From contig NZ_BLPF01000001.1 of the NCBI RefSeq assembly GCF_011764425.1, forward strand, positions 2,719,001-2,783,000: a DNA stretch of 64,000 nucleotides, read 5' to 3'. The notes below the pieces were generated by a model. It was not told the DNA's origin and ran no database searches. It saw only the letters and a list, made by a program, of their open reading frames with translations. Both the position numbers and the translations under genes were made by a program. The DNA is from Phytohabitans houttuyneae. Lineage in GTDB: Bacteria > Actinomycetota > Actinomycetes > Mycobacteriales > Micromonosporaceae. Shown piece by piece: positions 1 to 64,000 of this stretch (position 1 is the first letter of the stretch; every line of letters starts with the position of its first letter).

Positions 1-99
1 GGCCGCAAGCCGCCGCGCTACCTGGCGGTCGGCGACGTTCTGGAGACCACGATCCAGGGTCTGGGCACCATGCGGCACCGGTTGATCTCGCCGGCTTGA
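1..99 (+). CDS. Fumarylacetoacetate hydrolase family protein, C-terminal fragment
   Basis: The last 32 codons of a gene that enters from the left edge, ending in TGA at 97-99. The peptide contains PPRYLAVGDVLETTIQGLGT, the usual C-terminal strand pattern of fumarylacetoacetate hydrolase-family enzymes (P-R-[FY]-L-x-x-G-D-V-[LV]-E). These act on 2-keto-4-pentenoate-type or acylpyruvate substrates with a divalent metal. The substrate cannot be told from this fragment because the metal-binding Glu/Asp residues lie outside the window. Confidence 0.6.
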   Translation, partial: GRKPPRYLAVGDVLETTIQGLGTMRHRLISPA

Positions 100-179
100 C
101 CTGCCCGGTGGGGTGACCGCGCGACGCCTTGGCGACACAGCGGTTGACAGCGCTCCGTGAGCATGGGATTCCGGAGTGC

Positions 180-1289
180 ATGGCCGAACCTCACGCGCGC
201 CAGGAAAAGACCGACCGCCGCCGCAAGCGGGTGGGCGGATGGCGAGAGATCGTCGCCGCCCGCGCCGCGCTGATCGAGGCACAGCTCGAGTCGACCAGAG
301 TGGACACCGAGGCGTGGCGCATCACGCGCGCGTCGGTGCACAGACATCTCCGGTCCGCTCTGGAGGCCGCCGACCGGCGGCGGTGGTTTCGCGGCACGTA
401 CGACTGGTGGACGGGGGCGCACGTCACCGCCGCCTGGGCGCACCTGCACAACGCGGAGCTGCTGCTGGTGTCGGTGGCCGCCAAGGAGGACCTCTCCGCG
501 GGGCGGCACGCCGTTATCGCGCTCCTGGAGCAGGTCTTCAGCCAGCCTGACCCGCGCCGCGCCGAAGCCCGCCGGCAGCTGATCGACGACTGGCCCAAGC
601 CCGACGACCGGGAGCGCCCCGCCGCGGTCGAGCGCGCCGCCTACCGCACCGCGCTCCAGTGGGGCTTCACGGCCGCGGACGAGCAGTACGCGCGGGTGCG
701 CAGCCTCCGCAACCTGATCATCGGCTCGACCCTGTTCATGCTCGCGCTCGTCCTGGCGCTGGCGTGGATCGGCGCGGCCAAGCCCGACCTGATCAACCTC
801 TGCTTCACAAACATCGCCCCGGGCGGCGCGGAGGTGCAGAGCTGCCCGGCCGGCGCGAGCGGCCCCAGCGGCTGGGACGTCTTCCTGGTCGAGCTGCTCG
901 GCCTGGTGGGCGGCTCGCTCAGCGCGATGGTGGCGATCCGCGGCATGCGCGGCACCTCGACCCCGTACGGGGTGCCCGTCGCGCTCGCCCTCCTCAAGCT
1001 CCCCGCCGGCGCCCTGGTGTCGCTGACCGCGTTGCTGCTGCTCGGCGGCGAGTTCTTCCCGGGACTGTCCGGTCTGGACAGTCCACAGCAGATCGTGGCG
1101 TACGCGCTCGTGCTCGGCTACGCCCAGCAGCTCGTCACCAGGCTCGTCGACCGCCAGGCCAACACCGTGCTCGACCGCGTGCCCAGCGCGGAGCCCGTGC
1201 CCCGCGAGCAGGCGCCCCCGCGACGCCGCCAGCGGCCGCGCCCGCGCCAAGGTCACCGTCCGACGCACTGGTCCCCGGCAACTCCTTAG
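180..1289 (+). CDS. Hypothetical membrane protein with a basic N-terminal cytoplasmic domain
   Basis: No family recognised. From the ATG at 180 the product is 369 residues: a charged Arg/Glu-rich N-terminal half (about 1-175) followed by about four hydrophobic segments near residues 179-199, 235-254, 265-290 and 305-320, and a basic Pro/Arg-rich tail. A short Cys-containing loop (about 208-225) between the first two segments is probably extracytoplasmic. A GGAG lies only 3 nt before the chosen ATG; an in-frame TTG at 129 would add 17 residues, so the start is uncertain. The stop at 1287-1289 is 10 nt before the next gene, so the two may be cotranscribed. Function unknown. Confidence 0.6.
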   Translation: MAEPHARQEKTDRRRKRVGGWREIVAARAALIEAQLESTRVDTEAWRITRASVHRHLRSALEAADRRRWFRGTYDWWTGAHVTAAWAHLHNAELLLVSVAAKEDLSAGRHAVIALLEQVFSQPDPRRAEARRQLIDDWPKPDDRERPAAVERAAYRTALQWGFTAADEQYARVRSLRNLIIGSTLFMLALVLALAWIGAAKPDLINLCFTNIAPGGAEVQSCPAGASGPSGWDVFLVELLGLVGGSLSAMVAIRGMRGTSTPYGVPVALALLKLPAGALVSLTALLLLGGEFFPGLSGLDSPQQIVAYALVLGYAQQLVTRLVDRQANTVLDRVPSAEPVPREQAPPRRRQRPRPRQGHRPTHWSPATP

Positions 1290-1299
1290 CATCGACAGT

Positions 1300-2139
1300 G
1301 TGACGGTCGGACAGCTCCTGCGCCGGTGGCGCCAGACGAGGCGGCTCAGCCAGCTCGAGCTGGCCATCCAGGCCGAGGTCTCCACGCGGCACCTGAGCTT
1401 CGTGGAGACCGGCCGGGCGGCACCCAGCCGCGAGATGCTGCTGCACCTGGCCGAGCACCTCGACGTGCCGCTGCGCGAGCGCAACGAGCTGCTGGTGGCG
1501 GCCGGCTACGCGCCCGCCTACGCCGCGGCACCCCTCGACTCGCCACACCTGTCCGCCGTCCGCGCGGCGATCCGGCAGATCCTGGCCGGCCACGAGCCGT
1601 ACCCGGCGGTGGTGGTCGACCGGGGCTGGCAGCTTGTCGACGCCAACAGCAGCGTGGCCTTGCTCACCGAGGGAGTCGCCCCGCACCTGCTCGCCCCGCC
1701 GGCGAACGTCATGCGGATCACCCTCCACCCCGACGGGATGGCGCCCCGTGTCGCCAACCTGCCCGAGTGGCGGGCCCACCTGCTCGAACGCCTGCGCCGC
1801 CAGCTGGTCGCCGGCGACGACGAGCTCGCGGCGCTCTACGAGGAGCTGCGCGGCTACCCCGGCGGCGAGGTGCCCGACCCCGGGGCTGGCTCGACCCGGA
1901 GCTGGACGCGAAGCGACCAGCCCGGATTGAGCCGGCATCCGGGGCCGGAGCGAGCCAGTCAGCAGAGCCCGGGCGATTTCGCGGTACCGCTGCGGCTGCG
2001 GCACCGGGAGCGGGAGCTGGCGTTCTTCAGCACGACGGCGACGTTCGGCACGCCGCTGGACATCACCGTCGCCGAGCTCGTCATCGAGAGCTTCTTCCCC
2101 GCCGACGAGGAGACGAGGAAGTACCTGCAGTCACTGTGA
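1300..2139 (+). CDS. XRE-family transcriptional regulator with MmyB-like ligand-binding domain
   Basis: A 279-residue DNA-binding regulator starting at GTG 1300. Residues about 3-60 form the Cro/CI helix-turn-helix (RRLSQLELAIQAEVSTRHLS then FVETGRAAPSREML). The rest matches the MmyB-like sensor domain found in many actinobacterial regulators, with the conserved end pattern FFSTTATFGTPLDITVAEL then ESFFPADEET. Residues about 194-224 (VPDPGAGS to QQSPG) interrupt the sensor domain at a point where relatives have only a short loop; see the 1879-1971 element. The frame is kept across it. The target genes are not evident. The 3' end overlaps the convergent NTF2-like gene by 9 bp. Confidence 0.85.
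   Translation: MTVGQLLRRWRQTRRLSQLELAIQAEVSTRHLSFVETGRAAPSREMLLHLAEHLDVPLRERNELLVAAGYAPAYAAAPLDSPHLSAVRAAIRQILAGHEPYPAVVVDRGWQLVDANSSVALLTEGVAPHLLAPPANVMRITLHPDGMAPRVANLPEWRAHLLERLRRQLVAGDDELAALYEELRGYPGGEVPDPGAGSTRSWTRSDQPGLSRHPGPERASQQSPGDFAVPLRLRHRERELAFFSTTATFGTPLDITVAELVIESFFPADEETRKYLQSL
1879..1971. mobile_element. Putative ~93-bp MITE-like in-frame insert with terminal inverted repeats
   Basis: About 93 bp inside the XRE regulator gene. Near its ends lies a perfect 8-bp inverted pair, CTGGCTCG (1886-1893) and CGAGCCAG (1951-1958), and outside these a looser pair of CCCGGG-containing sequences. The length is a multiple of three, so it adds about 31 residues rich in Pro, Ser, Arg and Gly without breaking the frame. 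Its composition is unlike the sensor domain around it. No transposase is visible. Boundaries are approximate and the mobile nature is inferred. Confidence 0.35.
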
Positions 2140-2502
2140 CGCGGGCACCTTGTCGAGGAAGCCGTAGACGCCCAGGATTCGCCCGTCACCGTCCAGGACC
2201 GCCACGTCCGATCCCTCCACTACGGACTCACCGCCGGCGTCGGGCACCAGCTCCCAGGCGAACCTGCCGATCCCGTGGTGGCTGTCGACCGGGCCGAGCA
2301 GGCGGAACGTGAACCCGGGAAACTGCTCACGCGCGCCGGCGATGACCGCACCGATGCCGTCGTGCCCGGCCACCGACGCGAGCGGGTCGATGTAGGTGCC
2401 GTCCTCCGCCCACAGCGCGGCGATCGCGGCGCGGCGCGCGTCGGCGTCCGGCTCGTTCCACGTGGCGATGTACCGGTCGGCGAGTTCCTTGAAATCACTC
2501 AT
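2131..2502 (-). CDS. SnoaL/NTF2-like fold protein
   Basis: A 123-residue protein of the NTF2/SnoaL-like superfamily: helix (KELADRYIATWNEPDADARR), then ALWAEDGTYIDPLASVAGHD, then FRLLGPVDSHHGIGRFAWEL and a closing strand with VLDGDGRILGVYGF. This cone-shaped fold is used by small isomerases, hydrolases and binding proteins. The length is typical and the ATG at 2502 gives the natural N terminus. Substrate unknown. The stop overlaps the stop region of the convergent XRE gene. Confidence 0.75.
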   Translation of the reverse strand: MSDFKELADRYIATWNEPDADARRAAIAALWAEDGTYIDPLASVAGHDGIGAVIAGAREQFPGFTFRLLGPVDSHHGIGRFAWELVPDAGGESVVEGSDVAVLDGDGRILGVYGFLDKVPASQ

Positions 2503-2574
2503 GATCCGACCCTGTCACGGCGCCGCGGACCCGTCGATTACCACCCAGGTAAAGCGGGCTGGAACCCGCGACCA

Positions 2575-2635
2575 ACCGCGGACGGTGAGGCCGCGGGAGC
2601 GACGGTCTGGACCACGACGGGCGTCGCGGTAGCTC
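2575..2635. repeat. 61-bp dispersed repeat, copy A
   Basis: The 61 bases here recur at 48311-48371 with only four substitutions and no gap (57/61 identical), starting at ACCGCGGA and ending at GTCGCGGTAGCTC. The copy sits just after the stop codon of the leftward acetyltransferase gene. The other copy also follows the stop of a leftward gene. A dispersed intergenic repeat family is likely; its function is unknown. Confidence 0.75.
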
Positions 2636-2643
2636 AAATTTTG

Positions 2644-3309
2644 CTAAACGCCGTAGACGGTCCAGCCGCGGTCGGGGAAGCCGGCCGCCTCCGCCACCTT
2701 CGCCGAGGCTGTGTTGTCGAAAGCGTGCAGGTAGGTCGGCACCGCGCCCTCGTCGAGCACCCGCCGCGCGGCCTGTGCCACGAGCCGGCGGGCCAGGCCT
2801 CGGCCGCGCGCGGCCTCCTCCGTGCCGACGGACAGCTCGTTGCCGTGGGAGTCGTGGCGCTTGATGCCCACTCCGGCAAGGTATGCCCCCGTGTCGGGGT
2901 CGCGGGCGACAAGCACGTCGCCGCCGAACGGCCACAGCCACTCCGGCACCACGGCGTGGTCGTGCGGCAGCCACTCCCCGGCGTCGGGCATCGCCTCGGG
3001 CTCCAGCGAGTAGCGGAACACGCCCCGGTAGGCCCGGCGCCCGTCGTCGAGGCCGAGTGCCGTGGGCAGCTTGGCGAGCAGGTCGTCGAGGGGCTGGTCG
3101 GCGAGCACCCGCGCGGCGGCCGCGCGGGTCGGTGCCACGGAGATGACCGTGCCGCCCGGTGCGCCGACACCCACCATCGGGTAGAGCTTGCCGTCCCAAG
3201 CCGGCTGGGTGCGCCGCTCGGAGCCGACGACAACCAGCGGCTGACCGGCGGGCCATTGGCCCAGCCAGGTCACGAGGTGGTGGTATAGGCGCTTATCGAG
3301 CATCGCCAA
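2644..3309 (-). CDS. GNAT family N-acetyltransferase
   Basis: A 221-residue protein whose C-terminal half is a Gcn5-related acetyltransferase domain. The acetyl-CoA pyrophosphate loop appears as TEEAARGRGLARRLV (R/Q-x-x-G-x-G/A pattern), followed by a helix and the terminal DNTASAKVAEAAGF motif that packs on the CoA. The first ~100 residues form a lineage-specific N-terminal domain. Start ATG at 3309 has no clear ribosome site; ATG at 3303 is possible. The acceptor substrate cannot be inferred. It ends 8 bp from repeat copy A. Confidence 0.75.
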   Translation of the reverse strand: MAMLDKRLYHHLVTWLGQWPAGQPLVVVGSERRTQPAWDGKLYPMVGVGAPGGTVISVAPTRAAAARVLADQPLDDLLAKLPTALGLDDGRRAYRGVFRYSLEPEAMPDAGEWLPHDHAVVPEWLWPFGGDVLVARDPDTGAYLAGVGIKRHDSHGNELSVGTEEAARGRGLARRLVAQAARRVLDEGAVPTYLHAFDNTASAKVAEAAGFPDRGWTVYGV

Positions 3310-3631
3310 CGACTTTACCTGTCCAGCGGCTCACCACGCGCGCCTCGTTGTGGTCCGGATCACGCCGCTGCGGCGGTCCGGACGAGCGTGCGGATCTGGC
3401 GCAGGAGTACCGAAAGCGCCGCCAGGTCGGCCCGCGAGTCGCCGAACTCCCCGATCGCGTTGCGGGTGCGGGCGATCGACGAGGCGTTCTCCTCCTCCCA
3501 GGCCCGGACGCGCTGCGGTGCCGCCACGTCGTCGGGCGTGGAGTTGAGCACCTCCGCGGTGAGCGCGGCGAGCGCGGCGTACAGGTCGTAGCGGAGCGCC
3601 ATGCGGGCCAGCGTCTGCCACCGATCTTCCC

Positions 3632-3634
3632 GGG
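3632..3634. other. Frameshift site 2 in glutamate dehydrogenase
   Basis: Minus strand reads CTG CCC GGG AAG; inserting one C gives CTG CCC CGG GAA and the family sequence LLPREDRWQTLARMALRYDL. Read as given, the last ~110 residues turn into an Arg/Ser/Pro-rich string that is typical of a wrong frame in GC-rich DNA. Confidence 0.7.
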
Positions 3635-5042
3635 CAGCAGCGAGATCTTCGACAGCAGCTCGTCGACCCGGAACAGTTCCGACAGGACGAAGTAGACCTC
3701 CGCCACCCGGTCCAGCTGATGGCCTGTGCGGTTGGCGACCTCCACCACGTCGAGCAGGCCGAAGCCGTACACGAGGCGGGTGGCCTGCTCGGCGAGCGGC
3801 TCGGGCAGGCCGTGCGAGGCGAGCCCGGAGGCGTGGGCGCGCAGCGTGTCCCGCTCCGTGCCGCGGAAGAGCGTCTCCAGCTTGGGCAGGAGGGTGGTGA
3901 TGCCAGGGCGCAGCCGCTCGATCTCGCCGGGCACGTCCAATGGGGACCGTCGCGAGGAGGCCAACCACCGCACGGCACGGTCGAGCAGCCGCCGGCTCTC
4001 CAGGTAAATCATTGTCTGTGCGGACGTCGACACCCGGTTGTCCAGTGCCTCCACCGCCGCCCAGAGGTCGCGGAGGCCGAAGACCTCGCGCACCACCACG
4101 TACGCCCGGATGATGTCGGCGGCCGAGGCACCGGTCTCCTCGATGGCCCGGAACACGAAGGACGTGCCGCCGCGGTTGACGACCTCGTTGACGAGCTGGG
4201 TCACCACGATCTCGCGGCGCAGCCGGTGCCCGCCCATGCGGCCGGAGCAGCGTTCGCGCAGGGGCGTGGGAAAGTACTCGACCAGCACGTCCGCCACCCA
4301 CTCCTCGTCGGCGATCGGGTCGGCGAGCAGCTCCTTTTCCAGCGCGATCTTCACGTACGCGAGCAGCACCGCGAACTCGGGCGTCGTCAGCCCGCTCGCC
4401 CGCACGTCCAGCTCCTCGTCCGTGGGGAGCGCCTCGATCTGGCGGTCGAGCCCACCGGTGCGCTCCAGCTCGGTCAGCATCCGCCGGTGCACGGGCAGCA
4501 GCGAGTCGGCCTGCGCCCGCGCGTTGCCCAGCGCGCACGCCTGGTCGTAGTTGTCCCGCAGGACCAGCTCGGCGACCTCGTCGGTCATCTCGGCCAGCAG
4601 CGCGTCCCGCTCCGGCGTGGTCATATCGCCGTCGGCGACCGCGCCGCCGAGCAGGATCTTGATGTTGACCTCGTGGTCGGAGCAGTCGACACCGGCCGAG
4701 TTGTCGATGAAGTCGGTGTAGATGTGCCCGCCCTTGAGCGCGAACTCGACCCGTCCCCGCTGCGTCAGCCCGAGGTTTCCGCCTTCGCCGACCACCTTGG
4801 CGCGCAGCTGCCCACCATTGACCCGGATCGCGTCGTTGGCCTTGTCACCGACGTCCACGTTGGACTCGTCGGCCGCCTTGACGTAGGTGCCGATCCCGCC
4901 GTTCCACAGTAGATCGACCGGCGCCAGCAGGATCGAGCGCATGAGCTCCTGCGGGGTGAGGGCCTGCAGACCCTCGTCGAGGCCGAGCGCCACGCGCATC
5001 TGCGGCGTGATCGGGATGGATTTCATGGTACGGGGGAAGACT

Positions 5043-5046
5043 CCCC
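5043..5046. other. Frameshift site 1 in glutamate dehydrogenase (C-run one base short)
   Basis: Four C on the plus strand where the protein family needs five. Without the extra base the reading ends about 20 nt further on (minus strand). With it, SEGGGVFPRT-MKS is restored and continues in frame for some 1,400 bases to the second site. Confidence 0.7.
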
Positions 5047-8000
5047 ACCCTCGGAGATGAGCGTGGCGTCGTAGTCCGCCCACGACGAGCGCGGCAGCTC
5101 GAACAGTCGCCGCCGCTCCACATAGGAGGCTTCAGGGTCCGGCGTCGGGTCGACGAAGATGTGCCGGTGGTCGAAGGCGGCCACGAGCTTGATGTGGCGG
5201 GACAGCAGCATCCCGTTGCCGAAGACGTCGCCGGACATGTCACCGACCCCGACCACCGCGAAGTCCTGGGTCTGCGTGTCCACCCCGAGGTCGCGGAAGT
5301 GGCGCTTGACCGACTCCCACGCGCCGCGGGCGGTGATGCCCATCTTCTTGTGGTCGTAGCCGGCCGAGCCGCCGGAGGCGAACGCGTCGCCGAGCCAGAA
5401 CCCGCGCCGCACCGAGATCTCGTTGGCGATGTCGGAGAACGTGGCGGTGCCCTTGTCGGCGGCCACCACGAGGTACGTGTCGTCGGGATCGTGGCGCACC
5501 ACGTCTCGCGGCGGTGTGACCTTGCCGCCGACGATGTTGTCCGTGACGTCCAGCAGCGCGTTGATGAAGAGCTTGTAGCACTCCACCGCCTCGTCACGGT
5601 CGCCCGGCTTCTTCTTCAGCACGAAGCCGCCCTTGGCGCCCACCGGCACGATCACCGCGTTTTTCACGGACTGCGCCTTGACCAGGCCGAGCACCTCGGT
5701 GCGGAAGTCCTCACGCCTGTCTGACCAGCGCAGACCGCCGCGCGCCACCGGGCCGTAGCGCAGGTGGACGCCCTCGAAGCGGGGCGAGTACACGAAGATC
5801 TCGAACTTCGGCCGGGGCGCCGGCAGGTCCGGGATCGCCTGGGGGTCGAGCTTGAACGCGATGTACGACTTGGGCCGCTGCTCGCTGCCGCGCTGGAAGA
5901 AGGAGGTGCGGAGGGTGGCTTGGATCAGCCGCAGGTACGAGCGCAGGATGCGGTCCTGGTCGAGGCTCTCCACCGCGTCGAGCTGCTTGCCGATCTCCTC
6001 GATCAGCTCGGTGCTGCGCTCCTCGCGCTCCTGGTCGCTCAGCGCGGGGCGGGGCGCGAAGCGGGTCTCGAAGAGGCGCACCAGCAGCCCCGCGATCACC
6101 GGGTTTTCGATGAACGTGGTCTCCATGTACCGCTGCGAGAAGAAGGTGCCCGCCTGGCGCAGGTACTTCGCGTACGCCCGCAGCACCACCACCTGCCGCC
6201 AGGTCAGCCCGGCACGCAGCACCAGCTCGTTGAGGCCGTCGACCTCGGCCTCTCCCCGCCACGCGGCCGCGAACGCGTTTTCCACGTGCGGCCGCACCTC
6301 GCCGAGGTCGCGGTGTGCCTCGGGCAGCGCCAGGCCGAAGTCGTACAGGTAGACGGCGGCGTCGAGGCGGCCCAGCTCGTACGGCCGCTCGTCGATCGCC
6401 TTGACGCCCAGGGAGTGCAGCACCGGCAGGACGGCGGAGAGGACCATCGGCTCGCCGTACCGGTAAATCTTGAACCGCACGTTGCCGAAGTCCTGGTCCT
6501 TGCGGAACAGGTGCATCTCCAGCTGTCCCGGCTCGTCGAGCAGCTCCAGCTTGGCGAGGTCTTTGACCGCCTCGAACGGGGCGTGCTCGTCCTTGTACCC
6601 CTCGGGAAACGCCTCCGCGTACCGGTGGTAGAGGCGCTTGGCCTGCTCGTCGCCGAGCTTGCGCTCCAGCACCAGCCGGAAGTCGTCCTCCCACAGCCGG
6701 GTGGCGTCGGCCAGCTCTTCGGCGAGCGCGTCCGGCTCGACCTCGCCCGGCGGGTTGCCCGGCTCGGTGCGCACGATGAAATGGACGCGGGCGAGCGTGG
6801 ACTCCGTCACCCGGGTGGTGTAGTCGACGCCGATGCCGTTGAGCTCGCGCAGCAGAATCTCCTGCATCTTCAGCCGGTTTTGCGTGGTGAAGCGGTCGCG
6901 CGGCAGGTAGATGAGGCAGGAGATGAAACGCCCGTACCCGTCGCGCCGTAGAAAGAGGCGCAACTGGCGGCGGCCGGCCATGCGCAGCACGCCGATGACC
7001 GCGTGGTACAGGTCGTCGGTCTTGATCTGGAAGAGCTCGTCCCTCGGGTACGTCTCCAGGATCTGGAGCAGGTCCTTGCCGGAGTGGCTGCGCGGCGAGA
7101 GGCCGGAGCGGTCGAGCACCTCGGTCACCTTGCGGCGCACGACGGGCAGGTCGCGCACGCTCGTGCGGTACGCCGCCGTGGAGAACAGGCCGAGGAAGCG
7201 CCGCTCGCCGATCACGTCACCGGCCGCGTCGAACATCTTGATGCCGATGTAGTCCAGGTACGCCGAGCGGTGGACGGTGGCGCGCGAGTTGGCCTTCGTA
7301 ATGATCAAGAGGCGCTTTTCCAGCACCTTCTCGTACGCCTCCGGCGTCATCGAGGAGATCACTCGCGGCGTGGTCTGATCCTGGCGCAGGATGCCGAGGC
7401 CGGTGCCCATGACCGCCTCCAGCAGCTTTTCGTCACCCTCGCCGTCGACGAGCCTGTACTCCCGGTACCCCAAAAAGGTGAAGTGGTCGTCGGCCAACCA
7501 CCGCAACAGCTCGACGGAGTCCGTGATGTCCTTTTCGGGGACCGGCGGGCGGTCCGGGGTGTTGCGCGCGGCGGCGAGCTGGTCGGCGATGGCCGTCGCC
7601 CTGCGGCGCATCTTCGGCCAGTCCTCGACGGCCTCGCGCACGTCGGTGAGCACCCGCTGCAGCTCCCGGCGCAGCTGGTCGCGGGCGACCGCGTCGCGGA
7701 CCGGGTCGACCTCGATGTGCATCCAGCTCTCGACGATGTCGCCGTCGATCGCGTCGTCGGCCTCGACCTCGGAGGCGACCTCGGCCAGCTTGCCGAGCGG
7801 CTCGCGGCGCACCACGATCAGCGGGTGCACCAGCAGGTGTACGTCGAGGTGGTGGGCGGTCAGCAGCGCGGTCACCGAGTCGACGAGAAACGGCATGTCG
7901 TCGGTGACGATCTCGATCACGGTGTGGTCGTCGGCCGCGTCCGGCTCGCTGATCCGCAGCTTGAGCTCGCCCGGCACCCGCTGCTCGGCCAGCTCGCGGT

Positions 8001-8425
8001 GGCTGCGCGCGGCGCCGAGCATTTCGGCCGCCGTGTATCCGATCAGCTCCTCGTCCGGCGCGAACCGCCAGAACCTGTCGACGAGCGCCGCCGAGTCGAG
8101 GTCGTCGCCGGCCAGCGCCACGGCCTGTGCGACGAGGCGCTCCGTGCTCGGCACCGGCTCGTCGATCTCGGCGTCCTCCACCTCGTCGACACTCGGTAAC
8201 TCTGGGAGCGGACCATCCGAAATGGTGTCGACGCTCGCGCCGGCGCCGATCCGGTCGGCCGAAGATGTGTCCGCTCGCCGGACCATGGGTGCACGCTCCC
8301 CCCTCGACCCACCACGCTGTGGGCCGTCTCTGTTCAGACTAGGCCCTTCCCAAGTACCCGGGCCTAGGCGGTATAGGCACCATGCGGGGCTCCGGTGCCC
8401 TCGGGGCCCGTACTACCGTCACGGC

Positions 8426-10330
8426 ATGCGTGTGACTTACGGGGTGGCGGCGATTGTGCTGGCCGCGGGCGTTTTAACCGCCTGCGGAAGCGATGATGGG
8501 CCGGAAAAGAGCGTCGACGCGTTCCTGTCCGGGTGGCGCTCGGGCAATCTCGACGCGGTGGGCTTCATCAACCCGGGCGGGCAGAAGATCCCGGCCGCCG
8601 ACGTGGTGACCGAGATCAAGGCGCTCTCGGGCGCGCTCGCGACCACCCCGCCGGCACTCACCCGCACGGGTGAGCCGTCGGTCACCGAAGACATCGCCAC
8701 CAGCACGGTCAACGTCGACTGGACGCTGCCGGGCGGCGCGCACTGGACGTACCCGACCACCGTCCGCCTCAACAAGAGCAGCGACGACAAGTGGCAGGTG
8801 ATCTGGGAGCCCAAGGTCGTCCAGGAGAAACTCACACAGGGTGACGAGTTCGCGATCGAACGGGAAACCTCCGATCGGGCGCCCATCCTCGACGCCGCGG
8901 GCAAGGCGATCGTGGAGTCCCGCCCGGTGGTCGTGGTCGGCATCGAGCCAGGCCGGGTGGTGGGCATGGAGCAGCTGGTCAAGGACCTGGACAAGATCCT
9001 CAAGTCGGCACAGGTCGACGTCGACCTGGCCGACCTCCCGGCGCGCGCGGCCGCCGCTGACCCGACCCACTTCGTCGACGTGGTCACGCTCCGCAAGGAG
9101 GTGTACCTGAAGGTCCGGGACCGGCTCCAGGCACTGCCCGGCACGCGGTACCGCGACGAGAACCGCTATCTGGCGCCCACCCGCGAGTTTGCCCGCGCGC
9201 TGCTCGGCACCGTCGACCCGGTACAGAAAGAGGACATCGACAACAATCCGGGCAAGTACGTCGTGGGTGATGTGGTTGGGCACGGTGGGCTGCAGGAGCG
9301 GTACGACGACCAGCTACGCGGCGGCAGCGGACAGATCGTCAAGATCGTGCGAAAGAGCGGCGAAGGCACCGAAAAGACCACCGAGGAGGTGGCGGAGGTG
9401 TTCCGGGCCGAGCCCAAGCCGGGTGCCCCGCTGAAGACCACCCTTGACCCGAAGATCCAGCGTGCCGCAGACAACGCGCTTCGCGGCACCGGCAAGCCCG
9501 CCGCCCTTGTCGCGGTGCGGGTGCACGACGGCACGGTGGCCGCGGTCGCCAACACGGGGGACGTCAACCTCGCGTTCGACGCGTCGGTACCGCCGGGGTC
9601 GACGTTCAAGATGGTCTCCGCGCTGGCCCTGCTCGACAAGGGCGCGGTGACGCTCGACACCAAGGTCAACTGCCCCAAGAACGCCACGGTGGACGGCCGC
9701 TCGTACAAGAACTCGCACGACATGGCCCTCGGCAACGTCCCGTTCCGCGTGGACTTCGCCCGCTCGTGCAACACCGCCTTCATCGGCCTCGCCCCCAAAC
9801 TCGGCGACGACGGCCTGGCCACCGCCGGCCGCGCGCTGGGCCTGGAGGGCAAGTGGAGCCTGGGCATCGACGCGTTCAGCGGCAAGGTCTCGACCGGCGG
9901 CTCGGCGACGGAGCGCGCGTCGGCCTCGTTCGGCCAGGGCACGACGGTGGTCAGCCCGCTGGCGATGGCGGCGGCGACGGCCGGGGTGGCGCGCGGACAG
10001 TGGCAGCAGCCGACGATCCTGACCGAGCCCGCGCCGGCGGAGAAGGCCGCGCCCGGCCCCGAGCTCAACGCCGGATCGGTCGAGGCCGTCCGCACGATGA
10101 TGCGCGAGGTGGTCACGGAGGGCACGGGGTCCGCGCTGAAGGACGTTCCGGGCGAGCCGGTGTACGGCAAGACCGGCACCGCCGAGTTCGACAACAATCC
10201 GGCCAACACCCACGCCTGGTGGGTGGGGTGGCAGGGCGACATCGCGTTCGCCGTTTTCGTCGAGAAGGGCGGCGACAGCGGCAAGAGCTCGGTGCCGGTA
10301 GCGGAGAGGTTCTTGCGCGGCCTCGCCTGA
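8426..10330 (+). CDS. Lipoprotein class B penicillin-binding protein (D,D-transpeptidase)
   Basis: A 634-residue peptidoglycan cross-linking enzyme anchored outside the membrane. Residues 1-20 form a lipoprotein signal with lipobox LTAC (Cys20). Residues about 28-140 look like the NTF2-like domain seen at the N terminus of MecA/PBP2a-type proteins, followed by a dimerisation region. The transpeptidase domain carries the three catalytic motifs: S392-T-F-K395, S447-C-N449 and K582-T-G. The ATG at 8426 is chosen because it begins the signal peptide; the ribosome site is weak. The upstream gene is divergent (139-bp gap) and a strong terminator follows 14 bp after the stop. Family membership is firm; which cell-wall step it serves is not known. 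Confidence 0.9.
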   Translation: MRVTYGVAAIVLAAGVLTACGSDDGPEKSVDAFLSGWRSGNLDAVGFINPGGQKIPAADVVTEIKALSGALATTPPALTRTGEPSVTEDIATSTVNVDWTLPGGAHWTYPTTVRLNKSSDDKWQVIWEPKVVQEKLTQGDEFAIERETSDRAPILDAAGKAIVESRPVVVVGIEPGRVVGMEQLVKDLDKILKSAQVDVDLADLPARAAAADPTHFVDVVTLRKEVYLKVRDRLQALPGTRYRDENRYLAPTREFARALLGTVDPVQKEDIDNNPGKYVVGDVVGHGGLQERYDDQLRGGSGQIVKIVRKSGEGTEKTTEEVAEVFRAEPKPGAPLKTTLDPKIQRAADNALRGTGKPAALVAVRVHDGTVAAVANTGDVNLAFDASVPPGSTFKMVSALALLDKGAVTLDTKVNCPKNATVDGRSYKNSHDMALGNVPFRVDFARSCNTAFIGLAPKLGDDGLATAGRALGLEGKWSLGIDAFSGKVSTGGSATERASASFGQGTTVVSPLAMAAATAGVARGQWQQPTILTEPAPAEKAAPGPELNAGSVEAVRTMMREVVTEGTGSALKDVPGEPVYGKTGTAEFDNNPANTHAWWVGWQGDIAFAVFVEKGGDSGKSSVPVAERFLRGLA

Positions 10331-10343
10331 CTTTGCCCTGATA

Positions 10344-10380
10344 GTGCGGCCGGATCTGGGGGATCCGGCCGCACGCTTTT
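10344..10380 (+). terminator. Strong hairpin terminator after the penicillin-binding protein gene
   Basis: Perfect 13-bp stem: GTGCGGCCGGATC (10344-10356) pairs with GATCCGGCCGCAC (10362-10374) around a TGGGG loop, followed by GCTTTT. It lies just after the stop at 10330 and also faces the end of the convergent arginase-family gene. Confidence 0.85.
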
Positions 10381-10485
10381 GGGGGTTTGCGTTTTGGGGG
10401 CCGGCTTTAACGGCAACCGCGAGGCGATCCGCGCTGGCGTCGCCTCGCGCCCTGCCTCGCCCTGGCGGTGCCTCGTCCCGTGCTC

Positions 10486-10621
10486 TGCCTCGCGCCGCGC
10501 CCTGCCTCGCGCCGCGCCCTGCCTCGCGCCGCGCCCTGCCTCGCGCCGCGCCCTGCCTCGCGCCGCGCCCTGCCTCGCGGCGCGCCCTGCCTCGCGGCGC
10601 GCCCTGCCTCGCGGCGCGCCC
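10486..10621. repeat. Minisatellite: eight 17-bp tandem units
   Basis: Five units of TGCCTCGCGCCGCGCCC followed by three of TGCCTCGCGGCGCGCCC, head to tail, with a decayed ninth unit to 10638 and looser relatives on both sides. Seventeen is not a multiple of three and all frames change between units, so it is not coding. It fills the gap between the terminator and the arginase-family stop codon at 10693. The units are self-complementary in part (GGCGCGCC) and may fold. Confidence 0.9.
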
Positions 10622-10692
10622 TGCCTCGGCCCGCGTTCTGCCTCGTGCCTCGACCCAGGCCCTGCCTCGGCCCGGGCCGCGCCGATCAAGGT

Positions 10693-13600
10693 CTAGGCGT
10701 TTTCGCCCGGCAGGCCCTTCTTGGGGCGGCGCAGGCGACCGGGCCCCGCCTTGGCTGGCGGGCCAAACGGCTCGAACGCCGGCACGGACGTCCCCCCACC
10801 CGGCCGTGGACGCGGTTCCGGCACCTCGCCGTTGTCCCTCGCCCCCAAGTCCGCCGGCTCCGCCTGCGCGTCCTCGTCCGCGGGCGGCTGGGCCTCATCG
10901 TCCTTCCACGACGACTCGGCCTGTCCACCCCGGCGCAGCCTGCCCGGCCCGAGATCGTCGGCGCTCCGCCGCAGCCCGCCCGGCCGCTGGTCGTCGTCGC
11001 TCCGCCGCAGCTTGCCTGGCCCGTGGTCCTCGTCGCCGCTCCGTCGGAGCCTGCCTGGCCCTGCGTCGTCGTCGCTGCCGCGTCGCAGCCCGCCCGGCCC
11101 CAGATCGTCGTCGCTCCGCCGCAGCCCGCCCGGCCCTGGATCGTCGTGGCCGCTCCGTCGCAGCCCGCCCGGCCCTGGGTCGTCGTCGCCGCTCCGTCGC
11201 AGCCTGCCCGGCCCTGGGTCGTCGTCGCCGCTCCGTCGCAGCCTGCCCGGCCCTGGGTCGTCGTCGCTGCCGCGTCGCAGCCCGCCTGGCCGCTGGTCGT
11301 CGCCGCCCCTGCGGAGCTTGCCCGGCCCCAGGTCGTCATCGCCGCCCCGACGCAGCCCACCCGACCCTGGGTCACCGTCGCCGCCCCGCCGCAGCCTGCC
11401 CAGCCCCATATCGTCGTCGGCCCGGCGCAGCTTCGCCGGCAGGCGGTCCTCGTCGCTCTGGCGGGGGTTTGGCAGTCCCGGAACGTCATCGCCGCGGCCC
11501 AGCTTCGCCGGCCCCGGCTCGCCGTCGTCGCTACGCGGTGCGGCCGGCTCCGAGTCACCGTCCCTCCGCAGCCCGAACGGTCCCACCTCGCCCGCCCGCC
11601 GCGCGGCCCGCTCAGCGGGCGTGCCCCTCCGCGCGGCGAGGTCGGCCGAGACGCCCATCCACGCCGACTCGGCCTTGCGGCGCAACGTCGAGTCCGACCC
11701 GGGACGGCCACGGGGACGCGACTCCGGATCGGCCTGGTCCGGCTGGCCCGACTCCGCCTCATCCCTCGCCCGACGTGCCGGGTCAAGGCCGCCCTTCTGC
11801 GACGCCCCCGAATCCGACGCGGCCTTGAACCGCCCGGCCGAGTCCCGCTCCGGCATCGTGCGCCCTGCAGCTTTGTCGTCCGCCTTGGCGGGGTCGGGCT
11901 TTTCGTCGTCGCCGGGCTGCGGCGGCTCCGCACCCATCTGCGAGGCGGCGGTCTCACGCTGCGCACCGGTGGGCTCCGACTCCGCGTCCAACGGCGGGTC
12001 GGCGGGCTCACGCCGCGAACCGATGGGCTCCGACTCCGCGTCCAACGGCGGGTCGGCGGGCTCACGCCGCGAACCGATGGGCTCCGGCCCCGCAGCCGAC
12101 TGCGAAACAGTGGGCTTGTCGTCCGGGGCCTTGCGGGCGGCGGGAGGCTTGCGGATGCCGGCAGCCGCGGCGGCAGCGGCCAACAGTTCGGCGGCGGCGC
12201 TGTCGCCGAGCAGCGGTGGGACGGATGGCGCGGTGCCCGCGCTGGATGTCGCGGAGGCCGATGCCGCGTGGGCGGCAGAGGTTATCGAGGCCGTGTCGGA
12301 CTCGTAATGCGATGGCTTGCGCGCCGACGGCGTGACCGGGACGGGCCTGACCTCGGCGGGCGCCGACACGGCCGTGGACGGCTCGGTGTCGTCAGCGTCG
12401 GCAGCCTCCACATCGGACGGTGCGGTGACGGGAGCGCCATCCTGGGTGGCACCCTCCGCGCCGCCGGCCTCGGGGGAAAGCCCACCGACCTCCGGCGAAG
12501 GCCCACCGGCCTCGGGCGAAGACGAAGACCCACCCGTCTCGGACGAAGGTCGACCACCGTCCGGCGACGGTCGGCCGGCTTCCGGCGAGGATGGATCGGC
12601 GTCGTGGGAGACGTGGGCGGGCTCCAGCGGAGAGTCGTCGGTGTCCGGCTCGTCGGTCTCGGCCGCGGCGCCGTCAGCATCGGGCGAGGAGGTGCCGTCC
12701 TCGGGCCAGGGACCGTCGGGCGACGGCTCGCCAGCGTCGGGCGAAGGCGTGACGGCGTCGGGCCAGGGGCCGCCGGCCTCGGGGGATACGCCCGCCGAAA
12801 GGTCATCGTCCTCGAGCGAATCCCGGTCAGATTCCAGCCAGGGACCACGGGGCTCGGGCGGGCGAGAGCCGGAGTCGAGCCACGGGCCAGTCGTTTCGGG
12901 CGTGAGCCATCCGGCCTCCGCCGTTGGCCGGCCAGCCTCGGACGGCGAGCCACCAGCCGAGGGCGACAAGCTGCCAGCCTCCCGCGACAGGTCGCCAGCG
13001 TCAGGCGAGAGGTCGCCAGCGTCGGGCGGCGCGCCTGCGGACCCGGGCGGAAGCCCAGCCGCCGCCGACCCGGAAGAGCCGCCGGACGGCGCCCCGACCT
13101 CACCGGCATCCGCCACCGGCGAGAGCACGACGGGAGCGGCAGTGGGCGACGGAGGCGGGAGCGGGAGCGGGTCGGCCATGCGGACGGGTGACAGGCCGGC
13201 CACCACGGTGTCGACGATCTCGGCCGCGTACGAGCCGTCCGGGTCATAATCCGGGTCGAAGACAGTGAGCTCCACCCCCAGGCAGTGCGGGGTGTCCACC
13301 AGGCCGCTCAGCAGCAGCTCCAGCTCGGCGAACGCGATGCCGCCCGGGTCTGGGGCGTCCACCGCGGGCATCACCGCGGGGTCCAGCACATCCACGTCTA
13401 TGTGCACCCAGTAGCCTGCGCAGTCGCTCAGCTGGTCGCGGGCCCACTGGGCGGTGCGGGCCGCGCCCTCCACGCGGAGGGCGGGCACCGGGCGGGTGAT
13501 GATGCCCGCCGCCTGGAGGTCGAGCCGGTACTCATCCTGGGCGCGGATGCCCAGCACGACCACGTCGACGTCCCGGAAGTACGGGCGGCGCCCCTCGATG

Positions 13601-14094
13601 CCGGCCAGGTCGGCCTGGCCGCGGCCAGTGGCGAGCGCGAGGTCCTCGCCGGCCGCGGCGCCTACGTAAGAGGCGTTGCCGGGGTGGCGGAAGTCGGAGT
13701 GGCCGTCGACGAACACCAGCCCGATGCGGCCACCCACCACCTCGCCGAGCCGGTGCATCGCCAGGGCGGAGCCGAGCAGGATGGAGCAGTCGCCGCCCAG
13801 CACGACGGGAAACTCGCCACCGTCGATGATCGAGCCGATGCGGTCGGCCAAAGCCACCGAGTACGCCGCGATCTGCTCGGCGTGGCACACCCCGTCGCCC
13901 GGACGCCAGTCGCCCGGGTCGTACCGCGGTGGGGTCAGGCAGCCCGCGTCGCGGGCGGCGAGGCGGGCCACCAGGTCGTGGTCGCGCAGTGCGCCGGGCG
14001 CCTTCGCACAGCCTGGCACCGACGTCTCGGTCGGCGGGCGCAGTCCGAGGTTGGAGGGTGCGTCGAGGATGGCGATGCGGCGCATGGGCGGCAC
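10693..14094 (-). CDS. Arginase/agmatinase-family protein fused to a long repetitive disordered tail
   Basis: 1,133 residues. Residues about 5-305 are a ureohydrolase (arginase) domain with the metal-site motifs GGDC (100-103), DGHSD (130-134) and HIDVDVLDP (231-239). The first-motif His of arginases (GGDH) is Cys here and the family's DAHxD reads DGHSD, so the substrate (arginine, agmatine or other guanidino compound) is open. Residues ~310-1133 are low-complexity: SPxAG-type repeats, then an exact 18-residue duplication near 672-707, then about 14 tandem 12-13-residue units of the form LRR-[GS]-[GS]-DDD-x-GPG (about 880-1058). Start GTG 14094 overlaps the upstream thioredoxin stop by one base; ATG 14085 is an alternative. 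The tail stays open in frame through highly repetitive DNA, which argues that it is really translated. Confidence 0.75.
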   Translation of the reverse strand: MPPMRRIAILDAPSNLGLRPPTETSVPGCAKAPGALRDHDLVARLAARDAGCLTPPRYDPGDWRPGDGVCHAEQIAAYSVALADRIGSIIDGGEFPVVLGGDCSILLGSALAMHRLGEVVGGRIGLVFVDGHSDFRHPGNASYVGAAAGEDLALATGRGQADLAGIEGRRPYFRDVDVVVLGIRAQDEYRLDLQAAGIITRPVPALRVEGAARTAQWARDQLSDCAGYWVHIDVDVLDPAVMPAVDAPDPGGIAFAELELLLSGLVDTPHCLGVELTVFDPDYDPDGSYAAEIVDTVVAGLSPVRMADPLPLPPPSPTAAPVVLSPVADAGEVGAPSGGSSGSAAAGLPPGSAGAPPDAGDLSPDAGDLSREAGSLSPSAGGSPSEAGRPTAEAGWLTPETTGPWLDSGSRPPEPRGPWLESDRDSLEDDDLSAGVSPEAGGPWPDAVTPSPDAGEPSPDGPWPEDGTSSPDADGAAAETDEPDTDDSPLEPAHVSHDADPSSPEAGRPSPDGGRPSSETGGSSSSPEAGGPSPEVGGLSPEAGGAEGATQDGAPVTAPSDVEAADADDTEPSTAVSAPAEVRPVPVTPSARKPSHYESDTASITSAAHAASASATSSAGTAPSVPPLLGDSAAAELLAAAAAAAGIRKPPAARKAPDDKPTVSQSAAGPEPIGSRREPADPPLDAESEPIGSRREPADPPLDAESEPTGAQRETAASQMGAEPPQPGDDEKPDPAKADDKAAGRTMPERDSAGRFKAASDSGASQKGGLDPARRARDEAESGQPDQADPESRPRGRPGSDSTLRRKAESAWMGVSADLAARRGTPAERAARRAGEVGPFGLRRDGDSEPAAPRSDDGEPGPAKLGRGDDVPGLPNPRQSDEDRLPAKLRRADDDMGLGRLRRGGDGDPGSGGLRRGGDDDLGPGKLRRGGDDQRPGGLRRGSDDDPGPGRLRRSGDDDPGPGRLRRSGDDDPGPGGLRRSGHDDPGPGGLRRSDDDLGPGGLRRGSDDDAGPGRLRRSGDEDHGPGKLRRSDDDQRPGGLRRSADDLGPGRLRRGGQAESSWKDDEAQPPADEDAQAEPADLGARDNGEVPEPRPRPGGGTSVPAFEPFGPPAKAGPGRLRRPKKGLPGENA
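10925..11455 (-). repeat. Tandem 36/39-bp repeats encoding LRR-(G/S)DDD-GPG units
   Basis: Roughly 14 tandem DNA units of 36 or 39 bp inside the arginase-family tail. Read on the minus strand they give alternating basic (LRR), acidic (DDD) and turn (GPG) blocks. Unit length changes are always whole codons, so the frame has been kept under selection or by recent expansion. Confidence 0.8.
11971..12078 (-). repeat. Exact 54-bp tandem duplication encoding an 18-residue unit
   Basis: The 54 bases at 11971-12024 repeat without change at 12025-12078, and a third, diverged start follows. It encodes SEPIGSRREPADPPLDAE twice. Perfect identity points to a recent duplication in the arginase-family tail. 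Confidence 0.85.
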
Positions 14095-15008
14095 TAGAAG
14101 AGGGCGCTCGCGAGGGCCCGCCGCGCGCTGGAGACCGCCGGGTCGTCAGGTCCGGCGATCGCGAACAGCGACAGCAGATGCTTGCGGATCTCCTCGCGCT
14201 CGTCGCCCGACGTGCGGCGGACCAGGGCGACCAGCCGCTTGTACGCCTCGTCGGCGAGGCCGCTGAGCACCTCGACGTCGGCCGCGAGCAGCTGGACGGG
14301 CACGTCGTCGGGCTTGGCCTCGGCGTCGGCGAGCGCGGCACGCGGGTCGACGCCCACCACCCGGCGGGCGAGGGCGACGTGCGCCAGCCCGGCCTCGGCC
14401 GCGGCGTCGGCCGGCGACTCGGCGAGGATCTTCTTGTACGCCTGCTCGGCCGTGTCGAGGTCGCCGGTCATCAGCGCGTCGTCGGCGTCGATCAGCCGCG
14501 GGTCCTCGGGCGCGGTCGGCGGCTGCACGCCGCCCGCCTTGAGCACCGCGTCGATCCACTGGCGCAGCTGCGTCTCCGGCACGACGCCGGTGAACGCGTC
14601 GACCGGCTGGCCGCCCACCACCGCGTAGACCATCGGGATGCCCTGGACGCGGAACATCTGCGCGAGCCTCGGGTTGCTGTCGACGTCGACCTTGGCGAGC
14701 ACCCACGTGCCGCCACCCTCGACGGCGAGCTTTTCGAGGATCGGCGAGAGCTGCTTGCAGGGCTGGCACCACTCGGCCCAGAAATCGATGACTACCGGTA
14801 CGGTGAGCGACCGCTCCAGCACCTCTGTCTGGAACGTGGCCTCGGTGACGTCGATCACAGTGGCAGCGCCACCGCCGGGCGGTCCGCCAGGCGCGCCTTG
14901 TCGGGCCGGCGCCTCGGTGCGGCTCGGGGTGGGTGCGGGACTGCGCAGCGCGCTGAGGTCGACCGCGCCGCGGGTGAAGATCGACGGAGTGGTCCGTGGG
15001 TCGCTCAT
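14094..15008 (-). CDS. Thioredoxin-domain protein with TPR-like C terminus (YbbN/CnoX-like)
   Basis: A 304-residue cytoplasmic protein. After a disordered Pro/Gly-rich leader (1-50), residues ~52-160 are a thioredoxin fold with the redox motif W-C81-Q-P-C84 and the cis-Pro loop [10 protein letters not shown]. The rest is helical with repeated Ala-rich TPR-like hairpins ([20 protein letters not shown]). This architecture matches YbbN/CnoX, a redox chaperone; here both active-site cysteines are present, so thiol-disulfide exchange is plausible. The stop overlaps the GTG start of the arginase-family gene by one base, so the two are probably cotranscribed. Confidence 0.85.
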
Positions 15009-15066
15009 GGTTCCCTAGTCTCGCACGCGCGAGGTCCAGTCGAACCCACCCAGCGCTGCAACGCCA

Positions 15067-18000
15067 TCACCCCAAAGTGCCTCTTGCGACGGAGCGGCGC
15101 AGCGCCGCCGCCACGCCCACCGCCGCGCCGATGAAGCCAAGCGCGGCGAGCAGCGCGGGCAGTGCCGCGGCAGACGGGGACGGCCACCGGGGCAGCGCCA
15201 GCACGAGCGAGTCGTCCACGAACACGGGCAGGTATCCGCCGGCCACCCACCACGCCACGACGGCCGCCACCGCGCCGGTCACCAGCGCCGCCGCGACCAC
15301 CGGCAGGTAGCTCCAGAGCGCGGACCGCCCCACCGCCCGCGCGGGCAGGCCTTGCAGGCGGAGTGCGCGCATGTCGTCGGTGGTGCGCCGCCGGTCGACG
15401 GCCGCCATCAGGGTGAGACCGCCGAGCCCGAGCAGCACGGCAAACCCGGCCGCCAGCAGGTGGAACCAGATCGCCAGCGCCGGCGCCCGCTTGTCCAGCA
15501 GCGCCCGCGCCTCGGCCATCGTGTCGTCGCCGGCGATGACAAGGCCCTGCTCGGCGAGGCGGTCGGTGACGTCGGCCGGGGCGTCCGGGCGCAGCCAGAC
15601 CTGCGGGTCGGTCAGGCGGGTGCCACCGACGGTCTGGCGTTCGAGGTACTCAAGGTCGGTCAGCACCCCGCGCGCGCCGAGTCGCGGCAGCGTGGTCGCC
15701 TCGGACACGACCTGCGGCACGGGACGGTCGGCGTCGAGCCCGGTCAGCGCCACCGTGTCCGGCAGCTGCCCGGCCGGCACCACGGGCAGCGGCGTGGGCA
15801 CGTCCGGCGCCAGCACCCAGGTCTGCTGCCGCGCGCCGGTCGCGGTGACGCTGACCGCGAGCCCACCGGGGCCGGGCGTGACGTCGCCCGCGGCGGTGCC
15901 CTTCCACCCGGTGGCCAGCTGCTCGGTGGAGACGAGGCCGGGCAGCTCGCGGATGACCATGGAAGTCTTTTCCGAGCCGCTCCGCGCGTAGATCGCGTCG
16001 AAGCCGAGCAGGCGGCAGCCGCCGGCGCAGGAGCCCACCTCCGCCGTGTACGTGTGCACGCCCGGGTCGAGCACGCCGAACGTCATCCGCACCGTCGGGC
16101 TCCCGTCGAGCGGCCGCAGTGACACCGCGACCCGCAGCTGCCCCTCGCTCAGGGCGGGGCTTTCGAGGACGGCGGTGACGCGGGTGCCGCGCAGCACGTA
16201 CGGCTCGGGGGTGGCCGGCCGCAGCAGCCGGGTTACCTCGCCGGCACTCGGCCCGAACTCCGGCCGCCACACCGCGACCTGCCCGAGCCGGGTGGTGTCG
16301 ACTGCCAGCATCGGGCGGCCGGCGGGCGTGGCGGGCTGCACGACGGCCGCGGCCATCGCATAGCGCCCGTCGGGATCGACCTCGCGCACCGCGGCGAGCA
16401 GCCTGCCCGCGTCGACCGGCAGGACCGTGACAACCCGGTCGGCGCCGGTCTCGACGGACGCCCGCTCGGCACGGGATCGGGCCGCGACGTCGACCGCCAT
16501 CGCGGCGAAGCCGAGCAGCGACACCGCCACGGCCAGCAGCACGAAGAGGCGGTGGCTGCCGGGGCGGCGGGCCACGTGCAGGGTGCCGAGCGCGAGGCCG
16601 AGGCGGCCGCGGCGCAGCGCGCGGGTGCCGAGCCGGCCGGCAAGCGGCATGAGCAGGCGGGCGGCGACGAGCGCGATGGCGACCGCGACCAGCGACGGCA
16701 CGAGAAGCGACAGCCCCACCAGCTCGCCCTCGAAGCCGCGCAGCTGGAAGACCGCCACCACGGCGAGCACGACGACGATCGCCTCGATCGCGGTGGAACG
16801 CCAGCTGCCGCCCCGGGCCGGCACCCGCCGAAGCAGATCGGCCACCGGGCTGGCGAGCTGCTGGCGCTGGGCGAGCAGGGCGGCCAGGAGGGCACCGCCG
16901 GCGGCGAGCGCCGCATACGGCAGGGCTTCGCCCGACAGGGTCAGCTCTCCGCCGCCGAAGCGGGCCCTGGCCGCCAGCCACACCGCGAGCGTGCCGGCCA
17001 GGTAGCCGAGTGGGGCGCCGACCAGGATCGCGAGCGTGCTCTCGCCCGCGCTCAGCCACCAGCGCACGGGACCACGCGCACCGCGGAGGGCGACGAGGCC
17101 GAGCTCGTGGCGGCGGCCGGCCGTCCCGTACGCCACGGCGAGGAAGATGACGAACCAGCAGAGCCCGACCAGCGGCACGGCGGCCACCGGCACCACCCGC
17201 CGGGCCAGCACCTGCGCCCCGTCGATGCGGTCGAGCAGCGCGCCGAGCTCGGTGTTGAGCTGCGCGAAGAACGCCTGCGACCCGCCGGTGCCGCCGGTCA
17301 GCTCCTCGCGCAGGTCGTCGAGGTCGGCGCGGACCCTCCCGATGTGGTCGGCGTCGAGCGCGCCCGGCCCGGGCACCGCCTCCACCGAGCGCATGTCCTG
17401 CGGGTGCACGACGCCGTCGGCGGTCTGCCGGTTTACGAAGATCGGCTCACGCTCACTGTCGGCGCTGCCGGGCGCGAAGTACCCCGTCCGTCCCCAGTAG
17501 ACATTCGCGGTGTCGAGCGGCTTGTAGACCCCGACGACCGACAGCAGGGCAGGCGGGCCGGCTGGCACGTAGCGGCGGGCGGGCTCGCTGTAGGTGGCGG
17601 AGGTGATGTTGATCGTCGAGCCGGGCCCGAGGCCGAGGCGGCGCGCGGTGGCCTCGCCGAGCACGATCTCACCGGTCGCCATCACGCACCGGCCGGCGAC
17701 CATCCGCAGGTGCGGGCAGACGTCGGAGCGGAAGACAAGCCACGAGACGTTGGGGTCGGGCTCCATGCCGAGCACGACGTAGGACGCCGAGTAGACGACC
17801 TCGAACCGTTGCAGGTCGAGCGCCCGCGGCACGACGGAGTCGAAGCCTTCCGACGTGACCGCCTCTTCGTCGCCCACGAACGCGGACAGGCTGACCGTCT
17901 GCTCCACGCGGTCGGACTCGCCGACCTCGGTCTTCACGACGGCGCGGTCGACGGCGCGCAGGTATGTCGGGCCGGCCACGGCCGCGCCGACCGCGAAGAG

Positions 18001-18069
18001 GCTGAGCAGCATCACCGCGACGGCCTGCGCCTTGCGGGCGGCCAGCATGGAGAAGACGAGCGCGATCAC
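15067..18069 (-). CDS. FtsX-like ABC transporter permease (1,000 aa)
   Basis: A large permease of the MacB/FtsX type: one membrane helix at the N terminus (residues ~5-33, MLAARKAQAVAVMLLSLFAV), a long extracytoplasmic domain (about 40-285), a cluster of membrane helices (about 295-530), a second large extracytoplasmic domain with a Cys-rich SCAGGC pair, and final helices (about 870-985). Such pumps work by mechanotransmission on periplasmic/extracellular substrates. GTG start at 18069 overlaps the previous permease stop (GTGA). It probably works with the second permease and the ATPase at 21336-22187. Cargo unknown. Confidence 0.85.
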   Translation of the reverse strand: MIALVFSMLAARKAQAVAVMLLSLFAVGAAVAGPTYLRAVDRAVVKTEVGESDRVEQTVSLSAFVGDEEAVTSEGFDSVVPRALDLQRFEVVYSASYVVLGMEPDPNVSWLVFRSDVCPHLRMVAGRCVMATGEIVLGEATARRLGLGPGSTINITSATYSEPARRYVPAGPPALLSVVGVYKPLDTANVYWGRTGYFAPGSADSEREPIFVNRQTADGVVHPQDMRSVEAVPGPGALDADHIGRVRADLDDLREELTGGTGGSQAFFAQLNTELGALLDRIDGAQVLARRVVPVAAVPLVGLCWFVIFLAVAYGTAGRRHELGLVALRGARGPVRWWLSAGESTLAILVGAPLGYLAGTLAVWLAARARFGGGELTLSGEALPYAALAAGGALLAALLAQRQQLASPVADLLRRVPARGGSWRSTAIEAIVVVLAVVAVFQLRGFEGELVGLSLLVPSLVAVAIALVAARLLMPLAGRLGTRALRRGRLGLALGTLHVARRPGSHRLFVLLAVAVSLLGFAAMAVDVAARSRAERASVETGADRVVTVLPVDAGRLLAAVREVDPDGRYAMAAAVVQPATPAGRPMLAVDTTRLGQVAVWRPEFGPSAGEVTRLLRPATPEPYVLRGTRVTAVLESPALSEGQLRVAVSLRPLDGSPTVRMTFGVLDPGVHTYTAEVGSCAGGCRLLGFDAIYARSGSEKTSMVIRELPGLVSTEQLATGWKGTAAGDVTPGPGGLAVSVTATGARQQTWVLAPDVPTPLPVVPAGQLPDTVALTGLDADRPVPQVVSEATTLPRLGARGVLTDLEYLERQTVGGTRLTDPQVWLRPDAPADVTDRLAEQGLVIAGDDTMAEARALLDKRAPALAIWFHLLAAGFAVLLGLGGLTLMAAVDRRRTTDDMRALRLQGLPARAVGRSALWSYLPVVAAALVTGAVAAVVAWWVAGGYLPVFVDDSLVLALPRWPSPSAAALPALLAALGFIGAAVGVAAALRRSVARGTLG

Positions 18070-21000
18070 CGGCGGCCACCGCCCGTCGCCCGCACAAGCT
18101 GACTGGCGGCCACCGCGCCGGTGAAGCCGAGCACGACGAGGCCGCCCAGCGCGGCCAGGGCGAGAGCGGGCGCCCGCGGGCCGGTGGCCACCGGCAGCAC
18201 CGCCCAGTCGTCAACGAACACCGGCACCGCCGCCTCCACCAGCGTCCCGCCCAACGCCGCCGCCCCGATCCCGATCGCCACGCCGGCGACGACGAGCACC
18301 GCATAGCCCCCGTATCCGATAAGGCGCACCGCCCGCCGCGACAGGCCTTGCGTGCGCAGGGCGGAGAGCTCGGCCGCGCGGTCGGGGCGCTCCACCGCGG
18401 CGGCCACCGCCAGCGCGAGCGCGGCGAGGAAGACGCCGAGCGCACCGGCGAGGAGCTGGAAGCGGAGGGCGAGGGGTGGGCCCTGCTCGCCATACCGCGC
18501 GCGGGCCGCGTCGATCGAGTCGTCGGCGTGCACGGCAAGCCCCTGCTCGCGCAGGCGGTCGACGACCGTGTCGGGCGCGCCGTCGGCCAGCCACACCTGC
18601 GCCTCGTCACCGAGGCCGGGGTCGGCCGCGAGGCGGTCCGCAAACTCAAGGTCGACAAGGTAACCGCGCGCCTGCACCCTCGGCAGCGCGGTGACCGCGC
18701 CGGAAAAGCGCACCGGAACCTCGTCGCCGCCGAAGAGCGAGAGCCGCGGATCGCCGGGATCCCCGCTCGCCGAGGCCAGCCGGGTGTGCGCCACGGGCAG
18801 GGGCACCGGCGAGTCGACGAGGTAGGCCAACCCGGTCCGGTCGACGCCGGGCCGGGACGCGACCGGGGGTGTGGTCAGGTCCACCGCACCGTCTGCGGCG
18901 GACACCGTCGGACCCTGCCCGTCGACCCGCGCCGGGCCGCGCCACCGGCTCACGTCGACAAGCGCGGGCACTGCGGCGCCTCCGCTGGTCAGGCTGTGAA
19001 ACCGGACCGGGCGGTCCGGGGGTGTATCGCCGCCCTCCGCGAGGGACGCCAGCTCGAGGGCGGCCAGCCGGCACTCGCCGCCACAACCCGAAAGATCCAT
19101 TTGGTACGAGCGACGGCCGGCCGCCAACTGTCCGAAGTCGACGGTCAGCGGGGCGCCGGCGGCCGTGACCAGATGCAGCACCACGCGCAGCGGCTCACCC
19201 GCCTTGAGCAGCTCGGCGTCCAGCGCGAGCGGACCGTCGCGGAGGTGCACCGCTTCCGGCGTGGCGGGCCGCAGCCGCCCGAGGATATCGGCGAGCTGTG
19301 CGCCGTACTCCCCTGCCAGCTGGCGACCCGCGCGAACCGCTCCGTGTCGACGGCCAGCACCACCTGCCCGGCCTCTCCCGTGCCGTTGCGCACGACGGCG
19401 GCGGCCTGCGTGCCACCGGGGTCGGCGGCCCGGACCGCGGCCAGCAGGTGGGCGCGGCTGCGCGCCTGGACGGTGAGCACGCGGTCGGCGCCGATGTCGT
19501 GGGTGGCCCGCTCCTCGCGGGCGGTGGCCGCCGCCGACCACCCGCTGGCTGCCGCGCCCAGCAGCGCGACGGAGACGGCGAGCAGCGCGAACACCCGGTG
19601 CGTGCCGGGCCGCCGCGCCAGGTGCGTGGCCGCCATCGCGAGCGGGAGCCGCCCGGCCCGCAGCGCGCGGTGGCCGGCCCGCACGGCCAGCGGCGCGATC
19701 GCGCGGGCCGCGACAAGTGCCACGGCGAGCGCCACCAGCGCGGGTGCGACGAGCACGAGGCCGGTGGACTGGCCGGGATCGCGATCCGTGACATACGCCT
19801 GGTAGACCCCAGCGACCGCGACCACCACGACGACCAGGTCGATCACGTCGGCCCGCCAGCCGCGGCGCCGCGCGGGCACGTGGCGAAGCAGGTCGATCAC
19901 GCCGGCGCCCATCCCGGACCGGTCGGCGGCGACCGCGGCGATCAACGCGCCGAGCACCGCCGCTCCACCGGCCGCCAGCGAGAGCGAGGCGGCGAACCCG
20001 GTGCGGTCGGGGTCCACCTCGCCGAGCAGCTGGGCGAGGGCGACGCCGGCCACGGCGCCGGCGACCGCGCCGGCAAGCATCGGCAGCACGCTCTGCTGGA
20101 AGACCAGCGCCCACACCCGCCACCGCGCACCGCCGCGGAGCTTGAGCCAGCCGATGTCGGGCCGGCGCTGCTCGGCGCTGTGCCGCACGGCGAAGAACAG
20201 CGCGAACCAGCAGAGCAGCAGAAGCTGCACCGCCGCGACGCTCACACCGAGGTTGACCAGCCACTGCTCGCGCTCGACCCGACTGACCAGCGCCGGCGCG
20301 CGGCTTTCCACCCGCCACTGCGCGCCGGCGGAGGCCTGCTGGCGGTCGATCTCGGCGGCCAGGTCGTAGCCGTCGATGCCCAGGTATGCCTCGACCGGCA
20401 CGACAACGTGGTATTCGGCGAACATCTCCGCCGCATCCGCGGAGGCCACCGTCTCGACGGTCGTCAGGACCGGGTCGCCCGCGCCGGCGGCCGTGTCGGT
20501 GCCGCTGGCGCGGCCGAGCACGCTGACCGCCCAATACGCACCCAGGGGGTCGCGCAGCTGGTAGGTGCCGGTGATGCGCAGCTCGATCGGCGCCTTGCCG
20601 AGCACGGTGAACACCGCCACGTCGCCGGCAGCCACCCCGAGCCGGGTGGCGGTGCGGTCACTGACCACCGCCTCACCAAGCGCCGCCGGGCAGCGGCCCA
20701 CGAGCGTGAGGTGTGCGCACATGTCGTCGCGGGCGGCGACGGTGGCGGCCTGCTTGAGGCCCTCGCGCGCCAGCTCGCCGGAGACCCGCACCGACGCGGT
20801 GCCGCTGCCGCCCTCGATGTCGACGACCCGCCCCGCCTCGGCCCGCACCTTGGCCGTCGCGGCCGGGTCGTTGTCGACCCGCGCGGTGGCCAGCACGACG
20901 CGCTGGTTGGACGGTGCGCCGGTGACGTCGGCGATGGCGACGGAGCGGGCGGCTGAAACCACATACCACGGGGCGGCGGTCGCGGCGGCCACGGCGACGG

Positions 21001-21082
21001 CCGTCAGCAGGAACAACGTGGCGGCCTGCGCCCGACGCGCGCGGATCGCGCCCAGCACCACCGCAAGCATGCGCAAGACCAT
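18066..21082 (-). pseudogene. FtsX-like ABC transporter permease paralogue, one frameshift
   Basis: A paralogue of the neighbouring permease with the same plan: an N-terminal helix with RARRAQAATLFLLTAVAV, an extracytoplasmic domain, a middle helix cluster, a second extracytoplasmic domain with SGCGGEC, and C-terminal helices. At 19310-19313 a C run (plus strand) is one base short: minus strand SWQG-STAHSS should be SWQG-EYGAQLADILGRLRP, matching the paralogue's GEVTRLLRP. One added base gives about 1,006 residues, close to the neighbour's 1,000. Probably a sequence error. The start (ATG 21082, alternatives 21070 and 21121) is unsure because no ribosome site stands out. Confidence 0.8.
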
Positions 21083-21335
21083 AAACCGGCGATGCCAAGA
21101 ATTTCGATCCCGAAAGCCCACCCAGTCTCAGCCCTGGCCCGGGCAGCAGAAGGCCCGGACGGCACCGTGAGTGACGATTCCGGGCTTGATCCACGGACCC
21201 GGCAGCGGAGGGCGGGGATCTCGGCGAGCCCTGGCGAGCCGCCGCCCTCCGCGTTGCCCGCGGGAGCAAACGGTCAGCGACTGGCGCGGACCGGGGCAAA
21301 TCCGGATCTGTTATGCCACAAGGGAGCCAGCAGCC

Positions 21336-22187
21336 TCACGACTCGGCCTGGCTACCGCCGACGACCAGGGTGACCGAGCCGTCGACGTGGTCGACGGTGA
21401 AGAGCGTGCCGGGCGGAAACTCGCCGAGCACCTCGGGCGGGAGCTGGACCGTGCCGTCGCCGGCCACCACCGCGAAGTCCTGGCCGTCGCGCCCCTCGGC
21501 GCCCACCCGGCCGTCGCGGATCGTCACCGCCCGCCCGAGCCGCGCGCCCACCTCGGCGTCGTGTGTAACCACCACTATCGTGGTGCCGCGCTCGGCGTTG
21601 ACCGTCTCCAGCGCGCCGAGCACCTCGTCGCGGCCGTGGGTGTCGAGCTGGCTGGTGGGCTCGTCGACAAGCAGCAGGCCGGGCGACGCGGCGATGCCCA
21701 CCGCGAGCGCCGCCCGCTGCCGCGCGCCGGGCGCCAGGTCGCCGATCTTCGCGGACGCCTTGCCACGCAGGCCAACCAGGTCGAGGATCCGCTCCGGGTC
21801 GTCGAGCTCGATGCCGGCCGTGTGCGCCGCGCGGCGCTGGGCGAGCCAGACGTTGCGGTGCAGCGTCGCGTAGGGCAGCAGGTTGCGCGCGGCGCCCTGC
21901 AGCACCACGCCGATCTCGGTGCCGCGCAGCCGGGAGATCTCCGCGTCGGTGAGCTTGCCCATGTCGTACGTCCCGACGCTGACCCGCCCCGCCGACGGCC
22001 GCATCAGGCCGCCGAGCAGCGCCACCAGCGTGGACTTGCCGGATCCCGACGGGCCGACGAGGGCCAGCATCTCGCCCGGGTTGATGGACAGGTCGACGCC
22101 GGACAACGCCACGACGTCACCGCCCTCGGCGCGGTAGATGTGCACCACCCGCCGGCAAGCCACCGCCAATCCCGTCACGGCACCCAT
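21336..22187 (-). CDS. ABC transporter ATP-binding protein for the FtsX-type permeases
   Basis: A 283-residue ATPase: Walker A GPSGSGKST (45-53), Q-loop VVLQG, Walker B LLLVDEP (171-177) and switch His in THD. The ABC signature is unusual: LAPGA at 151-155 in place of LSGGQ. The last ~60 residues extend beyond the usual domain and end in strands (GTLFTVDHVDGSVTLVVGG). It lies upstream of the two permeases (253-bp gap), and 13 bp after the mutase stop. It is LolD/MacB-like in type; the degenerate signature leaves open whether hydrolysis is normal. Confidence 0.85.
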   Translation of the reverse strand: MGAVTGLAVACRRVVHIYRAEGGDVVALSGVDLSINPGEMLALVGPSGSGKSTLVALLGGLMRPSAGRVSVGTYDMGKLTDAEISRLRGTEIGVVLQGAARNLLPYATLHRNVWLAQRRAAHTAGIELDDPERILDLVGLRGKASAKIGDLAPGARQRAALAVGIAASPGLLLVDEPTSQLDTHGRDEVLGALETVNAERGTTIVVVTHDAEVGARLGRAVTIRDGRVGAEGRDGQDFAVVAGDGTVQLPPEVLGEFPPGTLFTVDHVDGSVTLVVGGSQAES

Positions 22188-22200
22188 TAAAGCGGCAAAG

Positions 22201-23871
22201 TCAGAATCGCGCGGGCTCCCGGTACACGCCCCACTCGGCGCGGAGGGCGTCGCAGATCTCGCCCAGCGTTGCCTCGACCCGCACGGCGTCGAGCATGGCC
22301 GGCACGATGTTGGCGTCGGTGCGGGCCACGTCGACCATCCGGGAGATGGCCGCGTCGACCGCCGCCTTGTCCCGCTCGCCGCGCCGCCCGGCCAGCAGCT
22401 TGCGCTGCTCCAGCTCGACCTCGTGCGAGATGCGCAGGATCTCCAGCGGCTTGGTCACCGTGCCGGTGTGGTGGGTGACGCCGACGACGCGCTTGTCGCC
22501 CTTTTCCAGCGCCTGCTGGTAGACGAACGCGGCCTCCGCGATCTGCCCCGTGAACCACCCGTCTTCGATGCCGCGCAGGATGCCGGAGGTGATGGTGCCG
22601 TCCGAGCCCATCGACTTGATCTTCGCGAAGATCTCCTCCGCCTCGGCCTCGATGCGGTCGGTGAGCGCCTCGACGTACCACGAGCCGCCGAGCGGGTCGG
22701 CCACGTTGGTGACGCCGATCTCCTCCATCAGCACCTGCTGCGTGCGCAGCGCGATCTCCGCCGACTCGTCGGTGGGCAGCGCGAGCGTCTCGTCCAGCGC
22801 GTTTGTGTGCAGCGAGTTGGTACCGCCGAGCACCGCCGCGAGGGCCTCGACCGCGGTGCGCACGACGTTGTTCACCGGCTGCTGCGCGGTCAGCGACACC
22901 CCGGCCGTCTGCGTGTGGAAGCGGAGCCAGAGGGCTCGTTCGTCGGTGGCGCCGTACACGTCGCGCAGCCACCGCGCCCAGATCCGGCGGGCCGCCCGGA
23001 ACTTCGCGATCTCCTCGAAGAAGTCGACGTGCGCGTCGAAGAAGAAGCTCAGGCCGGGCGCGAACAGGTTGACGTCGAGGCCGCGGGACAGGCCGAGCTC
23101 GACGTAGCCGAAGCCGTCGGCGAGCGTGTACGCCAGCTCCTGCGCGGCGGTCGAGCCGGCCTCGCGGATGTGGTAGCCGGAGACCGACAGGGGCTTGTAG
23201 CGCGGGATGTTGTGCGCGCAGTACTCCATCAGGTCGCCGATCAGGCGCAGGTGCGGCTCGGGCTCGAAGAGCCACTCCTTCTGCGCGATGTACTCCTTGA
23301 AGATGTCCGTCTGGAGTGTACCGTCCAGTGTGGACAGATCGGCGCCCTGGCGCTCGGCGGCCACGAGGTACATGCAGAACACCGGCACCGCGGGCCCGGA
23401 GATGGTCATGCTCGTGGTGGTGGCGGCGAGGTCGATGCCGTCGAAGAGCACGTCCATGTCGACGGCGGAGTCCACCGCCACGCCGCAGTGCCCCACCTCG
23501 CCGAGCGCCTGCGGGTCGTCGGAGTCGCGGCCCATGAGCGTCGGCATGTCGAACGCGACCGAGAGCCCGCCGCCGCCCGCACCGAGGATCATCTTGTAGC
23601 GCTCGTTTGTCTGCCGCGCGTTGCCGAAGCCGGCGAACTGGCGGATCGTCCAGGTGCGCCCCGGTAGCCGGTGGGGTAGAGACCGCGGGTGTACGGGTAC
23701 TCCCCGGCCACCCGATCCGCTCGAACCCGGGCACGTCGGCACCGGGGGCGGACCGTATACCGGGTCCACCTCCAGGCCGGAGAGCGTGGTGAAGTCGGCG
23801 TCGCGCTTGCGGGCTGCGTCGTACCGGGCCTGCCACCGCTCCCGGCCCGCCGCGATCTCCTCGGCGTTCAT
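22201..23871 (-). CDS. icmA: Coenzyme B12-dependent acyl-CoA mutase large subunit, isobutyryl-CoA mutase type
   Basis: Large subunit of the methylmalonyl-CoA mutase family (556 codons). In MCM the substrate carboxylate is held by Tyr89 and Arg207; isobutyryl-CoA mutase has Phe80 and Gln198. After correcting the local shift below, this protein has Phe80 (WTIRQF) and Gln198 (KEYIAQK), i.e. the isobutyryl/n-butyryl-CoA signature. The B12-binding domain is absent, as expected for a two-subunit ICM; the small subunit is not in the window. Residues ~44-70 are garbled. Three one-base contractions (23744-23748, 23702-23705, 23659-23662) shift the frame and cancel; with three bases restored the family sequence [26 protein letters not shown] appears. 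MeaB lies nearby (25487). Confidence 0.85.
23659..23748. other. Locally frame-shifted patch in icmA from three compensating contractions
   Basis: Between these positions the protein reads [16 protein letters not shown]-like sequence unlike any mutase. Adding one C at 23744-23748, one G at 23702-23705 and one G at 23659-23662 (minus strand sense) restores the family sequence. Because 3 x 1 = 3, the open frame looks intact and the defect is easily missed. Confidence 0.75.
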
Positions 23872-23920
23872 GCAAGAGAGTCTAGAGGTAACCCTGAACG
23901 ATCGCTAAGGTTGCCTATGT

Positions 23921-24654
23921 TTACGGCTGGTATCCCGCCGCCCGCGCCTCGTCGCCACCGACCGGGCCGGCGTCGTCGACGTGCACATCGTCCACCCTGA
24001 TGTTTACCTCAGTGACCTCGAGGCCGAGCAGGTTTTCCACGGAACTGATCACCTTGGCCCGGACCTTCTCGGTCACGGAGTGGACCACGAACCCGTACTC
24101 GATCACGAGCGTGATGTTGATGACCGCGGTGCGCCCTTCGAGCCGCACCGACATGCCGCGGTCGGCGTCCTCGTCGGCGTCGCCGAGGCCGATCCGCTCC
24201 TTGACGTTGGCGAAGAAGCGGGCGACGTCGCCACCCAGGTCGTACACGCCCGGGACCTCGCGGGTCGCGATGCCGGCGATCTTTTCGACCACCTCGTCGG
24301 CGATCGACGTCATGCCACGCTCGGCGGCCAGCTCGGCGTTGTTGCGCAGGCGCTCGACCACCTGCGAGGCGACCCGCCCGAGGCCGCGGCGGCCCGCTCG
24401 ACCGCGTCACCGGCCCGGTCGACGGCGTCGTTGATCTGCTCGCTGATCTGCGCGACGGTGCCGTTGCCCGCGGAGGGCGACGAGGCGGGCGCGGCGGACG
24501 GCGTCGCGGCGGGCGCCGGCGTGGTGGCCGGCAGGACCGCCGAAGGGGCGATCGCCGAAGAGGCCGAAGTGGTGGTCGCGGGCGCCTCGACGATCGTCTC
24601 GTCGGCCTTGCTCTCCTGGCGCTGTGCCGGCACCTGAGCCGCTACGTCGGTCAT
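23921..24654 (-). CDS. Asp23/Gls24-family envelope stress protein, with one frameshift
   Basis: The C-terminal part (about residues 98-244) is an Asp23 domain: GMTSIADEVVEKIAGIATREVPGVYDLGG, a short loop and the end ITLVIEYGFVVHSVTEKVR. Family members form abundant membrane-associated assemblies linked to envelope stress. The true N terminus is an Ala/Pro/Ser-rich leader starting at ATG 24654 behind a near-perfect ribosome site (GGGGGAG, 5-nt spacer). It leads into a helix ISEQINDAVDRAGDAVERAAAASGG, which joins the Asp23 domain only if one base is added at 24373-24375 (plus strand C run). As given, only the last 146 codons from GTG 24361 read as Asp23. Likely a sequence error. Confidence 0.75.
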
Positions 24655-24742
24655 GACATCTCCCCCTGTGTCGCTGGCAGGCCACTGGGACCGGAGCGTA
24701 CCCGCCGCGGGCGAACGCGGGGAGTGCCGTGACGCCCCGTCA

Positions 24743-25399
24743 CTACGCGCGCACGAGCTCCGCGCGGCCGTCGACCAGGTGCAACTCAGCGTCACACGCG
24801 GCGGCCGCCTCAGGGTCGTGGGTCGCGAAGACCACCGCCGCGCCCCGCCCGGCCTCGTCGTGCAGCAGGTCCAGCACCCGCTGGCGGTTGGCCGCGTCGA
24901 GCTCGCTGGTCACCTCGTCGGCGAGCAGCACGGTGCCGCCCAGGGCCAGCCCGCGCGCGATCGCGGTGCGCTGCTGCTGGCCGCCGGACAGCTCCTCGAC
25001 GAGCTGGTCGGTCTGCCCGGTCAACCCCAACCGCTCCAGCGACGCCGCGGTCAGCCGCCGCGCGTCGGACGGCGAGGCACCGGTGGCGATGAGCGCGACC
25101 TGGAGGTTTTCCCCGGCGGTGAGGATCGCGGCGAGCCCGTTGTCCTGCGGCACCAGCACCACGCCCCGGGCCACCGCGTGGTCGCGGTCGCGCAGCGCCT
25201 CACCGTCGACGGTCACGCTGCCCGCGGCGGGCGCGAGCAGGCCGGCCATGGTCGCCAGCAGGGTGGTCTTGCCCGCACCGGACGGACCGGTGACGGCCAG
25301 CACCCGCCCCGGCTCGGCGGTCACCGTGACGTCCCGCAGGACCGGCTCGCCCCGCCCGTACGCGACTGAGAGCTTGTCGACCATCACCGTCGTACCCAC
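24743..25399 (-). CDS. ABC transporter ATP-binding protein
   Basis: A compact 218-residue ATPase with Walker A GPSGAGKTT (38-46), Q-loop VPQDN, canonical signature LSGGQ (137-141), Walker B LLADE (158-162) and switch His in THD. Size and sequence resemble LolD/MacB-type importer-exporter ATPases. No permease is adjacent; it might serve the two FtsX-like permeases downstream in the same direction or a distant partner. Start GTG 25399 has no clear ribosome site; ATG 25384 is possible. Confidence 0.85.
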   Translation of the reverse strand: MGTTVMVDKLSVAYGRGEPVLRDVTVTAEPGRVLAVTGPSGAGKTTLLATMAGLLAPAAGSVTVDGEALRDRDHAVARGVVLVPQDNGLAAILTAGENLQVALIATGASPSDARRLTAASLERLGLTGQTDQLVEELSGGQQQRTAIARGLALGGTVLLADEVTSELDAANRQRVLDLLHDEAGRGAAVVFATHDPEAAAACDAELHLVDGRAELVRA

Positions 25400-25486
25400 G
25401 GGGAGAGAGTAGCCACTGGCTACGGTTTGGGATGACCTGCTCGCACCCGGTCCTTCGCGGAGAGCCGTACCGCGAGAAGGTGTGGC

Positions 25487-26439
25487 TCAAGCAAGCGACG
25501 CGAGGAGTGAGGCCGCGGCGGCGTAAGGGTCTGTCTCGCCGGCCGCCACCTTCACGGCGGCGTCGCGCAGAGCGGTACCCGAGCGGATCGAGCCCAGCCG
25601 CTCACGGAGGGTGCCCAGCGCGATCGCCTCGACCTCGGCGGCGGCCCGCTTCTCGCGGCGGCGGCGCAGCTCGCCGTGCTCGACAAGCCAGGCGCGGTGC
25701 TTCTGCACGGCGGTGAGGATGTCGTCGATGCCCTGGCCGCGCGACGCGACCGCGCGCACCACCTGGGGCCGCCACTCGCCGGGGGCCCGCTCGCCGAGTC
25801 CGATCATGCCTTGGATGTCGTGATAGGTGGCGTCCGCGCCGTCGCGGTCGGCCTTGTTGACAACGAACACGTCGGCGATCTCGAGGATGCCGGCCTTTAC
25901 CGCCTGGATGGCGTCGCCCATGCCGGGGGCGAGGAGCACGAGCGTGGTGTCGGCGAGCGAGGCAACCTCGACCTCGGCCTGCCCGACGCCGACGGTCTCG
26001 ACCAGCACGATGTCGCAGCCGGCGCCCTCCAGCACCCGCACCGCCTGTGGCGTCGCCGCGGCCAGCCCGCCGAGGTGGCCGCGGCTGGACATCGAGCGGA
26101 TGTACACGCCGGGGTCGGTCGCGTGGTCCTGCATGCGCACCCGGTCGCCGAGGATCGCCCCGCCGGTGAACGGGCTGGACGGGTCGACCGCCAGCACCCC
26201 CACCCGGTGCCCCTCGGCACGCAGCGCGCGCACGAACTCGTTGGTCGTCGTGGACTTGCCGACGCCGGGCGAGCCGGTGAGGCCGATGACCTGCGCCTTG
26301 CCGGTGTGCGGCGCGAGCGCGGCGGCCACGTCGGGCAGCAGCTCGTCGCCGGACTCGACCAGGGTGATCAGCCGGGCCACCGCGCGGGGGTCACCCTCGC
26401 GCGCGGCGGCCACGAGCGCGGCTACGTCACGGCTTCTTC

Positions 26440-26443
<4 letters not shown>
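25487..26443 (-). CDS. meaB: MeaB/ArgK-family P-loop GTPase, chaperone of B12 acyl-CoA mutases
   Basis: A 318-residue G3E GTPase. Walker [10 protein letters not shown] at 57-65, ETVGVGQ (149-155) and the guanine-specificity motif NKAD (196-199) identify MeaB, which gates cofactor loading and protects methylmalonyl-CoA-type mutases. GTG at 26443 overlaps the thiolase stop (GTGA), so translation is coupled. An acyl-CoA mutase lies 1.6 kb away (22201-23871), its likely client. The segment before this start in the same frame lies inside the thiolase gene and is not used. Confidence 0.9.
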
Positions 26444-27621
<1,178 letters not shown>

Positions 27622-27672
27622 CTTGCTCACCCTCCCGCACCACTTAACGGTCGTTCGGGTCAGACTAACTCT
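27622..27672. promoter_or_regulatory. Divergent control region with AACGGTCGTT palindrome
   Basis: These 51 bp separate the divergent thiolase and epimerase starts. They contain TTAACGGTCGTTC (27644-27656) with the core AACG-GT-CGTT. A similar block, TGAACGGTAGTTT, is found on the minus strand at 28166-28178 just ahead of ccr. A shared operator for an acyl-CoA regulator is possible (inference); no -10/-35 pair is clear. Confidence 0.4.
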
Positions 27673-28167
27673 ATGAGTGAGCATGACCACGGCGAGCCCG
27701 CTGCCGACTATGTCACAGGGATCGGCCTGCTTCGCATCGACCACGTCGGCGTGGCGGTAGCCGACCTCGACGAGGCGATCGGCTTCTACGCGCGGGTCTT
27801 CGGCATGCGCTGCGTACACCGCGAGACCAACGAGGAGCAGGGAGTCGAGGAGGCGATGCTCGCGGTCGGGCCGGATCCGGCCGGCGGGCAGGTGCAGCTC
27901 CTCGCGCCGCTGTCCCCGTCGTCCACGATCGCGAAGTTCCTGGAGCGGAACGGGCCGGGCGTGCAGCAGGTGGCGTACACGGTGGCGGACGTCGAGGCGG
28001 CCTGCGCGCGGCTGCGCGAGCGCGGCATGCGGCTGCTCTACGACGAGCCGAGGCGGGGTACGGCGGGTTCGCGGATCAACTTCGTGCACCCGAAAGACGC
28101 CGGCGGAGTGTTGATCGAGCTGGTGGAACCGCCAAATGCAGTACTTCACAAAACGGTTCCGGCTTAA
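27673..28167 (+). CDS. mce: Methylmalonyl-CoA epimerase (VOC/glyoxalase fold)
   Basis: A 164-residue metal-dependent epimerase that interconverts (2R)- and (2S)-methylmalonyl-CoA (some also act on ethylmalonyl-CoA). It has the paired VOC modules with [19 protein letters not shown] (metal ligand His24), the central Gln strand and the C-terminal glutamate (Glu149 in VLIELVEP). The His-His pair seen in many epimerases is Gln98-Gln99 here (GPGVQQVAY), a variant I recall in other actinobacterial members. Start ATG 27673. It is followed 47 bp later by ccr. Confidence 0.9.
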
Positions 28168-28178
28168 ACTACCGTTCA
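28166..28178 (-). promoter_or_regulatory. Candidate operator copy before ccr
   Basis: Minus strand TGAACGGTAGTTT matches the TTAACGGTCGTTC block at 27644-27656 in 9 of 13 positions including all of AACGGT and GTT. It lies at the end of the epimerase gene, 37 bp ahead of the ccr start. Confidence 0.3.
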
Positions 28179-28214
28179 GTAACATCCTGGGCCTGAACCT
28201 CCAGGAGGTGCGCG

Positions 28215-29564
28215 GTGCAGAAGATCCTCGAAACGATCATGTCGGCCGAGGGATCGACCGATCCGGACAAGGAGCTGGCCGGCGTCGCGGGCCTCCCGGT
28301 GCCGGAGACCTACCGCGGCGTGGTCGTGCGGGCCGACGAGACGTCGATGTTCGACGGCCTGGCCGCCAAGGACAAGGACCCGCGCAAGTCGCTCCACGTG
28401 CAGGAGGTGCCGACGCCCGAGCTCGCGCCGGGTGAGGCGCTCGTCGCGGTGATGGCCAGCGCGATCAACTACAACACCGTGTGGACGAGCATCTTCGAGC
28501 CGCTGTCCACCTTCAAGTTCCTCAAGAAGTACGGCCGCGTGTCCGCGCTCACCAAGCGCCACGACCTGCCGTACCACGTGGTCGGCTCGGACGCGGCCGG
28601 CGTCGTGCTGCGCGTCGGTCCGGGCGTGACCAAGTGGGCGGCCGGCGACGAGGTGGTCGCGCACTGCCTCTCGGTCGAGCTGGAGGACGCCGCCGGCCAC
28701 GACGACACGATGCTCGATCCGCAGCAACGGATCTGGGGCTTCGAGACCAACTTCGGCGGCCTCGCCGAGCTGGCCGTCGTGAAGGCCAACCAGCTGATGC
28801 CCAAGCCGCGCCACCTCAGCTGGGAGGAGGCCGCCAGCCCGGGGTTGGTCAACTCGACGGCGTACCGGCAGCTCGTCTCCCAGCACGGCGCGCAGATGAA
28901 GCAGGGCGACGTCGTGCTGATCTGGGGCGCCTCCGGCGGGCTCGGCGGCTATGCCACGCAGTTGGCGCTCAACGGCGGCGCGATACCCGTCTGCGTGGTC
29001 TCCTCGCCGGACAAGGCCGAGCTGTGCCGGCGGATGGGCGCCGAGCTGGTGATCGACCGCAGCGACTTCCGCTTCTGGCGGGACGAGCAGACGCAGGACA
29101 CGGACGAGTGGCGCCGCTTCGGCGAGCGGGTGCGCGAGCTGACCGGCGGCGAGGACCCGGACATCGTCTTCGAGCACCCGGGGCGCGAGACGTTCGGCGT
29201 GAGCGTGTACGTCGCCAAACGCGGCGGAACGATCGTCACCTGCGCATCGACGAGCGGTTTCCTGCACCAGTACGACAACCGCTACCTATGGATGAATCTC
29301 AAGCGGATCATCGGGAGCCACTTCGCCAACTACCGCGAGGCCTGGGAGGCCAACCGCCTCGTCGCACTCGGCCGGATCCATCCGACCGTGTCGCGCACCT
29401 ATCCGCTGGAGCAGACCGGCCAGGCGGCGTACGAAGTGCACCGCAACGCACACCAGGGCAAGGTGGGCGTCCGATGCCTCTCACCAGCCGACGGTCTGGG
29501 TGTCCGCGACGCGGAGCTGCGGGCCCGCCACGAGGCTGAGATCAACCGCTTCCGCGGCCAGTGA
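28215..29564 (+). CDS. ccr: Crotonyl-CoA carboxylase/reductase
   Basis: A 449-residue NADPH-dependent medium-chain dehydrogenase that reductively carboxylates crotonyl-CoA to (2S)-ethylmalonyl-CoA, the key step of the ethylmalonyl-CoA pathway and a source of polyketide extender units. The CO2-binding residues of characterised Ccr are present by motif: Asn in AINYNTVW (85-90), Phe176-Glu177 in GFETNFGG and His369 in GSHFANY. The Rossmann motif is GASGGLGG (238-245). GTG start at 28215 has AGGAGG 6 bp upstream. It lies downstream of mce, in an acyl-CoA island with thiolase and MeaB. Confidence 0.95.
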
Positions 29565-29575
29565 TCACATCTCCA

Positions 29576-29601
29576 TTCACCCGAAAAGATGACCTTATAA
29601 G
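29576..29601 (+). promoter_or_regulatory. Candidate promoter ahead of the first coiled-coil gene
   Basis: A near-consensus -10 TATAAG (29596-29601) in otherwise GC-rich DNA, with TTCACC 14 bp upstream as a possible -35. The spacer is short, so the -35 is doubtful. It lies 62 bp before the ATG at 29664 and just after the ccr stop. Confidence 0.35.
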
Positions 29602-29663
29602 TGGGGGCGACATGGGGCCGTACGGCCTTGCGAAGCCCCCGGTGGGTCTGCCAGTATGTCCCA

Positions 29664-30920
29664 ATGCCCCAGCAGCAGCAGCCGTCCTCCCTCGCGTTCT
29701 TCGAAAACGCGAACTCGCAACATGACTTCACCGTCGTCCTTCGGGGATACGACCGTGGGCAGGTCGACGACTTCGTCGGCCGGCTCAGCGCCGCGCTGAC
29801 CCAGTCCGAGCAGGCCCGCGGCGAGGCCGAGCAGCGCATGAACGACGCGCAGCGCCGGCTCCGCCAGGCCGAGCAGCGCCTCGGGTCGCTCGAGCAGAAG
29901 CTCACCGACACCAACAAGCAGCTCGAGGAAAACAGCCGGCCGACACTCTCCGGGCTGGGCACGCGGGTCGAGCAGATCCTGCGGCTGGCCGAGGAGCAGG
30001 CCAACGACCACCGCGGCGAGGCCAAGCGCGAGTCGGAGGGCATCCTGTCCGCCGCGCGCCTCGAGGCCCGCGAGATCACTGACAAGGCGCGTGCCGAGGC
30101 CGCCGCGATGAAGGCGACCGCCGAGCGCGAGGCCGGCCAGGTGCGCACCGCCTCCGAGCGCGAGGCCGCCGAGGTGCGCGTGCAGGCCCGCCGCGAGGCC
30201 GACACCCTGCGCGCCGACGCCGACCGCGAGACCAAGCAGCTGCGCACGGTCACCGCGCACGAGGTGGCCGAGCTCAAGTCCACCGTGGAGCGTGAGGTCG
30301 CCACCCTGCGCGCCACCGCGGAGCGGGAGATCACCCAGCTGCGCGCGAAGGCGGCCCGCGAGGCCGAGGAGAAGCGCGCCGAGGCGACCAAGCTGCTGAC
30401 CGACGCCCGCGACAAGCGCGACAAGGACCTCCAGGCGCTGGCGCTGGAGCTCGCCGAGCGCCGGGAGAAGTCCGAGCGCGAGGAGTCCGAGCGGCACGCC
30501 GCGCAGGTGGCGCAGACGCAGAAGCTCGTCGCCGAGGCCGAGGAGCGCGCCCGCGCCGCGGAAGACCGCGCCAAGGAGATCGAGCAGCGCGCCGAGGCCC
30601 GCCGGGTCGAGTCCGAGCGCAGCGCGAGCGAGACGATCGACAAGGCCAAGGCCCTCTCGGAGAAGACGCTCAACGAGGCCCGCGCCGAGTCGCACCGCCT
30701 CGTCAGCGAGGCCCGCACCGAGGCCGAGCTCACCACCCAGGCCGCGCGGCGCGAGGTCGAAGACCTCACCCGCCAGAAGGACGCGGTCACCGCTCAGCTC
30801 GGCCAGATGCTCTCCGGCCTCGCGGGCATCGTGCCCACGGCGCCGCAGCAGGCCAAGCCGGAGGAAGACAAGTCGGGCAAGGGCGACGGCGAGCGCGTCA
30901 ACGCGGGCGCCGCGAGCTGA
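29664..30920 (+). CDS. DivIVA-motif coiled-coil protein, Scy/FilP-like
   Basis: 418 residues, nearly all long coiled coil. A short N-terminal DivIVA-like motif (FTVVLRGYDRGQVDDFV, about 22-38) is followed by LSGLGTRVEQILRLAEEQA (95-113), the same block as in the next gene and in FilP, and then Ala/Glu/Arg-rich heptads with repeated AEREA units. Such proteins form filaments at hyphal tips and organise polar growth with DivIVA. The position next to mce/thiolase/meaB matches the scy-filP locus of Streptomyces coelicolor. ATG 29664 is chosen because it begins right before the motif. Which of the two coiled-coil genes corresponds to Scy and which to FilP is uncertain. Confidence 0.75.
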   Translation: MPQQQQPSSLAFFENANSQHDFTVVLRGYDRGQVDDFVGRLSAALTQSEQARGEAEQRMNDAQRRLRQAEQRLGSLEQKLTDTNKQLEENSRPTLSGLGTRVEQILRLAEEQANDHRGEAKRESEGILSAARLEAREITDKARAEAAAMKATAEREAGQVRTASEREAAEVRVQARREADTLRADADRETKQLRTVTAHEVAELKSTVEREVATLRATAEREITQLRAKAAREAEEKRAEATKLLTDARDKRDKDLQALALELAERREKSEREESERHAAQVAQTQKLVAEAEERARAAEDRAKEIEQRAEARRVESERSASETIDKAKALSEKTLNEARAESHRLVSEARTEAELTTQAARREVEDLTRQKDAVTAQLGQMLSGLAGIVPTAPQQAKPEEDKSGKGDGERVNAGAAS

Positions 30921-31045
30921 CGTTCGGCGTGCCGCGCTGGCAACGTCCGATCCGACGAGGACGGACGGCGCTGGCGCGCACGCCGCACCTGGAAACAGCC
31001 CTGAGGGCTGATGACGGTCACGGCATCGCGGGGCAGATGCGATCG

Positions 31046-31083
31046 AGTACAGGCCGCACCGGTAAACCGGTGCGGCCTGTACT
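31046..31083. terminator. 18-bp perfect inverted repeat between the coiled-coil genes
   Basis: Left arm AGTACAGGCCGCACCGGT (31046-31063), 2-nt spacer AA, right arm ACCGGTGCGGCCTGTACT (31066-31083). It lies about 125 bp after the first coiled-coil stop. There is no U-tract, so it could be a factor-dependent or bidirectional terminator, or a protein site. Confidence 0.7.
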
Positions 31084-31176
31084 GGTGTGCTCACCATCTG
31101 TAGACGTGGCGCGTATCCCTCCGCCGAATGGTGGGTATCCAGGCGCCGTTCAGGCGAGCGTGTGAGGATGGACAGC

Positions 31177-32661
31177 ATGTCGCACGGCGGAGAGCTCTTT
31201 GGTCTAAGTGATGGCACCTCGACAGAGCCGACCTTCGAGTCGGCCATGCGGGGTTACGACAAACGCCAGGTAGACCGGTATGTCGCCCGCGCCGAGGGCG
31301 AAATAGCCTCCCTCGCCGCCGAGCGGGAGCAGCTGTACGCGCAGATCCAGAGCCTCGCCGCGCAGGTCGAGCAGTTGCAGGCCGAAGTGGTCAACGTCCG
31401 GCGCCAGTCGGCGAGTGTGGACAAAGTCTCGTACCGCCACCTCGGTCCGCGCGTGGAGCAGATCCTGGCGCTCGCCGAGGAGCAGGCCGACGCGATCCGC
31501 GGCAGCGCCACCCACGAGCTCGCCGAGCAGCGGGCCGAGGCGGAGCGGGCGCTGGCCGAGGCGAGGGCGCGCGCGGCCGACGCGGTGCGTGACTTCGAGA
31601 TCGCATTGGCAGCCCGCCGTTCCGATGAGGAAAAGGCGTCCGCCGAGCGCCGCGCCGCGGCCGAGTCGACGGTGGCCCAGGCCCAGGAGCAGGCCGACGC
31701 GATCCTGGCGGCCTCGCGCCAGCAGGCCGAGGCGATGCGCGCCGAGGCGGAGGCCGCGCTGGCGCAGGCCCGGCAGCGTGCGCAGCAGCTGAGCGAAGAG
31801 GCGACGCACTTCGCGGAGCAGTCCCGGGCGGAGACCGAGGCGTTCGTCCAGGCCGCCCGCAGCCAGGCCCAGCAGGAGCTGGCGCAGTGGCGCGGCAGCG
31901 TGGAGCAGGAGATCAACCAGCGCCAGGCCGAGTTCGACCGTGACTTCACCCAGCGGCGGACGGCCGCCGAGCAGGAGTTCGCACAGCGGCGGGCGGCGGC
32001 CGAGCAGGAGTTCGCGCAGTGGCGGGCGAGCGCCGAGCAGCAGGTGGCGGCGCGCAACGCCGATGCCGAGCGGTACGTGGCGGAGGTCCGGCGCCAGGTC
32101 GAGGAGCAGGCCGCCTCGGTGCGCCGGGAGGCCGAGGAGCACGCCGCGGCGATCCGGCGGCAGACCGAGGAGCAGGCCGCGACCGCGCAGGGGCACCTCG
32201 CCGCCACGCAGAAGCACCTCGCCTCGACGCAGAAGGAGACGGCCGCCGCCGGCCAGCTCCTCGCCGATGTCCAGCAGCAGGTGGCACAGGCGCAGGAGGC
32301 CTTGGCCGAGATCAAGCACCAGACCGTGGCCACCCGCCAGGAGGGCGACAAGTTCCGGCGCGCGCTCAACGAGGTGCAGGAGCAGCTCGCCACCGAGCGG
32401 CAGCGGCTCACCGAGGCGCAGCGCACGGCGGAGCAGGCCGAGCGCAAGGTGGTGGAGGCCAAGGCGACCGCCAAGAAGGCCAGCGACGCCGCCGCCGAGA
32501 TGGCCGAGCCGCGCGAGCTGGAGTCCGCGTCGGAGAAGACCCAGGTGGTGGACACGGCGGCCGTCACTCAGGTGGTGAGCGTCGACGAGCCGGCCGCCGA
32601 GGACGACGAGGAAGAGTCCGGCGCGAAGGAGCGGGCGGAGACGCCGCAGAAGGTCGGTTAG
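31177..32661 (+). CDS. DivIVA-motif coiled-coil protein, FilP-like paralogue
   Basis: About 494 residues. The N terminus repeats the DivIVA motif (SAMRGYDKRQVDRYVARAE, about 22-40), then a short coil, then HLGPRVEQILALAEEQADAIR, the same block as in the gene before. After that comes continuous coiled coil with Gln-rich units such as AAEQEFAQRR repeated in tandem. The tail is acidic (DDEEESGAKE). It is a cytoskeletal filament protein of the Scy/FilP family, probably acting at cell poles. ATG 31177 has GAGG nine bases upstream; ATG 31168 is three codons earlier. The duplicated block shows that the two neighbours are paralogues. Confidence 0.75.
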   Translation: MSHGGELFGLSDGTSTEPTFESAMRGYDKRQVDRYVARAEGEIASLAAEREQLYAQIQSLAAQVEQLQAEVVNVRRQSASVDKVSYRHLGPRVEQILALAEEQADAIRGSATHELAEQRAEAERALAEARARAADAVRDFEIALAARRSDEEKASAERRAAAESTVAQAQEQADAILAASRQQAEAMRAEAEAALAQARQRAQQLSEEATHFAEQSRAETEAFVQAARSQAQQELAQWRGSVEQEINQRQAEFDRDFTQRRTAAEQEFAQRRAAAEQEFAQWRASAEQQVAARNADAERYVAEVRRQVEEQAASVRREAEEHAAAIRRQTEEQAATAQGHLAATQKHLASTQKETAAAGQLLADVQQQVAQAQEALAEIKHQTVATRQEGDKFRRALNEVQEQLATERQRLTEAQRTAEQAERKVVEAKATAKKASDAAAEMAEPRELESASEKTQVVDTAAVTQVVSVDEPAAEDDEEESGAKERAETPQKVG

Positions 32662-32682
32662 CCCCGCCGTCACCCTCTCCGT

Positions 32683-32705
32683 GCGACCCGTGACCTGCGG
32701 GTCGC
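32683..32705. terminator. Hairpin after the second coiled-coil gene
   Basis: GCGACCCG (32683-32690) pairs with CGGGTCGC (32698-32705) over a 7-nt loop, 20 bp after the stop codon. There is no U-tract. Confidence 0.45.
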
Positions 32706-32758
32706 GCCACTGGCGTGCTGCCGTTACCCTGCTGCGGGGTCGGTAGCGGGGAGGTCAA

Positions 32759-33934
32759 GTGGCAGCTGAGGCATCAGGCGACAAGCCCGCCGAGGAGCGG
32801 GCGGTCGAGCCTGAGCCTGCGCCCGACCGGCCCGCCGGCGAAGCGGCCGAGGCCCCGGACGATGACGCGCCCGTTCCCCCGCCCACAGGCAGGTTCGGCC
32901 CGCTCGGGCGCCCGCTGGGGAGAAACGCGTTCGTCACCGGGTTCGTCGGTGGCTTGGGCGTGCTGCTGGCCTACGCGGCGTACATCGCGGTCCGCAACGC
33001 CGCTGGCGTGCTCCTGCTGATCTTCATCGCGCTCTTCCTCGCCGTCGGGCTGAACCCGGCGGTCGTGCGGCTGCGCCGGTGGGGCGTTCCGCACGGCCTG
33101 GCGGTCGGCACCGTGGCGCTCGGCATCATCCTGCTCTTCTGCGGCGGCCTCTTCGCGCTCGTGCCGCCGGTGGTCAACGAGTCCACCCAGGTGATCGACA
33201 ACCTGCCGGGCTACGTCGACCAGCTCAACGACAACCCGACGATCCGCGACCTCAACGAGCGGTACGACATCATCCAGCGCGCCTCGTCGGCGGTCACCGC
33301 GGAAAACATCACCCGCGCACTCGGCGGCGTGCTGGGTGGGGCGTCGCTCGTGTTCGGCACGGTGTTCCGGGTGCTGACAGTGCTGGTGCTGACGATCTAC
33401 TTCATGGCCGCCTTCGACCGCATCAAGGAAGGCGCCTACCAGCTCGTCCCGGCCTCCCGGCGGCAGCGGGTGCGGCTGATCACCGACGAGATCCTGACCA
33501 AGGTCGGCGCGTACATGGTGGGCGCGCTCGCCGTCGCGCTCCTGGCCGGCACCAGCACGTACGTCTTCTTGATCATCACCGGTGTGGCGTACCCGTTCGC
33601 CCTGGCCGTCGTGGTCGCGGTCTGTGACCTGATCCCGCAGATCGGTGCGACGCTCGGTGCGATCGTCGTGAGCATCGTCGGCTTCGCCAGCTCGCTCACG
33701 GTCGGCATCGCCTGTGTGGTCTTCTTCATCATCTACCAGCAGGTCGAAAACTATCTGATCTACCCGAAGGTGATGCGCCGCTCGGTCGAGGTCAGCGATG
33801 TCGCCGCGATCGTGGCCGCCCTGCTCGGTGCCGCCCTTTTCGGTGTCATCGGCACTCTTGTCGCGATCCCGGCGGTCGCGGCGATCCAGCTCATCCTGCG
33901 TGAGGTTGTCGTTCCCCGCCAGCAGGAGCGCTGA
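32759..33934 (+). CDS. AI-2E family transporter (PerM/TqsA-like)
   Basis: A 391-residue inner-membrane protein. Residues 1-55 are a Pro/Glu-rich cytoplasmic leader. About eight membrane helices follow, with the family's amphipathic stretch and PASRRQRVRLITDEILTKVG between helices, and the late motif QQVENYLIYPKVMRRSVE. Members export small molecules such as quorum autoinducers or act in Na+/H+ exchange; which applies here is unknown. GTG at 32759 has GGGAGG 4 bp upstream. Standalone gene. Confidence 0.85.
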   Translation: MAAEASGDKPAEERAVEPEPAPDRPAGEAAEAPDDDAPVPPPTGRFGPLGRPLGRNAFVTGFVGGLGVLLAYAAYIAVRNAAGVLLLIFIALFLAVGLNPAVVRLRRWGVPHGLAVGTVALGIILLFCGGLFALVPPVVNESTQVIDNLPGYVDQLNDNPTIRDLNERYDIIQRASSAVTAENITRALGGVLGGASLVFGTVFRVLTVLVLTIYFMAAFDRIKEGAYQLVPASRRQRVRLITDEILTKVGAYMVGALAVALLAGTSTYVFLIITGVAYPFALAVVVAVCDLIPQIGATLGAIVVSIVGFASSLTVGIACVVFFIIYQQVENYLIYPKVMRRSVEVSDVAAIVAALLGAALFGVIGTLVAIPAVAAIQLILREVVVPRQQER

Positions 33935-34079
33935 GTTCACCCGGTTGGCCGGTACCCCTGTCACGTTCTAGACAGTGGAATCGGACCGGCCACCGGGCCT
34001 TCATAGCATCTAGCAGTTCGCTGGACCCGTCTGGCGGTCTTTCGGTATGGCTTCGGCACGCTCAGCGGGAGGGGCGCCT

Positions 34080-35279
34080 GTGCGGGCACATCAGTTTTCT
34101 CGGGACGCGGTGATCGTCGGAGGTTGCGGACGGGTGGGCCTGCCACTCGGCATCGCGCTCGCCTCACGCGGACTCTCCGTCACGCTGTACGACATCAACG
34201 CGGCCGCGGTGGCGACCGTCAACGACGGCGTGATGCCGTTCGACGAAGAGGGCGCCGCACCGCTGCTCACCGAGGTGGTCAACGCGGGCCGGCTGGTCGC
34301 CACGACCGACCCGGCCAGCGTCGGCGCCGCCGAGCACGTCGTCGTCGTGGTGGGCACGCCGGTCGACGAGCACCTCAACCCCGATCTGGGCGCGGTGCCA
34401 CGGGCCCTGGAGCGGTGCGCCGAGCACCTGCGTTCCGGCCAGCTCGTGATCCTGCGCTCCACCGTGTACCCGGGCGTGACCGCGCTGACGGAAAAGCTGC
34501 TCGCCGGCCTCGGCACCGGTGTCGACGTGGCCTTCTGTCCGGAGCGGATCGCCGAGGGCAAGGCGCTCACCGAGCTGTTCGACCTTCCGCAGATCGTCTC
34601 CGCGCGGACCCCCGAGGTGGTCGGGCGCGCCGAAAAGTTCTTCCGCAACCTGACCGACCAGATCGTGCCGCTGGAGCCTGAAGAGGCGGAGTTGGCGAAG
34701 CTGTTCACGAATACGTGGCGGTACATCAAGTTTGCGACGGCTAACCAGTTCTGGATGATGGCGAACGATTTCGGGTTGGATTTCGCGCGGATCCGGCATG
34801 CGATCACGTTTGACTATCCGCGGGCGGCGGATTTGCCGATGCCGGGGTTTGCGGCGGGGCCGTGTTTGTTCAAGGACACGATGCAGTTGGCGGCGTTCAA
34901 CCGCAACAACTTCGTGTTGGGTCATTCCGCGATGTTGATCAACGAGGGTCTGCCGCTGTATCTGGTGTCCCGTCTTGAGGACAGTTACGACCTGTCGTCG
35001 ATGACGGTGGGGATTCTGGGGATGGCGTTCAAGGGTGGTAGTGACGACCCGCGCGAGTCGTTGGCGTACAAGCTGCGCAAGATCTTGTCGTTGAAGGCGC
35101 GCGAGACGTTGTGCACCGACCCGCACATCAAGGACGAGCGGTTCGTGCCGCTCGACGAGGTCCTCGCAAAGGCCGACCTGCTCGTCATCGCCTGTCCACA
35201 TCACGAGTACGCCGCCCTGGACACGCAGACCCCCGTCGTCGACATGTGGGGCCTGACCGGGCAGGGCGTGCTGGTATGA
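34080..35279 (+). CDS. Nucleotide-sugar dehydrogenase (UDP-glucose/GDP-mannose dehydrogenase family)
   Basis: A 399-residue NAD-dependent dehydrogenase that oxidises a sugar-nucleotide C6 hydroxyl to a carboxylate. The N-terminal Rossmann motif is VGGCGRVG (13-20), the catalytic cysteine is Cys262 in GPCLFKDT, and the UDP-binding end follows. It resembles WbpA/TviB-type enzymes that make uronic acids of N-acetylated sugars. GTG 34080 is preferred over ATG 34047 because GGGAGGG lies 6 bp before it. Codons from about 34680 to 35110 switch to TTG/GTT/GGT, unlike the rest of the gene. The next gene overlaps by ATGA. The sugar is not certain. Confidence 0.85.
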   Translation: MRAHQFSRDAVIVGGCGRVGLPLGIALASRGLSVTLYDINAAAVATVNDGVMPFDEEGAAPLLTEVVNAGRLVATTDPASVGAAEHVVVVVGTPVDEHLNPDLGAVPRALERCAEHLRSGQLVILRSTVYPGVTALTEKLLAGLGTGVDVAFCPERIAEGKALTELFDLPQIVSARTPEVVGRAEKFFRNLTDQIVPLEPEEAELAKLFTNTWRYIKFATANQFWMMANDFGLDFARIRHAITFDYPRAADLPMPGFAAGPCLFKDTMQLAAFNRNNFVLGHSAMLINEGLPLYLVSRLEDSYDLSSMTVGILGMAFKGGSDDPRESLAYKLRKILSLKARETLCTDPHIKDERFVPLDEVLAKADLLVIACPHHEYAALDTQTPVVDMWGLTGQGVLV

Positions 35280-36067
35280 CGATCACGCCCCGGATCTCCG
35301 TCGTCATCCCGGTCTACAACGAGGGCGAAGCGATCATCCGGTGCATGGAGCGCATCCTCCGCGAGGTCATGCTGCCCAGCGAGATCCTGCTCGTGCACGA
35401 CATGCCCGAAGACACCACCGTGCCGTACGCGCTGCAGATCGCCGAGTCGCACCCGCAGGTGCGGCCGGTGCTCAACACGTACGGGCGGGGGCCCGCCAAC
35501 GCGATCCGCTTCGGCATCGACGCGGCCCGCGCGCCGGTGACCGTGGTGACGATGGCCGACGGCTGCGACGACCCGCGGCAGATCGACGACCTCGCGCGGC
35601 TCGTCGAGCGCGGTGTCGTGGTGGCGGCCGCGTCGCGGTACATGCCGGGTGGCCAGCAGGTCGGTGGCCCGCGGCTGAAGCGGATGATGTCCCGCTGGGC
35701 CGGTCGCACCCTGTACGCGTTCACCCGCGTGGGCACCCGCGACGCGACAAACAGCTTCAAGGCGTACGACACCGACTTCGTGCGCCAGGTGGGCATCGAG
35801 TCGCGCACCGGCTTTGAGATCGGGCTGGAGCTGACCGCCAAGGCGGGACGCCTGGGCCTGCCGGTCGCGGAGATCCCGACCATCTGGCTCGACCGCCAGC
35901 TCGGCGAGTCCCACTTCGACCTGGGCCGGTTCCTCCCGTCGTACCTGCGGTGGTACCGGTTCGCTTACGGCCGCCGGCTCACGATCGAGCAGATCGCCAA
36001 GCGCCACCCGGCCGAGCCACAGACCGAGGCCGTTTCCGCACCGTCAGTCCCCGCGTCACTCAGCTAG
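35276..36067 (+). CDS. Family 2 glycosyltransferase
   Basis: A 263-residue GT-A transferase with ISVVIPVYNEGEAI at the N terminus and the acidic nucleotide-sugar motif MADGCDDP (93-100). The later acceptor-side region (IPTIWLDRQLGESHFDLGRF) is like dolichol-phosphate-mannose or undecaprenyl-linked transferases. There are no membrane helices, so it is cytoplasmic or peripheral. Overlaps the dehydrogenase stop (ATGA at 35276-35279). Sugar and acceptor unknown. Confidence 0.8.
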   Translation: MTITPRISVVIPVYNEGEAIIRCMERILREVMLPSEILLVHDMPEDTTVPYALQIAESHPQVRPVLNTYGRGPANAIRFGIDAARAPVTVVTMADGCDDPRQIDDLARLVERGVVVAAASRYMPGGQQVGGPRLKRMMSRWAGRTLYAFTRVGTRDATNSFKAYDTDFVRQVGIESRTGFEIGLELTAKAGRLGLPVAEIPTIWLDRQLGESHFDLGRFLPSYLRWYRFAYGRRLTIEQIAKRHPAEPQTEAVSAPSVPASLS

Positions 36068-36079
36068 GAGCACATTCTC

Positions 36080-37105
36080 GTGTCAAAGGTTTTGGTTACC
36101 GGTTCGGCCGGGTTCATCGGTGGTTACGTCGTCGAGGAGTTGCTCCGGCGTGGTCACGAGGTGGTCGGGTTGGACAACTTCTCGAAGTATGGGCCGGTGA
36201 CGCACAGCTACGATGACAATCCGGGTTACCGGTTTGTCGAGGGTGATGCGCGGGATACGGCTTTGGTGACGGAGTTGGCCGCGGATTGTGATCATTTCAT
36301 CGCTGGTGCGGCGATGATTGGTGGGATTTCGTATTTCCACGCGTATGCGTATGACTTGTTGGCGACGAATGAGCGGATCATGGCGGCGTCGTGTGACGCG
36401 GCGATCGCGGCGCATCGGGATGGCCGGTTGCAGAAGGTGACGTACATGTCGTCGTCGATGGTGTTCGAGTCGACGGAGACGTGGCCGTCGAAGGAGGGTG
36501 ACGAGCGGCGGGTGCCGCCGCCGTTGTCGTCGTATGGTTTTCAGAAGTTGGCGGTGGAGTATTACGCGCGGGCGGCGTGGGAGCAGTACAAGTTGCCGTA
36601 CACGATCGTGCGTCCGTTCAACTGTGTGGGTGTGGGTGAGGGCCGTGCTTTGGGTGAGGCCGAGGTGCTGTCCGGGAATGTGAAGCTGGCGATGTCGCAT
36701 GTGGTGCCGGACCTGGTGCAGAAGATTGTGAAGGGTCAGGATCCGTTGCACATTCTGGGTGAGGGTAACCAGGTGCGGCATTACACCTATGGTGGTGATC
36801 TGGCGGCGGGGATCGTGACGGCGATGGAGCACCCGGCGGCGTTGAACGAGGACTTCAACCTTTCGACGGCGGAGTCGACGACGGTGTTGGAGTTGGCTGA
36901 GGTGATCTGGGCGAAGATCAAGGGTCCGGAGGTGCCGTTCCGGTATGTGTCGGACGATCCGTTCGAGTACGACGTGCAGAAGCGGGTGCCGGACGTGACC
37001 AAGGCGCGTGAGGTCCTCGGGTTCGAGGCGACCACCAGCCTGGACGAGATGCTCGACGAGGTCGTCCCGTGGGTGACCCAAGCCGTACACGACGGTCGGT
37101 TGTGA
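36080..37105 (+). CDS. NAD-dependent epimerase/dehydratase (extended SDR)
   Basis: A 341-residue sugar-nucleotide SDR with GSAGFIG (8-14), catalytic serine strand MSSSM (123-127) and Tyr152-x-x-x-Lys156 (SSYGFQK). It probably epimerises or dehydrates an NDP-sugar for the glycan. Codons over roughly 36085-36990 favour GGT, TTG, GTT and CGT, unlike the flanking glycosyltransferase genes. GTG 36080 has AGGAG about 9 bp upstream. The last four bases overlap the next start (GTGA). Confidence 0.85.
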   Translation: MSKVLVTGSAGFIGGYVVEELLRRGHEVVGLDNFSKYGPVTHSYDDNPGYRFVEGDARDTALVTELAADCDHFIAGAAMIGGISYFHAYAYDLLATNERIMAASCDAAIAAHRDGRLQKVTYMSSSMVFESTETWPSKEGDERRVPPPLSSYGFQKLAVEYYARAAWEQYKLPYTIVRPFNCVGVGEGRALGEAEVLSGNVKLAMSHVVPDLVQKIVKGQDPLHILGEGNQVRHYTYGGDLAAGIVTAMEHPAALNEDFNLSTAESTTVLELAEVIWAKIKGPEVPFRYVSDDPFEYDVQKRVPDVTKAREVLGFEATTSLDEMLDEVVPWVTQAVHDGRL

Positions 37106-38382
37106 CGATCGCGGAGACGCTGTTCGCGGCGCCGGCGCGGGTGGAGACCGCCCGCCCGGCCCGCTGGCGGGGTGTCGCGCTCGGCGCGGCGGCGGTCGCC
37201 GCGGGCACCGCGCTCGGCCTCCTGCGGCAGCCGGGTGCCGGCGCGCTCGACACGATCTGGGCCGAGGACGGTGGCGTCTTCCTCGCCGAGGCCGTGCGCC
37301 AGGGCCCCTTCGACGCGCTCGTCACGTCGTACGCCGGCTACTTCCACGCCGTACCCCGCCTGATGGCCGCGGTCGCCACGCTCTTCCCGGCAGGCGCCGC
37401 CTCGACGGTGCTGGCCCTGCAGGCGGCGCTCGCGGTGTCCCTGCTCGCCGTGCTCGTCTTCGTGGCCAGCGGGAGCCATCTCACCGGCACGCTCTCCCGC
37501 GTGCTGGTCTCGGCCGTCGTCGTGGTCGTGCCGGTGGCGCAGGGCGACGTGCTCAACTCCATCGCCAACTTCCACTGGTACGGCCTGTACGCGCTCTTCT
37601 GGATGCTTGTCTGGACACCGTCCCGGCCCACCGGGCGCGCGGTCGCGGTGGCGGTCACGCTTCTCGTGGCGGCCAGCGACATCGTGGCCGTCGTGTTCGT
37701 GCCGCTGGCGATCTGGCGCGCTGTGCGCCGGTCAGAAGGGGGCGGCCGCGACCGGCACGGCATCGCGCTGGCCGGCGGGCTCGGTGTGGGACTGCTGATC
37801 CAGTTCGTGGGGCTGCTGAGCGGGTCCAGCGAGCGCGCGCTCTCCCCCGACCCGGTGCTCGCGGTGACCGGCTTCCTGCTCCGCGCGGTGCCCGCGCCGC
37901 TGATCGGCGAACGCTGGCTGGGCGACGCCGTCGACGCCAGGTGGGTTGCGCTGGCCGCGGTCGCGTGGCTGGTGGTCGGCGCGGCCTTCCTCGTCGCGTA
38001 CACCCGACGCACCCGCCCGGCCTGGACGCTGGCCATCGTGGCCGGCCTGCACGCCGCCGCGCTCTACATGGTGCCGGTGCTGCTGGCCGGCACCGCGACG
38101 CCCCGGTACGCGGTGGCGCCGGCGATGCTCGTGGTGACCGCGCTCGTCGCGCTGCTGCAGCCGGCCGGCTCGCGGCTCCCGCTGTACGCGCTGACCGCGC
38201 TGCTCGCGCTCGTGGCCGTGGTCAACCTGCGGGTCGACAACACCCGCGCCGACGGCCCCGGCTGGGACGCCGAGCTGGGCGCCGTACGCGAGGAGTGCGT
38301 GCGGCAGCCGGACGGTACTGTCGAGGTCGCCATCCCGCCTGACTGGAGCGTTTCCCTTCCGTGCTCGTACCTGTCGCGTTGA
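37102..38382 (+). CDS. Multi-pass membrane protein, possible GT-C glycosyltransferase
   Basis: A 426-residue protein with about ten hydrophobic helices. Features seen in lipid-linked-sugar transferases include an early acidic motif TIWAEDGGVF (about 39-48) in the first extracytoplasmic loop and a Pro/Arg-rich end. No conserved family name is certain. GTG 37102 overlaps the epimerase stop. Its place among glycosyltransferase genes suggests glycan assembly at the membrane (inference). Confidence 0.6.
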   Translation: MTIAETLFAAPARVETARPARWRGVALGAAAVAAGTALGLLRQPGAGALDTIWAEDGGVFLAEAVRQGPFDALVTSYAGYFHAVPRLMAAVATLFPAGAASTVLALQAALAVSLLAVLVFVASGSHLTGTLSRVLVSAVVVVVPVAQGDVLNSIANFHWYGLYALFWMLVWTPSRPTGRAVAVAVTLLVAASDIVAVVFVPLAIWRAVRRSEGGGRDRHGIALAGGLGVGLLIQFVGLLSGSSERALSPDPVLAVTGFLLRAVPAPLIGERWLGDAVDARWVALAAVAWLVVGAAFLVAYTRRTRPAWTLAIVAGLHAAALYMVPVLLAGTATPRYAVAPAMLVVTALVALLQPAGSRLPLYALTALLALVAVVNLRVDNTRADGPGWDAELGAVREECVRQPDGTVEVAIPPDWSVSLPCSYLSR

Positions 38383-38401
38383 CCCCTGTCCGGGAGATGT
38401 C

Positions 38402-39475
38402 GTGATCTCGCGCCTCGCTGGGAAAGCCAACCAACGGCTGGAGTCCTTCCGCCTGCAGCGCGAGATGCGCCGCCGCCAGCCACCCGCGCTGCACACCACA
38501 CCCGCGTCGACGGCGCCCACGGTCTACTACCTGGGCCCCGACATGGACCTGCCGATCGGCGGCATCCGGGTCATCTACCGGCACGTCGACGCGCTGCGGC
38601 AGATGGGGATCGAGGCCGCGGTGCTGCACGGCACCGACGGCTTCCGCAGCACGTGGTTCGAAAACCAGACCCGCATCGAGTACACGTCGCAGGCCCGCAT
38701 CGGCCCGGAGGACCTGCTCGTGGTCCCGGAGTGGTACGGGCCGACCCTCGACCGGATCCCGCGCGACATCCGCGTGGTCATCTTCAACCAGCGGGCGTAC
38801 GACACGTGGGACTTCGTACCGTACGACGAGACGGGGGCGGGCGCGCCGTACGCGGGGCACGACAACGTCCTGGCGATCCTCACGGTGTCACGGGACAACG
38901 CCGACCTCCTCGGGTACGCGTTTCCGCACCTGCCGGTGCACCTGACCCGCAACGCGATCGACCCGGCCCTCTTCCACCCCGGTGACAGCCTGCCCGGGCG
39001 GCGGATCTCGTTCACCACCACGCGCCGGGCGCGCGAGCGGGAGCAGCTGCTGCACATCCTGCGTTCGCGCGACGTGCTGCGCGGGTGGGAGGTCGTGCCG
39101 ATCGTCGACCGCACCGAGCGGGAGACCGCGGAGATCATGCGGGGCAGCGCGATCCACCTCAGCTTCAGCGACCGCGAGGGCTTCGGGCTGCCACCCGCGG
39201 AGGCGATGGCCAGCGGCTGCTACGTCATCGGCTACCACGGGCTGGCCGGGCGGGAGTTCTTCGACCCGGACTACAGCACGCCGGTGGAAGACGGCGACCT
39301 CGTCGCCTTCGCGCGGGCGATCACCGACGCCTGCGCCGAGTACGACGCCGACCCCGAGGCGTTCTGCAAGCGCGGCCGGACCGCGTCCGAGCGGGTGCTC
39401 GCGAAGTACTCGGCCGCACGCCTCGCCGACGACCTGCGCGCCTTCTACACCGCGATGGGCGTCAGCTCTCGGTGA
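38402..39475 (+). CDS. Family 4-like glycosyltransferase
   Basis: A 357-residue GT-B-fold protein. The N-terminal half has IGGIRVIYRHVDALRQMG (acceptor side); the C-terminal half has the donor-binding stretch FSDREGFGLPPAEAMASGC then GREFFDPDYSTPVEDGD, typical of GT4 enzymes. GTG 38402 follows GGGAGATGTC. The 3' end overlaps the stop of the convergent acetyltransferase gene by 14 bp. Confidence 0.8.
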   Translation: MISRLAGKANQRLESFRLQREMRRRQPPALHTTPASTAPTVYYLGPDMDLPIGGIRVIYRHVDALRQMGIEAAVLHGTDGFRSTWFENQTRIEYTSQARIGPEDLLVVPEWYGPTLDRIPRDIRVVIFNQRAYDTWDFVPYDETGAGAPYAGHDNVLAILTVSRDNADLLGYAFPHLPVHLTRNAIDPALFHPGDSLPGRRISFTTTRRAREREQLLHILRSRDVLRGWEVVPIVDRTERETAEIMRGSAIHLSFSDREGFGLPPAEAMASGCYVIGYHGLAGREFFDPDYSTPVEDGDLVAFARAITDACAEYDADPEAFCKRGRTASERVLAKYSAARLADDLRAFYTAMGVSSR

Positions 39476-40055
39476 GGACTCCGCCGGCCTCGGTGTAGAC
39501 CGAGCCGGTGCGCGGGCACACGAACTGGCCGTCGCCCTTGGCCACCAGCGGCTCACCCGCCCGCCCGACCCAGCCGACCCGGCGGGCGGGCACGCCCACG
39601 ACGAGCGCGAAGTCGGGCACGTCCTTTGTCACCACCGCACCCGCGGCGACGAGCGCCCAACGACCGATCCGCACCGGCGCGACGCAGACCGCCCGAGCGC
39701 CGATCGCGGCACCCTCGCCGACCACCACGCCGACCGCGGTCCAGTCGTCGCCGCCCTTGAGCCGGCCCTCCGGCGTGACGGCGCGCGGGTACTCGTCGTT
39801 GGTCAGCACCGCGGCGGGGCCGACGAAGACGCCGTCGGCCAGCTGCGCCGGCTCGTAGACAAGCGCGTAGTTCTGCAGCTTGACGTTGTCGCCGAGGCGG
39901 ACACCGGGCCCGACGTACGCCCCGCGGCCGATGATGCAGTCCCGACCGACGGTCGCCTCCTCGCGCACCTGTGCCAGATGCCACACCCGGGTGCCGGACC
40001 CCACCTGGGCCCGCGGGTCGACGTCCGCGCTCGGCGCGACGACGGCGTCGGTCAT
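39462..40055 (-). CDS. Left-handed beta-helix N-acetyltransferase (WbpD-like)
   Basis: 197 residues of hexapeptide repeats. The pattern (VWHLAQVREEATVGRDCIIGRGAYVGPGVRLGD etc.) and the motif LTNDEYPRA match WbpD/WlbB-type enzymes that acetylate the 3-amino group of UDP-sugar acids. It probably acts after the WbpE-like aminotransferase. It is divergent from the WbpB-like gene, with a 357-bp region between them that should hold both promoters. Confidence 0.8.
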   Translation of the reverse strand: MTDAVVAPSADVDPRAQVGSGTRVWHLAQVREEATVGRDCIIGRGAYVGPGVRLGDNVKLQNYALVYEPAQLADGVFVGPAAVLTNDEYPRAVTPEGRLKGGDDWTAVGVVVGEGAAIGARAVCVAPVRIGRWALVAAGAVVTKDVPDFALVVGVPARRVGWVGRAGEPLVAKGDGQFVCPRTGSVYTEAGGVLTES

Positions 40056-40412
40056 GTCTGGGCTCCTTTCGCCGGGCCGCTGCCGGCCCGCTGCACATCC
40101 GGCGTGAGCCTACTGTCGGTGCCGGTTCGGGCGGAGTCGCCAACCCGACCCGGCGGCGGGACCGACCGGGCCGCGCGCTCCACCGACCGCGCGGGCGGTT
40201 CGCCGAGGGTGCCGGGCCGGCATCGGCCGTCAGGCTGGCCCGGAGCGCCGAACATACGGGTGACCTGGCTTTCTCTGCCGGATTTCCGTCACTGCGCTGG
40301 TCCCGATCTTCGGCCGGACGATAGCCTGCCCGAGCGGATCTGAGTCCGCCCTGCCGTGGCACGGGTTGTCAGCGGCACATTCCACCTCGATACGGACTGA
40401 ATCGGGATATCT
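40056..40412. other. 357-bp intergenic region between divergent sugar genes
   Basis: Only one candidate promoter (40366-40394) was seen. There is no open frame that looks coding, no tRNA, and no long inverted repeat. The GC-rich first 250 bp contain short CCGACC/GGTCGG-type runs but nothing clear. Confidence 0.5.
40366..40394 (+). promoter_or_regulatory. Candidate promoter for the WbpB-like operon
   Basis: TTGTCA (40366-40371) and GATACG (40389-40394) with 17 bp between, 19 bp before the GTG at 40413. The -35 is good and the -10 weak. It is in the right place to drive the eight-gene rightward operon. Confidence 0.35.
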
Positions 40413-41492
40413 GTGACCTCACCCCATGTCCCGGCCGCCGCGCCGGTAGAACCCATCGGCGTCGCGGTCATCGGAGCGGGCTACTGGGGCCCCAACCTTG
40501 TCCGCAACTTCCAGTCCTCCAGCGCCTTCCGCCTCCGGTGGCTGTGCGACCTCGACGTCGAGCGCGCCAAGCGGGTCCTGGGTGGATACTCCACCGTGCA
40601 GACCACCGCCTCGCTCGACGAGGTGCTCGCCGACGACAAGGTGCAGGCGGTGGCGATCGCCACACCGGCCGGCACCCACCTGCCCGTCTCGCTGGCCGCC
40701 CTGCGCGCCGGCAAGCACGTGCTGGTGGAAAAGCCGCTCGCGGCCAGCCACCAGGAGGGCCGCCAGCTCGTCGACGAGGCGGACAGCCGCGGGCTCACGC
40801 TGATGTGCGACCACACCTACTGCTACACGCCGGCGGTGCTGCGCATCCGCGAGCTCCTGCACGCCGGCGAGCTGGGCGAGGTGCACTTCTTCGACTCCGT
40901 GCGGATCAACCTGGGGCTGGTGCAGCGCGACATCGACGTGCTGTGGGACCTGGCGCCGCACGACCTGTCGATCCTCGACTTCGTGCTGCCGCCCGGCGTG
41001 CGGCCGGTGGCGGTGGCGGCGCACGGTGCGGACGGCATCGGCGCGGGGCGGGCCTGCGTGGCGTACCTCACGTTGCAGCTCAACACCGGCGCGATCGCCC
41101 ACATCCACGTCAACTGGCTGTCGCCGGTCAAGATCCGTACGACTATCGTGGGCGGGTCGAAGCGGACCCTGGTGTGGGACGACCTCAACCCGTCGCAGCG
41201 CCTGTCGCTCTTCGACCGCGGTGTCGACGTGGCCACGCCCGACGAGATCGGCGACGAGCTGCGGCGCGACATGCTCATCTCGTACCGGTCCGGCGACATG
41301 GTCGCGCCGGCCCTCACCGAGCGCGAGGCGCTCCGCACGATGGTCGAGGAGTACGCGCGGGCGATCCGCACCGGCACCCCGGCCCTGACCGACGGGCGCG
41401 CGGGCCTGCGCGTGCTCGGCATCCTCGAGGCGGCGTCCCGCAGCCTCGCCAACGGCGGCACGATGGTCCAGCTCAACGAGGAGGAAGTGTGA
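40413..41492 (+). CDS. Gfo/Idh/MocA-family oxidoreductase (WbpB-like)
   Basis: A 359-residue NAD-dependent oxidoreductase. Rossmann motif VIGAGYWGPN (19-28), dinucleotide motif VEKPLA (105-110, Glu106-Lys107-Pro108) and catalytic-region WDLAPHDLSI (His183). WbpB oxidises C3 of a UDP-N-acetylglucuronic acid so that a partner aminotransferase can add an amine; the adjacent WbpE- and WbpD-like genes support this role. GTG 40413; the stop overlaps the next GTG (GTGTGA). Confidence 0.85.
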   Translation: MTSPHVPAAAPVEPIGVAVIGAGYWGPNLVRNFQSSSAFRLRWLCDLDVERAKRVLGGYSTVQTTASLDEVLADDKVQAVAIATPAGTHLPVSLAALRAGKHVLVEKPLAASHQEGRQLVDEADSRGLTLMCDHTYCYTPAVLRIRELLHAGELGEVHFFDSVRINLGLVQRDIDVLWDLAPHDLSILDFVLPPGVRPVAVAAHGADGIGAGRACVAYLTLQLNTGAIAHIHVNWLSPVKIRTTIVGGSKRTLVWDDLNPSQRLSLFDRGVDVATPDEIGDELRRDMLISYRSGDMVAPALTEREALRTMVEEYARAIRTGTPALTDGRAGLRVLGILEAASRSLANGGTMVQLNEEEV

Positions 41493-42469
41493 CGGCGGCG
41501 GTCGAGATCGAGGGCGCGCGGGCGCTGGTCACCGGCGGGGCCGGCACGATCGGCTCGCACGTGGTCGACGAGCTCGTGCGCGGCGGCGCGGCGGACGTCG
41601 TGGTGCTGGACAACTTCGTGCGCGGCCGCAAGGACAACCTTGCCTGGGCGCTGGAGCACGGCCCGGTCCGGATGGTCGAGGGTGACATCCGTGACGCGGC
41701 GCTGGTGCGCGAGCTGACCAAGGGCAACGACCTGGTCTTCCACCTCGCCGCGATCCGCATCACGCAGTGCGCCGAGGAGCCGCGCCTGGCCAACGAGGTG
41801 CTCGTCGACGGCACGTTCAACGTGCTGGAGGCGGCCGCGGCCGAGAGCGTGCGCAAGGTGATCGCCTCGTCGTCCGCCTCGGTGTACGGGCTGGCCGAGC
41901 AGTTTCCCACGACCGAGCGCCACCACCCGTACAACAACGACACCTTCTACGGCGCCGCGAAGGCGTTCAACGAGGGCACGCTGCGCAGCTTCCACAGCAT
42001 GTACGGGCTGGACTACGTCGCCCTGCGCTACTTCAACGTGTACGGGCCGCGGATGGACATCTACGGCCTCTACACCGAGGTGCTGATCCGCTGGATGGAG
42101 CGGATCGAGTCGGGCACTCCCCCGCTGATCCTCGGCGACGGCCTGCAGACGATGGACTTCGTGCACGTGGCCGACATCGCCCGCGCCAACGTGCTGGCCG
42201 CCCGCGCCGACGTGACCGACACCGTCTACAACGTGGCGAGCGGCACCGAGACGAGCCTCAAGGAGCTGGCCGCGGCGCTCAGCGAGGTGATGAAGTCCGA
42301 CCTCGCTCCGGAGCACGGCCCGGCCCGCGCGGTCAACGGCGTGACCCGGCGCCTGGCCGACACCTCGTCGGCGCTCCAGGAGATCGGCTTCAAGGCGGAG
42401 ATCAGCCTGCGCGAGGGACTGCAGGGCCTGGTCGAGTGGTGGCGGGCGAGCAAGGGCGCCACCGCATGA
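41489..42469 (+). CDS. NAD-dependent epimerase/dehydratase (UDP-glucose 4-epimerase-like)
   Basis: A 326-residue extended SDR with GGAGTIG (16-22), catalytic Ser strand ASSSASVYG and Tyr154-x-x-x-Lys158 (FYGAAK), then RYFNVYGPRMD, a UDP-sugar epimerase hallmark. It is translationally coupled at both ends (GTGTGA, ATGA), in the middle of the sugar operon. It could be a C4 epimerase of an amino sugar; the substrate is open. Confidence 0.85.
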   Translation: MTAAVEIEGARALVTGGAGTIGSHVVDELVRGGAADVVVLDNFVRGRKDNLAWALEHGPVRMVEGDIRDAALVRELTKGNDLVFHLAAIRITQCAEEPRLANEVLVDGTFNVLEAAAAESVRKVIASSSASVYGLAEQFPTTERHHPYNNDTFYGAAKAFNEGTLRSFHSMYGLDYVALRYFNVYGPRMDIYGLYTEVLIRWMERIESGTPPLILGDGLQTMDFVHVADIARANVLAARADVTDTVYNVASGTETSLKELAAALSEVMKSDLAPEHGPARAVNGVTRRLADTSSALQEIGFKAEISLREGLQGLVEWWRASKGATA

Positions 42470-43686
42470 GCGGGAGTCGCGAGGCTACGGGTCTCGACCA
42501 CGACGGCGGAGCGCCGAGCGGCGGAGCGCCGAGCGACGGAGCGTGGCAGGGCGAGCGCCGCAAGATCCCGGTGATGATCCCAATGCTGGGTGAGGAAGAG
42601 GCGCAGGCGGCGGCGGACGCCGTCCGCTCCGGCTGGGTCGCACAGGGTCCGCGGGTCGCCGAGTTCGAACGGCAGTTCGCCGGGCTCGTCGGCGCCGGCC
42701 ACGGCGTCGCGGTCAGCTCCTGCACGACCGCGCTGCACCTGGCGCTCGTCCTGCACGAGGTCGGCCCCGGCGACGAGGTGATCGTGCCCTCGCTGTCGTT
42801 CATCGCGACGGCAAACGCCGTGCGGTACGTCGGCGCGACCCCGGTCTTCGCCGACGTCGAGCTGGCCACCGGCAACCTCACCGTCGAGACCATCGACGCC
42901 GTCCGCACGCCGCGCACGCGCGCGGTCATCGCGGTGCACCAGGGCGGCGTGCCGTTCGACACCGAGGCGCTGCGGGCCGCGGCCGGCTCGTGGGGCGTCG
43001 CGCTTGTCGAAGACGCGGCCTGCGCGGCCGGCTCGACGGCGTACGGCAAGCCGGTCGGCACCGGCGCGACGGTGGCCGCCTGGTCGTTCCACCCGCGCAA
43101 GGTGATCACCACCGGCGAGGGCGGCATGCTCACCGTCGACGACGGCGACTGGGCCACCCGGCTGCGCCGCCTACGCGAGCACGGCATGAACGTCTCCGCC
43201 GCCGACCGCCACGCCAGCGCCCAGCCGGTCCTCGAGGCGTACCTGGAGACCGCGTACAACTACCGCATGACCGACATCCAGGCCGCGGTCGGCCTGGTGC
43301 AGCTCGGCCGCCTGCCCGGGCTCGTCGCGCAGCGGCGCGAGCTGGCCGCGCGGTACCAGGAGCTGCTGGCCGGCATCGACGGCCTCGTGCCGGTCCGCGA
43401 CCCGGCCTACGGCGAGACCAACTACCAGTCGTTCTGGGTGCTGCTGGAGTCGTTCCCGGTCGGGCGCGACGAGGTGCTGGCGGAGCTGGCCGCGGCCGGC
43501 GTCTCGGCGCGGCGCGGCATCATGGCCGCCCACCTCGAGCCGGCGTACGCGGACGTCACGCCGCCCGCCCTCCCGGTGACCGAGCGCCTCACCCGCGACT
43601 CGCTGATCCTGCCCCTGCACCACGCGCTCACCGAGGACGACCAGGACCACGTGGTCGGTGTGCTGCGCAAGCTGGCCGGTCAATGA
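42466..43686 (+). CDS. DegT/DnrJ/EryC1 PLP-dependent sugar aminotransferase (copy 1)
   Basis: A 406-residue aminotransferase that adds an amino group to a keto-sugar nucleotide. The PLP-Lys is Lys212 in SFHPRKVITTGEGG; the Asp-binding motif is EDAACAAGS. Residues ~2-33 are an unusual Gly/Ala/Pro-rich leader containing 15-bp repeats (42508-42537) that encode GAPSG/GAPSD, absent from typical family members. Start ATG overlaps the epimerase stop (ATGA). Closest in type to WbpE/PseC/FdtB groups; the exact substrate is unclear. A second DegT gene lies 793 bp downstream. Confidence 0.85.
   Translation: MSGSREATGLDHDGGAPSGGAPSDGAWQGERRKIPVMIPMLGEEEAQAAADAVRSGWVAQGPRVAEFERQFAGLVGAGHGVAVSSCTTALHLALVLHEVGPGDEVIVPSLSFIATANAVRYVGATPVFADVELATGNLTVETIDAVRTPRTRAVIAVHQGGVPFDTEALRAAAGSWGVALVEDAACAAGSTAYGKPVGTGATVAAWSFHPRKVITTGEGGMLTVDDGDWATRLRRLREHGMNVSAADRHASAQPVLEAYLETAYNYRMTDIQAAVGLVQLGRLPGLVAQRRELAARYQELLAGIDGLVPVRDPAYGETNYQSFWVLLESFPVGRDEVLAELAAAGVSARRGIMAAHLEPAYADVTPPALPVTERLTRDSLILPLHHALTEDDQDHVVGVLRKLAGQ
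42508..42537 (+). repeat. 15-bp tandem repeat in the aminotransferase leader
   Basis: GGAGCGCCGAGCGGC then GGAGCGCCGAGCGAC, with a partial third copy. The unit is in frame and encodes GAPSG/GAPSD. Together with the rest of codons 2-33 this may be a short insertion. Confidence 0.5.
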
Positions 43687-43794
43687 GCGAGCGAGTTGGC
43701 GCGGCGGCGTCTGGACGGAGCCGGCCCGCCGACGAAGTCGGGGTTTCGGGCCGGCGGAGGAAGACGTCGCCCTCAGCGCCGCACGAGCGAGCGA
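43685..43794. repeat. Short element bounded by 10-bp direct repeats, with an internal inverted repeat
   Basis: GAGCGAGCGA occurs at 43685-43694 and again at 43785-43794, exactly 100 bp apart; the first copy begins inside the aminotransferase stop codon. Within lies a perfect 8-bp inverted repeat GCCGGCCC (43720-43727)/GGGCCGGC (43748-43755). The segment interrupts an otherwise tightly overlapping operon, so it looks inserted. No coding function. Confidence 0.5.
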
Positions 43795-43807
43795 ACCCGG
43801 AGACACA

Positions 43808-44482
43808 GTGAGGGATCTGGTCATCGTCGGTGCCGGCGGGTTCGCGCGGGAGACCGCGGCGGCCGTCCGGGCGGTCAACGAGGTACGTGCGGCCTGGCGG
43901 CTGCGCGGCTTCCTCGACGACGACCCGGCGCTGCACGGCACCGAGCGCTCCGGCGTGCCGATCCTCGGCGGCATCGACCACCTCGCCGACCTGCCCGGCG
44001 CCGCCGTGCTGGTGTGCATCGGCAACCCGCGGCACTACGGCACGCGGGAGCGCGTGGTGGGCAAGCTGTCCCTGCCCCCCGACCGGTACGCGACGATCGT
44101 CCACCCCACCGCCCAGGTCGGCTCGGGCAGCCTTGTCGGGCCCGGCACCGTGCTGCTGGCCGGTGTGGTGCTGACCGCCGACGTCACAGTCGGCGCGCAC
44201 GTCGCGGTGATGCCGCAGGCCGTGCTGACGCACGACGACGTGGTCGGCGACTTCGCCACGATCGCGTCCGGCGCGCGCCTGGGCGGCAGCGCACTGCTGG
44301 AGCGCGGCTCGTACATCGGTGCCGGCGCCCTCATCCGCGAAGGCGTCACGATCGGCGCCCGCTCGCTCGTCGGGATGGGCTCGGTCGTCCTCGGCGACGT
44401 GCCGCCCGACGAGATCTGGGTGGGAAACCCCGCCCGCAAGCTGCGGTCCACCTCCGACACCCTGACAGGAGCCACGTCATGA
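43808..44482 (+). CDS. NeuD/PglD-type sugar O- or N-acetyltransferase
   Basis: 224 residues. The N-terminal nucleotide-binding-like part (VIVGAGGFARETAAAVR) is joined to hexapeptide repeats with VHPTAQVGSGSLVGPGTVLL and the ending VWVGNPARKLR-like pattern. PglD/NeuD acetylates amino or hydroxyl groups of activated sugars. It sits between two DegT genes, suggesting it acetylates one of their products. GTG 43808 follows CCGGAGACACA; the stop overlaps the next ATG. Confidence 0.85.
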   Translation: MRDLVIVGAGGFARETAAAVRAVNEVRAAWRLRGFLDDDPALHGTERSGVPILGGIDHLADLPGAAVLVCIGNPRHYGTRERVVGKLSLPPDRYATIVHPTAQVGSGSLVGPGTVLLAGVVLTADVTVGAHVAVMPQAVLTHDDVVGDFATIASGARLGGSALLERGSYIGAGALIREGVTIGARSLVGMGSVVLGDVPPDEIWVGNPARKLRSTSDTLTGATS

Positions 44483-45573
44483 TCCCTCTGGTCGATCTCG
44501 CGGCCGCACACGCCGAGGTGGCCGAGGAGGTCGAGGCCGGCTTCAAGCGGATCATCGCGGGCACGGCGTTCATCGGCGGGTCCGAGGTCGCGGCGTTCGA
44601 GCAGGAGTACGCGGCGTTCAGCGGCGTACCGCACTGCGTCGGCGTGGCCAACGGCACCGACGCGCTGGAGCTCGCCCTCCGCGCGGTCGGCGTGGGCCCG
44701 GGCAGCGAGGTGATCCTGCCGGCCAACACGTTCATCGCGACGGCCGAGGCAGTGGCCCGCGCCGGTGGCAAGGTGGTGCTCGTCGACTGCGACCCGGCCA
44801 CGTACCTGATCGATGTCGACGCCGCGCTCGCCGCCGTCACGCCGGCCACCCGCGCGATCGTGCCGGTGCACCTCTACGGCCAGCTGGCCCCCGTCGAGCG
44901 GCTCCGCGAAGGGCTCGCCGGCCGGGATGTGTCCATCGTGGAGGATGCGGCCCAGTGCCAGGGTGCGACCCGGCACGGGCGCGGCGCGGGTGTCGACGGC
45001 ATCGCGGCCACGAGCTTCTACCCGGGCAAAAACCTCGGCGCGTACGGTGACGCCGGCGCGGTCGTGACGTCCGACGCCGACCTCGCCACGGCGGTCCGCA
45101 CGATCGGCAGCCACGGCGGGCTCCGGAAGTACGCGCACGACGTGATCGGCGTCAACAGCCGGCTGGACGCGCTGCAGGCGGTCGTGCTCCGGGCGAAACT
45201 GACCCGCCTCGCCCGCTGGAACGAGGCGCGCCGCGCGGCGGCCGCCCGCTACCACGAGCTGCTTGACGGGCTCGACGTCGTGCGCCCGGCCACCCTCGAC
45301 GGCAACGAGCACGTGTGGCACATCTACTGCGTGCGCGTGCCCCGCCGCGACGAGGTGCTCGCCAAGCTCAACGCGGCCGGCGTCGGCGCGGGGATCCACT
45401 ACCCGGTGCCGGTGCACCGCACTGGCGCGTTCGCGGGGCTGGGCCTGGGCGACGGCGCGTTTCCGCACGCCGAGCGGGCCGCCGGCGAGATCCTGTCGCT
45501 GCCCATCTTCCCGCAGATCACCGCCGACCAGCAGGACGCGGTCGTCCGCGAGCTGGCCGCCGCCCTGGGTTAG
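44479..45573 (+). CDS. DegT/DnrJ/EryC1 PLP-dependent sugar aminotransferase (copy 2)
   Basis: A 364-residue PLP aminotransferase. PLP-Lys is Lys184 in TSFYPGKNLGAYGDAGA; conserved NGTDALELAL and EDAAQCQGA are present. The sequence resembles WbpE/FdtB-like enzymes (3-amino sugar formation). ATGA overlap with the acetyltransferase gene. Two DegT genes in one operon suggest two amino sugars or two positions. Confidence 0.85.
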   Translation: MIPLVDLAAAHAEVAEEVEAGFKRIIAGTAFIGGSEVAAFEQEYAAFSGVPHCVGVANGTDALELALRAVGVGPGSEVILPANTFIATAEAVARAGGKVVLVDCDPATYLIDVDAALAAVTPATRAIVPVHLYGQLAPVERLREGLAGRDVSIVEDAAQCQGATRHGRGAGVDGIAATSFYPGKNLGAYGDAGAVVTSDADLATAVRTIGSHGGLRKYAHDVIGVNSRLDALQAVVLRAKLTRLARWNEARRAAAARYHELLDGLDVVRPATLDGNEHVWHIYCVRVPRRDEVLAKLNAAGVGAGIHYPVPVHRTGAFAGLGLGDGAFPHAERAAGEILSLPIFPQITADQQDAVVRELAAALG

Positions 45574-45584
45574 GCGCTCCACCC

Positions 45585-46838
45585 GTGTACGTGTCACTGC
45601 GCGACAAGCCGGCGGGCGAGGCCTCGCCGGCCGGCCGCACGGTGGCTCGGCGGGTCTCCTCGACGGTCGTCCTGCTCGGCGTGGTCAGCCTGCTCACCGA
45701 TGTCTCCTCGGAGATGGTCGCGTCGATCATGCCGCTGTACCTCACCGCGGTCGTGGGCCTCAGCCCGGCGGCGTACGGCTTCTGGGACGGCATCTACCAG
45801 GGCGTGAGCGCGGTCGTCCGGATCGCCGGCGGGTTCGCCGCCGACCGGCGGGAGCACCCCAAGCTGGTGGCCGTGCTCGGGTACGGCGTGTCCGCGCTCA
45901 GCCGCATCGCGATGCTGCCCGCGCAGGGCTTCGCCGCGATCACGGCGGTCACCACGGCCGACCGGCTCGGCAAAGGGCTGCGCACCGCGCCCCGCGACGC
46001 GCTCATCGCCGCCTCCTCGCGGCCGGAGTCGCTGGGGCGCTCGTTCGGCGTGCACCGGGCACTGGACACGTTCGGGGCGGCGCTCGGCCCGCTGGTCGCG
46101 TTCACTCTCTTGTGGACGGTGCCGGGCAGCTACGACTCGGTGTTCGTCGTGTCGTTCGGCTTCGCGACGGCCGGCCTCGCCGTACTCCTGCTGCTCGTCC
46201 CCAACCTGCGCACGGCGTCGGGCAAGGCCCGCGTGGGCCTGCGGCGGGTGGCCCGCGAGATCAGCGGGCGGTCGCTGCGCCGGCCACTGCTCGCGGCCGG
46301 CGTGCTGGGCCTGCTGACCGTTGGCGACGGCTTCATCTACCTGTCGCTGCAGGACCGCGACGACTTCGCCGCCCTCTACTTCCCGCTGCTCTACATCGGC
46401 ACCAACGCGGTGTACCTCGCGCTCGCCGTGCCCTTCGGCCGCCTCGCCGACCGCGTGGGGCGCGCCCGCGTGCTGATCGGCGGCCACGTGGCGCTGATCG
46501 CCGGCTACCTGCTTGCCGCCCGCCCCGCAGGCGGCCTGGCCTCGACGATCGCCGTGCTCGCGCTGCTGGGCATGTTCTACGCGGCCACCGACGGCGTACT
46601 TCCCGCGCTGGTCAGCCGCCTGGTCCCGGCCGAGACCCGGGGCAGCGGCATCGCGGCCGCGCAGACTGTGGTAGCGCTGGCCCGCTTCGCCGCATCACTC
46701 GGCTTCGGCATCCTCTGGCAGCTGGTGGGGCGCGGCGCCGCGCTGACCGTCGTCGCCGCCGCCCTGGCGCTCGCCGTCCCGCTCGCGGCTATGCTGCTGC
46801 GCGGTGTCGATCGGCCGGAGCGGGTGGTGACGGGATGA
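45585..46838 (+). CDS. Major facilitator superfamily transporter
   Basis: A 417-residue membrane protein with about twelve helices. MFS motifs include the loop 2-3 consensus (GFAADRREHPKLVAV), loop 8-9 LADRVGRARVL, and DTFGAALGP. It has no family-specific substrate residues known to me. GTG 45585 is 9 bp after the aminotransferase stop; its stop overlaps the next ATG. Sugar, drug or precursor transport are all possible. Confidence 0.8.
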   Translation: MYVSLRDKPAGEASPAGRTVARRVSSTVVLLGVVSLLTDVSSEMVASIMPLYLTAVVGLSPAAYGFWDGIYQGVSAVVRIAGGFAADRREHPKLVAVLGYGVSALSRIAMLPAQGFAAITAVTTADRLGKGLRTAPRDALIAASSRPESLGRSFGVHRALDTFGAALGPLVAFTLLWTVPGSYDSVFVVSFGFATAGLAVLLLLVPNLRTASGKARVGLRRVAREISGRSLRRPLLAAGVLGLLTVGDGFIYLSLQDRDDFAALYFPLLYIGTNAVYLALAVPFGRLADRVGRARVLIGGHVALIAGYLLAARPAGGLASTIAVLALLGMFYAATDGVLPALVSRLVPAETRGSGIAAAQTVVALARFAASLGFGILWQLVGRGAALTVVAAALALAVPLAAMLLRGVDRPERVVTG

Positions 46839-47851
46839 GCCAGCGCTGGCGGGTCGCGATCCTGGTGGCCGTCCTGCTCGTCACCGCGCTCGGCGCGACA
46901 GGCTTCGTGCTGCGCGAGCGCCGCGCGCAGGAGCGGCAGGAGGCGGCGGCGCCCGCCGTGGCGGTGCGGGAAGACCTGGCCGAGGTACGGGGCGAGCCGC
47001 ACCTCGTCTTCCGCAACACCGCCCTCGGCACCGGCTACGGCGACGTCGCGATCGTGCCGCTCCGCGCCCCCGACGGCCCGCGCGCGCTCACCGGCACCTC
47101 GTGCGATCGCGTCTACGCGACGAGCGCGCAGGCCGTCTGCCTCACCGCCGACCGAGGGATCGTCACCACGTACCAGGCGAAGCTGCTCGACACCGCCTGG
47201 AAGCCCACCCGCGACCTGCCGCTGACCGGCATACCGAGCCGGGCGAGGCTGTCGCGGGACGGCAGCCTCGTCGCCACGACCACGTTCGTCTTCGGCGACT
47301 CGTACGCCAACCCCGGCCAGTTCTCCACCCGCACGGTGGTCAGCCGCACCGCCGGCGGCGTGGTCGGCGACATCGAGACGTTCAAGCTGACGGCCGGCGG
47401 CCGCGAGATCACCGCGATCGACAAAAACCTGTGGGGCGTCACCTTCGTCGACGACGACACCTTCTACGCCACGGCGGCGTCAGGAAAGAAGACCTGGCTG
47501 GTGCGCGGCACCCTGTCCAGCAAGACCGTAACCGCACTGCGCGAGGACGCCGAGTGCCCCTCACTGTCACCGGACGGCACCCGCATAGCGTTCAAGCGCC
47601 ACGGCAACCTTCCGGCCGGCCAGTGGCGGCTAGCGGTGTACGACCTGGCCAGCGGCCGCGAGACGCTGCTAGCCGAGACCCGCAGCGTGGACGACCAGGC
47701 CGAGTGGCTGGACGACAGCACCATCCTCTACGGCCTGGCCCGCGGCGACGCCGGCTCGGCCAGCAGCGACATCTGGCGCGTGCCCGCCGACGGCAGCGGC
47801 GCACCCCAACTCCTGGTCAAGGACGCCTGGTCCCCCGCCGTAGTCCGCTGA
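46835..47851 (+). CDS. Membrane-anchored TolB-like beta-propeller protein
   Basis: A 338-residue protein with one N-terminal membrane helix (residues ~6-27) and a predicted extracytoplasmic beta-propeller: repeated blades with PSLSPDGTRIAFKRHG, YDLASGRETLL and DIWRVPADGSGAPQLLV typical of TolB/WD40-like proteins. It is coupled to the transporter gene by ATGA. Role in glycan handling unknown. Last gene of this operon. Confidence 0.7.
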   Translation: MSQRWRVAILVAVLLVTALGATGFVLRERRAQERQEAAAPAVAVREDLAEVRGEPHLVFRNTALGTGYGDVAIVPLRAPDGPRALTGTSCDRVYATSAQAVCLTADRGIVTTYQAKLLDTAWKPTRDLPLTGIPSRARLSRDGSLVATTTFVFGDSYANPGQFSTRTVVSRTAGGVVGDIETFKLTAGGREITAIDKNLWGVTFVDDDTFYATAASGKKTWLVRGTLSSKTVTALREDAECPSLSPDGTRIAFKRHGNLPAGQWRLAVYDLASGRETLLAETRSVDDQAEWLDDSTILYGLARGDAGSASSDIWRVPADGSGAPQLLVKDAWSPAVVR

Positions 47852-47973
47852 CCCGCCCACGCTGCCTCACCGCTTCGCAGCCGGCCAGCTCACGGCTCCC
47901 GGGCGACCCGTTCCAGGTCCGGCCCGGCAGGAAGCCCGGGGTCTCGCCACACTGCCTCTCAAGCTGGGCGCAC

Positions 47974-47995
47974 GGATGCGCCCAGGGTTTCGGAC
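47974..47995. terminator. Hairpin 1: CTGGGCGCA/TGCGCCCAG
   Basis: Perfect 9-bp stem with a 4-nt loop (CGGA). Preceded by CTCTCAAG. Could terminate the rightward operon. Confidence 0.55.
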
Positions 47996-48128
47996 ACCGC
48001 GCCCGGCTCGTCGCGACCCCGCCCTGCCCGGATCCAAAGGCGGCGGTCGGCCGCAGCCAGGGGATTCGGATCGCCGGCTTCACGGATTGCGCCGACACTG
48101 CCGCCGTTCAAGGACCGGTCTCGGTCCG

Positions 48129-48148
48129 TGGGCGCATTGGTGCGCCCA
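48129..48148. terminator. Hairpin 2: TGGGCGCA/TGCGCCCA, inverted copy of hairpin 1
   Basis: Perfect 8-bp stem, loop TTGG, followed by GGTTGAGAG. Read on the other strand it gives CTCTCAACCTGGGCGCACCA, matching hairpin 1 and its upstream flank (CTCTCAAGCTGGGCGCAC). Confidence 0.55.
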
Positions 48149-48310
48149 GGTTGAGAGCCGCGTGCAGTGCGACACCCACTCGACGCCCGGGAGCGACCCG
48201 AGTGGGGCGGGCGGGGGCTGCGGACGGAGCGGCGGTCCAGAGCTACGCCGGGCGGTCTGGCCACGTCGAGGGGTGGGCGGCTCGCGGGCGGCGACTGGGG
48301 AGCTTGCGGG

Positions 48311-48371
48311 ACCGCGGAGGGTGAGGCCGCGGGAGCAACGGTCTGGACCACGGCGGACGTCGCGGTAGCTC
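48311..48371. repeat. 61-bp dispersed repeat, copy B
   Basis: The partner of copy A (2575-2635), 57/61 identical, same orientation. It lies 25 bp after the stop of the leftward flippase gene. Confidence 0.75.
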
Positions 48372-48396
48372 GCTGCTCCTTTGGGCTTGGGTGCTC

Positions 48397-49851
48397 CTAC
48401 TCGGCGGTGGCGCCGACAGTGCGCAAGGAGCGTAGGACGCCGCGCATGCGGTAGCCGAGCAGTGCGATTGTCGCCAGTGCGGCCGCGCCCGCTATGGAGA
48501 GCACGACCAGGTCGATCGAGCTTAGGCGGGCGGCGAGTAGGGCGATGGCGGCGACCGCTAGTGCGCCGGCTGCGGGTAGGGCCAGGCGCCAGGTGAACGA
48601 GCCGGGCGGGATGCCCACCCGGCGCATCTCGTAGAGGTAGATCGGCAGCACGATGAGCAGGGCGACGGCTACCTGGGCGGCGCCGGCGCCCCACAGGCCG
48701 CCGGCGGTGGCGCCGAACCACAGGGCGGGCACGAGCGCGACTAGCCAGATCACCTGGACTGTGAAGACCACGCGGGTGTTGGCGATGACCACGAAGTAGT
48801 CGTATACGAGCTCGAAAACGATCCGGGCGGCGGCTAGGACGGCTAGCCAGACCAGCACGGGGGCTGAGGGCTGCCAGACGCCGCCGTAGACGAAGCGGAT
48901 CAGCGGGTCGGCGACGGCGGCGAGCAGCACGCACGCCGGCAGCGTCACGGAGGCGAGCAGGCCGGCGGTGGACAGGAAGGCGGTGCGCATGGCCGGCGCG
49001 TCGCCCTGGAGGCGGGCCAGGGCGGCCGGTGCGACGGCGCGTACGGGCTGGGAGAAGATGCTGATCGGCCAGTTGGAGAGGTTGACGGCGAGCACGTAGT
49101 AGCCGAGCGCGACAGGGCCCAGCAGCGCGCCGACCATCAGGCGGTCGACGTTGGTGGCGGCGAAGACGACGATGCTCGAACCGGCCAGCGGCAGCCCGAA
49201 GCGGAGCAGCTCGCGGGCTTTGCGGCGGTTGAAGCCGAAGCGCAGCCCCTCGGGCGCGAAGCGGAAGAACAGGATCGCGCCGGCGAGCGCGCCGGTGAGC
49301 TGGCCGACCGCCAGGCTCATCGCGCCCAGGCCGGCCACCGCGCAGCCGATGGAGGTCAGCGCGCTCGACCAGTTGGTGGTCAGGTCGGCGACCGTCTTGC
49401 GGTCCTGGCGGAAGCCGCGCTGGAGCAGGGCGACCGGTGTGGCGACGAGACCGCTGATGATCACGCTCAGTGCGAGCACCCGGATCACCGGGGTGGCGGT
49501 CGGGTCGCCCATCGCGTCCGCGAAGAAAGGTGCGCCGAAGAAGCAGACGGCGTACACGAAGCAGCTGGCCGCGACCGAGATGGTGGCCACGGTCGGGGCG
49601 ATCTCGCGCGGCTCGCCGGGCCACCGCACGATCGCAAGGCTCACGCCGAGCTCGTTGAAGCTGAGCACGGCAAGCAGCGCCACCATCGCGACGGCGAACG
49701 TGCCGAACTCCTCCGGGCCGAGAATGCGGGCCAGCGCGATGCCGATGACCAGCGTGCTCAGCCGGCCGAACGCCGTGCTCGCGAAGCTCCACCCGAGAGC
49801 GCGACCCGCCTTGGCGAACAGCGACGCGTCCTCGGCCACCTTGAGGCTCAT
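48397..49851 (-). CDS. Oligosaccharide flippase (Wzx/MOP-type)
   Basis: A 484-residue membrane protein with about 12-14 helices and the family's start (FGRLSTLVIGIALARILGPEEFG). It probably flips an undecaprenyl-linked repeat unit to the outside. It is coupled to the upstream glycosyltransferase gene (ATGA overlap at 49848-49851). Together with the Wzy and Wzz genes this gives a Wzx/Wzy route. Confidence 0.85.
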   Translation of the reverse strand: MSLKVAEDASLFAKAGRALGWSFASTAFGRLSTLVIGIALARILGPEEFGTFAVAMVALLAVLSFNELGVSLAIVRWPGEPREIAPTVATISVAASCFVYAVCFFGAPFFADAMGDPTATPVIRVLALSVIISGLVATPVALLQRGFRQDRKTVADLTTNWSSALTSIGCAVAGLGAMSLAVGQLTGALAGAILFFRFAPEGLRFGFNRRKARELLRFGLPLAGSSIVVFAATNVDRLMVGALLGPVALGYYVLAVNLSNWPISIFSQPVRAVAPAALARLQGDAPAMRTAFLSTAGLLASVTLPACVLLAAVADPLIRFVYGGVWQPSAPVLVWLAVLAAARIVFELVYDYFVVIANTRVVFTVQVIWLVALVPALWFGATAGGLWGAGAAQVAVALLIVLPIYLYEMRRVGIPPGSFTWRLALPAAGALAVAAIALLAARLSSIDLVVLSIAGAAALATIALLGYRMRGVLRSLRTVGATAE

Positions 49852-51071
49852 GCGCGGCCCCGCCGCAGCCGCTGGCGGACCGACTCGGGCAGCATGTCGG
49901 CCGCCGCCTTGTGCATCGCGACGCGCGCGGCCTCGCCGACCCGGCGGCCGGCGGGCTGGTGCTGCTCCAGCGCCCGGGTGTACACCTCGGAGAGCTTGTC
50001 CGCCGCCGCCTTGAGGCTGAAGCGCTCGACGATCAGCCGGCGCGACCAGTCGCTCAGCCGGGCCCGGCGATCGGGATCGGCGGCGAGCACGCGAATCTGC
50101 TCGGCCAGCGGCGCGTCGTCAAGGTCGCCGTCGCCGATGCCCCAAAAGCCGGCGCTGAGGAAGTGGTCGAGCGTCTCCGGCGTGCACTCGCGGGACCAGC
50201 CCTGGATCCCCAGCACGATCAGCGGGCGCCCGAACGACATCGCCCGCAGCGCCGAACCGCCCATGCCGAGCGCGATGTCCATGCCCGCGTAGGCCGGCCG
50301 CGGGTCCTCCAGCGCACCCGGCAGCAGGATGGCCTGGCGACCGAGGGCGTCGTTGACCCGCGCGGCCTCGGCCCGCAGGTCGGCGGCGGACGGGCCGGTG
50401 CCGACCACGACAAGCCGCAGCCGCTCGTCGTCGAGGCGGCGCAGCGCGGCCATGGCCCGCAGGATCCCCTCGGCCTTCATGTCCGGCTCCAGCCGGGAGA
50501 CGACGCCGAGCAGGATCTCGTCGTCGCCGATGCCGAGCGTCTCCCGGAAGATCCGGCCGTCGACCGCCGCGGCGTCGTCGGCGTCGGTGTTGACGGGCGG
50601 CTCGATCAGCGTCGGCGGCGCCCGGAACGCGGCGGCCTCGTCGACCAACTCCTGGGTGCCGACGATCAGCTCCGGGTAGCGGGGCAGCCAGCGCGGCACC
50701 GCCATGCCGTAGATGGTCACCACGACCGGGAGGCCCAGCCGCAGGTGCGGCCCGTCGAACGCGTCGAGCGCGAGCGGAAACTCATACACGTGGACCAGGT
50801 CGGCGCGGTGCGCCCTGGCCGCGGCGGTGAGGCCGCGGGAGACGGCCCGGCGGTACGGCACCACCGCGCGGTGCCGCTCCACCGGATGTCTCACCAGGGT
50901 CACCGGTAAGCCCGCCGACTGTGCCATCTCCGCCACCGGACCTGGCACTCCGGTGTGGACGCCGAACACGGCCACATCGTGGCCGTGTTCGCGCATCGTG
51001 AGTGCGAAGTCGAGGGCGTTCAGCTGGCTGCCCCCCAGCTCGAGATGGTGCAAGCCGACGAGCAGCCGCAT
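49848..51071 (-). CDS. Family 4 glycosyltransferase
   Basis: A 407-residue GT-B glycosyltransferase: N-terminal GLHHLELGGSQLNALDFALT, C-terminal VSRLEPDMKAEGILRAMAAL and LRLVVVGTGPSAADLR, and the region following DIALGMGGSALRAMSFGRP where the EX7E motif of GT4 enzymes normally lies; the first Glu is Gly here. Linked to the flippase gene by ATGA. Donor sugar unknown. Confidence 0.8.
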   Translation of the reverse strand: MRLLVGLHHLELGGSQLNALDFALTMREHGHDVAVFGVHTGVPGPVAEMAQSAGLPVTLVRHPVERHRAVVPYRRAVSRGLTAAARAHRADLVHVYEFPLALDAFDGPHLRLGLPVVVTIYGMAVPRWLPRYPELIVGTQELVDEAAAFRAPPTLIEPPVNTDADDAAAVDGRIFRETLGIGDDEILLGVVSRLEPDMKAEGILRAMAALRRLDDERLRLVVVGTGPSAADLRAEAARVNDALGRQAILLPGALEDPRPAYAGMDIALGMGGSALRAMSFGRPLIVLGIQGWSRECTPETLDHFLSAGFWGIGDGDLDDAPLAEQIRVLAADPDRRARLSDWSRRLIVERFSLKAAADKLSEVYTRALEQHQPAGRRVGEAARVAMHKAAADMLPESVRQRLRRGRA

Positions 51072-51083
51072 GTCACTCTCCCG

Positions 51084-54000
51084 CTAGGAACCGGTGGGTT
51101 TGAAGATGACGTCGACCCAGTAGTTGTGGTTGGACGCGGCGGACGGGTGGCCACCGCCGGTGCCGTACAGGTAACCCGCCGCGGTCATCGGCGCATGCAA
51201 CGGTACGTTGTCGACGCCACCGGCCTGGAAGGTGTTGGCATTGACGGCGTACCAGCCGGACGGCGTGTAGTACGAGACCGTGTACGCCGTGTTGGGCGTG
51301 ATGGTGAACGGCTCGTCGAAGATGAGGTTTTGCCAGCCGGAGGCCGTCTCACCCACGAACGTGCCGGTGGCGCGCCGGGTACCGCCGGCGTCCCAGAGCG
51401 AGCCGGTGTGCGTGCCCGTGTTCTGCGGGCCCTTGTAGAACCGCACGCCCAGCACCTGCCCCGCGACGTCCGACCGGAACGTCATGCCCAGCTCGATCGG
51501 GCTCCGGTCGTCCCACTCCGCGTGGTCCGGCGTGGCGTTCGTCGGGAACAGCGTCAGCGCACCCTCCGGCAGCGGTACCGGCGGCACGGTCGGCGTCGGG
51601 CTCGGCGACGGCGTGGGGCTGCCGGTCGGGCTCGGGCTGGCCGTGGGGCTCGCGGTCGGGCTCGTCGACGGCGTCACCGTCGGGGACGGGCTCGCGCTCG
51701 GGCTCGGTGCCGGCGTGGTCGGCGTCGGCGTCGGGTTGGGGTTGCCACCACCCGACGGCATGAACAGCGGGTCGACCCAGTAGTTCGACGAGTTGTACGA
51801 GTTTTCCGGGAACGAGTCGCTGCCGTAGACGTAGACGCCGTTGGTACCGCCGGGCGCGCTCAGCGGGCCGTTGGTCCAGGTGTTGTCGAAGAAGCCCGTG
51901 TTGATCGCGTACCGGCCGTTCGGCGCGAAGTACGACACCACGTACTCCGTGCCGGCCGTGACGTTGAGCGGGTCGAACAGCGCGGTCTGCCACCCCGAGC
52001 CGCTGCCTTCGGGGAACGTCACCTGGCGCAGCCGGCTGCCCGTCGAGCTCCAGATGCTGCCGCTGTGCGTACCCGTGTTGCCCGGGCCCTGGTAGAAGCG
52101 CAGGCCGATCAGCTGGCCGTTTTGCGACGGGGTGAACCGGACGCCCAGCGTGACCGCCGAGCCGTCGCTCGCCGCCGCCGTCGCCGGAGTGGCGTCGGCC
52201 GCGAAGAGCCGGGCGACGCTCGGGTCCACGTCGGTGGTGAACGACCACGTCTCGCTGACCGGGTTGTTCTCGTTGTCGCTCGCCGAGACGGTCGCGGTGT
52301 ACTCGGTCGCCGCGGCGAGCGGTGCCGATGGCGTGAACGTCACCGTCTTGGTGGTGTCGTTGTACGCCTTCGTGCCGGCGATCGTCTGGTTGGCCGGGTT
52401 TTTCAGCGTGAACTGCACCGAGACCGGCACCACCGACTTCGAGAACGTCGCGGACGGATTGACGCCGAGCGCCGCACCGGTCGCCCCGTTGAGCGGCGAG
52501 GTCGCCACGACGACCGGAGCGGAGCTGCCGCTGTCGGTGAAGAGCACGTCGACGTAGTAGTTGGTGTCCTGGTACGTCTCGGTCGGGAAGCCGGCACCCA
52601 GGCCGTACACCCCGTTACCGCCCTCCACATCGGACGCACGGGGCGCCACGAGCGGGCCGGCGGTGTGTGCGTTGAAGGTGAAGAAGTACGGGTCGGCGGC
52701 GTAGTGGCCGTTCGGCGCGTAGTAGGACGCCACGTAGGTGCGGCCTTCGATGACCGGCACCGCCGGCGAGAAGTTGAGCGTCTGCCAGCCGGTCGCCGTC
52801 TCGTTGCTGAAGGTGCCGGTCGCGAGCAGCCCGCCGTTGGCGTTCCACAGCGTGCCGTTGTGCGTACCGGTGTTGCCGGCGCCCTTGTAGAAGCGGATGC
52901 CGGAGATGTAGCCGCTGGTCTGCGGCACGACCTTGACGCCCACCTCGACCGGCGAGTCGTCACCGACCGCCGGGTTGGCCGGCACGCGGGCGCCGAAGAG
53001 CGTCGACTTGCCGGTCAGGTTGATCTGGCGGGTGGCCGGCGCCGGCTGGATGTTGGCGCTGTCGTCGACCGCCCGCACCTTCAGGGTCTGCGTGGTCACG
53101 CCGCTGGCGTAGAAGCTGTATGACCAGGCGGTGGTGCCGTTGGCCGGGTGCCAGCTGGTGCCGCCGTCGGTGGAGACCTCGACGCCGGCGACCCGGCCGC
53201 CCGTGTCGGTCGCGGTGCCCTGCACGGTCACCTGCGCGCCGTTGGCGAACGAGGCGCCCTGCGCGGGCGAGGTGACGGTCACCGACGGCGCGGTGGTGTC
53301 GGTGGAGGTGCTGACCGCGTCGAGCGTGCTCATCCGGGTGGCCGGCAGCGCGCCCATGTCCGCGAGCAGGTTGATGGTCGCCTGCTGCATGCGGTCGTCG
53401 GGGTCGGACTGCACGCCGTCGTGCTGCTCGTCGAGGCCCCACGCCCACTGGATGCTGCCCGCGGAGAAGACGAGCGCGCCGCTCTCCGCCCGGTACAGCG
53501 TCAGGTTGTGCGTGGTGGTGCCCGGCGTGACGATGCTGCCGAAGTCACGCAGGTACTCCGGGGTCTCGCCGACCGTCTTGGAGAGCCGGATGAGCCCGGC
53601 CGGACGGAAGCCGTTGTCGATGTCCTCATTGGACTCGTAGCCGACGGTGTTGGGCGCCAGCGTGGCGACCTGGGTACCGGTCAGCTGGTCCAGTCCGGTG
53701 TTGCGCCAGAGCCGCATGTCGCCCTGCTCGGCCGGCACCTGCAGCGAGAGGCTCGCGTTGTTGGACTGGAACATCGTGCCGGTGAGCGCGTTTTCCGGCT
53801 TTCCGCCGTTGGACGGCGGGCTGAAGCGCGGGTCGCGCCATGTGCCGGTCCACTCCGACGACGGGTCGATCTTGTCGTTGGCCCAGGTCTCCTTGTAGCA
53901 GACCAGCGTCCGGTACGGGTTGCCGGCGCCGTCGACGCTTGTCTCCCAGCGGGTCTTCCAGTAGACCTCGTTGCCGCTGAAGAAGGCGAGGCTCACACCC

Positions 54001-55061
54001 GCGTCGCGGGCCGCTTCGACGTTGGCCCGCTGCTGGCCCGACCAGTACTCGTCGTGGCCGACCGAGAGGAAGACCTGGTGGTTTTGAATCAGGTTGCCGC
54101 GGCGGTCGGAGTCGACGCCGGTGGTGTAGCTCATGTCGTACCCGTTGCGCTCCAGGAACCGGATCATCGGGTACTCGTTGCTGAACAGGTAGTCGCGCGC
54201 GGTGACGCCACCCCGGGTCGCGAACGGGCGGTTGTAGCTCAGCTTGTACGCCCGGCCGTTTTCGCCACCGCTGTAGAAGTTCGAGCCGCCGTAGCTGTTG
54301 TACGCCTGCCAGGTGGTGTCCGAGGTCTGGAAGAAGAGCGCGGAGTGGCTGGCGTCGTTGCGCACGACGAACGGGATGTGGCTGCCGTCGCTGGCGCCGG
54401 GACGCTGCAGCCGCGCGATGTAGACGCCGGAGACCGCGGTCGCGGGGACGTCCCAGAACGCGGAGACCGCCCACGTGCCGCAGTCGAAGATCTCCGTCTG
54501 GGTGTTTGTCACGCAGTCGTCGTTGTCCTGCAGCTGCGGCAGCGAGGCCGACGGGTTGACGTCGTCGACCTTGCGGGCGCCGTCGCCGTCGTACCAGCCG
54601 AGGCGGTAGATGTCGATGTCGTACGAGCTGGCCGTCGTCGAAATCTTGAAGTTGACGCGCTGGCCGGCATTGACGCTGATGTCGGTCGCGAAGCCCTGGA
54701 TGGCCGGGTCACCGACGCCGTCGACGTCCCACTGGTCGCGCGGCGAGCCGTCCTTGCTGTTTTCGCAGACGATCGGATTGACCACCGGGTTGCACGGGTC
54801 GGCCGCGGCCAAGGCCGCCGGCATCGCGACGAGACCACCGCCGGTGAGCACGAGAAGCATGGTGCTGGCGGCGAGCACCAGGCGGCGAGGCGTCGTCCTG
54901 AGCCCCGAGTACCACTTCAGAGCGAGCGCGAGGCCACGCCGGCCGAACCCGACCGCACCACCCACAGCGGATCTCACCCGATCCACACTCACCGCGAACT
55001 TCCGGATCCGCTCGGTCCCCCCAGACCGTGTATCCGTCCCGTCACCTTGCTTGGTGCCCAC
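51084..55061 (-). CDS. Giant secreted protein: dimethylformamidase-like core plus three DUF4082 domains
   Basis: 1,325 residues. Residues ~57-86 form a signal peptide with a long charged leader. Residues ~88-560 match the N,N-dimethylformamidase beta-subunit-like domain seen in secreted actinobacterial proteins (VGHDEYWSGQQRANVEAARD). An Ig-like stretch (~585-680) and three copies of a ~140-residue DUF4082 domain follow, near 686-835, 952-1085 and 1167-1325. Each starts with a hydrophobic strand (e.g. STLFGARVPA, ARLFAADATP, LTLFPTNATP) and contains FYKG or FYQGPGNTGTH. A Big_5-like domain (~840-935) and a Pro/Thr/Ser linker (~1100-1150) separate them. Glycan binding or processing at the cell surface is likely, but the enzyme activity is unproven. 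Coupled position: 12 bp upstream of the glycosyltransferase gene. Confidence 0.8.
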   Translation of the reverse strand: MGTKQGDGTDTRSGGTERIRKFAVSVDRVRSAVGGAVGFGRRGLALALKWYSGLRTTPRRLVLAASTMLLVLTGGGLVAMPAALAAADPCNPVVNPIVCENSKDGSPRDQWDVDGVGDPAIQGFATDISVNAGQRVNFKISTTASSYDIDIYRLGWYDGDGARKVDDVNPSASLPQLQDNDDCVTNTQTEIFDCGTWAVSAFWDVPATAVSGVYIARLQRPGASDGSHIPFVVRNDASHSALFFQTSDTTWQAYNSYGGSNFYSGGENGRAYKLSYNRPFATRGGVTARDYLFSNEYPMIRFLERNGYDMSYTTGVDSDRRGNLIQNHQVFLSVGHDEYWSGQQRANVEAARDAGVSLAFFSGNEVYWKTRWETSVDGAGNPYRTLVCYKETWANDKIDPSSEWTGTWRDPRFSPPSNGGKPENALTGTMFQSNNASLSLQVPAEQGDMRLWRNTGLDQLTGTQVATLAPNTVGYESNEDIDNGFRPAGLIRLSKTVGETPEYLRDFGSIVTPGTTTHNLTLYRAESGALVFSAGSIQWAWGLDEQHDGVQSDPDDRMQQATINLLADMGALPATRMSTLDAVSTSTDTTAPSVTVTSPAQGASFANGAQVTVQGTATDTGGRVAGVEVSTDGGTSWHPANGTTAWSYSFYASGVTTQTLKVRAVDDSANIQPAPATRQINLTGKSTLFGARVPANPAVGDDSPVEVGVKVVPQTSGYISGIRFYKGAGNTGTHNGTLWNANGGLLATGTFSNETATGWQTLNFSPAVPVIEGRTYVASYYAPNGHYAADPYFFTFNAHTAGPLVAPRASDVEGGNGVYGLGAGFPTETYQDTNYYVDVLFTDSGSSAPVVVATSPLNGATGAALGVNPSATFSKSVVPVSVQFTLKNPANQTIAGTKAYNDTTKTVTFTPSAPLAAATEYTATVSASDNENNPVSETWSFTTDVDPSVARLFAADATPATAAASDGSAVTLGVRFTPSQNGQLIGLRFYQGPGNTGTHSGSIWSSTGSRLRQVTFPEGSGSGWQTALFDPLNVTAGTEYVVSYFAPNGRYAINTGFFDNTWTNGPLSAPGGTNGVYVYGSDSFPENSYNSSNYWVDPLFMPSGGGNPNPTPTPTTPAPSPSASPSPTVTPSTSPTASPTASPSPTGSPTPSPSPTPTVPPVPLPEGALTLFPTNATPDHAEWDDRSPIELGMTFRSDVAGQVLGVRFYKGPQNTGTHTGSLWDAGGTRRATGTFVGETASGWQNLIFDEPFTITPNTAYTVSYYTPSGWYAVNANTFQAGGVDNVPLHAPMTAAGYLYGTGGGHPSAASNHNYWVDVIFKPTGS

Positions 55062-55257
55062 GCAAGCTCACTTCCCACGTTTTAGTTGGCAGCCTGGTCA
55101 TGACCCCCCGCGGCCTCTGCGGGACGTTAACGGGGCGAAGGGGGAATCAGCAATGAGGCAACCACCCAGAACGGGACACCAAGACGGCGCGGCGCACTCA
55201 GCCGTAGAGTCAAACCTTGACGGCGGTGCGACGGGTTCCCGACAGACGCGGGCGTGT

Positions 55258-55302
55258 GGTGTATCGACGATACCAATAGAGCGTTACCTACGTCGATACA
55301 CC
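55258..55302. terminator. 12-bp inverted repeat straddling the Wzy stop codon
   Basis: GGTGTATCGACG (55258-55269) and CGTCGATACACC (55291-55302) pair perfectly over a 21-nt loop that contains the stop codon of the polymerase gene (55284-55286). The left arm is also part of a 13-bp palindrome GTATCGACGATAC. It is AT-richer than its surroundings. It may be a terminator or a binding site in the region before the secreted-protein gene. Confidence 0.5.
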
Positions 55303-56750
55303 GGCGCAATTCTAATCACAGCGTCAGCGACCCGCTCCGCTTCGTGTGCGGCATCCCGCTCCGGCTGGTCGTTGTACGACACCACGGTCGAGGTGCGCAC
55401 GGTCCGCGCCGGGTGAGTGAGACGCCACACAGCACCGCACACACCCATGAGAAGAAACACCGTCAGGGCGAATGTCGTAAACCACAGGGAGTCGACGGTG
55501 GCGGCGACGAGCAGCGAGACGACCTGCGCCGAGATCAGGGCGGCACAGAGGTGCCGGTCCTCCTCGATCTGGGAGCGCCGCCACGCGATCGCGGCGAGCA
55601 CGATGGCCGTCAGGTGCATGAGGGCGAAGACGATGACGCCGATCAGGCCGCCGGTCACGAGCGTGTACAGCCACTGGTTGTCCAGGACCAGGCCGTCGTA
55701 GAGCTCCGGCACGAGCGTGTTGGGCCCGCGCCCCAGCCACGGCCGCTGGGAGAACCAGTGGCCGACGAGCTCGTAGTCGTCTGTCCGGCCGGAGATGCTC
55801 GGGTCCTCTTCGGCGCCGGTGAACATGTAGCTGACGGTGCCGAGCAGGCCGGGGCGGACCACCATCATGCCGGCGATCACGACGGTCCCCAGCAGGAGCA
55901 TGTTGTATCGCACCCGCCAGCTCCAGGCGATCATCATGACCGCGAGGACGGCGCCGAGCGCGACGACGCCGGTACGGGAAATCGACATTGGTACCGCCAC
56001 CGCGGTCAGCACGGCCACCAGGCCGGCGAAGTACCGGTGTCGCTTCAGCGCACCGTACCGCGCGAAGTGGATGGCGAACGGCAGGGCGACCGCCATGAGC
56101 GCGCTGAACTCGATGTAGTGCGCGGCGGTCGAGGCGACCCGGAAGAACTCACCGCTGCCGCGCTGTGACAGGCCGATGATGCCGCCTTTGACCTCGAGGC
56201 CCGGGACCACGAGGTATTCGGCGATGTTGATTTGTGTCGTGGACTGGATGATGCCGATGGCGGCCATGTAGCCGGCGCACCACACGAAGACGCGCAGCAC
56301 ACCCTTCAAGCGCTCCCAGTTGGGAATGCCGTCGGCGACCACGAGAGCGACGCCCAGAAACTGGAAGAGCTGGAGCATCGCGAAGTTTTGCGCGTTGGCC
56401 TCCAGCCCGGGCAGGCCGCGCAGCAGCCCCGCGAGGTACGAGCCCATCGTGCCGGCCAGGTAGAGGAAGGCGGCCCAGCGGATCGGCTGCGGCCCGGTCA
56501 TCACCAGGCGCCGGTTGAGGCGGGTCAGCGCCCACCAGGCGAAGAGGGCGAACGCGACGAGCAGCGCCGGGCGGCCGGCGAACGACATGTTGGGCACGAT
56601 GAGCGTGCCGGGGATCAGGTAGAGCAGGCAGATCATCACGCTGACCACGGCGGCCACGTCGATCCGGGCGCGGCGCCGGCGGGTCGCGTACGTGCTTTCG
56701 GCGACCAGCGACGGCTCGAGGTCGACCGGGTGGACAGCGAAGGAGGTCAA
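55284..56750 (-). CDS. O-antigen ligase/polymerase family protein (Wzy-like)
   Basis: A 488-residue membrane protein with about ten helices and a large extracytoplasmic loop between late helices (FTGAEEDPSISGRTDDYELVGH), where Wzy/WaaL proteins keep their functional Arg/His residues. It likely polymerises lipid-linked repeats. The start is TTG at 56750, overlapping the Wzz-like stop by four bases (TTGA), a rare coupled start. Confidence 0.8.
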   Translation of the reverse strand: MTSFAVHPVDLEPSLVAESTYATRRRRARIDVAAVVSVMICLLYLIPGTLIVPNMSFAGRPALLVAFALFAWWALTRLNRRLVMTGPQPIRWAAFLYLAGTMGSYLAGLLRGLPGLEANAQNFAMLQLFQFLGVALVVADGIPNWERLKGVLRVFVWCAGYMAAIGIIQSTTQINIAEYLVVPGLEVKGGIIGLSQRGSGEFFRVASTAAHYIEFSALMAVALPFAIHFARYGALKRHRYFAGLVAVLTAVAVPMSISRTGVVALGAVLAVMMIAWSWRVRYNMLLLGTVVIAGMMVVRPGLLGTVSYMFTGAEEDPSISGRTDDYELVGHWFSQRPWLGRGPNTLVPELYDGLVLDNQWLYTLVTGGLIGVIVFALMHLTAIVLAAIAWRRSQIEEDRHLCAALISAQVVSLLVAATVDSLWFTTFALTVFLLMGVCGAVWRLTHPARTVRTSTVVSYNDQPERDAAHEAERVADAVIRIAPVYRRR

Positions 56751-57769
56751 CGTCCCTTGTTCTTCTCTTGGCCCGTGCGCCAGGAGACCTGGGACAGCGG
56801 CAGCACGATGGTGCTGTCCACCTCGTGCGTCGGCTGGTCGGGACGGATCAGCTCGCCGCCGGAGCCGTTGGGCTTCGACCCGTTGCTGCCGTTGGCGCCG
56901 TTGGTGCTGTTGAAGACCTTCGGCCCTTTGCCGGCCGGCTCGGCCGGCGCGCTGCGCGCCGAGGCACTCTGGTGGGTGCGCCCCATGCCGTTGGCCTGCC
57001 GCATGCGCGCGCCAAGCCCGCTGCGCGGGACGGCGGGCTCGCTGGCGACACCGTTGCCCATCGAGATGACCATCGTCGAGTCGCCGCCGGAGCCGGCGAG
57101 GCCGGTGCCGGATCCGGAACCGCTCCCCGCGTCGTCCGGCTTCCTGGTCTTGGCGCCCTTTTTCGCCCGGCGGCGCAGGAGGGCGTCCAGGCCGATGGAG
57201 AGGCCGACGCTGATCATGACGGCGATGCCGAGCCCGACGATCGTCACGCGCTTCTTCTTCGACGTGATGGCTTCGACCTTGTCGCCGTTGTCGAGTGGGA
57301 GCGTCGTGATGGAGGTGGCCCTTGTCGCGCCGAACTGCTGCTGCTGCGCCACCACGAACTCATCGAGCAGCTTCATCAGCCGCTGCACGGTCGAGGTCGC
57401 CTGGGCGGGTGTCGAGCCGACCGCCTCGATGGTGAAGTAGGTCGTCCCGTACTCCACGGCGATGGTAAAACTGTCCGTGTAGCCATCTTTGACAAGCTGT
57501 TCGAGCACCGGCTCGTCCTGCGCTTGGAGGATGACGGCCGAGCCCAGCGCCGCGAATCCGAGGTCGAGCCAGGGATTCGTGGGCTTCTTCACGGCGCCCT
57601 CGCCCGTCGTGGAGTTGGGCGGCGGGATCATCTGCAGGTGCCCGACCGCGCTGTAGTCGGGCTTGATGTTCTTCGTCATCAGAAACACAGCCAGGAGCGA
57701 AACGACCAGGAGCGGCGCGAACACGTACCAGCGCCGAAACAGCATCCTGGTCAGATCCCAGAGATCCAC
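56747..57769 (-). CDS. Wzz/chain-length determinant-like membrane protein
   Basis: A 340-residue protein with two membrane helices (about 14-33 and 175-197) flanking an extracytoplasmic domain, as in polysaccharide co-polymerases. The cytoplasmic tail (200-340) is disordered, Gly/Ser/Asn-rich, with no Walker motifs, so it is not a fused BY-kinase; it may still bind a kinase. The start is GTG 57769 with a GAGAGG ribosome site; a longer in-frame start at 57820 lacks one. Coupled to Wzy through TTGA. Confidence 0.75.
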   Translation of the reverse strand: MDLWDLTRMLFRRWYVFAPLLVVSLLAVFLMTKNIKPDYSAVGHLQMIPPPNSTTGEGAVKKPTNPWLDLGFAALGSAVILQAQDEPVLEQLVKDGYTDSFTIAVEYGTTYFTIEAVGSTPAQATSTVQRLMKLLDEFVVAQQQQFGATRATSITTLPLDNGDKVEAITSKKKRVTIVGLGIAVMISVGLSIGLDALLRRRAKKGAKTRKPDDAGSGSGSGTGLAGSGGDSTMVISMGNGVASEPAVPRSGLGARMRQANGMGRTHQSASARSAPAEPAGKGPKVFNSTNGANGSNGSKPNGSGGELIRPDQPTHEVDSTIVLPLSQVSWRTGQEKNKGR

Positions 57770-58125
57770 AGTGTCCTCTCGATTCGCCTTGGCCTCACAT
57801 CTGTGACCCCGCGCAAGCACACGGTTGTCCCGCCGCCGGTCCGGCAGTTAGGGACAGGGTACGCGGCCCGGGAAGGGCTGCCCAGAGGCCGGATACCAGC
57901 CGGTCGGACACCCGACGGATCGCTTGACCCGCCCACCGGGCCTCGTAGGATAGACGGTTGTCACTGGGATTCGGTCATCGCCGCCCGTACCGGCACATCC
58001 AACCAGATAGCCACGTGCCGGGTAGAACGTGTGTCGGCTAGCCGTCACCGCTTGGCCGGTCACGCCGATTCCGTACGCGTCTACAGTGAGCCCCATGTGC
58101 CTGAACCCGCTGCCGGCCTGCTGAG
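57770..58125. other. 356-bp divergent intergenic region
   Basis: It separates the leftward Wzz-Wzy genes and the rightward asparagine-synthetase-like gene. It contains one good promoter (57924-57951). Otherwise no gene or repeat is apparent. Confidence 0.5.
57924..57951 (+). promoter_or_regulatory. Promoter candidate TTGACC-16-TAGGAT
   Basis: TTGACC (57924-57929) and TAGGAT (57946-57951) with a 16-bp spacer, both near the consensus used by the main actinobacterial sigma factor. It drives rightward transcription toward the gene starting at 58126 (about 170 bp of leader). Confidence 0.5.
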
Positions 58126-59973
58126 ATGCGCGGCTTCCTGGCCGTCTCGGTAAGCCCACACGGGCCTGCGGCGGCGCGTGTCCCGCACCGGGACGCGATC
58201 GCCCTTCTCGCCGGACCGCACGAGTCCGGACCGGTCGTCGCGACCCGGGACGGCTGGCTGGCCTTCACCGCCGCCGAGCCCGGCGACCGGCTCGGCGACG
58301 ACCCGGGCACGGGCTTCACGGTCCGGCTCACCCGCTCGATCCGCGACCGCGCGGGAGACATCGACGCGGACCGCATCGCCAAGCTCCTCGGTGAGGGCAC
58401 CGATCCGGACGGCGAGGCACTGACCGCCATCCTCCCGCCGTTCGCCGCCGCCCACCTGGCCCACCGCGAGGCGCCCGTGCTGCTGGCCGGCGACTGGCTC
58501 GGGCTGCGCCAGCTCTTCCGGTGGCAGGGCGAGGGTGTGGCCGCCGTCTCGACGAGCGCGCTGGCCCTCGCCGCGGTGGCCGGCGCCGGCCTGCACACCG
58601 GCGCCCTCGGCGTGCAGAGCCTGATGGGCTGGCAGGTGGGACTCGAGACCGTGTTCACCGGGGTCGAAAAACTCGGGCCGGCCGCCGTCGCCAAGCTCCG
58701 TGACGGCACGGTCACCGTCGAGCGGTACGCGAGCGACGACCTCGCTCTCGACGGCGCGCCGGGACTCGACGCCGCGGTCGAGGAGATGGCCGGGATCCTG
58801 CGCGCGTTCCACCACGCCTATCTGACCGACCATCCCGAGACCGTGCTCCAGCTCAGCGGCGGTCAGGACTCCCGCCTGCTGCTCGGTGCCGTCCCGCCGG
58901 AGCTGCGCCGCGGGATGGCCGCGTTCACATTGGACACGCACGGCGGAGCCGAGGCCCGGGTCGCCACCCGCCTCGCCACCCGGTGCGGCCTGGCGCACAC
59001 CGTGCACTGGACCGACGAGCGGCCGCCGGTGGACGCGGAGGCCGGCCACCGTGCCGCGCGCGCGGCCGCCGCCGCGCTCGACTGCATGGCCAGCCCGATG
59101 GCACTCGCCCCGCTCGCGCTGATCGAGGCCGACCTGGAGCAGGGGCACCGGCTCTCCGGCGCCGGCGGCGAGCTGGCCCGCGGCTTCTACTACCCCGGGC
59201 AGCCCCGGCACGCCGGTACGGACGAGCGGATGGTGCGCCGCCTGGCCGAATGGCGGCTGTTTACCAACGAAGCGGCCGAGGCCGACGCGCTCGAGCCGGA
59301 CTTCGTGGCGGCCGCCCGGTCGTACGCGCTGGACGCCGTGACCGAGCGCTTCGCCGGCTATGACCGGGACTGGCTGCGCGCCACCGACGACTTCTACCTC
59401 TGGGACCGGATGGCGCGGTGGGCCGGCGCGCAGGGCACACCGGCCGCCGTGGACAGGTTCTACGTCAACCCCTTGCTGGACCGGCGCTTCGTGCAGCTGG
59501 CGCTCGCGGTCGCGCCGGACGAAAAGCGCGACTCGCGCCTTACCGGACGGCTCATGCAGCGGCTCGACGCCGGCCTGGCGGCGATACCGCTCGACTCCGG
59601 CCTCGTCCCGGCGCGGCTGGGCCGCCCCGGGCTGTCCACCAGCGCGGCGGTCGCCCGGGTGACCGTACGGAAGACCGTCGGCAAGGTGCGGCAGCGCCTG
59701 TCCGGTGCCCGCCGGACCCAGCTGGGCGCCGGCGACGTCGCCGCCCGGGTCGTGGCGCACTGGCGCGCCAGCCCCGAGACGGCCGATCCGCTGCGCCGCG
59801 CCGGCATGGTCCGCGCGGCGTGGCTCGACGAGCTGCTCGACGGCCGCCGCGAGGCGCTGCCGGCGACGGTCGCGTTCCTGATGAACACGCTCGTGGCGAC
59901 GGAAGCCACCGAGCCGGGCCGGGCCACCCGCGCCGGTACCGCCGGTGGCGCCGCGCTGCCGCACCTCGGTTAG
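58126..59973 (+). CDS. Asparagine-synthetase-like protein lacking the glutaminase cysteine
   Basis: A 615-residue protein. Its C-terminal half has the ATP pyrophosphatase PP-loop SGGQDS (244-249), as in asparagine synthetase B. The N-terminal part corresponds to a degenerate glutaminase domain, and begins MRGFL instead of Met-Cys: the catalytic Cys2 is missing, so it cannot take ammonia from glutamine by the usual route. It could use free ammonia, get it from another subunit, or activate a carboxylate for another nucleophile. The next gene is an intact AsnB-type protein, 64 bp away. Start ATG 58126; the ribosome site is poor. Confidence 0.75.
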   Translation: MRGFLAVSVSPHGPAAARVPHRDAIALLAGPHESGPVVATRDGWLAFTAAEPGDRLGDDPGTGFTVRLTRSIRDRAGDIDADRIAKLLGEGTDPDGEALTAILPPFAAAHLAHREAPVLLAGDWLGLRQLFRWQGEGVAAVSTSALALAAVAGAGLHTGALGVQSLMGWQVGLETVFTGVEKLGPAAVAKLRDGTVTVERYASDDLALDGAPGLDAAVEEMAGILRAFHHAYLTDHPETVLQLSGGQDSRLLLGAVPPELRRGMAAFTLDTHGGAEARVATRLATRCGLAHTVHWTDERPPVDAEAGHRAARAAAAALDCMASPMALAPLALIEADLEQGHRLSGAGGELARGFYYPGQPRHAGTDERMVRRLAEWRLFTNEAAEADALEPDFVAAARSYALDAVTERFAGYDRDWLRATDDFYLWDRMARWAGAQGTPAAVDRFYVNPLLDRRFVQLALAVAPDEKRDSRLTGRLMQRLDAGLAAIPLDSGLVPARLGRPGLSTSAAVARVTVRKTVGKVRQRLSGARRTQLGAGDVAARVVAHWRASPETADPLRRAGMVRAAWLDELLDGRREALPATVAFLMNTLVATEATEPGRATRAGTAGGAALPHLG

Positions 59974-60037
59974 TTCGCGCGCGCCGGTGCGGCCCGGCGC
60001 GCGTACCGCAATCGCCGCTCGATATAGAGGAGGACAC

Positions 60038-61948
60038 GTGTGCGGTCTCGTGGGTAGATGCGCGCGGGCCACGGCCACCGTCACCGCGGACGAGATCCTG
60101 CGCGCGCTCGAACCGATCCGCCACCGCGGGCCGGACGGTGACGGCGTGTGGACGGATCCCGGCATCGGACTGGGGCACGTGCGCCTGTCGATCCTCGACC
60201 TCAGCACCGCGGCCGCGCAGCCGATGCGCTCCTTCGACGGCCGGTACGCGCTCGCCTTCAACGGCGAGATCTACAACTTCCGCGAGCTGCGTGACGAGCT
60301 GATCGCACAGGGTGTCGAGGTGCACTCGACCGGCGACACCGAGGTGCTGCTCTCGCACATCGCGGTGCACGGCTGCGCCGCCACGTTCGCCAAGCTGGAG
60401 GGCGACTGGGCGGTCGCCGTCTGGGACACCCGCGACGAGCTGCTCACGCTCGGGCGCGACGTGCACGGCGTGAAGCCGCTCTACTACGCGCAAGGCCCGG
60501 ACGGCAGCCTGCGGTTCGGCTCCGAGCTCAAGGCGCTGATCGAGATCGGCACCACGGCCAGCGAGCCGAGCCCGGCCGCGGTCAACGCCGCCCTGCTGGG
60601 CTACTCGGTCACCTGGGGCGACCGCACGCTGTACCGCGGGGTGCGCGCGGTCCGCCCCGGCGAGCAGCTCACGTTCGACCGGTCCACGGGCCGGATCGAG
60701 CGCCGCTTCTTCGCGCGGGTGGTCGACTGGGTCGACGACGACCTCTACCGGGAGCTGCGCGCCGCGCCGGCGTCCGAGGTGGTGCAGCGGGTCGAAGACG
60801 CGATCACCGCGGGTGTGCGCTCCCGCCTCGTCAGCGACGCGCCCCTGGCCTGCCTCGCCAGCGGTGGCGTGGACTCCAGCCTCATCGCCACGCTCGCCAG
60901 CAAGGAGCGGGCGGACCTGCCGCTGTACCACGCGGACGTGGTCAACGACAGCGAGCGGCCGGCCGCCGAGGCGCTGGCGGCGGCGCTCGGGCTGAAGCTG
61001 CACACGGTGCGCGTCACCGACGCCGACATCATCTCCGCCATCCCGGACGTGACCTGGTACAACGACGGGCCGCTCATCTACCACCTGAACGCGCTCCCGT
61101 TCTACGCCGTGTGCGAGCTGGCCGCCGCCGACGGCATCAAGGTGCTGCTGACCGGCGAGGGCAGCGACGAGTACCTGATCGGCTACCCCAACGAGGCGTT
61201 GAAGCCCGTGCTCGACCTTGTCGACCGGGTCAAGGCGGTGCCGCGCTCCTGGCTGAACGCGCTTTCGCCGAAGGCCGCCAAGCTCTTCTGGCCCAAGTCG
61301 GACGACAGCTTCGAGCACCGGCTGCTCGAACTCAACTCGGCGTTCGAGCAGGGCATCGTCGCCGACCGCAGCGCCGCCGCGCTGGGCGGCAGCATGGGCC
61401 GGCGCGACCGCCGCTCGCGGATCACGTCGCTCAACCTGGCGCAGTCGCACCTCGTCTCGCTGCTGCACCGCAACGACCGGCTGGGCATGGCGTGGGGGCT
61501 GGAGGCGCGTTTCCCGTTCCTGGCGCCCGAGTTCGCGTCGCTGGCGGTCAACCTGCCGGACCGGTACAAGCTGCGGCGCACGATGCGGGCGCACGACAAG
61601 CGGCACCCGTTCATCATCGACAAGTGGGCGATCCGTGAGGTGGCCGCGCGGCGCCTGCCGTCGGCGCTGTCCGCCCGGCCCAAGCGTGGCTTCCCGGTCT
61701 CCATCAACCGAAGGCTCTCGGTCTCACCGAAGTTCTTCGCCGACGGCTTCGTCGCCGACCTGTACGCGCTGGACGAGGACGCCATCGCCACCGCGATCAG
61801 CGACGGGCCGAGCGAGTGGCTGACCCGGCTGATCCTGCTGGAGGTGTGGGGCAGATCTTCTTCCGCGGCGCCAGCCGGGACGCGATGCGCGAGACGCTGC
61901 TGGCGCACACCCAGACGGCGGTGCCGGCCGGTCACTGAACGGCGGTGA
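60038..61948 (+). CDS. Glutamine-dependent asparagine synthase-type amidotransferase, one frameshift near the 3' end
   Basis: Start GTG 60038 has AGGAGG just upstream, so the product begins Met-Cys2-Gly, the glutaminase nucleophile of class II amidotransferases. Other glutaminase residues (HRGPDGDG, FNGEIYNFRELR) and the PP-loop SGGVDSS (275-281) are present. The tail is broken: at 61848-61851 one G is missing in TGGGGC. The real reading is LEVWG-QIFFRGASRDAMRETLL, ending in TGA at 61936-61938 (633 residues); as given the frame runs to 61948 through Arg-rich nonsense. It may amidate a sugar acid of the glycan rather than aspartate (inference from context). Confidence 0.8.
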   Translation: MCGLVGRCARATATVTADEILRALEPIRHRGPDGDGVWTDPGIGLGHVRLSILDLSTAAAQPMRSFDGRYALAFNGEIYNFRELRDELIAQGVEVHSTGDTEVLLSHIAVHGCAATFAKLEGDWAVAVWDTRDELLTLGRDVHGVKPLYYAQGPDGSLRFGSELKALIEIGTTASEPSPAAVNAALLGYSVTWGDRTLYRGVRAVRPGEQLTFDRSTGRIERRFFARVVDWVDDDLYRELRAAPASEVVQRVEDAITAGVRSRLVSDAPLACLASGGVDSSLIATLASKERADLPLYHADVVNDSERPAAEALAAALGLKLHTVRVTDADIISAIPDVTWYNDGPLIYHLNALPFYAVCELAAADGIKVLLTGEGSDEYLIGYPNEALKPVLDLVDRVKAVPRSWLNALSPKAAKLFWPKSDDSFEHRLLELNSAFEQGIVADRSAAALGGSMGRRDRRSRITSLNLAQSHLVSLLHRNDRLGMAWGLEARFPFLAPEFASLAVNLPDRYKLRRTMRAHDKRHPFIIDKWAIREVAARRLPSALSARPKRGFPVSINRRLSVSPKFFADGFVADLYALDEDAIATAISDGPSEWLTRLILLEVWGRSSSAAPAGTRCARRCWRTPRRRCRPVTERR

Positions 61949-61952
61949 CACG

Positions 61953-61985
61953 AAGCCGGCCGGGCGCTGCGCGCCCGGCCGGCTT
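61953..61985. terminator. Strong 15-bp hairpin terminator
   Basis: AAGCCGGCCGGGCGC (61953-61967), loop TGC, GCGCCCGGCCGGCTT (61971-61985), then TTCG. Perfect pairing. It lies between the two convergent genes and can serve both strands. Confidence 0.85.
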
Positions 61986-61999
61986 TCGACTGTGTGGGG

Positions 62000-63124
62000 T
62001 CAGGACTGCGGCTTGACCGCGCCGGAGCCGTCCTGCCACGCGTTGCCACTCCACACGTTGCCCTGGTGAAACTCGAACGTCGCGACAGGTCCGTAGTAGC
62101 CGCACTTGGGGCCGTACTTCTTGCCGAACAGGTTGTTCACGTACCGGATGTTGGTGCCGATCGGATACGGCTTCGCCGACGTGGAACCGCCGTAGGTGCA
62201 GTAGCCGCCGTTGGTGTTGAAAAGGTTGCGCTCGATCAGCGCGTTGTTGATCGGCTCGAAGTCACCGTAAAGCGAGAGCGCGGCCGAGCAGCCGTCGCTG
62301 TCGCAGATCAGGTTGTTGTGGATGACCTTGTAGTTGCTGCCGCCGTTGGAGCCGATCGCGGTCTGGTGCGCGCCGTTGACGTACACCCACCCGTGCAGGT
62401 ACGAGTCCTCGATATGGACGTTCTTGCGCATGTTCGCCCCGCGGCCGGTGCCGTGGATGTGACAGCGTATGCACGTGTAGTCATCGTTGCCGATCGCGGC
62501 CTCGCCGTTGGGGTCGACCTTGCCGCCGCCGTCGATCTCGACGTCGACAAGTCGCAGACCCACCAGGCTCCAGTCCGTCTTGTACGTACCGCCGACCTTG
62601 CCCAGCACCAGTGACCGGCTGATCGTGACGTTTTTTCCTTCGATCGTCAGCCCATTGGTGAATCGGCAACCGTCCAACTTGACATTGCTCTTCGTGACGG
62701 TGTTGGGACAATCGCGCAACTTGACGCCGGTGTGCTTGTAGCCCGTGCAGTTTTCGTCCGGAAACTTCGGATAGCTCGGGCACGCGGAATTGCCGATGGA
62801 GCCGGCCTTCTTCGGCGTGGCGGACGGGCTGGCGGAGGCGCTCGCGCTCGGCGCGGCGGCAAACTTGCCCTTTCCGTCCGGCACCGGCGTCTCGGTGGAC
62901 ACCTGTCCCTCGTCCGACGCGGTCGGCGTCGCGGTCACGTCGCCGCTGCTCGCGGATGGCTTGAAAACGAGATCAGTCGCACGGACGAAGCCGAACGTCG
63001 CCGCAAGCGCGATCACCGTACCCACAGCCACAAAAACCAACTTTTTGGACGAACCACGCGAAGAACGATGGTTCGACCCGGGGACGGGCGGCGTTTGGCG
63101 CGTTTTGTCAGAGTGACCTGTCAC
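62000..63124 (-). CDS. Secreted right-handed beta-helix protein (pectate-lyase-like fold)
   Basis: A 374-residue protein with a cytoplasmic basic leader, one membrane helix (about 27-54), a Pro/Ser/Thr/Ala-rich linker and a beta-helix domain made of short strands with repeated asparagine-ladder patterns (TISRSLVLGKVGG, KVIHNNLICD, RYVNNLFGKKYG). Many such proteins are polysaccharide lyases or hydrolases; catalytic residues are not identified. GTG 63124 has AGGAG in front and is preferred to GTG 63166. Likely processes or binds the surface glycan. Confidence 0.75.
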   Translation of the reverse strand: MTGHSDKTRQTPPVPGSNHRSSRGSSKKLVFVAVGTVIALAATFGFVRATDLVFKPSASSGDVTATPTASDEGQVSTETPVPDGKGKFAAAPSASASASPSATPKKAGSIGNSACPSYPKFPDENCTGYKHTGVKLRDCPNTVTKSNVKLDGCRFTNGLTIEGKNVTISRSLVLGKVGGTYKTDWSLVGLRLVDVEIDGGGKVDPNGEAAIGNDDYTCIRCHIHGTGRGANMRKNVHIEDSYLHGWVYVNGAHQTAIGSNGGSNYKVIHNNLICDSDGCSAALSLYGDFEPINNALIERNLFNTNGGYCTYGGSTSAKPYPIGTNIRYVNNLFGKKYGPKCGYYGPVATFEFHQGNVWSGNAWQDGSGAVKPQS

Positions 63125-63191
63125 AGATGCTCCTACTCGAACCTGCACGCTGGCGCCTGGACTCACGCCGTTTACGCGCCGGCCTTCGCAT

Positions 63192-63245
63192 ATTGGTCAT
63201 TCGCGATGAGCGCGGTAATGCTAGCACCGTAGGCATTGGTCATTC
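63192..63245. promoter_or_regulatory. Two 11-bp direct repeats in the divergent promoter region
   Basis: ATTGGTCATTC at 63192-63202 and 63235-63245, 43 bp apart (about four helical turns, same face). They lie between the divergent beta-helix and acyltransferase genes and may be an operator. This is the only pair seen. Confidence 0.35.
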
Positions 63246-63335
63246 CGGCATACGGACAATGCGTGCGGCGTAAGGGATCCACGGTGTCATCATCGCGACA
63301 CCCCAGCCCGGATCACTGCCAAGTATGGTGACGCG

Positions 63336-64000
63336 GTGACCACGGTCCGACCGGCCGCCTTGCCCCCGGCCAGCCCAGATACCGCCGGTGGCCGGCTCCC
63401 GTCGCTGACCGGGCTCCGCTTCGTCGCCGCGTTCCTCGTCTTCGGTTTCCACGTGCACATCGAGCATCTGATGGCACCCGGGGCCGTCCGGACCACAATG
63501 GAGTGGCTGTTCGGACAAGGCGCGGTTGGCGTTTCGTTTTTCTTTATTTTGAGCGGATTCGTCCTCACCTGGTCCGCACGCAAAGGCGACACCGCGGTGC
63601 GTTTCTGGCGTCGACGCATCGCGAAGATCTACCCCAACCACGTCGCCACCTGGCTGGTCGCCCTCGCCGTCGCCGTGGTCACCGGCGCGGGGCTGAGCCT
63701 GGCGGTCGTCGTCCCCAACCTGTTGCTCCTGCAGGCATGGTCGCCGGACATCGACGTCTTCTTCGGCCTCAACACCGTGAGCTGGTCGCTGGCCTGCGAG
63801 GCGTTCTTCTACGCGCTGTTCCCGCTGCTGTACCTCGGGCTTGTGCGCGTGCCCGGCCGGGGCCTGTGGCCGGCGGCCACACTCGCGCTGGGGGCGGTGT
63901 GGGCTGTCCCGGTGCTCGCTTCGCTGCTGCCCGCCGACGACCGGTACTGGGCAATCTGGATCTTCCCGGTGGCTCGGCTGCCCGAGTTCGTGGCCGGCAT
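63336..64000 (+). CDS. Acyltransferase family 3 membrane protein (OafA/YrhL-like), truncated by the window end
   Basis: GTG 63336 begins a frame that is open to the window edge (221 codons). LTGLRFVAAFLVFGFHVHIE contains the family's first-helix His (HxH), and SFFFILSGFVLTW and VSWSLACEAFFYALFP are classic acyltransferase-3 motifs. These proteins O-acetylate (or succinylate) surface glycans and lipids from the membrane. About six hydrophobic segments are visible. It fits as a modifier of the polysaccharide made here. Confidence 0.85.
   Translation, partial: MTTVRPAALPPASPDTAGGRLPSLTGLRFVAAFLVFGFHVHIEHLMAPGAVRTTMEWLFGQGAVGVSFFFILSGFVLTWSARKGDTAVRFWRRRIAKIYPNHVATWLVALAVAVVTGAGLSLAVVVPNLLLLQAWSPDIDVFFGLNTVSWSLACEAFFYALFPLLYLGLVRVPGRGLWPAATLALGAVWAVPVLASLLPADDRYWAIWIFPVARLPEFVAG

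What the first reader, a model, noticed from the sequence alone, without database searches (positions are those of the whole stretch)
10693..14094. Arginase-fold enzyme with an ~820-residue basic/acidic repeat tail
A ureohydrolase domain joined to a longer low-complexity region with SPxAG repeats, an exact 18-residue duplication and ~14 LRR-DDD-GPG units is not an arrangement I know. The alternating LRR and DDD blocks could self-associate, bind nucleic acid or membranes, or be phosphorylated at RRS sites.
Basis: partly seen in the sequence, partly recalled or inferred. Interest (0 to 1): 0.75.

Follow-up and report, generated by a model that had tools for sequence, protein, structure and literature searches.

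The report
Arginase-like enzyme with motif-repeat tail
A soil actinobacterium makes an arginase-like enzyme with an unusual active site, and its long floppy tail repeats about fourteen times a short motif that related species usually carry once, which suggests a docking handle whose partner is unknown.

Summary
In detail: one minus-strand frame, 10693-14094, encodes an arginase-fold domain (residues 1-305) joined to an 828-residue low-complexity tail. A long open frame proves little at 75% G+C, but the tail is translated: in relatives its conserved blocks differ mainly at third codon positions. The core is nearly universal in the family (148 of 150 genomes) and follows a thioredoxin-TPR gene in 75 of 75 loci. 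Its active site is altered but conserved: GGDCS for GGDHS, and Val/Ile where arginases have the guanidine-binding Glu. The tail ranges from 0 to about 1050 residues and is hypervariable. Even so, 72 of 92 complete tails of 40 or more residues carry PGxLR[RP], against 0.6 expected by shuffling, in about 46 of 73 rows after E-P-x-G-P. This window is an extreme case: the motif was amplified to about 14 units with acidic spacers. Fewer-copy arrays occur in other genera. Best reading: a disordered spacer presenting a docking motif, made multivalent here. Partner, substrate and multivalency are inferred, not shown. New variant of a known kind.

The parts
13180..14094 (-). Ureohydrolase/arginase-fold core, residues 1-305 (GTG start overlaps the stop of the upstream gene; ATG at 14085 likelier)
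   Evidence: Pfam PF00491 E 6.6e-27; phmmer to solved arginases; Foldseek best hits arginases, E 3.2e-14; 86-96% identity in five same-genus genomes
13783..13797 (-). GGDCS (residues 100-104): Cys103 in place of the first metal-ligand His
   Evidence: (Cys in 123 of 123 rows)
13693..13707 (-). DGHSD (residues 130-134), metal-ligand motif, kept
13378..13404 (-). HIDVDVLDP (residues 231-239), metal-ligand motif, kept
13252..13278 (-). GVELTVFDP (residues 273-281): Val278 aligns with the guanidinium-binding Glu of arginases
12379..13179 (-). Acidic, Ser/Pro/Gly/Ala-rich hypervariable stretch with SPxAG repeats (residues 306-572)
   Evidence: poorly conserved against the nearest relative (77 of 240 aligned residues identical over 306-560)
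12118..12219 (-). Genus-conserved block PPLLGDSAAAELLAAAAAAAGIRKPPAARKAPDD (residues 626-659)
   Evidence: found in 4 of 5 Phytohabitans tails given; 73 of 104 pairwise differences at third positions
11971..12084 (-). Tandem duplication, 18-residue unit (residues 671-708)
11596..11694 (-). Genus-conserved block DSTLRRKAESAWMGVSADLAARRGTPAERAARR (residues 801-833)
   Evidence: core of the block found in 4 of 5 Phytohabitans tails given; 38 of 50 differences at third positions
10927..11442 (-). Array of 14 LRR positions with D-rich spacers, 12-13 residue period (residues 885-1056)
   Evidence: L111, L117 and L118 have one or two such positions at the matching place
10696..10785 (-). C-terminal block VPAFEPFGPPAKAGPGRLRRPKKGLPGENA (residues 1104-1133), the genus form of the family motif
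   Evidence: in 5 of 5 Phytohabitans tails given, window included, 75 of 79 differences at third positions; PGxLR[RP] in 72 of 92 tails
14094..15008 (-). Upstream co-directional thioredoxin + TPR protein (CnoX/YbbN-like; label recalled)
   Evidence: Pfam Thioredoxin and TPR_20; upstream on the same strand in 75 of 75 loci of 9 kb or more
8426..10330 (+). Convergent penicillin-binding protein (MecA_N, PBP_dimer, transpeptidase)
   Evidence: convergent downstream in 72 of 75 loci
10446..10683 (.). Minisatellite of 17-bp then 24-bp units between the two convergent genes

Best explanation
The gene encodes an arginase-fold protein of a Cys-ligand (GGDCS) subfamily with a conserved metal site, made with a thioredoxin-TPR protein. 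Its C-terminal tail is intrinsically disordered and works as a flexible, length-tolerant spacer. The spacer presents a short docking motif, in its commonest form EPxGPPAxAGPGxLRR, near the C-end to a partner (another protein or the enzyme's own neighbouring subunits). In this strain the GPGxLRR half was duplicated in tandem with Asp-rich spacers to about 14 copies, turning a single docking site into a multivalent one. Shown: the fusion, translation of the tail, motif conservation, amplification, altered active site, gene neighbourhood. Inferred: disorder in solution, docking, multivalency, catalytic activity. Unknown: partner and substrate.
For: PGxLR[RP] in 72 of 92 complete tails of 40+ residues (106 copies), against a mean of 0.6 tails in 1000 shuffles, maximum 4. 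Conserved context: E in 46, P in 48 and P in 61 of 73 rows at -10, -9 and -6. The last copy lies 7-85 residues from the C-end although tails vary from 0 to 1053 residues. Selection on the blocks: C-terminal block 75 of 79 differences at third positions, 78 synonymous and 0 nonsynonymous codon differences over 10 pairs (the search pattern fixed those residues). In 42 relatives chosen by the motif pattern, the 7 codons GPGxLRR differ 3703 times at position 3 against 226 and 216 at positions 1 and 2. Three or more strict copies in 6 of 92 tails (window, L063, L010, L113, L112, L009; L063 and L010 have 95% identical cores), the stretches between copies being richer in D/E than the whole tail in all 6 (no shuffle control, and in L112 one gap is 683 residues). 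No helix or strand in residues 303-1133 of the AlphaFold2 model. Low hydropathy over most of the tail and no Cys.
Against: 15 of 92 tails lack the motif in any frame of the stretch read, 5 more have it only in another frame, and 11 of 103 complete tails are under 40 residues, so the core does not need it everywhere. Outside the blocks the tail shows little constraint: over residues 306-560 against L111, 163 nonsynonymous and 45 synonymous codon differences in an uncertain alignment. No partner was identified. The full-length model is poor throughout (mean pLDDT 41.7, core included), so it is weak evidence of disorder. The sample is dominated by Micromonospora and not evenly drawn. The enzyme's activity is unknown.
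Confidence: 0.5

Rival explanations
1. The tail is mostly neutral low-complexity expansion: replication slippage in 75% G+C DNA keeps adding in-frame repeats to a gene end that tolerates them. Only the last ~30 residues matter, and the 14-copy array has no function of its own.
For: Tail length 0 to 1053 with no consistent composition; the first tail stretch aligns poorly with the nearest relative (77 of 240 identical); a minisatellite adjoins the gene; other relatives carry unrelated repeats at the same place; third-position bias within the array is weak.
Against: The repeats that grew here and in some other genera contain the conserved motif, with acidic stretches between copies. Genus-conserved inner blocks lie well before the C-end. 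All 13 array intervals keep the frame.
Confidence: 0.3
2. The tail folds back: the Arg-containing motif docks on, or is processed by, the arginase-fold core itself (autoinhibition, oligomerisation through the C-terminal tail, or conversion of its own arginines to ornithine).
For: Leu-Arg of the motif unvaried in the 26-row alignment of an arginase-fold protein; the Cys-ligand arginase zmARG dimerises through its C-terminal tail (PMC6988801, abstract and passages seen); the C-terminal block was not detected away from this locus at E < 0.015 in 41 genomes.
Against: The guanidinium-binding Glu is Val/Ile in 123 of 123 rows and the position of the SGNxHG His is Ala in 119 and Gly in 4; tail-less or nearly tail-less orthologues exist; a 36-residue query is weak for excluding other motif-bearing proteins.
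Confidence: 0.12
3. The alternating Arg and Asp blocks bind nucleic acid or membranes or form condensates, with RRS as kinase sites.
For: Charge autocorrelation of the array peaks at lags 12-13 (0.25, 0.32); 7 RRS sites.
Against: Net charge of residues 888-1053 is near zero (36 positive, 35 negative) and of the whole tail negative; no aromatic residue in the array. The conserved element in relatives is one short motif, not alternating charge.
Confidence: 0.07
4. The tail is not a protein: the true coding strand there is the opposite one, or the frame is an accident of high G+C.
For: The opposite strand is open for 907 codons, and third-position G+C falls in the tail.
Against: Third-position bias of differences in the minus-strand frame in all three conserved blocks, and the same C-terminal residues near a stop in relatives.
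Confidence: 0.01

Closest known systems
Zymomonas mobilis arginase zmARG (PDB 6KSY; PMC6988801, abstract and passages seen)
   Same: Arginase fold; Cys replaces the first metal-ligand His (reported motifs GGDCL, DSHPD, HIDLDVLDP); phmmer match over residues 96-251, E 6.3e-05.
   Different: 290 residues, no long tail; its C-terminal helix mediates a dimer; reported to be a Mn-dependent arginase (Km 6.8 mM, kcat 302 per s), which is untested here. Whether it keeps the guanidine-binding Glu was not seen.
Classical bacterial arginases (Bacillus, Thermus; PDB 6nfp, 1cev, 2ef4)
   Same: Fold and three metal motifs in order; among the best Foldseek hits.
   Different: GGDHS, the SGNxHG His and the VEVNP Glu are replaced by Cys, Ala and Val; scores below the NCBIfam arginase cut-off (76.9 against 227.6 bits); tail.
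Peptide arginases of RiPP pathways (OspR type; recalled, not looked up)
   Same: Arginase-fold enzymes acting on arginine within a peptide: a precedent for the boldest reading only.
   Different: No homology tested; separate substrate peptides.
Disordered cargo-loading or scaffold tails with repeated short motifs (encapsulin cargo domains, EPYC1; recalled)
   Same: A disordered segment carrying one or several short conserved docking motifs attached to or organising an enzyme.
   Different: No shell or scaffold partner was sought or found; no sequence relation tested.

Membership tests
Ureohydrolase/arginase fold superfamily (PF00491) | Profile match over the whole domain | tested here: met
   95.1 bits, cut-off 22, residues 7-294
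Ureohydrolase/arginase fold superfamily (PF00491) | Predicted fold matches solved arginases | tested here: met
   Foldseek E 3.2e-14, TM 0.66, rmsd 5.5 to 6nfp; model mean pLDDT only 60.5, loops poor
Arginase (TIGR01229 equivalog) | Score above the curated cut-off | tested here: not met
   76.9 against 227.6 bits; formimidoylglutamase and agmatinase models also below cut-off
Arginase (TIGR01229 equivalog) | GGDHS first metal-ligand His | tested here: not met
   GGDCS; Cys in 123 of 123 rows
Arginase (TIGR01229 equivalog) | Glu that binds the guanidinium (rat E277; number recalled) | tested here: not met
   Val 116, Ile 7 of 123 rows at position 278
Arginase (TIGR01229 equivalog) | Hydrolysis of L-arginine | not testable with these tools
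   No assay
Cys-ligand (GGDCS) arginases such as zmARG | Cys in place of the first His with DxHxD and DxDxxDP kept | tested here: met
   Asp130, Asp134, Asp233 and Asp235 in 123 of 123 rows, His132 in 120 of 123
Cys-ligand (GGDCS) arginases such as zmARG | Mn-dependent arginase activity | not testable with these tools
   Reported for zmARG only (PMC6988801)
Intrinsically disordered motif-presenting tails | Lack of predicted structure with a conserved short motif | tested here: inconclusive
   No secondary structure in residues 303-1133 but a poor model; motif conservation clear

The most novel reading that the evidence does not exclude
The tail is a sticker-and-spacer scaffold made for the enzyme it is attached to: repeated GPGxLRR stickers crosslink the oligomeric enzyme into a network or condensate. 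In the boldest form the stickers' own arginines are the substrate of the altered active site, so that the protein processes or senses arginine within itself.
Probability: 0.08. Interest if true: 0.85.

Novelty: new variant of a known kind. Interest (0 to 1): 0.5.

Why it matters
A near-universal enzyme of Micromonosporaceae (a family known, from general knowledge, for antibiotic producers) matches only the general arginase family. It has a conserved but altered active site and a disordered tail whose length is almost free while one short motif is mostly kept and in some lineages multiplied. That is a natural experiment on how docking motifs gain copies in bacteria. It gives a specific handle, a motif of about 16 residues, with which to find the partner and so the role of an unassigned enzyme.

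Tried and rejected
Tail as antisense or frame accident: rejected by third-position bias. A separate downstream protein: rejected, because in L115 the C-terminal block lies within about 45 residues of the core (in another frame) and in L111 core and blocks share one frame. P. flavus and P. suffuscus as proof of a different, basic tail: rejected. Translated in three frames they hold the same blocks in shifted frames. In L117 (the P. suffuscus locus) the ABC permease and the PBP, and in L115 the ABC permease, also change frame, and completeness of the three genomes is 89-96%, so assembly errors are likely but not proved. For P. flavus (L118) the neighbour stretches seen were each in one frame, so a true frameshift is not excluded. 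Programmed frameshifting was considered and not pursued for the same reason.

Other carriers of the C-terminal block: no match below E 0.015 away from the arginase locus in 41 genomes with a 36-residue query. The last 457 residues as a homology query in the own genome found only this locus. A core structure from 30 sequences gave only modest confidence, so no active-site geometry is claimed. Stop-to-stop frame lengths as a measure of the tail: rejected, because they include open codons before the start and past shifts (L007 688 open against 369 from the core start; L119 432 against about 301). Literature: ten searches (terms combined arginase with Micromonospora, disordered, actinobacteria, metal ligand, DcsB, encapsulin, N-hydroxy-L-arginine, short linear motif, GGDCS, Phytohabitans). 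Eight listed nothing, one search listed three papers whose listings looked unrelated, and one search listed the zmARG paper. DcsB, another Cys-ligand case, is recalled only and found in no held paper.
Full report
WHAT IS THERE. The minus-strand frame 10693-14094 runs 1133 codons from a GTG that overlaps the stop of the upstream gene; an ATG at residue 4 is the likelier start. Pfam finds one domain, Arginase, residues 7-294. NCBIfam matches arginase, formimidoylglutamase and agmatinase models only well below their cut-offs. Residues 306-1133 are low complexity: an acidic Ser/Pro/Gly/Ala part with seven strict SPxAG copies, an exact 20-residue repeat at 671 and 689, and 14 LRR positions between 889 and 1053 at a 12-13 residue period.

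IS IT CODING. Long open frames are cheap at this base composition: the opposite strand is open for 907 codons, and in P. flavus the frame runs on over the neighbouring gene. The real test is divergence. Five Phytohabitans tails, window included, were given to (the sixth genome of the genus, L116, with a 9-residue tail, was not). All five hold the block VPAFEPFGPPAKAGPGRLR; over ten pairs 75 of 79 base differences fall at third positions, with 78 synonymous and no nonsynonymous codon differences. The search pattern fixed those residues, so the zero is built in, but the synonymous divergence is not. Two inner blocks, found in four of the five, show 73 of 104 and 38 of 50 differences at third positions. 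Within the window's array the 13 intervals differ in length only by whole codons; differences by codon position are 64, 32 and 91 in the eight 13-residue units and 26, 21 and 24 in the five 12-residue units, so the array itself shows only weak bias.

RELATIVES. The core is in 148 of 150 genomes of the window's family at E <= 1e-80 but in only 6 of 296 genomes drawn across the phylum at E <= 1e-40, two of which are of this family, the window's own included. The family name Micromonosporaceae is recalled from the named relatives. The nearest of those are Phytohabitans suffuscus and P. flavus (96%). In loci of at least 9 kb the thioredoxin-TPR gene lies upstream on the same strand in 75 of 75 and the penicillin-binding protein convergent downstream in 72 of 75. 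These 75 rows include the P. suffuscus and P. flavus loci twice each (73 and 70 of 73 without the second copies).

TAIL VARIATION. Among 108 tails read, 5 run off the stretch held, leaving 103 complete, median 154 residues, range 0-1053; 92 have 40 or more. Before this count L001 (the window's own copy) was dropped and eight short-flanked copies were removed, six of them replaced by longer stretches of the same genomes and two being the P. suffuscus and P. flavus loci already present. The set is mostly Micromonospora and Actinoplanes. In the 30 best loci, which are spread over genera, 20 have 40 or more residues beyond the core and 10 fewer. Stop-to-stop frames around the core in 147 of the 148 genomes range from 303 to 1535 codons, 17 of 320 or fewer. 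These are upper bounds, since they include open codons before the start, and four rows have a stop inside.

THE MOTIF. Of the 92 complete tails of at least 40 residues, 72 hold PGxLR[RP]; shuffling each tail gives a mean of 0.6 and at most 4 in 1000 trials. Around the last copy the commonest residues are E-P-V-G-P-P-A-S-A-G-P-G-L-L-R-R; Phytohabitans has FEPFGPPAKAGPGRLRR and Actinoplanes EPLPATRPGMLRPRP. Of the 20 tails without it, five have it in another frame (L031, L032, L115, L083, L085) and 15 lack it in what was read. The C-terminal residue is Ala in 77 of 92, unexplained.

AMPLIFICATION. In L111, L117 and L118 the matching place has one or two LRR positions (IRR or LRP, then GPAKLRRGG), against 14 in the window. 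Three or more strict copies occur in six of 92 tails: window 12, L063 7, L010 5, L113 4, L112 3, L009 3. L063 and L010 are close relatives (95% core identity), so this is about five lineages; independence was not tested on a tree. In all six the stretches between copies are richer in Asp/Glu than the whole tail; no shuffle control was made, and L112 is not a compact array (one gap of 683 residues).

ACTIVE SITE. Against Thermus and Bacillus arginases the core keeps DxHxD and DxDxxDP but has GGDCS for GGDHS, Ala at the SGNxHG histidine and Val for the Glu of the VEVNP motif (residue roles recalled). In 123 aligned rows (not deduplicated, the window's own copy included) Cys103, Asp130, Asp134, Asp233, Asp235 and Thr277 are invariant, position 278 is Val (116) or Ile (7), position 148 is Ala (119) or Gly (4), and His132 is kept in 120; the three with Ser are L119-L121, tail-less relatives from another family of the class. 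A Cys ligand need not kill activity: zmARG of Zymomonas mobilis has one and is reported as a Mn-dependent arginase (PMC6988801, abstract and passages). The lost Glu argues that the substrate here is not arginine, by inference. The core model has mean pLDDT 60.5 and resembles arginases.

HOW IT PROBABLY WORKS. Strong selection on the core (12 nonsynonymous and 55 synonymous codon differences against L111), near-freedom of tail length and sequence, and selection on one short motif near the end is the pattern expected of a flexible tether presenting a docking peptide. Tandem growth of the motif with acidic spacers would raise avidity. That step, the partner and the reaction are inference. The thioredoxin-TPR neighbour is the first candidate partner, on gene order alone. 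The chief rival is neutral repeat growth around a functional C-terminal block.

NOVELTY. The ten literature searches listed under Tried and rejected found no paper describing such a tail on an arginase-fold protein; subscription literature is mostly not held. I rate it a new variant of a known kind.

Noticed in passing
window 10446-10683: Minisatellite of 17-bp units (about 10 copies) then 24-bp units between the two convergent genes, ending a few bases from the tail's stop codon; 17 is not a multiple of three.
   Followed up: no
L031/L117 (P. suffuscus), L032/L118 (P. flavus), L115, L083, L085: Tail blocks or motif lie in shifted frames relative to the core. In L117 and L115 neighbouring genes also change frame, suggesting assembly errors; for L118 no neighbour shift was seen; L083 and L085 neighbours were not checked for this.
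   Followed up: partly
L119-L121: Tail-less relatives from another family have Ser in place of the metal-ligand His (DGSADF, DASADF, DASPDF): possibly pseudoenzymes of the same subfamily.
   Followed up: partly
window 31087-32661 (+): Repeat-rich protein, coiled coil by appearance, with a sub-threshold DivIVA match (19.6 bits, cut-off 28) and 33-bp period repeats.
   Followed up: partly
C-ends of 92 complete tails: The last residue is Ala in 77 of 92 tails, and the one before it Ile or Thr in 50 of 92, though Ile is only 1.1% of tail residues; even the 9-residue tail of L116 ends AEIA. Possibly a C-terminal signal.
   Followed up: no
G004, eight places on C1: Eight weak matches of identical score to the 36-residue query at scattered sites look like a multicopy mobile element.
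   Followed up: no
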